From a virus, in the IMG/VR virus record IMGVR_UViG_3300027825_000014, positions 1-23,247 of that record: a stretch of 23,247 nt of DNA. One strand, 5' to 3'. Positions 1-23,247 of this stretch are shown here, one piece after another. Below the pieces are notes generated by a model. The model saw nothing but the letters and a program-made list of their open reading frames with translations, searched no databases and had not been told where the DNA came from. The position numbers were made by a program, and so were the translations under genes. Positions within the stretch are counted from its first letter, which is position 1. Every line of letters begins with the position of its first letter.

Positions 1-187
1 ATCTGAGATTCCCTGGCAACGGGGACTTAAAACCTGCGTTAACGCCAGGGCTTGTTTCGGATCGCTTCCGATCCCGGTTAACGGCCAGTGCCAGCCGCCG
101 CCAGCAGGAAAGAACAGGATTGGAAACGGAAAAGCAAAAGAAATCGCGCAAGACCTGAATAGTGACAGCTACTTAATCAAGGCATGA
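1..187 (+). CDS. C-terminal end of an unknown phage gene (partial)
   Basis: The second reading frame is open from the left edge (first full codon at base 2) to a TGA at 185-187, giving 61 residues that end in DLNSDSYLIKA. The stop overlaps the next start as ATGA, the usual sign of two translationally coupled neighbours, and this is the main reason to accept it as coding. The visible part has a Pro/Gly/Cys-containing stretch followed by a Lys-rich segment and has no recognisable domain. Two short inverted repeats lie inside it (11-17 with 44-50, and 59-64 with 69-74). Since the region reads as coding, I do not treat them as a terminator. Function unknown; by position it is probably a virion or baseplate gene in the same operon as the spike. 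Confidence 0.6.
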   Translation, partial: SEIPWQRGLKTCVNARACFGSLPIPVNGQCQPPPAGKNRIGNGKAKEIAQDLNSDSYLIKA

Positions 188-1224
188 ATCTAACGGGTCT
201 ATACCTCGGTCGAGTTGAAAAAGTCGGTGATTCGGAACGGCTGGGCCGCATCAAAGTGCGCGTTCCCTCGGTTTACGGCATCCAGGGCAGTGTTGTGGGA
301 GCCATCCCGGTGGACGACCTGCCGTGGGCCTTGCCAATGGGCCTGCCTGCGGGCGGCTCGAACGACTCCGGGGGTTTCTCCATGCTCCCGGCTATCGGCG
401 ATCAGGTCGCCGTTCAATTCCTGGACGGCGAGCCGGAGAAGCCGGTCTGGCAGTGGCTCGCGCAGACCCAGGGCCAGGCCAAGACGCTGCAACTTCACCA
501 ATACCAGGCGACCGCCCAGGGCGATGCAGGCAGCCCCGCCAGGGCCATCCTAACGCGCTACGGGCACAGCCTGGAAATCAGACCGGAGAGTGTGAGCCTG
601 ACAACCTCCGAGGGCCAGCAAGTGCTTCTGCAAACCAGCAAGCTCGGCGGGGCGGCGGTGCTGCAAACGCCCAAGGGCCAGGGCATCACCGTCAACGACG
701 TGACCGAGCTTATCCGCATCCAAGCCCTGAACGTGGCCCTGCTTTCCGCCGCCAAGGTCATTCTGAACGCCCCCACCAGCACCCTATTAAAAACGGAGCG
801 CCTGACCATCATGGCCGGAACCTCGCTGATCACCGTCCAGGGCAATACGGTCCTGTTCAGCACCAATTCCGGCGCTTCGCTACTCATTGATGACGACGGC
901 AATATCGCTATCAGTTCGGCGGGCGGAGCTTCTCTCTCCATTGAGAATGACAAGGTCCAACTGGGCGAACCGTTCGGAAACGGCCTGGTCATTGAAAACG
1001 GCAAGATTTCAATCAACGGCCAGCAAATGGTAATCAACACCGAAGCCTTCGCCGTGGGCACCGCAGCCGGTTACTCTGTATTGCTCCTGACGCCTCAGAT
1101 GCTGGCGTGGCTTGTCGGCCACACGCACACCAACGGCAACCACGGTTCGCCCACTGGGCCGCCCATTGTGACCGATCCCCTCTTTCCAACAGACAGCGCG
1201 TCTAAAACCATGCAAACGACTTGA
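184..1224 (+). CDS. Baseplate spike protein, gp5/VgrG/gpV type
   Basis: 346 residues. The N-terminal ~100 residues (LYLGRVEKV, LGRIKVRVP, then LPAIGDQVAVQFLDG and PVWQW) have the pattern of the OB-fold domain of phage baseplate spike proteins (T4 gp5, P2 gpV, VgrG). From about residue 125 to 290 there are short repeating beta-strand units (QGITVNDV, LITVQGN, SLSIENDKVQLG), as expected for the trimeric beta-helix that forms the needle. Near the C-terminus HTHTNGNHG (H313, H315) followed by PTGPP resembles the HxH iron-binding tip of gpV-type spikes. No lysozyme domain is present, unlike T4 gp5. The protein would sit at the tip of the tail and pierce the outer membrane. The ATG overlaps the upstream stop. 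The family is well supported; the metal site is inferred from the motif. Confidence 0.82.
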   Translation: MNLTGLYLGRVEKVGDSERLGRIKVRVPSVYGIQGSVVGAIPVDDLPWALPMGLPAGGSNDSGGFSMLPAIGDQVAVQFLDGEPEKPVWQWLAQTQGQAKTLQLHQYQATAQGDAGSPARAILTRYGHSLEIRPESVSLTTSEGQQVLLQTSKLGGAAVLQTPKGQGITVNDVTELIRIQALNVALLSAAKVILNAPTSTLLKTERLTIMAGTSLITVQGNTVLFSTNSGASLLIDDDGNIAISSAGGASLSIENDKVQLGEPFGNGLVIENGKISINGQQMVINTEAFAVGTAAGYSVLLLTPQMLAWLVGHTHTNGNHGSPTGPPIVTDPLFPTDSASKTMQTT

Positions 1225-1227
1225 CCT

Positions 1228-1926
1228 ATGGCCACAACTTCCAACAGCGGTGGCCTGACGCTTTCGCAAACCACGACCACGACCACCAGCCAGGGCAGCA
1301 GCCTGTTGGACATCAACCACGCCAAGTTCAATTACACCGTGGTTGTCCAGGTGCCGGTGCCGTTCCTGAAACTCAACATCAACCCAAAAATGCTGGGCAA
1401 CTTCGTGCTGGCCCAGCTTTCGGTGCTCGGTGTCCCCCAGGCCATCACCTGGCTCCTAGGCAATGCAGCATCGCTCTTCAACGCGATCGTCGAAGACGCC
1501 CAAGACCTCATCCGGGCGGTCCCGGAGGCTACAGTGACTATCCAGGTCAGGATCGGCACCATCCCGGTCATCAACGTAGTGCTTGTGGCCCAGAACGTGC
1601 CCACTAAAATCGTGCCGCCGAGTTTCAAGCTGGGGCTACCCAACCTGGCCGTGGACTTGAACTTTGCGCCGCCGAATCTCTTGGGCACCAGCGGGGGCAA
1701 CATCAGCACCATCCTACGCGTTCCGATTCCGGTGCCTATCATCCAGCCAACGAAGCTCTTGGGCATCAGCGGGGGCAACATCAGCGCCACTACGGGGGCG
1801 ACCCCGCAGCAGTCCAGCAGTCCAGGAACCGCTGGGTCAGCCAGCGTGGCCGTCGCCGGACAGCCCGCAACCGCTACGGTTCTCCCCGGTGCCATCGTCA
1901 CGCCCATCGTCATGCCGCACATCTAA
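1228..1926 (+). CDS. Unknown low-complexity protein next to the spike
   Basis: 232 residues, starting three bases after the spike stop, so almost certainly co-translated with it. It opens with a Thr/Ser-rich segment containing a run of six Thr, continues with a hydrophobic Val/Ile/Pro-rich body, and ends in a Ser/Ala/Thr/Val-rich tail finishing VMPHI. A ten-residue unit LLG(T/I)SGGNIS occurs twice, 26 residues apart, with the DNA almost identical (see repeat). There is no clear transmembrane helix; the hydrophobic stretches are broken by Pro and look like beta strands. I do not recognise the family. By position it could be a spike or baseplate accessory protein, but that rests on neighbourhood only. 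Confidence 0.72.
   Translation: MATTSNSGGLTLSQTTTTTTSQGSSLLDINHAKFNYTVVVQVPVPFLKLNINPKMLGNFVLAQLSVLGVPQAITWLLGNAASLFNAIVEDAQDLIRAVPEATVTIQVRIGTIPVINVVLVAQNVPTKIVPPSFKLGLPNLAVDLNFAPPNLLGTSGGNISTILRVPIPVPIIQPTKLLGISGGNISATTGATPQQSSSPGTAGSASVAVAGQPATATVLPGAIVTPIVMPHI
1678..1785 (+). repeat. Two 30-bp near-identical direct repeats inside the 232-aa gene
   Basis: Bases 1678-1707 and 1756-1785 are the same 30 bases apart from one C/T difference that changes Thr to Ile. Both are in frame and encode LLG(T/I)SGGNIS. The copies are 78 bases (26 codons) apart. The conserved unit may be a structural repeat of the protein or a recent internal duplication. Confidence 0.85.
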
Positions 1927-1946
1927 AATCTGCTGTTCTTCCTGGC

Positions 1947-2765
1947 ATGAGCTTTCAAAGTCACGTAACCGACCGGCGACCGCGCCGTGAAAAATACAAG
2001 CAAGAAATCGCGCTGATTTCAGGTGGATGCGCCTGCCCCTCGGCCTTCCCTGGCGGCAAAATTACGGTCTATCCCTGGGACTCCACCATCGATGCGTGGC
2101 TCAGCGAATCGGCCACAAAAGTTTCTGGCCCAGAGCGCGAGATTTTGCTGTATCAGTTGATGGCCAAGGTCTGCAACCTGAATGGCTGCAAATTGGAGGA
2201 CTTTCTAATCGGCGACGTAAACACCGTGCTCTTGGTCGCCCGCTCGATCGCCAATCAGAACAAGATTCAATACGCCACTTCCTGCCCCAAATGCGGGCAG
2301 GAGGAATTGTCCGAAATCGCAGTCCCCGGCGAATTGAAGCCCATCGGCGCGAAGACCGCCGACTACAACGGCACCGACCTGGTTACCCTGGCCGAAAGCA
2401 AGGACAAGGTCAACGTGCGGCCCCTGCGCGTGCGCGACGAACTGGCGATTGCAGCCCGTTCCCCCGAAGACCGGGAACGCATCAACAGCCACATTGCCCA
2501 CGTCCTGGCCCCCATCGTTTCCGTCAACGACGGCCAGCCCGACCGCATTGAGGAATTGCTGGAGTGGTATCTAGCACTCTCGCCCCACGACGCCAAGCAG
2601 CTTGAAGACTTTATCGAAGCCTCTTCGCCCCACCTGAGCCAGGAAGTGCCTCACAAGTGCGACGAGTGTGGACACGGCTGGTTTCACCGGCTCGTGCTGG
2701 ACCAGGAGTTTTTTCGTTCGGGCCGCATGGGGGCGGCTCGAAAGCCGGTGGAGACAAATCTTTGA
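1947..2765 (+). CDS. gp26-like baseplate hub assembly protein with zinc-binding motif
   Basis: 272 residues. Two CxxC pairs, C113/C116 (CPKCGQE) and C238/C241 (CDECGH), are spaced to form one zinc site. Between them lies a charged, mostly helical segment (VRPLRVRDELAIAARSPEDR, then IEELLEWYLALSP). This layout matches my recollection of the T4 gp26-related baseplate family in contractile-tail phages, where the protein helps assemble the hub rather than being a simple structural part. Start: ATG 20 bases after the previous stop, with no strong Shine-Dalgarno. The C-terminus (DQEFFRSGRMGAARKP) runs into a region where another frame carries a plausible extension, so the protein may have a longer frameshifted form. 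The family call is moderate; the zinc motif is directly visible. Confidence 0.68.
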   Translation: MSFQSHVTDRRPRREKYKQEIALISGGCACPSAFPGGKITVYPWDSTIDAWLSESATKVSGPEREILLYQLMAKVCNLNGCKLEDFLIGDVNTVLLVARSIANQNKIQYATSCPKCGQEELSEIAVPGELKPIGAKTADYNGTDLVTLAESKDKVNVRPLRVRDELAIAARSPEDRERINSHIAHVLAPIVSVNDGQPDRIEELLEWYLALSPHDAKQLEDFIEASSPHLSQEVPHKCDECGHGWFHRLVLDQEFFRSGRMGAARKPVETNL

Positions 2766-2892
2766 CCTTTGCTGGGACGAAAGCAAAGGGTTCAGCGTGG
2801 ACCTCTGGAAAGTCCCCGACCACGTTCTCGACCTTTTCATCGAATGGCGCAACGAACGGGTCCGGGAAGAAAACGCTAAGCAGCATGGTTGA
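2668..2892 (+). CDS. Short overlapping ORF, possible frameshift extension of the gp26-like protein
   Basis: An open frame overlapping the end of the gp26-like gene by 98 bases, in the +1 (equivalently -2) frame. Read on its own it would need a GTG at 2668 with no evident Shine-Dalgarno and an N-terminus (MDTAGFTGSCWTR) that looks like out-of-frame translation. From about base 2737 it reads like a real helical protein: RLESRWRQIFDLCWDESKGF, then VDLWKVPDHVLDLFIEWRNE. The pattern of an aromatic/hydrophobic helix, GF, then a 'mPxxLxxF' helix and a charged tail resembles downstream partners of gp26-like or tail-chaperone proteins (T4 gene order is 26 then 51). It may be made only as a fusion through a slip near GGGGG at 2729-2733. 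Coding status is likely, mode of expression uncertain. Confidence 0.5.
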   Translation: MDTAGFTGSCWTRSFFVRAAWGRLESRWRQIFDLCWDESKGFSVDLWKVPDHVLDLFIEWRNERVREENAKQHG

Positions 2893-2893
2893 C

Positions 2894-3112
2894 CTAAGTC
2901 ATGCCAAGAAAGTGCGCAGCGGCCCGGCGCAGCCATACCTTAAGCTCCTGCGCGGTCATCGTGCGCTTGGCGTAATTACAGGCTTTGCAGCACGGCACGG
3001 TGTTCTTGGCCGTATAACCACGACTAGAATCGATACGGTCGATGCCGTTAAAGATGTAAGGAGTGCTAGATCGCCGCGCCCGGTAGCTTTTTAGAATACC
3101 ACAACTACGCAT
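2894..3112 (-). pseudogene. Truncated HNH homing-type endonuclease
   Basis: 72 codons from ATG 3112 to TAG 2894. Residues 20-50 (YIFNGIDRIDSSRGYTAKN, then TVPCCKACNYAK) are the C-terminal half of the phage HNH endonucleases whose signature is YNGIDRxDxxxGYxxxNxVPCCxxCNxAK. The family normally has an earlier CxxCG pair. Here only its second half survives at the very start (MRSCG), so the first zinc cysteine and everything before it are missing. The ORF is open further upstream, but that part is only the antisense of the flap endonuclease. It fills the whole gap between two plus-strand genes. Its ATG interlocks with the flap endonuclease ATG (CATG at 3110-3113). Most likely a decayed free-standing homing endonuclease; a small functional remnant cannot be excluded. 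Confidence 0.7.
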
Positions 3113-3989
3113 GGTGGATTTACTGATCGATGGAAATTCTTTATATGCTCGCTCCTGGTATGCAATCATGGCCAAGCCAGACGGCAGCCCCCAGGACGCC
3201 ATCCGGGCAACGCTTTGTACCGTCCTCTCGCTCCTGAACGTAAACAACGATCGGTTGGGCGACAAGGTGGACCGGCTGCTCTTTGGCTGGGACGGCGAAG
3301 AGAAGCGCGACAAAGGCCGCGCAGCGAAGCCGCCCGAATACCACCACACCCGGCAGACGCTCATCGATTATCTCACTTTCCTCTTTAACCCGACCCACAT
3401 CTCCGTGCGGCATTTCGAGGCCGACGACGTAGTTGCGACCGCCTCCCGGCAGAGCGACGCCGATGCCATCTACGTGGCTTCTGGTGACAAAGACCTCCAG
3501 CAGTTGGCCGCGATAAATGTCCACTACTACTGCCTGAACAAGAAGTGCATCTTGTCGCTCCGGGCCATCCGCGACCGCTGGGGCATCAAAGACCCAAAAC
3601 AAGTCGCCATTGCCCTGGCCATCATCGGCGACAAGGTGGATGGCATCCAGGGCATTCGAGGCTGGGGGCCGAAAACCACGCGCAAGCTCTTTGAAGCCGT
3701 GCCGAACAACGCGAACCTGAACGAAGCCTTCCTGGCCATCGAAGCCCAAATACCGGCCCGGCTACGCGAGAGGTTCTACGCCGACCTGGACCTCACCCTC
3801 CTCAACAATGCGGTGCCCGGCGTTCCGCCCGCCGCGCCCATCCAGATGCCGCCCATCAAGAGCGTGCTGGAACTGCAACTGCCGCAGTTCATGGAGTATT
3901 ACCGCCCGGTGTTTCGGCTCTATCACGGGCGCACGGATGCCCAGGGGGACGAGGAAGACGTGCCTACCAGCACTGAGCGTGAGTATTAA
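3111..3989 (+). CDS. 5'-3' exonuclease / flap endonuclease (FEN, T5 D15 type)
   Basis: 292 residues with the full set of FEN motifs: LLIDGNS (D7), LFGWDG (D61), FEADDVVA (E103, D105, D106), ASGDKDLQQL (D126, D128) and IIGDKVDGIQGIRGWGPKT (D174, D177 and the helix-3-turn-helix that grips DNA). These residues bind the two metal ions that cut 5' flaps and remove RNA primers. The size matches phage FENs such as T5 D15 and the exonuclease domain of DNA polymerase I. The protein acts in phage replication and repair, so its place among virion genes is unusual. The start is the first ATG before VDLLIDG; no good Shine-Dalgarno is seen. Its TAA (3987-3989) interlocks with the stop of the converging small gene. 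Confidence 0.92.
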   Translation: MVDLLIDGNSLYARSWYAIMAKPDGSPQDAIRATLCTVLSLLNVNNDRLGDKVDRLLFGWDGEEKRDKGRAAKPPEYHHTRQTLIDYLTFLFNPTHISVRHFEADDVVATASRQSDADAIYVASGDKDLQQLAAINVHYYCLNKKCILSLRAIRDRWGIKDPKQVAIALAIIGDKVDGIQGIRGWGPKTTRKLFEAVPNNANLNEAFLAIEAQIPARLRERFYADLDLTLLNNAVPGVPPAAPIQMPPIKSVLELQLPQFMEYYRPVFRLYHGRTDAQGDEEDVPTSTEREY

Positions 3990-4162
3990 CGGCCTCGCCC
4001 AACAGGGTCGCGCTCCAAGTCCCGGAACACGGCATGGAGGTCCTCAACGCTGACCCGCTCCTGCCTGTGACCGGAGGCCCGCACGAAATAATAGCGCGGC
4101 TGCCCGCGATACGCGGGTGCCAGAGCGTAGTAAATCTAGCCTTCGCGGCACTGAATCTTCAA
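3986..4162 (-). pseudogene. Small gene interrupted by an in-frame amber codon
   Basis: Below the 117-aa gene, a TTG at 4162-4160 overlaps that gene's stop as TTGA, a coupling arrangement. The frame reads LKIQCREG, then TAG (4138-4136), then 49 residues beginning IYYALAPAYRGQPRYYF and ending VFRDLERDPVGRGR before TAA at 3988-3986. The sequence on both sides of the amber codon looks protein-like, and the terminal stop interlocks with the stop of the flap endonuclease, as at another convergent pair in this window. After the amber there is no ATG; the first GTG is at 4084. At least five other genes here appear to end with TAG, so genome-wide TAG recoding is unlikely. A nonsense mutation, a sequencing error, suppression or restart remain possible. 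Function unknown. Confidence 0.5.
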
Positions 4163-4512
4163 AGGCCCAAGATGGGCAGAGCGCCTCCGGCCTGGCGATT
4201 CCAAAAGCGCGTAACGGAAAAATCGAGGAACGCACCGCCCGACGCATTGGCCAGCAACTGGACCTGCGGAAAGGTCGAATCCACTTGGAGACTGATGACC
4301 TCGTTGGGCATCAGCGTGTTGTAAAAATCACTCCCGGCAGTGCCAAGGTCCACCCAGGACGTGCCATTAAAAGTTTGGAAATCATAGGAAAGCACATTGA
4401 CCCCTGAATTTTTCAGGAAAATCTGAGCAGATACTGGGCCTTGCTGCAAAAGCGTAAACATGACGCTTTGCGTTTCACCCACAACTTGGCCGTCCACAGC
4501 ACTGATTATCAT
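4159..4512 (-). CDS. Small beta-rich probable virion protein
   Basis: 117 residues starting MIISAVDGQVVGETQ. It is made of alternating polar/hydrophobic strands (SVMFTLLQQGPVSAQIFLKN, DFQTFNGTSWVDLG, EVISLQVDSTFPQVQLLANA, LDFSVTRFW), with no Cys and few charges, which suggests an immunoglobulin-like or jelly-roll beta sandwich of the kind used in phage head decoration, tail or fibre proteins. It is the second-last gene of the leftward tail operon. Its layout parallels the 158-aa protein at 12397-12873 (see findings). No Shine-Dalgarno is visible before the ATG. Exact role unknown. Confidence 0.75.
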   Translation of the reverse strand: MIISAVDGQVVGETQSVMFTLLQQGPVSAQIFLKNSGVNVLSYDFQTFNGTSWVDLGTAGSDFYNTLMPNEVISLQVDSTFPQVQLLANASGGAFLDFSVTRFWNRQAGGALPILGL

Positions 4513-4649
4513 TTGACAGAATTGTTAATAGCTGCAAGTATGCAAACGTTATGTTAACAGACGCACAGCGCTCTACTGTACTTACTCAGCGCAGGACGGG
4601 AACACCGTGCAGCAATTCGTTTACAGAAACAAGTTGACGCTACGCTTAA
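4513..4649. other. Intergenic gap in the leftward tail operon
   Basis: This 137-base, AT-richer gap separates the 169-aa and 117-aa genes. I see no open frame of interest in it. A TTGACA at 4513-4518 on the plus strand has only a poor -10 match (AAGTAT) at 17 bases and points away from the small gene, so I do not call a promoter. Any promoter for the 117-aa gene would have to lie here on the minus strand, but I cannot place one with confidence. Confidence 0.4.
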
Positions 4650-5159
4650 TCAAAATCTGATCCGCCAGGTCAGTGTCGGCGCGAAGTCGGAAGTTTTGCT
4701 GATGCCCACCGTGCGCACCCTCCGGGCGATGAGCGTGTTGTTGCCGGAGAATAGGCCCATCTCCGTAATAAGGCTCCCGTTAGCATCGGCCAGGCCAAGC
4801 GTGAAGGCAACCCGCGCTACGAAAGCGGATAGAAAATCGATGGAATCGATGGGGCCGGTATAAGCACTGGACGCTAGAGCAACAGGAGCTTGCAAGGCAA
4901 CGTCAGTAGTCTTGGCCGGGCGCGTTCCTGTGCCAACACCAAAACTTGTGCAAACGAAATTTTGAATCGGAGCGCGAAACGCAAAGGCGTAACAGAGCAG
5001 TTGACGGCCCTGGTCCACGAAGAGGTTTGGGGCTGATTCAGCGCCCCGCTGAATCCATCCGTAGCGAATTGCTTTCTCCAGCGGCACGACTTTGCCCGAA
5101 GAGTCCACTACTCGTGTCAGGGTAACCAGCCCCAACGGTCTGTAAGGCTGTAAACGCAT
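4650..5159 (-). CDS. Phage virion-associated protein after the tail tube
   Basis: 169 residues. The C-terminal third (SLITEMGLFSGNNTLIARR, then ISKTSDFAPTLTWRIRF) follows a pattern I associate with many small phage tail or baseplate proteins: 'I.E.GLF....LLARR....I.KTsd..l.v.W.I.F'. The N-terminal half (GWIQRGAESAPNLFVDQGRQ, then FVCTSFGVGTGTRPAKTTD) also fits that group, where the conserved segment describes a numeric or geometric 'virion protein' fold of unknown detail. Its ATG overlaps the stop of the tail tube gene (ATGA at 5159), so it is translationally coupled to it and probably needed in tail assembly. Exact role unknown. Confidence 0.72.
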   Translation of the reverse strand: MRLQPYRPLGLVTLTRVVDSSGKVVPLEKAIRYGWIQRGAESAPNLFVDQGRQLLCYAFAFRAPIQNFVCTSFGVGTGTRPAKTTDVALQAPVALASSAYTGPIDSIDFLSAFVARVAFTLGLADANGSLITEMGLFSGNNTLIARRVRTVGISKTSDFAPTLTWRIRF

Positions 5160-5773
5160 CAGAGGGAAATGGTCAGAGCATCGATGTTAGCCGGATACCA
5201 ACGGTCACACTGGAGGCTGAACGACATCGTGACGTAGCCCGACGTGGTCGCGTCGGCGTCTATGAACTTCAAGCCGCTAATCCAGCAGCCTTCGAGGGTG
5301 TAAATGGCCCCGTCTTGCATCGTGTCTTCACCCGGCGTCGGCTGACCCACGATGTCGTTGATCTGCTTAAGCATGTTGGGCACGAGCCAGCGGACGTAAC
5401 CCATGCACTTGACCTGCGAGGTTAGACCCACGCCGCCCGTGAGCGGGTTCCTGATGAGGTAGAACCACTTTTCCAATAGTTCCGCCGTATGCTGGGCGAA
5501 AACGTAGCGCACCGGAATCTCGACCGGGCCTGTGGCCGCGTCGCCGCCGATGAGTTGGTTTGTCTGCTGCATGTATTTGATCGGCGTCGTATCCACCTTG
5601 CGATCGGGCCAAGGGAATTTCTCCACGGCAAATTCGACGTGCTCAGACCAGGGACCGACAGCAGAAACGATGGCAGCAGGCAGACTAAGAGTGACCTTGA
5701 ACAGGTCGACGCGCTGAAGATCGAGCTTCGAGATTTGGCTGCCGAAAGTGTTCTTATATTTCAATCTTGCCAT
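5159..5773 (-). CDS. Tail tube protein, T4 gp19 family
   Basis: 204 residues, encoded directly after the sheath gene, which is the standard sheath-tube order. The segment VEKFPWPDRKVDTTPIKYMQ, then IPVRYVFAQHTAELLEKWFY and CMGYVRWLVP, then YTLEGCWISGLKFIDADATTSGYVTMSFSLQCDRW matches the gp19-type tail tube fold: two beta sheets, a helix, and a late strand pair ending in a conserved aromatic. The protein stacks as hexameric rings around the tape measure to form the inner tube through which DNA passes. The start is the first ATG; the distance to the sheath stop is 22 bases. Confidence 0.86.
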   Translation of the reverse strand: MARLKYKNTFGSQISKLDLQRVDLFKVTLSLPAAIVSAVGPWSEHVEFAVEKFPWPDRKVDTTPIKYMQQTNQLIGGDAATGPVEIPVRYVFAQHTAELLEKWFYLIRNPLTGGVGLTSQVKCMGYVRWLVPNMLKQINDIVGQPTPGEDTMQDGAIYTLEGCWISGLKFIDADATTSGYVTMSFSLQCDRWYPANIDALTISL

Positions 5774-5795
5774 AACGTTAGGCGGTTACTCCGGG

Positions 5796-8111
5796 TTAAT
5801 CACTCGTTGCATTTTGCAAGGTAGCTCCGCTGCTGTTGACAGTTGCTGTGATGTAAATCCGTTCCACGGTGTCGATGGGGATCAGCGCCAGGTTGACGAT
5901 CAACTCGCGCAAATTACGCGTATCAGGCGTGTTGTTGGTGTTATCGATCACCAGGTCGTAGTCCTCGACGCCGCGTTCGGTTTTGACCGTGTCCAAAAAC
6001 TCGGTAAAAGCCAAAGTGACCTGCGTTATCAACTCGGCATCATTCGGCTCAAAAACGAACTTCTTGGCGATTATCGCCAGGTTAGTGATCACGTAGTTGA
6101 CCAGGATGACATTGTGAACCACCGACAGCTTGCTCTCGGCAACTTGCAACGTGCGTTCACCCCAGAGCTTGATCACACCGTCCATGTAGAAGATACCGTT
6201 GACGCTCTGGCCGGTGCCAACGCCATACATGGCCTGCTTGGTGTCGTCGCTGACGCGTTCGTTCTCGACCGTCAGCGCCTCGGGAATAAGGCCACGGGTG
6301 TTGCCCGCCGCCGCATACCAGGGCTTGTTGTAGTCGAACGTAAACGCCAGGCAGCGCAAGGCTCCCACGGTCGGCGGCATCCACTTGGTCTGGGCCGTGA
6401 ACGGGTCGGTGACGGTGAACCAGTTCCAGTAAACCGCGCCGTTGCGACTGTCAATGCGCCCGCGTCCAGTGTAAAGGCCCTGGCCGTTGTGCCAATCAAT
6501 GGCCTGGCGAGCAGTGAGGCCCGGAGGAATGTCGATAAGCGCCACAGCATTCACCTTGGCGGCGACCTGAACCATCATGGCATGAACGCCCGTGGTGTCG
6601 GAGTCGCTGAACGGCTCCAAGTTCTGGTCCCACGGGAACACGTCGTTGCCGCCGTTCGCCTGCGCGTCGGTGACGCCGGGGCAGCAAAGCACGTCAATCT
6701 GGACGTTGTTATTGGTCGCCGGGTCCACAAAGGACTGGATGCCGGTGAAGTAGTCATTGACAGGGTCATAAACGCCGATGAAGTCGGTCGCGGAGGCCCC
6801 CTCGCCGTTCGCCCCAAAGTAGAAGTTGCCGCCCGAATCCTGCGCACCGGCATTGATGGGGACGGTGTTGCCCAGGTAGCCCAGGCTGTAGTTGGCGGGC
6901 TGCATGTCACCCGGCAGCGTGCCATTGCCAAGGATTACTTCGGAACCGATCACGATTTCCTGGGAGAAGCCGTTGATACGGCCCGTGTAGGAATTGGTGC
7001 CGCTGCCCTGGTAAAGGCCATCGATGGTTTCCATCAAGGCCCCGTTCTCATAAATCTCGAATTTTTTGGTGCCCTGGGGACCACCGGGCCGCACCTTGAC
7101 AAACAAACCGTTACTGATGCCGTCGCTGTTGGCCCACTCGCCTGCGCTGGAGGCATTGAGGAACAGGAACGGAATGCGCCCGGTGACCTTGTGAACCGTG
7201 GCGCTCGTGTAGCTGTCCTGAAGCGGCAGCGTCTGGAAGCCGATGTCCTGGCGATCGGTGGTTTCGAAGTAAATCGTGCCATCCGGCAGGGTCTGCTTGA
7301 CGCGAATCTCGTGAGTGGTCGCGAGGCCCGCCTGCTTGATCTTGAGCAGCGTACCAGCCGGAAACATGCTCCAGAACGTCGAGGGATACGAAAGGACCGC
7401 TTGATACGCACCTTTGTTGCCGGAAATGGTAGCCTGGTAGGGACCGGCGTAAATCGGCGCATCATTCCAATCGCCGCCGTTGGTGCCGTAGGTGTAGGCA
7501 TAGAGGATTGATTCCGCCACGTTAAATGCCGGAGCACCCACCGAATAATCCATCGTGGCCAGGCCGTAATCGTAGAAATCCTGAACGGCGTTGGCGTCAG
7601 TGAAAGTAATCATGCCCGCGTCCTGACCATGCCAGCCGCCCGTCAGGGTGCCCACGGTCGCAACCTGGGCATTAACAGTGCTGACTTTGCCCAACTCGCG
7701 AATACTCACGAAAACCACAGGCGAAGTGACGCCACCCGTCTGAACGCCGCCGTCCAGGACCATCGCCTTGACGAACGGCAGAACCGTGCCGGTATCCGAA
7801 AGCTGTGAGGTAACAACCGCCGCGTTGGTGAGAGGAGTGGAATGCTTGCCCACGCGAACGATCTTCATGCCGTCCGTCAGGTCGCTGATCATCGCGACCG
7901 CGTTGGCGAGCCAGAAGTCACCCGACAAAGGCTGTCCGAACTGGCGGATAAAATCGGTCAGCGACACTACTGGTGTCGGCACGTCGAACGGACCCTTGCT
8001 GGCAACCCCCACCAGCCCAGCGCGAAACCGGCTTGTCAGTGGCGTCAGGAAACTCTGATCGAGAATCTGGGTGTAAACTCCCGGAAACGTTTTCGCTGTA
8101 ATGTTTGCCAT
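5796..8111 (-). CDS. Contractile tail sheath protein (T4 gp18 type)
   Basis: 771 residues, longer than T4 gp18 (659). The N-terminus (FPGVYTQILDQSF, then AGLVGVASKGPFDVPTPV, SLTDFIRQFGQ) and the C-terminal domain (LWGERTLQVAESKLSVVHNV, then AELITQVTLAFTEFLDTVKT, ERGVEDYDLVIDNTNNTP, ending LIPIDTVERIYITATV) are the conserved sheath core that links neighbouring subunits in the contractile helix. The middle third, roughly residues 120-450, would hold the surface-exposed variable domains. It is preceded by a 131-base gap with a weak terminator candidate and followed closely by the tail tube gene. The start is the ATG before ANITAKTFPG. A long reading frame on the opposite strand (5748-7511) is only its shadow. 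Confidence 0.94.
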   Translation of the reverse strand: MANITAKTFPGVYTQILDQSFLTPLTSRFRAGLVGVASKGPFDVPTPVVSLTDFIRQFGQPLSGDFWLANAVAMISDLTDGMKIVRVGKHSTPLTNAAVVTSQLSDTGTVLPFVKAMVLDGGVQTGGVTSPVVFVSIRELGKVSTVNAQVATVGTLTGGWHGQDAGMITFTDANAVQDFYDYGLATMDYSVGAPAFNVAESILYAYTYGTNGGDWNDAPIYAGPYQATISGNKGAYQAVLSYPSTFWSMFPAGTLLKIKQAGLATTHEIRVKQTLPDGTIYFETTDRQDIGFQTLPLQDSYTSATVHKVTGRIPFLFLNASSAGEWANSDGISNGLFVKVRPGGPQGTKKFEIYENGALMETIDGLYQGSGTNSYTGRINGFSQEIVIGSEVILGNGTLPGDMQPANYSLGYLGNTVPINAGAQDSGGNFYFGANGEGASATDFIGVYDPVNDYFTGIQSFVDPATNNNVQIDVLCCPGVTDAQANGGNDVFPWDQNLEPFSDSDTTGVHAMMVQVAAKVNAVALIDIPPGLTARQAIDWHNGQGLYTGRGRIDSRNGAVYWNWFTVTDPFTAQTKWMPPTVGALRCLAFTFDYNKPWYAAAGNTRGLIPEALTVENERVSDDTKQAMYGVGTGQSVNGIFYMDGVIKLWGERTLQVAESKLSVVHNVILVNYVITNLAIIAKKFVFEPNDAELITQVTLAFTEFLDTVKTERGVEDYDLVIDNTNNTPDTRNLRELIVNLALIPIDTVERIYITATVNSSGATLQNATSD

Positions 8112-8242
8112 ACGTCGTCTCTAAGTTGACTTAACTACGCTTCCGCGCTCGGGTGCCCGTCGTTTACAAAAAACGCCTCGGCGGCGGATGCCCGCCTCTT
8201 TCCTGTGCTGTTCCACGCTTTGCACGTCCTAAATACGCCGCC
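8112..8242. other. Gap upstream of the sheath gene
   Basis: This 131-base region separates the gp15-like gene from the sheath gene. It contains the terminator-like hairpin described separately. A short minus-strand frame, GTG 8225 or GTG 8216 to TAG 8121, would encode a basic peptide of 34 or 31 residues (EQHRKEAGIRRRGVFCKRR). It has an AGGA about ten bases before the second GTG. I rate it as possible but unproven, since basic peptides arise easily in GC-rich DNA. No convincing sigma70 promoter is visible. Confidence 0.3.
8168..8186 (-). terminator. Weak intrinsic terminator candidate before the sheath gene
   Basis: On the minus strand CGCC-GCCGA-GGCG (bases 8186-8174) forms a short GC stem with a five-base loop, directly followed by TTTTTT (8173-8168). 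The stem is only four pairs, so termination would be partial at best. A partial stop here would let the sheath and tube genes be expressed at a different level from the completion genes upstream. Confidence 0.35.
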
Positions 8243-9361
8243 TCAATCGGGAGGCGACACGGCGCTCACGGTGCCATACCCAAAGGCCAGGGTTGACGGC
8301 AAGCCGTAGGAAAAGCTAGGTTCGCGATAGAGGGCATTCGAAGGGGCCAGGACCGGCACCTGGTTGCCGTCGATGACGTTGATACCCGCCACGGTGCCCT
8401 GTTGGTCCCCGAAGCCGATGGTGCTCGTGCCGTGGGCCTCCCACTCGCTGTAAAGCATCTGCTGCGGAATCGTCCCCGCCGAGGGGATGTCCGGGCTGTG
8501 CTCCAGGATGGGGTTGTAGCCAGTGGGCCGGAGGTCCACGGCCAGGTTGACCGCCAGGAGGTTGTCCAGTTGCTCGGGCGTCCCGCTGGATGTGATGAGG
8601 GTCCACAAGGCCGGTTCGATGTCGTAGTTCACGTCGATGGAGAAACCCTCAAGCACCAATGTAAACGAGACACGAAACTCGACGTTCTTGTCCTCGTATT
8701 CCTCCGGGACCGTGTTGTCGATTTCACCGTCCACGTAGAGCCGGACGTAGTGCCTGCCCCAACCGGGGTAATCCACGTTCATCCAACTTTGCAAAGCGCC
8801 GCCGCCCGTCCGCCAAAACTGGTTCAACAGCTTTTCTAAGTAAAACGCCTGAGTGTCCGGGCGCAGACAGAAGTGGTCCACCTGAAACTTGAAATCGAAG
8901 GCCATAGGCATCCGGCTCGTGGTGACGTGAGCCAGGTCCATCTTTGTCAGCGTAGTGCCGGTCTGGTTCGTGCCCCGCACGGGAGCCGGGTCGCTGATGG
9001 TAGGCCAGTTGATGTGCCGCCAGCGGTGAATGGAAAAATTCTGGTAGGGCCGGAAATGAACACCCTTGCGCATGATCGAAATGAGCGGGTAGCGCACGGG
9101 GGACGGGTAAGGCTCGTAGAGAGGCGTTCCGTTTTCGTCCTTGGCGCTGAACAGGTAAGCGAAGGGGTTTTGGTCGTCGGCCCAGAGCTTGTTGAACAGG
9201 CTGAAAGCGTCCATCGGGGTCGAAAATACCAACGGAACTGGGTATCCAGCACGGACGAAGAAGTGCTGGTAAAACCAGCGTTGCAACCACAACTCGTGGT
9301 AGCGCATCGATGTGGAATCGAGGCTGCCCGGCTTTACATCCAGCGTTTTGTCGCTCGGCAT
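8243..9361 (-). CDS. Tail completion / sheath stabilizer candidate (T4 gp15-like)
   Basis: 372 residues. The middle part (VRYPLISIMRKGVHFRPYQN, IHRWRHINWPTISDP, then MPMAFDFKFQVDHFCLRPDT, YLEKLLNQFW, VEFRVSFTLVLEGFSIDVNY) follows the plan of T4 gp15-type proteins: a statement of structural parameters, a strand of type 'P...f.f.v.....d..q..ekil..f', and a closing beta strand pair. These proteins cap the head-proximal end of the tail and stabilise the sheath. The gene lies immediately upstream of the sheath gene in the same direction, which supports that role. The C-terminal ~110 residues (from LITSSGTPEQL) look unstructured and extra compared with T4 gp15 (272 aa). The family call is by pattern only and moderate. 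Confidence 0.55.
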   Translation of the reverse strand: MPSDKTLDVKPGSLDSTSMRYHELWLQRWFYQHFFVRAGYPVPLVFSTPMDAFSLFNKLWADDQNPFAYLFSAKDENGTPLYEPYPSPVRYPLISIMRKGVHFRPYQNFSIHRWRHINWPTISDPAPVRGTNQTGTTLTKMDLAHVTTSRMPMAFDFKFQVDHFCLRPDTQAFYLEKLLNQFWRTGGGALQSWMNVDYPGWGRHYVRLYVDGEIDNTVPEEYEDKNVEFRVSFTLVLEGFSIDVNYDIEPALWTLITSSGTPEQLDNLLAVNLAVDLRPTGYNPILEHSPDIPSAGTIPQQMLYSEWEAHGTSTIGFGDQQGTVAGINVIDGNQVPVLAPSNALYREPSFSYGLPSTLAFGYGTVSAVSPPD

Positions 9362-9389
9362 ACCCTAACTAGCGACGGCTGTAGAAACA

Positions 9390-9420
9390 GAAAGCCGATC
9401 GTGGTTAACGACCGGCTTTC
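9390..9420 (-). terminator. Strong hairpin between the 90-aa and gp15-like genes
   Basis: GAAAGCCG (9390-9397) pairs perfectly with CGGCTTTC (9413-9420). After one A/C mismatch, TCGT (9399-9402) pairs with ACGA (9408-9411), leaving a GGTTA loop. On the minus strand the stem is followed by TGTTTC, only mildly T-rich. It lies in an 84-base gap downstream of a short gene and just before the next start, so it may act as a terminator, attenuator or RNA-processing/stability element. Confidence 0.5.
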
Positions 9421-9445
9421 CGCTATGCAAAATACTCGGCGGGCG

Positions 9446-9718
9446 TTATTCACCCACGAGGTAAAGCTGGTTGGTCAGCACCTGAACAACGCGGCCATCG
9501 GGCCACTCGCAGTTGGCATACTGCTTATCCTCCGAAAAGGATTTGACCTTGGCCTTGCCGACCATGCCGCCGATGGCCGAAAGGTCATCGGTGACAGCAA
9601 CGGTGTCGCCGACCTTGATGACCGTCTCTTCCATCATGATCTGGTTCGCCACGGCTGCGATGCCCTTCGGGCTGCCGTCGCACGCTTCGACTAACTGGGC
9701 GATCTGTTTTCTCTTCAT
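9446..9718 (-). CDS. Small protein with possible SH3-like barrel
   Basis: 90 residues. A helical N-terminus (MKRKQIAQLVEACDGSPKGI, AAVANQIMME) is followed by VIKVGDTVAVTDD, KAKVKSFSEDKQYANCEWPD and GRVVQVLTNQLYLV. The strand-turn-strand pattern 'VGDxV...' to 'cxWpDG....v....L..' resembles small SH3-like/KOW barrels, although no specific family can be named. It sits between the 117-aa gene and the hairpin at 9390-9420. Function unknown. Confidence 0.68.
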   Translation of the reverse strand: MKRKQIAQLVEACDGSPKGIAAVANQIMMEETVIKVGDTVAVTDDLSAIGGMVGKAKVKSFSEDKQYANCEWPDGRVVQVLTNQLYLVGE

Positions 9719-9724
9719 ACGCTC

Positions 9725-10078
9725 TTAAATACTCGATTCAAAAACTGCTTCCACGATCATCTCGGGCACATTCTGCGCCGGGTCGAACCAGTCCGTGCCG
9801 CGCCCCAACTGGCGCAAAGTCAATTCAGCGTCACCGGTTGCCTTAACTACGACGCCATGCGGGCCGGTGCCAAGGCTCAAATTGTCGGCCAGAAGTCGAA
9901 TCCGTTTACGAAATGCCTCAATCTGCTTGGGCAAACCTGCGGAAGACTTTTTTCGCGCCGTAAACGCCAGCCAGTTCCCCAGGACATCCTCGATGCGCCT
10001 GCGAGCGGCTTCATCCAGGCCATCTTCCTCGACCTGCTGCTTGACCCAGTCCGCAACTTCCTTTTCCAGGTCAGTCAT
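9725..10078 (-). CDS. Small unknown protein coupled to the neck-like gene
   Basis: 117 residues, starting MTDLEKEVADWVKQQ. The start is fixed by the ATGA overlap with the stop of the upstream gene at 10075-10078; the frame is open further upstream, but that part is a Pro/Arg-rich antisense-like translation of the neighbour. The N-terminal ~60 residues are helical and charged (EEDGLDEAARRRIEDVLGNW, KQIEAFRKRIRLLADNL), the C-terminal part is beta-like (GPHGVVVKATGDAELTLRQL) and ends GTDWFDPAQNVPEMIVEAVF. The gene is part of the head-tail joining block by position. I do not recognise the family. Confidence 0.72.
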   Translation of the reverse strand: MTDLEKEVADWVKQQVEEDGLDEAARRRIEDVLGNWLAFTARKKSSAGLPKQIEAFRKRIRLLADNLSLGTGPHGVVVKATGDAELTLRQLGRGTDWFDPAQNVPEMIVEAVFESSI

Positions 10079-10668
10079 ACCTGCGGAAGCTGACTGGTCT
10101 GAAGCAGTTCGTCCGGCACCGGATTGCTGAGGTCCAGCAGGGGTCGGGCATCGCCATCGGGCGGGATAACGCATTCGCAGACCAGGCCCAGCCACACGTT
10201 AGTCTGCTGCCAGTAGCCCAGCGGGTCCAGCACGACCTTGATGATCATGTAGCGGTAGCCGTTCCAGAAAACCATGTCCCCGCGCACCGGAAAATAATCG
10301 GCCTCCCGCAAAAGCAGGTTGGACAGGGTGAACTTGTCTTTGCGCTGGGGGACAATGCCGACCTTGGTCAGCCGCCAATCCGGGCGCTCGAAGGTATTGA
10401 TAGCCGGAATGGGAATCGTCCTGGAAAACGCCGTTCTGTCGTTGAGCGGAACATGCCAAAGGGCGTCATACTTGGCCGAGCGGCGGTCCACTTCCATAAA
10501 AGTAGGGGGCGGACGCCCCGAATGTTTGCGGGTTGCTTCTGCGTGGATACGCAGCGCTATCTGCACGTCTTTTCTTCCAAAGACCTGCGGGTCATACAGC
10601 CATTCCCGGCGTTCCGTAAACTTCACAGCATAAATACCGTTCTTCCGAAATGATGAAAATGATTCCAC
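10075..10668 (-). CDS. Neck / head-closure candidate (T4 gp14-like)
   Basis: 197 residues, GTG start at 10668. The segment GIVPQRKDKFTLSNLLL, then DYFPVRGDMVFWNGYRYMII, YWQQTNVWLGLVCECVIPPD resembles phage neck proteins of the T4 gp14 type, where 'P..GD.iyf.....f.I..v.....fYq.......l.c.l' forms the core barrel. Such proteins seal the portal after DNA packaging and receive the tail. Its position at the head of the operon that continues to the gp15-like, sheath and tube genes agrees. The identity rests on pattern alone. The alternative is another head-tail connector of similar fold. Confidence 0.5.
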   Translation of the reverse strand: MESFSSFRKNGIYAVKFTERREWLYDPQVFGRKDVQIALRIHAEATRKHSGRPPPTFMEVDRRSAKYDALWHVPLNDRTAFSRTIPIPAINTFERPDWRLTKVGIVPQRKDKFTLSNLLLREADYFPVRGDMVFWNGYRYMIIKVVLDPLGYWQQTNVWLGLVCECVIPPDGDARPLLDLSNPVPDELLQTSQLPQV

Positions 10669-10758
10669 AACGAAAAGGCAGCGGCGGCAGCTTACAATGA
10701 AGCCGCCAGTGCGCTTTTCAGCAGATTTGCCTTACTGAACCCCGTGTAACTATAGCAG
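10669..10758. promoter_or_regulatory. Divergent intergenic region with a GC-rich hairpin
   Basis: This 90-base gap lies between the leftward neck-like gene and the rightward 99-aa gene, so promoters for both directions are expected here. GGCGGC (10683-10688) and GCCGCC (10702-10707) form a six-pair stem with a 13-base loop, followed on the plus strand by GCGCTTTT. On the plus strand TGTAACTATAG (10744-10754) is the only -10-like string, but it would be very near the ATG at 10759. I cannot assign a -35 box with confidence. Confidence 0.35.
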
Positions 10759-11058
10759 ATGAACAAGCCGAAAGCACTCAGCGACCTGGTAAGCCGACTC
10801 AAAGGTCAAGGCCCCAGCACCTCCGTCGTTAGCGTGAGGCACAGCCAAGCCATCGTCATCGTGCCCGACGACCCGGAGGGCCTAATTCTGGATGCCGAGG
10901 ATTGCGAAATCCTGTTCGACAGCACCGACACCGTGGACCAATTTTGGGAGGCCATCAACCGGCCTGATGCGGCCACGCTGGAATTGCAGAACATCGGCCT
11001 GGAGGACGACGTTTTGGAAAAGCTTACCGAACTGTTTGACTCGGTGGACGAGTTCTAG
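10759..11058 (+). CDS. Small acidic unknown protein
   Basis: 99 residues, beginning MNKPKALSDLVSRLKGQ. A short basic N-terminus is followed by a strongly acidic body (PDDPEGLILDAEDCEILFDS, LEDDVLEKLTELFDSVDEF). It ends with TAG seven bases before the GTG of the baseplate hub gene, so the two genes are almost certainly one transcription unit. There is no Shine-Dalgarno before the ATG. It has the size and charge of a small phage assembly chaperone, but I know of no direct match. Confidence 0.7.
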   Translation: MNKPKALSDLVSRLKGQGPSTSVVSVRHSQAIVIVPDDPEGLILDAEDCEILFDSTDTVDQFWEAINRPDAATLELQNIGLEDDVLEKLTELFDSVDEF

Positions 11059-11065
11059 CTAAAAC

Positions 11066-12400
11066 GTGCCTAACAACGCATCCAATCCAACGGAGGGCCT
11101 GACCTACCTGGAGTTTAACCTCAACCTGCCGCAGCAGCCGATCAACTACGCGACGAGCGTCAACGCGCAGGAAAAGACCCGCATCTTCGAGACGGTATTC
11201 GGCTACAACGAGGCCGACATCTCCTTCCGGGTCACGACGCCGCAATTCCTGGACAAGGTGCTCAAGGCCCTGGACGCCAACGGCAACCCGCTCATGCGCT
11301 GGCGCGTGGGTATTGGGACCGGCAACCAAATCAACTGGCTGCCGTGGCAGCAGCACTACGTCCTTCAATACATGGCGCACTTTGAAGGCGTCGGCCCCGC
11401 TGCGGGCCACTATATTAAGCTCTTCACCCGCGATCTGCTCCACCTGATTGACCGGTCCAACCGGACCCAGGCGTATCGCGGCACGGTCAGTTCCATCGTC
11501 CGCCGCCTGGCCGCAAACAACAACCTGGCCGACGCCGTCATCGAGGACACCCAGGGCGAAGGCGTTTGGGTTCAGAGCTTCCAGGGCGACTTTGATTTCG
11601 TGCGCCAGCGCCTGGTAGCGCGGGCGCGAAGCACTCGCGGGCGCGGCAACTATTACCTCTTTGTCCGGGACAATGTACTCCATTTCCATACGGTCGAATA
11701 CCAGACCGTGGTAAAGGATTTCGCTTACTACCTCTCCCCGGCCACGCGCCTGGACGCCTCGGACGTGGCCCAGGCCAAGCTGCCGGATGGCGCTGCCGGT
11801 GTGCGCGTCATCGTTTACGATCCCTACACCGGAGAGGCCAAGGAAATTAACAGCGACCCAAACAAGGCGCTCCGCATGGGCAACTCCCTGCCGCACCTGG
11901 ACCGCATCGTTGGCGGGCAGCGCAACGTCCGCGAGCACCGCATCCAGATACGCGACGAGAACGCCGGGGCCACGGCCAAGGGCCAGAACGCCTACGAGTT
12001 TGCTCGGGCGGAGAGCTTCCAAATCAAGATGCAGACCAGCAAGACGCCCTTTCTGCGGCCCGGCGAACTGCTCCGCGTCAACATCGACCCCAACGCCGAG
12101 AATATCTCGGTGTGGAGCGGCCTTTACCTGGTGGGCACGGCACAGCACATAGTCGAAAAGGGGGAACTAAATTCCGTTTACATTCTCCAGCGCGGCGAGA
12201 TGCGCGTGGCACGGGCGGGAAACAATTCGCTTTCGGCTTACGGGGTGGACACCGTGGAGGACGACCAAAACGCGCCCGGCTACGATGTGAACGTGCGGGA
12301 CGCCCAAAGCTCCAGCGTGACCAAGGGCGCGGGCAAGACTACCAGCGATGGCGTGTTCCTGACCGTGCAAGACCCCAGCAAAGCGGTCGTGCCCAGTTAA
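11066..12400 (+). CDS. Baseplate hub protein (gp27 / late control gpD type)
   Basis: 444 residues from GTG 11066. The centre (YRGTVSSIVRRLAANNNLAD, then GVWVQSFQGDFDFVRQRLVA, RGNYYLFVRDNVLHFHTVEY) has the hallmark of hub proteins of contractile injection systems: 'a...ia...gl.........Q...sD.dFl..La.ra....y.f...dg.l.f'. Late in the sequence, LRPGELLRVNIDPNAE then GLYLVGTAQHIVEKGELNSV fits the closing beta domain that contacts the spike. Three copies would form the ring beneath the tube, holding the spike encoded at 184-1224. The last ~60 residues (AYGVDTVEDDQNAPGYDVN onward) look flexible. Its TAA interlocks with the stop of the converging 158-aa gene. Confidence 0.75.
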   Translation: MPNNASNPTEGLTYLEFNLNLPQQPINYATSVNAQEKTRIFETVFGYNEADISFRVTTPQFLDKVLKALDANGNPLMRWRVGIGTGNQINWLPWQQHYVLQYMAHFEGVGPAAGHYIKLFTRDLLHLIDRSNRTQAYRGTVSSIVRRLAANNNLADAVIEDTQGEGVWVQSFQGDFDFVRQRLVARARSTRGRGNYYLFVRDNVLHFHTVEYQTVVKDFAYYLSPATRLDASDVAQAKLPDGAAGVRVIVYDPYTGEAKEINSDPNKALRMGNSLPHLDRIVGGQRNVREHRIQIRDENAGATAKGQNAYEFARAESFQIKMQTSKTPFLRPGELLRVNIDPNAENISVWSGLYLVGTAQHIVEKGELNSVYILQRGEMRVARAGNNSLSAYGVDTVEDDQNAPGYDVNVRDAQSSSVTKGAGKTTSDGVFLTVQDPSKAVVPS

Positions 12401-12873
12401 GGCGCGACTGCGTCCACGATCGGATTTTTGGCATTCCAGAGGAACGACGGGTAGTAGGCGTCGGTTTTGTCGAAGGCCAACTCGTCCCAGCGCAACCGCG
12501 ACGAAAGCTGCATTCGCAAGCTGCTTGTGCCTGCGGGCGTGAAAACCTCCAGGTAGGTGTGACGCGGAGTCACGGTCACGCTCTTCTTGCCATAAGGCAC
12601 CACGGTCAAGGTGCCGCCGAGATTTTCGCGGGGACCGGACGTATAGTCATTGGTCCCCAGCAACTGCATCGTGACCTTGTTCTGCCCCGTGTTTTCAACG
12701 ACGACCATCGTGGAGTTGGCATTGTAGCCCGATTCGTTCAAGCCGTCGCTCGTGGCCGAGTGAACCAGGTCGCCTTGAACCTGCAACCGAGCCGTGATGT
12801 AGCCGCCCACGACCGGGCACTGAACGTTGGTCGTTCGGACCAGCCCAGTCACATATTCACCAGGATAGATCAT
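12397..12873 (-). CDS. Beta-rich probable virion protein
   Basis: 158 residues. Alternating strands (GYITARLQVQGDLVHSATSD, STMVVVENTGQNKVTMQLLG, GGTLTVVPYGKKSVTVTPRH, YLEVFTPAGTSSLRMQLSSR) and few helices indicate a beta sandwich. The segment from NTGQN to SSRLRW resembles in layout the segment NSGVN to VTRFW of the 117-aa protein at 4159-4512. It is the last gene of the operon that holds the intein gene and its TAA shares the TTAA at 12397-12400 with the hub stop. A head decoration, fibre or tail-surface role is possible; nothing proves which. Confidence 0.75.
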   Translation of the reverse strand: MIYPGEYVTGLVRTTNVQCPVVGGYITARLQVQGDLVHSATSDGLNESGYNANSTMVVVENTGQNKVTMQLLGTNDYTSGPRENLGGTLTVVPYGKKSVTVTPRHTYLEVFTPAGTSSLRMQLSSRLRWDELAFDKTDAYYPSFLWNAKNPIVDAVAP

Positions 12874-12907
12874 AAGTTTTCTGTCGTTGCGGCTCTACTC
12901 AGCCCGG

Positions 12908-15754
12908 TTAATCGCCTTCACCTTCAGGCTTGTGCCGGGGCGGACGACCCTCTTCCTCCTCCTCCTTCTCCTCTTCGTCCTCGTCCTCATCCGGCTCGGG
13001 GATGGCGTCAACAGGAATGCGGTCCTCCTCGCTGCCTTCGCCTGGAGGCAGTTCACCCTCGGGACCAAACTCGCCTTCTTCGCCTGGAGGCAGTTCACCC
13101 TCGGGACCAAACTCGCCTTCGCCCTCTTCAGCCCCCACCAGTTGGGACAAGAGGTCTTTGATGTCCGCCAGCAATTGGAGAACTACGTTACCTTCGGTGT
13201 CGGCACCGACAGCATCATCGCTAACAGGCGGCTCGCTCGGGGGAGGGGATTCCACCGCAGCCATCTCGCCAGCGATCGCGCTCGGAGTTTCGACTTCGTC
13301 GTGCTCGATTTCTTCGATCAGTCTAATGGCTTCGCTGAGTGCTTTCATACTCACAGTATCATTCGCCCCATCGCTGGAGCCGTTTACTCTACTTACGCAC
13401 GTCGCGAGAAAGCGTTCGATGCTTTCCGGGCGCAGGGGCCGTTTTGGTTGGACGCGTTTACCGGGCGGAGTGGTTGCGCCTGCTGGCTTGCCCGATTTGC
13501 GGCCAATAGGCAGATTGTTCTTCAGAAACATCGGTCGCTGGAGCGCAGGTTTCGCGGGCGCTGGCTTCTTAGGCGCAGGCTTCGCAGGCAGCGCCGGGGG
13601 CTTGGCCGCTGGCTTAACCGGGGGTTTGGCCGGGACCTTGGCAGGCGGTGAAGCGGGAGGTAAGCCTCGACCACGCTGACCAGGGGGCACCGCCAGTGCC
13701 GGGGCCGTCGGCGGCTTAGTCGTGGGCTTGCCTGCGGCAGGCAGCACGGGGCCTGGCCGAGGCGGGCGTGGCGGACGCACTGGGGGCGGCAAGGGCGGCG
13801 GCTCTTCGTCGGGCACATTGAAAGCAGGACCGAAAGGACCGCCTCGCGGTGGAACCCCTGCGGGAACGCCGATAAATTGCCCGCCCTTGCGCTGGTACAG
13901 ATCGTAGATGAGGTCGATATTCCCGGCCTGCCCCTGGTTCGCGGCCTGTTTCACCGCCGCATACCACTTCTCCTGGTCCTTAGCCTTGGCCATCAGGGTA
14001 TCGAAATTAGCCCACCGCTTGTTCGCGTATTGCACCAACTGCGCCAGCTTCTCGCCCGTATCTGGCTCGCCGCCAGGGAACTTGGCCAGCATCCCGTAAA
14101 TGTAGTCCCGCGTCGCCAGGATGTGCTTGCACAGGCCGGGAACGTTACCGGGGTTAGTCTTGCGGGGTGCCCGGTTAATACACTGGTTCATGCTCTGAAC
14201 ACCGATGCGGGCCGCGCCGCGCTGCTTGTCGGCCCAGGCAAATCGATAGCGGAAATCCGGGCAATTGTGGACAGCAACACCGCAGACGATAAATGAGGCG
14301 TCCTCCTCAATTGTCAGGTCATAAACCAATCCAGTATAGTTCGTTTTAACACATTTACGAAGACCTCGCAACTGGCCTTCGTTGCGGCTGTAATGCAACC
14401 GATGGAGCCGCTCCCCACTCTCAAACTTTTTGTCTTTCTCACGCTGATACCTGATAAGCCACGCTCGAATCGTGCCCGCAGATTGACCCTTGGGTATCAA
14501 CACCTGGTAATGCCTTCTCTTGCCCGGTTTTTCCTTAGCGTGCAGCGACACGGTATGGCGCACTTTCAACCGGCTAAGGATTAGCGCCGCCTGGGCAGCC
14601 AAGTCAAAGTTCGAAGTCAGGTATTTAATGCCTCTTTCTGGGTCGCACCAGCCATCACCGAGCACCATACCGGTAAATAACTCATGCTGTAAACGGTTGT
14701 TCCAGGACATTACCTCCACCGATAGCCGCTTGGTAAGGCTGCCTTGCCCGGCGTGCATCCGGCAAAACTCCTTAAACTCCTTGCTCAAAATTGAAACATC
14801 AACCCAGTGCCGACCGCTGTGGTGTCTCTTTTTTGCTGAGCAAACGTATCCCAGTTTACGAGCAATGGCTACCACATCGGCTACCAATGTATCCCATTCG
14901 TTTTGGTTGAAAGTCAAGCGCACAGCCCGTCCTCTGGTGTTTGGCAAGCAGCCCTCCGCAACATAGTAGCCCAGCAAACGAGCAAGGTCTGGGTCAACTT
15001 GGCCTGGGCCTTCTTCCAGCCAAGGCGATAAAAACCACTCCTGGGGCCTGAAATCGTTCACTTTGATCCAGTCAAAGTATCCACCACCGGTATTTTCCAG
15101 GCGCTGTCCTTTAATGCTGTGACCAGGCCGGTATTTTTTCGCCAGCATCAAATCCGGTGAAAACGTTTTAGTTTCTGCTCTAAACGCTCCGGTTCCTTGG
15201 CCATAAAGAGGCAAGCCGCAACCGCACAAGCACACTTCATTGCCGCGCAAAGCGTAAAAAGGGTGCTCGCCCGTAACCAAAATAGAACCTGGAAAGCCGC
15301 TGATCTCCAATTCGTAAACGTTTTCACCATGTTTTACGGCCCTGGGCCTGACGCTCAATACTCTGCGCACACGCCCTTTATGCGTATAAACAGTGTCTCC
15401 AATTCGGATGTTCTCAATTGCCTTGTAAGTGCCGTCGCTCATCAGGACAGGCGTGCCCGGTGCAAAACAACTGCAATCGACTTCGCAGGGGATGTGCTGG
15501 AGCGGCTTGCGCGGATTGCCCTTGGGCTTCTTGAACCGGACGTAGCCGTGATGTCGCAAGCCGGTCGTGGACGGGAACGATTTGAAGTTGAAAATGTGGT
15601 AAACCGCGTCCGAGTTGCCGTTGATTTCCAGCGGTGGTCCTCGAACGGTCAGCGACCGCTTCACGCGTTTCGGCTCGCTGTATCGAAACAGTTGGTCGAA
15701 CGTCATGTCCTCGAAAAGGAGGACCGGACGCAAAAATTTTTCAAACCCGCGCAT
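12908..15754 (-). CDS. SWIM zinc-finger phage protein interrupted by an intein
   Basis: 948 residues from ATG 15754; a TTG at 15772 would add six. The precursor is an N-extein of 95 residues, a 402-residue intein (96-497) and a C-extein of 451 residues. The joined extein reads VDCS|CPDFRYRF and later GLCKH, a SWIM-type CxC...CxH zinc site (C94, C96, C140, H142 after splicing). It is followed by helices, a Pro/Ala/Lys-rich linker about 190 residues long, and an acidic tail with a doubled 14-residue unit ending in a Glu/Asp run. I have a recollection of this CSCPDF module in large phage virion-region genes, but no function is known to me. The acidic tail suggests binding to a basic partner or DNA mimicry. 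It lies three bases or so after the 194-aa gene. Confidence 0.85.
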   Translation of the reverse strand: MRGFEKFLRPVLLFEDMTFDQLFRYSEPKRVKRSLTVRGPPLEINGNSDAVYHIFNFKSFPSTTGLRHHGYVRFKKPKGNPRKPLQHIPCEVDCSCFAPGTPVLMSDGTYKAIENIRIGDTVYTHKGRVRRVLSVRPRAVKHGENVYELEISGFPGSILVTGEHPFYALRGNEVCLCGCGLPLYGQGTGAFRAETKTFSPDLMLAKKYRPGHSIKGQRLENTGGGYFDWIKVNDFRPQEWFLSPWLEEGPGQVDPDLARLLGYYVAEGCLPNTRGRAVRLTFNQNEWDTLVADVVAIARKLGYVCSAKKRHHSGRHWVDVSILSKEFKEFCRMHAGQGSLTKRLSVEVMSWNNRLQHELFTGMVLGDGWCDPERGIKYLTSNFDLAAQAALILSRLKVRHTVSLHAKEKPGKRRHYQVLIPKGQSAGTIRAWLIRYQREKDKKFESGERLHRLHYSRNEGQLRGLRKCVKTNYTGLVYDLTIEEDASFIVCGVAVHNCPDFRYRFAWADKQRGAARIGVQSMNQCINRAPRKTNPGNVPGLCKHILATRDYIYGMLAKFPGGEPDTGEKLAQLVQYANKRWANFDTLMAKAKDQEKWYAAVKQAANQGQAGNIDLIYDLYQRKGGQFIGVPAGVPPRGGPFGPAFNVPDEEPPPLPPPVRPPRPPRPGPVLPAAGKPTTKPPTAPALAVPPGQRGRGLPPASPPAKVPAKPPVKPAAKPPALPAKPAPKKPAPAKPALQRPMFLKNNLPIGRKSGKPAGATTPPGKRVQPKRPLRPESIERFLATCVSRVNGSSDGANDTVSMKALSEAIRLIEEIEHDEVETPSAIAGEMAAVESPPPSEPPVSDDAVGADTEGNVVLQLLADIKDLLSQLVGAEEGEGEFGPEGELPPGEEGEFGPEGELPPGEGSEEDRIPVDAIPEPDEDEDEEEKEEEEEGRPPRHKPEGEGD
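13037..13120 (-). repeat. Perfect 42-bp tandem duplication
   Basis: Bases 13037-13078 and 13079-13120 are identical, giving two 14-residue copies of a GEFGPEGELPPGE-containing unit in the acidic tail of the SWIM protein. The absence of any silent difference points to a recent duplication or gene conversion. Confidence 0.95.
14264..15469 (-). other. Intein with LAGLIDADG homing endonuclease domain
   Basis: 402 residues, in frame. Block A is CFAPGTPVLMSDGTYKAIEN with the nucleophile Cys1. Block B is SILVTGEHPFYAL with the T66..H69 pair. The endonuclease motifs are LARLLGYYVAEG (near residue 165-173) and LFTGMVLGDGW (265-274), each with its acidic residue (E172, D272). Block F is VYDLTIEEDASFIV, and block G ends GVAVHN with H401-N402, followed by Cys+1 of the C-extein. 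All splicing and both catalytic acidic residues are present, so the element looks active in splicing and homing. A CLCGCG cluster at residues 80-85 may bind metal. Base composition is lower in GC than the host gene, as expected for an incoming element. Confidence 0.95.
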
Positions 15755-15775
15755 CGGCTGTGCTGTAAACAATCA

Positions 15776-16360
15776 CTATTTTTGTTGCTGCTGCCTGACC
15801 TGCGCAGCTTGAGCCTGCGCCCCAGCCCAGTTCTTGAACCTGCCCCATACACTCTTTACAGGCTGTTGTTGAGCTTGCCGAGCCTGAGCCTGCTGAAATC
15901 TAGCATAACGGGCTTCCTCTCCTGGTTTTGGCAGATACCGTCGATCGCGGCCCTGGCCTGCATCCCTTCCGGCGTAGCCAAAAGTCTTGGCAACCGTGCT
16001 GCTTTCAGGGTTCCGGCCTATCTCTGTAAAAACTTGAACTGCCGTAGTAGGAGTAAGTTGGAGCAATTTGGCCGTATTTGGCCCAAGATGGGTTAAATCA
16101 TTGCCGCCATCGTAAACGCAAATGGTGCGCCCGTTGCGGAAAACAAAAGAAAAACCGCGCCGCATCAACTTATCCAAACAGGCGCTGGCACTGCCGGTTG
16201 CGGGCACCCCCTGGGCGCGGGCCATCTTGCTGATCATCCGATCCAGAGTGCTGCCGGTCACATAATAGCCCTGCGCGGGCAACCCAGGCCCGTAGAGAAT
16301 GCCGAAGGCTGCCACGGTTTCGTCGAGCAGCATTTCCACCAAGATTTGAGCAGGTCGCAT
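15776..16360 (-). CDS. Unknown 194-aa protein with Gln-rich tail
   Basis: 194 residues from ATG 16360. The frame is open further to the right, but that part overlaps the start of the divergent ATPase gene and looks like its antisense, so I chose the internal ATG. The N-terminal half is helical and compact (MRPAQILVEMLLDETVAAFG, LPAQGYYVTGSTLDRMISKM, FSFVFRNGRTICVYDGGNDL), and the C-terminal ~60 residues are basic and very Gln/Ala-rich (QAQARQAQQQ, QAQAAQVRQQQQ). It is the first gene of the operon carrying the intein gene, which starts 3 or 21 bases after its TAG. Family not recognised. Confidence 0.75.
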   Translation of the reverse strand: MRPAQILVEMLLDETVAAFGILYGPGLPAQGYYVTGSTLDRMISKMARAQGVPATGSASACLDKLMRRGFSFVFRNGRTICVYDGGNDLTHLGPNTAKLLQLTPTTAVQVFTEIGRNPESSTVAKTFGYAGRDAGQGRDRRYLPKPGEEARYARFQQAQARQAQQQPVKSVWGRFKNWAGAQAQAAQVRQQQQK

Positions 16361-16388
16361 CGCTGTAACTACCGTGTTCTTACCGGAA

Positions 16389-18326
16389 ATGGCCGACACC
16401 GTGCTGAAATCGATTACGCTTCGCAACTGGACCACCGTCCGGCAGACAACCGTTGAATTTCCTGAACGAGGACTCGTTTTGGTTCGCGGCATCAACGCTG
16501 CCTCACGCGGCAAAATGGCCTCAATAGGCGCTGGAAAAACCGCACTTGGAGAGGCCCTTAGCCGGGCACTCTTTGGATTTCGGGGCCGCTATACCATGCT
16601 CGGGCACTACAGCGCCCACGGCAAAGGCAACAGCTACGTCGCGGTCGAGTGCCTCCACAAGGGCAAACCGCTCAAGGTGGAGATGGGCTTCAAGTGCCCG
16701 GAATTGAGCGCGACCGGCGAGGGCCTGCGTTTCAATTACGACGGCGCGGACGTTCAGCGGGACCACATCCTTAACACCCGTGACGACCTAGCCAAAATCG
16801 TCACGGTGCCGCCCGACTTGTGCGCCTGGACGGTTCATCTGGACGGCGACGTGCTGCGGTTCAGTGACCTGAGCGAGAGCAAGGCCGTGAACCTGCTGAT
16901 GAGCGCTCTCCTTCAGCCCCGCTGGGATTTCTATCAGAAGGCGACCAACGACAAAGCCAACGAACTGAAACGACAAATCGCGAACGACGGCGAGGGCGTC
17001 GAGAACGCCAAAGCCAACGTCAATGAACTGGAAACCGAGTTGCAAACGGCGCGGGCGAACCTGGCGGAAGCTAAAAACGTTTACGACGAGGAAGTTCGGC
17101 AGGCCAAGACGCATCAAAAGCTCATTGCCGGGCGCATCGCCGAAGTAACCGCCCGCATCGGCCAGCGAACGGCGCGGATGACGGAAATCAAAAAGGAAAT
17201 CGACAAACGCGTGGCCCAAAACGCCGAAAAGGAAAAGGCGCTCGAAATCAAGCTGAACGAGGCGCAGGAGGAAAAGGATGGACTGAACGGCACGTGGGCG
17301 GCGCTCCGTTCCAAGGAAGCCACAGCCAAGGCCAGCTTGGACTTCGCCAGGCGGCATCTGGATGAAGCGAAAAAGACACCCAACGCGTGCCCTAACTGCG
17401 GCAAGAAATGGGACCGGGCTGAAACCTCCATCGCCGAGCACAAGAACGACGTGGAGGCTAAGGAGAAAAGCTTCAATGCCGCCGCTAAAGCCGTGAAGGT
17501 CAAGCAACTAGAAGCAGCCAAGGCCCAGGACAAATGGCTGGCCGCTAAGACCACGCTCGATGAGGTCAAGGCCGAAGTGCCCATCGAGGCACTGAGCCAG
17601 GAATACGAGGAACTGGAAACGGCCCAAGCCCCGGACCAGGAATCCCTAGCCGAGGACCAGCAGGAAAAAGTCCGGTTGGAGCAGGGGCCGGATAAAACCG
17701 AAGTCACGCGCTTCGAGACGCAGATCAAGGAACGCGAGCGGGCGGTTAAAAAAGCCAGCACGACGGTTGAAACGACTGCCGCCAAGGTGGTCGAGGGCGA
17801 AGAATTGCTGCGCGTGGTCCAATACTGGCAAGAAGCCTTCGGCCCCACCGGCATCACCAATATGATCCTGGGCGACGCCCTCGGGCCACTCAACGCCACG
17901 TCCCGCCGCGTAAGCGCCGTGCTTTCGGGCGGAACCCTGGCCGTCAGCTACAGCACCAGCCGCCAGTTAAAGACCGGGGCAAACAAATCCGAGTTGGTCA
18001 TCAGCGTGCGCAACGAACTGGGCAGCGAACGGGTCGAGGGCAGTTCCAAGGGCGAAGGCGGCCTGAATAACCTCATTATCGCCGAGACCCTGGCCGAAGT
18101 TGGCGGCGTTGGCCACCGCATCGGCTACCGTTGGTACGATGAAATTCTTTCAAACCAAGACGAAGTCGTCCGTCGTTCTGTGCTAAATTACCTGAGAGAA
18201 ATTGCCGCAAAATACGGCATTCTGGTGTTCGTCGTATCCCACGCCCCAGAAGCTGCCAATTACGCCGACTACACTCTCATTGCGGAGAAGACGCTGGCGG
18301 CGGGGACGACGTATCGGTGGGAATAA
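16389..18326 (+). CDS. Rad50/SbcC/gp46-like recombination ATPase
   Basis: 645 residues from ATG 16389 (a GTG at 16374 would add five). The N-terminal Walker A is IGAGKT (G47-T51), preceded by LVRGINAASRGK, the extended loop seen in phage SbcC-like proteins. Coiled coils run from about 185 to 330 and 345 to 470 around a zinc hook CPNC (C334-C337). The C-terminal lobe has a signature-like SSKGEGG (552-558), Walker B YDEIL (D584, E585) and a switch histidine in VVSHA (H618). Such proteins pair with an SbcD/gp47 nuclease to process DNA ends in recombination-dependent replication. No nuclease partner gene is in the window. The gene lies between two virion operons and is divergent from the 194-aa gene with a gap of only 28 bases. 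Confidence 0.87.
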   Translation: MADTVLKSITLRNWTTVRQTTVEFPERGLVLVRGINAASRGKMASIGAGKTALGEALSRALFGFRGRYTMLGHYSAHGKGNSYVAVECLHKGKPLKVEMGFKCPELSATGEGLRFNYDGADVQRDHILNTRDDLAKIVTVPPDLCAWTVHLDGDVLRFSDLSESKAVNLLMSALLQPRWDFYQKATNDKANELKRQIANDGEGVENAKANVNELETELQTARANLAEAKNVYDEEVRQAKTHQKLIAGRIAEVTARIGQRTARMTEIKKEIDKRVAQNAEKEKALEIKLNEAQEEKDGLNGTWAALRSKEATAKASLDFARRHLDEAKKTPNACPNCGKKWDRAETSIAEHKNDVEAKEKSFNAAAKAVKVKQLEAAKAQDKWLAAKTTLDEVKAEVPIEALSQEYEELETAQAPDQESLAEDQQEKVRLEQGPDKTEVTRFETQIKERERAVKKASTTVETTAAKVVEGEELLRVVQYWQEAFGPTGITNMILGDALGPLNATSRRVSAVLSGGTLAVSYSTSRQLKTGANKSELVISVRNELGSERVEGSSKGEGGLNNLIIAETLAEVGGVGHRIGYRWYDEILSNQDEVVRRSVLNYLREIAAKYGILVFVVSHAPEAANYADYTLIAEKTLAAGTTYRWE

Positions 18327-18396
18327 GCCCGTCAGGCGGCTGGTAACGGACGGCAATGGCAGCCAACCACCGCAAGGAGGCTCCGACCGCAATTGG

Positions 18397-18642
18397 CTAA
18401 TTGTTGAGCATCGCGTCGTGCACCGCTTCGTCGTGGGTCGGTTGATCCACCCCGATTTCGATCGACCATAGCGGGCGCGGAGGCAGTTTTCTGAATTGAA
18501 GCCGCACCCTGCCATGCGTGGCCCATTTTACAAACCGATACTTGAACCGATTCCAGCGCTGCTGTCGTTTCGATACACCAGGATGCGGCAAAAAGCCCAT
18601 CGCTTTCGCTTGTCTGGCTGTAAAGCTTTCAATTGACCTCAT
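18397..18642 (-). CDS. Small basic unknown protein
   Basis: 81 residues, strongly basic in the first 60 (MRSIESFTARQAKAMGF, GVSKRQQRWNRFKYRFVKWA, RVRLQFRKLPPRPLWSIEIG), ending acidic. It follows the 271-aa gene by 15 bases in the same direction and ends with TAG. The basic, aromatic composition suggests binding to nucleic acid or to an acidic partner, but no motif identifies it. The 70-base gap beyond it, to the ATPase stop at 18326, holds an imperfect stem (18336-18344 with 18366-18373) without a T-run, which I do not call a terminator. Confidence 0.62.
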   Translation of the reverse strand: MRSIESFTARQAKAMGFLPHPGVSKRQQRWNRFKYRFVKWATHGRVRLQFRKLPPRPLWSIEIGVDQPTHDEAVHDAMLNN

Positions 18643-18657
18643 GCCCTAAAGAACAAC

Positions 18658-19473
18658 CTAATCGTTGAAGCCGTGGAAATTGTTCATGTTGGTCGACAAT
18701 GAACGGGTGTTGTAAAGCCTTTTTTGCACAACTTGTGCGTAAGCCTGCTGCTCCTTAAAGCCGTGATCCTGATTCGCTTTAATTGTCCAATTATTGCCGT
18801 GGCCTGGATGGTGGACAAAAGTAAACTCAAATTCACCGTGAATGGGCAGATTTTGACTGCTGCCAGGCCCGCGCAAAAACGGTCCCACGAGCCGAGCCTT
18901 GACTTCCTTCACGTAACCCACGCAAACGATACCCACCGAATTAGGCTCAGTCGTGATCAGTTCCAAATAGCAGGTTGCCGGTGGATAAATGTTTGCTGGC
19001 TCGTTGAATGTGACCGAGGACGTGGCAGAACCTTGGCGCAAAGCCGCGTGAGACTGATCGTTTGGTTGGCCTTTCTCCGCTGCTGTACCCGCTATCCTGG
19101 CTATTTTTGAATCACCAAAAGGCAGTGTGAGAGCCTCCAGGTTCGCAGCGATTTGCAGCAGCGTTTTCACGCCGTTAGGACAATATTCCTGATCAAAGGC
19201 ATGGAGTTTGAAACTAATGGGGATTTCCAATGGGGCTGTGCCTTTATACATGTGAATGCCGTCCGGGAAACCGATTGGGCTGCTTACAACGTAGTCAGCC
19301 CTGCGAACCAATTCAATCGCGTCTGGCATTGCTGGGAAAGCGATCGTCACAGCCCCGTAAGGAGCATCAAGACCGCCAAGACCATTTTGAGCTTCAAGCA
19401 CGGTTAGTCGTCCGCAGAATTTTTCACTTCTTTGACGGTGGATGTTTGTCGGGTCTGCGGCTTGCTTCGGCAT
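18658..19473 (-). CDS. Baseplate / tail-tube cap candidate (gp48/gp54-like position)
   Basis: 271 residues. The N-terminal half (VTIAFPAMPDAIELVRRADY, SPIGFPDGIHMYKGTAPLEI, PISFKLHAFDQEYCPNGVKT, LLQIAANLEALTLP) and the later strands (CYLELITTEPNSVGIVCVGY, VKEVKARLVGPF, GEFEFTFVHHPG) resemble a tube-like beta fold of the tail-tube/initiator superfamily. It follows the tape measure gene by five bases. In T4 the gene after the tape measure (29) is 48 and then 54, which form the cap on which the tube starts. I infer the same job from position and general fold. It could also be a baseplate protein of other kind. Confidence 0.5.
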   Translation of the reverse strand: MPKQAADPTNIHRQRSEKFCGRLTVLEAQNGLGGLDAPYGAVTIAFPAMPDAIELVRRADYVVSSPIGFPDGIHMYKGTAPLEIPISFKLHAFDQEYCPNGVKTLLQIAANLEALTLPFGDSKIARIAGTAAEKGQPNDQSHAALRQGSATSSVTFNEPANIYPPATCYLELITTEPNSVGIVCVGYVKEVKARLVGPFLRGPGSSQNLPIHGEFEFTFVHHPGHGNNWTIKANQDHGFKEQQAYAQVVQKRLYNTRSLSTNMNNFHGFND

Positions 19474-19478
19474 AAGTT

Positions 19479-21863
19479 TCAGTGCCTGTAGGAATCACTG
19501 TTTGTCGCATCTTCCAGGCTGTTCACGTCGAATAAGGCTGCGTCTCTGGCCTCTGCCATTGCGCGAACGCGAACCATTGCGGCTTCGGCCTGTTGCACAG
19601 AAGCCGCACTGATCTTTTTCTGCTGTGCCAACTGCTGCGTTTGAATAGCCAAACTATCAAGCGTAGCTTTGTCGTATTCAGTTTGAGCCTGTTCAGACTT
19701 TGTTCTGGGCCTTCCTTGCACCTTTGCCCAAAAACTTGGCATCTCATCACGATTAACGCGGTCCATAGTAACGTCCCAGGCACGGCCCGCGATACTCGAC
19801 ATAATGGCTTCCGCGCTTATACCTTTTTGTGCTCCTGCGGCGTAAGCTGTGTTAATCGCACTGTCTAATTCTTCCTTAGTAGCCTTGGCTGCGACAAATT
19901 TAGCAAGCACTTCACTCGCTTCCTCTTCCCAATGGATCGTAGATCGATTGCCGATACGCGTTTGTAGCGCAGCCCGTTCGTTAATTGTTTCGCTATGCCA
20001 ACCAGCAACATGATAGAGAATTTTGCCAATTTTATCGTTCCATGTGTCCGGCAAAAGCTTCCGAATGACAGCGCCCGCCGCCCACCCTGCCGCCCCTGCC
20101 GCTAAAATTCCTGCTGCCGGTCCCATCCAGCCCAAGGTCTGCCCCACGCCTAGAGCAGAACCTGGAACGGTTGTAAAACCGCCCCGGCCAATGGACATTG
20201 CCGCGCCCGGCAAAAAATGTCCTGCTCTTTGGGCGGCAATAGCGTTCCACATGTTTTTTATACCTAAAGCCATGCTCGAAATAGCCCTTCTACCAACGGT
20301 ATCGGCAACAAATTCCGACGTAAGCGCTAATTTGCCAAGCTGAATGACCAAGCGCCCTATTCCAATGGACGCTACAATCGCTGCGGTCGGCACGGCAATG
20401 CTCAAGACATCAACAAACGTTTCTGATTTAGCCAACCATTTAGCAAAATCCGCAATACCTTGCACCACAGGCTGGATATACTTTAGAACCGGCAGCAGGG
20501 CCTCCGTCATCATCGATGAAAGTGCCTCACGCATCTGTTTCCAAGAATCACCGATGAGGTTTGTCTGTTCCCGATAAGCCTGGGCCAAGGTCTTAGCCTC
20601 GGAAACTGTTCGGTTGGACTCGCGCATTACGTCCAGAAAATCGACAAGCTCATTAGAGGTCATGCCGATAACCTCGGCGTATCCCTCTATTTTTGCCTGA
20701 TAAAATTCCATCCCAGCCCCAGTCGTTGGCGCTGGACCCACCATCGCTCTAAGCTGTGCCGCAAGATTTTGCATGGCCGCTTCTGCGCCTGCCGAAGTAC
20801 CAAGCTGTCCAGACTGAACGCCAGCTAGTCCGCGCAGAAAAAATGCTTCCGCTTTGCCGCCGCTCATGCGCCGAAACATATCAATCACCGAATGCGCGTT
20901 GCCGCCAAGTTTGTTAATCCGTGCAGCCATTTTTTCAATAACAGCCGTAACGCCCGCCGCCTCGGACCTGAACCCAGGCCCCAGAAGCCGCAGGCTCTTG
21001 CCAATCTCAATAGCGAACTGCGCGGCTCTCTCCGCCGAGAGGCCGGTCTGGTGCGCGACCTGGGCCATGACATTGCCGATATGCTCGGCCCCCGTTTTTA
21101 ACTGCTGCGTGAAGATGGTAACCAGTTCAGCGCCTGTGGAGGCGGCAACGCCCAGGCCGTCGCGCAGCATCACCACGGTCTTCAAACTCTGGCCAAAAGC
21201 CGGACCCAGGTGCGCTCCGTACTCGACCAGGACCTTGGCCGCTTCCGCCATAGTGCCCGTATCTGCGCCCAATTCCTGCTGAACACCGAGAACCTTGTTC
21301 ATCAGGTCCAGCCGGTTGCCCAACGAACTGTCAGTTGAAATAAGGGCGCGGTTCAACTCGTGTGAAGTTCTAAGCATCTTTTCAGTCCAGGCGAGGGTAA
21401 TGGCCCCTGTCACCAAAGAAACTTTGGCGAACTTGCCAAAACTTTCAACGATGCCGATCCTGAACTTGGCCTCCTCTTGGAGTTTATAGACTTCAAACGT
21501 TTGCAAGTCTAACGCCTGTTTTTGCAGGGCCAACGCATCTTTACTAAACGCGCCACGCTCAAGCATAAACTTGCGCTCCGTTACCAGGTTTTCCAGATGT
21601 TGCTGTTCCTTATTTAGTCTTTCTTTAACGCCCTGAATCAGTTCTTTTTGACTTTTGACTTGTTGCACAGCCCACGTACTAAACGGCTTCAAAACCGCTT
21701 CATAAACACCCAGAGAAAGAAGCGCTTTGGTATAATTGGTAAAACTGAAAACTGATTTATTCAGGGCTTCCATGTCCTGTCCCGTGCCGTGCGCACGTTT
21801 ACCCAAGCGCTCAATTGCAGCGTTCAGCGCTTCTGTCTGTTTTGGCATGTCTGCGAGTGCCAT
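19479..21863 (-). CDS. Tape measure protein
   Basis: 794 residues. The first ~140 are helical coiled coil (IQGVKERLNKEQQHLENLVT, ALQKQALDLQTFEVYKLQEE), the middle has the helical repeats and Gly/Ala-rich segments seen in phage tape measures (AGVTAVIEKMAARINKLGGN, MSGGKAEAFFLRGLAGVQSG), and two hydrophobic segments at about 485-508 and 577-600 could insert in a membrane. The C-terminal 150 are again charged helices. The protein fills the tail tube, sets its length, and is ejected first on infection. Being followed by a tube-cap candidate fits the T4 29-48 order. At 794 residues it predicts a tail of roughly 100 nm or a little more if one residue spans 0.15 nm. The GC content changes sharply along the gene (see findings). 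Confidence 0.85.
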   Translation of the reverse strand: MALADMPKQTEALNAAIERLGKRAHGTGQDMEALNKSVFSFTNYTKALLSLGVYEAVLKPFSTWAVQQVKSQKELIQGVKERLNKEQQHLENLVTERKFMLERGAFSKDALALQKQALDLQTFEVYKLQEEAKFRIGIVESFGKFAKVSLVTGAITLAWTEKMLRTSHELNRALISTDSSLGNRLDLMNKVLGVQQELGADTGTMAEAAKVLVEYGAHLGPAFGQSLKTVVMLRDGLGVAASTGAELVTIFTQQLKTGAEHIGNVMAQVAHQTGLSAERAAQFAIEIGKSLRLLGPGFRSEAAGVTAVIEKMAARINKLGGNAHSVIDMFRRMSGGKAEAFFLRGLAGVQSGQLGTSAGAEAAMQNLAAQLRAMVGPAPTTGAGMEFYQAKIEGYAEVIGMTSNELVDFLDVMRESNRTVSEAKTLAQAYREQTNLIGDSWKQMREALSSMMTEALLPVLKYIQPVVQGIADFAKWLAKSETFVDVLSIAVPTAAIVASIGIGRLVIQLGKLALTSEFVADTVGRRAISSMALGIKNMWNAIAAQRAGHFLPGAAMSIGRGGFTTVPGSALGVGQTLGWMGPAAGILAAGAAGWAAGAVIRKLLPDTWNDKIGKILYHVAGWHSETINERAALQTRIGNRSTIHWEEEASEVLAKFVAAKATKEELDSAINTAYAAGAQKGISAEAIMSSIAGRAWDVTMDRVNRDEMPSFWAKVQGRPRTKSEQAQTEYDKATLDSLAIQTQQLAQQKKISAASVQQAEAAMVRVRAMAEARDAALFDVNSLEDATNSDSYRH

Positions 21864-21884
21864 AGCGTCACTGTTCAGTATGCA

Positions 21885-22232
21885 TCAAATCTCTTTGAGG
21901 CCCATCATATCCGTAACTACGAACCGGCCCCACGGCGAATCAAAGATGTCCCCTGGCCGATAGCCTTTGCGGTGTCGGAGTAGAAAATGTAAGCGCTCCT
22001 TGAGGTCGGGTTTTGGGCTGGGTGTGAGCTTCATCATGTTCACGAACCGCCCAATCCGGCCCGGCTGGTCCAGGACCGGGATATTGACCCAGCCAGGATT
22101 ACTGCCGTCCTGCTGGACCCGCAAGATGCGCGGTTGCACCGACAACCGCCGCAAGAAAGTCTTGGGGTCTTCACCTTCAAAGACGGCAGCAGCTAACTCT
22201 TGCGCAAAAAAACTAAAAATCTTTGTTGACAC
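21885..22232 (-). CDS. Small unknown protein upstream of the tape measure
   Basis: 115 residues from GTG 22232. Sequence is mixed helix and strand (FFAQELAAAVFEGEDPKTFL, PRILRVQQDGSNPGWVNIPV, KERLHFLLRHRKGYRPGDIF, SPWGRFVVTDMMGLKEI). The last part, 'yRPGDIFDSpWGRFVVTD', reads like a small barrel. It precedes the tape measure by 21 bases in the same direction, a place where tail assembly proteins are often encoded. No family is recognised. Its start codon falls in the -35/-10 spacer of the divergent promoter at 22226-22254, so activity of the two genes may interfere. Confidence 0.66.
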   Translation of the reverse strand: MSTKIFSFFAQELAAAVFEGEDPKTFLRRLSVQPRILRVQQDGSNPGWVNIPVLDQPGRIGRFVNMMKLTPSPKPDLKERLHFLLRHRKGYRPGDIFDSPWGRFVVTDMMGLKEI

Positions 22233-22254
22233 GTTTACGGATTTGTGCTACACT
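22226..22254 (+). promoter_or_regulatory. Sigma70-type promoter for the 152-aa gene
   Basis: TTGACA (22226-22231), a 17-base spacer and TACACT (22249-22254) are a consensus -35, ideal spacing and a 4/6 -10 match. Transcription would begin around 22260-22262, and the ATG begins at 22261, so the message would have essentially no leader. No Shine-Dalgarno is present, in agreement. The site looks suited to host RNA polymerase. Confidence 0.65.
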
Positions 22255-22260
22255 CAAATT

Positions 22261-22719
22261 ATGGATATATCAGTTGCTTATGGACTCCTTTTTGGGGCGG
22301 TAGCGACCTCTGGCAGTTCCACGACGAAGGCGGTCGAGCGCCTGGCACAGCAAATAAAGGCACAGAATGCCCAAACCAGTTCTAGCGGTAGGTTTGACCG
22401 CTATCGTTTCGTTGACGAGCCACCGCAACGAGTCCTGACCCCTGAGGAAGCATTCGACCTTGAGAAAGCTTGCAAACGCGACAAGGCGCGTTACATAGCC
22501 GAAAAGGCCGAAAAGGCGCGGTTGAAGGCTGAACGGATACGTTTGGCCATGCCCGCCACGCCCACTAAGCAAGACCGCGAGAAATTGACCAACGCGCTTA
22601 GAATCGCTGAGAAGCTGCGGGTGCTGGCCGAACGCGTTAAGGCTAGAGCCGAAGACACAGGGCCAGAGCCAGAATGGGCGACACGGGCCAAAGCGGAAAT
22701 GGCACGGTTGAGAGGTTGA
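22261..22719 (+). CDS. Charged coiled-coil protein from a host-type promoter
   Basis: 152 residues from ATG 22261. The frame is open further upstream, but that part is antisense of the 115-aa gene. The N-terminus (MDISVAYGLLFGAVATSGSS) is hydrophobic and could be a weak membrane anchor. The rest is a long charged helix (AFDLEKACKRDKARYIAEKA, ARLKAERIRLAMPA, LTNALRIAEKLRVLAERVKA) rich in Lys, Arg, Glu and Ala. It is a single-gene unit in the opposite direction to both neighbours and directly behind the best promoter in the window, so it may be expressed early by host polymerase, unlike the virion genes. Function unknown. Confidence 0.66.
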   Translation: MDISVAYGLLFGAVATSGSSTTKAVERLAQQIKAQNAQTSSSGRFDRYRFVDEPPQRVLTPEEAFDLEKACKRDKARYIAEKAEKARLKAERIRLAMPATPTKQDREKLTNALRIAEKLRVLAERVKARAEDTGPEPEWATRAKAEMARLRG

Positions 22720-22728
22720 CATTGCCTT

Positions 22729-23247
22729 TTAGGACTTGATGGCGCTGCTGACCGCCCACTGACCGGGCATCTGGAACTTGCCGGAGGTCTTGCCCTTCGA
22801 GGTCACGCCCTTGCCGTATTTGCCACCACTGAACCGGGTCTTCTCCGTGTGGTGCCGTTCAAGCGCACGGCTCACCGGGGCGCTATCCATGTGCTCCTGC
22901 TTCTTCCTGCCAGTGAAGGCGCTGCCGTCGTAATTCTTGAACCCCTTCAACGGCTTGCCCGCATCGCCCAGGTCGCGACACATGCGCATCCGCAACTGCT
23001 CCTTGCCCCGGAGGGCCCCCATGCCGCGCATCCGGGCGTAGGCTTTGCCCGAAGCCGGTATCGGAACGCTCCCGATTTCATCGACCTCCAGGAGGGCGTC
23101 AACCAGGACCTGGGCCTCCTCGCGGACGGATTCCTGCTTTTGGGTTGGATGCCAGCCGTGGTCGATCGCGCGTAAAAGTCGAGCTTGGCGCTCAGCTTTT
23201 CTTCTTGTGGTCCCAAATGCGTGCGTCTGATTCGGCGTGCTGACCCG
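22729..23247 (-). CDS. Unknown gene cut by the right edge (C-terminal 172 residues)
   Basis: The frame is open from the right edge to TAA at 22729-22731. An internal ATG at 23031 exists, but the residues before it are protein-like (RKAERQARLLRAIDHGWHPT, QKQESVREEAQVLVDALLEV, GSVPIPASGKAYARM), so I read it as part of a longer gene. The last 60 residues are Gly/Lys/Ser-rich and basic (KKQEHMDSAPVSRALERHH, FSGGKYGKGVTSKGKTSGKF). Its stop is nine bases from the stop of the converging 152-aa gene. Family not recognised. Confidence 0.62.
   Translation of the reverse strand, partial: RVSTPNQTHAFGTTRRKAERQARLLRAIDHGWHPTQKQESVREEAQVLVDALLEVDEIGSVPIPASGKAYARMRGMGALRGKEQLRMRMCRDLGDAGKPLKGFKNYDGSAFTGRKKQEHMDSAPVSRALERHHTEKTRFSGGKYGKGVTSKGKTSGKFQMPGQWAVSSAIKS

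Follow-up and report, generated by a model that had tools for sequence, protein, structure and literature searches.

Inteins are spliced out of their host proteins after translation. In a 23,247-nucleotide stretch of viral DNA (IMG/VR record IMGVR_UViG_3300027825_000014, positions 1 to 23,247; hereafter the window), one such element interrupts a gene of the tail region exactly at a cysteine that is a predicted zinc ligand of the spliced protein. The residue that would carry out the last step of splicing would thus become part of a metal-binding finger. This raises the question of whether the insertion is a switch that controls the host protein, as the original prediction suggested, or whether a conserved cysteine motif is a favorable target for a mobile element.

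A predicted class 1 intein interrupts a SWIM-type finger

The precursor is encoded on the minus strand by a single reading frame (12908..15754; 948 aa, ATG start), with a TTG at 15772 as a possible alternative start. Its N-extein (15470..15754; 95 aa) ends in EVDCS, and its C-extein (12908..14263; 451 aa plus stop) begins with CPDFRYRF and closes with a proline-rich, acidic tail. Between them lies the intein (14264..15469; 402 aa, precursor residues 96-497), excision of which leaves a 546-aa product with the junction VDCS/CPDF (slash, splice junction). The first finger cysteine of the CxC pair, Cys -2, is precursor residue 94 (15473..15475). The second, Cys +1, is residue 498 (14261..14263) and doubles as the predicted splicing nucleophile, and the last two finger ligands (CxH) are supplied by CKH at residues 542-544 (14123..14131). 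The interval originally given for the feature, 14261-15475, runs from the N-extein cysteine codon through the +1 cysteine codon and is consistent with these boundaries, just as the original spliced size of 546 residues agrees with a 948-aa precursor minus a 402-aa intein. We rejected a frameshift, a pseudogene, or an assembly artefact as the source of the insert, given a single open frame of 948 codons and homology to intein-free relatives on both of its sides.

The insert has the make-up of a canonical class 1 LAGLIDADG intein. It starts at a nucleophilic Cys1 (CFAPGTPVLMSDG) within splicing block A (15374..15469), carries the TxxH of block B as TGEH (intein residues 66-69; 15248..15283), and ends in blocks F and G (14264..14332) with the terminal His-Asn followed by the +1 Cys (VAVHN/C). 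Both helices expected of the endonuclease are found, as LAGLIDADG motif 1 (LLGYYVAEG; 14951..14977) and motif 2 (FTGMVLGDG; 14651..14677), each with its catalytic acid intact. The precursor matches Pfam Hom_end_hint (1.6e-9) and LAGLIDADG_3 (2.8e-7, in two stretches), both above the curated cut-off, and the intein scores above the cut-off of NCBIfam intein_Cterm (17.0 versus 15.6 bits) and slightly under that of intein_Nterm (21.0 versus 24.5 bits). PI-SceI is matched by the intein sequence in a PDB search (E 2e-5) and is the top Foldseek match (E 3e-13) of an AF2 precursor model that is itself uncertain (mean pLDDT 70, pTM 0.39, low at the intein junctions). In-frame excision restores a conserved host protein, with which three intein-free relatives (L001, L002, and L015) stay collinear through the splice point. 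The intein, its splice blocks, both LAGLIDADG motifs, the terminal HN, and the exact junction are borne out as they were first described. Splicing, homing, and the constitutive nature of splicing are inferred. It is highly improbable that the intein is dead for splicing, or cleaves instead, so that the gene yields two separate products: all splicing residues and both LAGLIDADG acids are intact, the invariant ligands are retained in the C-extein, and each extein is collinear with intein-free relatives.

The SWIM assignment of the host protein is fair but remote, and we therefore call it SWIM-type rather than a clean Pfam member. Against Pfam SWIM the window protein scores E 0.13 and 12.3 bits, below the cut-off of 19.6, and five of 39 aligned intein-free relatives pass at E 0.01, the best of them at E 9e-4. 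The N-terminal half of the spliced protein matches phrog_18980 (7.8e-9), a PHROG without assigned function that is matched by all 39 of these relatives; the window protein differs from phrog_18980 proteins in having an extra N-terminal region and a long Pro-rich acidic tail. One intein-free relative was modelled with AF2 (pLDDT 89); in BFVD the model matches phage proteins of the SWIM type, and a "SWIM-type domain-containing protein" is its best viral match by fold. No solved structure resembles the model at E <= 0.001.

The CxC, TNP, and CKH columns are invariant in the 39-member intein-free alignment, with the ligands C, C, C, and H all kept. We also scanned viral contigs with the pattern TNPx4GxCKH, which ignores the intein site (the intein-blind scan) and yielded at least 109 stretches with a real finger, at least 80 of them non-redundant; among the matches listed, CxC is present in 78 of 78 intein-free non-redundant members. 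The CxC...CxH motif is a putative zinc-binding site, and the proposal that the +1 Cys becomes a finger ligand gains support from the invariance of this predicted ligand in the 39 intein-free members.

The gene lies in a virion region, as first proposed: a tail sheath gene (5796..8111, minus strand; 771 aa, phrog_23, 4.1e-46) is found downstream on the same strand, and genes for the tail sheath, tail tube, and baseplate hub are all present in the window. In most records examined, including the intein carriers L010, L174, L178, L008, and L007, the SWIM and sheath genes share a strand and are ~3-9 kb apart; in L022, L107, and L146 the two genes are far from each other, and in L011 they occupy opposite strands. 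In Streptococcus phage GXN1, the SWIM gene (L003 5683-6570) sits between the neck protein and tail sheath genes and is unannotated in the public record; a scan with its protein as query gave no relatives. Many myoviruses match the window tail sheath mainly over its C-terminal 250-350 residues, and the rest, which is weakly matched, may hold an inserted domain. An SbcC-like gene (16374-18326, plus strand; phrog_77, 1.8e-34) sits amid the minus-strand tail region in the reverse orientation, and its start overlaps the 5' end of the ORF at 15776-16513 by ~140 bp.

The CxC position is a recurrent intein target

Inteins have repeatedly targeted phage SWIM genes at the CxC position. Pattern scans of viral contigs identify at least 11 distinct inteins at the identical position, those of the window and of ten others in divergent SWIM proteins (L010, L011, L007, L160, L163, L169, L174, L178, L008, and L107), a minimum given the bias of such scans toward the chosen codon patterns. 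L009 and L012 are counted with L007, and L192 with L178. A protein scan of viral contigs found no close relatives of the window intein; the junction pattern HN/CPD[FY]xYRx then recovered them and, together with two patterns for N/Cx[DE]..NP..CKH, located the further inteins, with that of L107 coming from the intein-blind scan. Among the matches listed in the latter scan, 2 of 80 non-redundant SWIM genes carry an intein, each at the CxC site, which is a rough occupancy under the same codon bias, and these SWIM ORFs hold no intein elsewhere. No family member was found in cellular genomes by an extein-alignment search; the sole cellular match of the junction pattern, on an Erwinia contig, falls in an unrelated 126-aa frame and was taken as chance.

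Cys -2 and Cys1 are present in all 11 SWIM-site inteins. So is the +1 Cys, which the junction patterns required; it is also found in both inteins of the intein-blind scan, where the pattern did not impose it. The endonucleases are of different kinds, with LAGLIDADG-like motifs in the window, L010, L011, and L107, an HNH-like endonuclease in L163, L169, L174, and L178, and no endonuclease in L007, L160, and L008. The LAGLIDADG intein of the PaBG-like SWIM gene in L227 and L107 is split by a frameshift, reflecting either sequencing error or decay.

At least two unrelated intein lineages have settled at this site. In a maximum-likelihood tree of splicing domains that included inteins from other sites, a single origin of the SWIM-site inteins was rejected (AU p = 7e-5 with ten, 7e-6 with L107 added as the eleventh); with short, divergent sequences and some long branches, the tree supports solely the statement that there was more than one origin. 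BLAST groups and endonuclease types concur. Group 1, comprising the inteins of the window, L010, and L011, has its nearer relatives among inteins that interrupt other phage genes rather than in the HNH/mini group, to which its matches are weak or insignificant. For one origin of this second (HNH/mini) group the test gave p = 0.34, or 0.06 with L107. Nearest to the window group is the intein of Eggerthella phage LE2-3, at 27-28% identity (E 2e-32 against the window intein).

The LE2-3 intein interrupts LE23_71 (L211, annotated "tRNA synthetase") with the junction SMGLN/C..HN/CETTTCSVCGN..FCNH; its +1 Cys, too, opens a cysteine-rich, probably zinc-binding motif, and the portal gene lies a little upstream. 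Insertion at cysteines that bind metal may be more widespread among inteins. All group 1 inteins carry, after block B and ahead of LAGLIDADG motif 1, CLCGCG followed by PGH or QGH. In the window this CLCGCG...PGH stretch (15119..15232) is a possible metal-binding module for DNA contact, and a C2H2-like stretch, CICGRSFKSHRSLAAH, occupies the equivalent place in the LE2-3 intein. Both stretches are probably DNA-contacting metal-binding units, and the CLCGCG stretch is a possible second zinc site, within the intein.

Probable homing to a near-immutable site

We propose that the window carries, in the tail region of a myovirus, a homing class 1 intein at a recurrent, near-immutable CxC site, a genetic parasite that is spliced out and in leaving completes the finger, and we consider this account probable. 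After translation, Cys1 and the +1 Cys would perform the thioester steps, the intein would depart, and the +1 Cys would then serve as the second ligand of the finger. In alleles that lack the intein, its endonuclease would cut the conserved DNA encoding the CxC motif, so that the element would persist as a parasite of a target hardly able to mutate. Splicing would be expected to be constitutive. Homing of this kind would account for the choice of site, for the invariance of the residue there, and for the two functions of the +1 Cys, and no regulatory benefit need be assumed. Inteins generally favor conserved sites, which resist loss and where imprecise removal is harmful (PMC2814812). Supporting this idea, ten further inteins share the identical position, and intein-bearing and intein-free alleles coexist. 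L001 and L002 are intein-free and 82-88% identical to the window exteins over the core, and L118 is the intein-free counterpart (76% identity) of the intein-bearing L010. The search for intein-free homologs with CxC at this place could have gone against the original reading of the junction; instead, the motif is kept, as VDCTCPD in L001, L002, and L015 where the window intein sits.

An alternative to recent homing is an old, vertically inherited intein that a shared ancestor of the window and L010 lineages already had, followed by precise loss in L001, L002, L015, and L118. This history, which we regard as possible but rather unlikely, fits the similar identities of the window and L010 inteins (54%) and exteins (59%), as well as the lack of a co-conversion tract, in that DNA identity between the window and L002 is not raised beside the insertion point. 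However, it requires several precise losses, and the splicing-domain tree is incompatible with a single ancestral intein across the site. In several other pairs, moreover, the inteins are more alike than the exteins (46% versus 29% identity for L010-L011; 57% versus 33% for L007-L160), suggesting lateral movement between SWIM genes. The endonuclease-less inteins of L007, L160, and L008 persist without mobility and could be of benefit to the phage.

Possible redox or zinc gating of splicing

Such a benefit could take the form of a gate on splicing, set by a disulfide between Cys -2 and Cys1 or by zinc held on Cys -2, Cys1, Cys +1, and CxH in the precursor. Splicing and the finger would then await reducing or low-zinc conditions, delaying the tail-region protein. 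We think such gating improbable. Selection for gating, if real, would explain why one zinc-ligand position was colonized repeatedly and independently, and why inteins that lack an endonuclease have been retained at it. The sequence prerequisite exists, as Cys -2 stands beside Cys1 in all 11 SWIM-site inteins, with at least two independent origins at the one ligand position; precedents are known in MoaA (PMC10663303), in zinc arrest of DnaB (PMC7360933), and in a P-loop serine (PMC6195587). The Cys-x-Cys1 pair, however, is the automatic outcome whenever a class 1 intein inserts at the second CxC cysteine. Furthermore, the nearest alleles and 78 of 80 non-redundant members among the matches listed are intein-free, which implies that these phages need no intein regulator, and the patchy presence of the intein argues against an essential switch. 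A switch controlling the protein is thus not supported in the form originally proposed. The accompanying claim that formation of the finger must await removal of the intein also exceeds the evidence, because the precursor retains all four ligands plus Cys1. The ends of an intein sit close together, which would place Cys +1 near Cys -2 and Cys1; the precursor could hold a zinc site that spans the junction, and such a site could inhibit splicing.

Significance and relation to known inteins

Our survey of the open-access literature found no reports of inteins in phage SWIM or tail-region genes. What is new is the SWIM CxC site as a recurrent intein target; the intein is ordinary, and its location is not. 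In one phage family, a single presumed metal-ligand position has been colonized by two or more unrelated lineages, whose inteins have a LAGLIDADG endonuclease, an HNH endonuclease, or none, and this provides a natural replicate set for asking whether a site is chosen by homing to near-immutable DNA or kept for control at the level of the ligand. With a natural Cys-x-Cys1 pair in every precursor, gating by zinc or redox state becomes testable in about ten divergent cases, some of them paired with intein-free alleles.

The further suggestion that inteins are unusual outside replication enzymes was overstated, as phage terminase and portal inteins are well known (PMC5050341). Inteins of phage terminase, portal, RNR, and methylase genes resemble that of the window in being homing inteins at invariant motifs (PMC5050341), and they differ in the gene that hosts them and in where they insert, with no SWIM protein among the hosts examined. 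A ribonucleotide reductase gene of an uncultured phage (LR756511; L212) apparently carries two inteins in one frame. PI-SceI, the VMA1 intein, shares the Hint plus LAGLIDADG architecture but resides in an unrelated host protein, and its sequence similarity to the window intein lies mainly in block A.

The MoaA intein is inserted within an Fe-S cysteine motif, and its +1 Cys is a cluster ligand. As at the SWIM site, MoaA inteins (in a radical SAM enzyme of Pyrococcus abyssi) have an N-extein Cys near Cys1 and able to pair with it, and there the disulfide with Cys1 and the resulting redox trapping have been demonstrated (PMC10663303). The two differ in cysteine spacing and in host, an archaeal enzyme versus a phage tail-region protein, and redox trapping is shown for MoaA only. 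Mycobacterial DnaB inteins are likewise comparable in that a splicing residue also serves metal coordination in the host protein: the Mg-coordinating P-loop Ser doubles as a catalytic splicing residue (PMC6195587), and zinc binds the catalytic Cys and arrests splicing (PMC7360933). Regulation has been measured in these inteins, with splicing blocked by zinc or oxidant (PMC6195587, PMC7360933). They are class 3 mini-inteins that involve a P-loop Ser and Mg2+, whereas the window intein engages a Cys of a predicted zinc finger.
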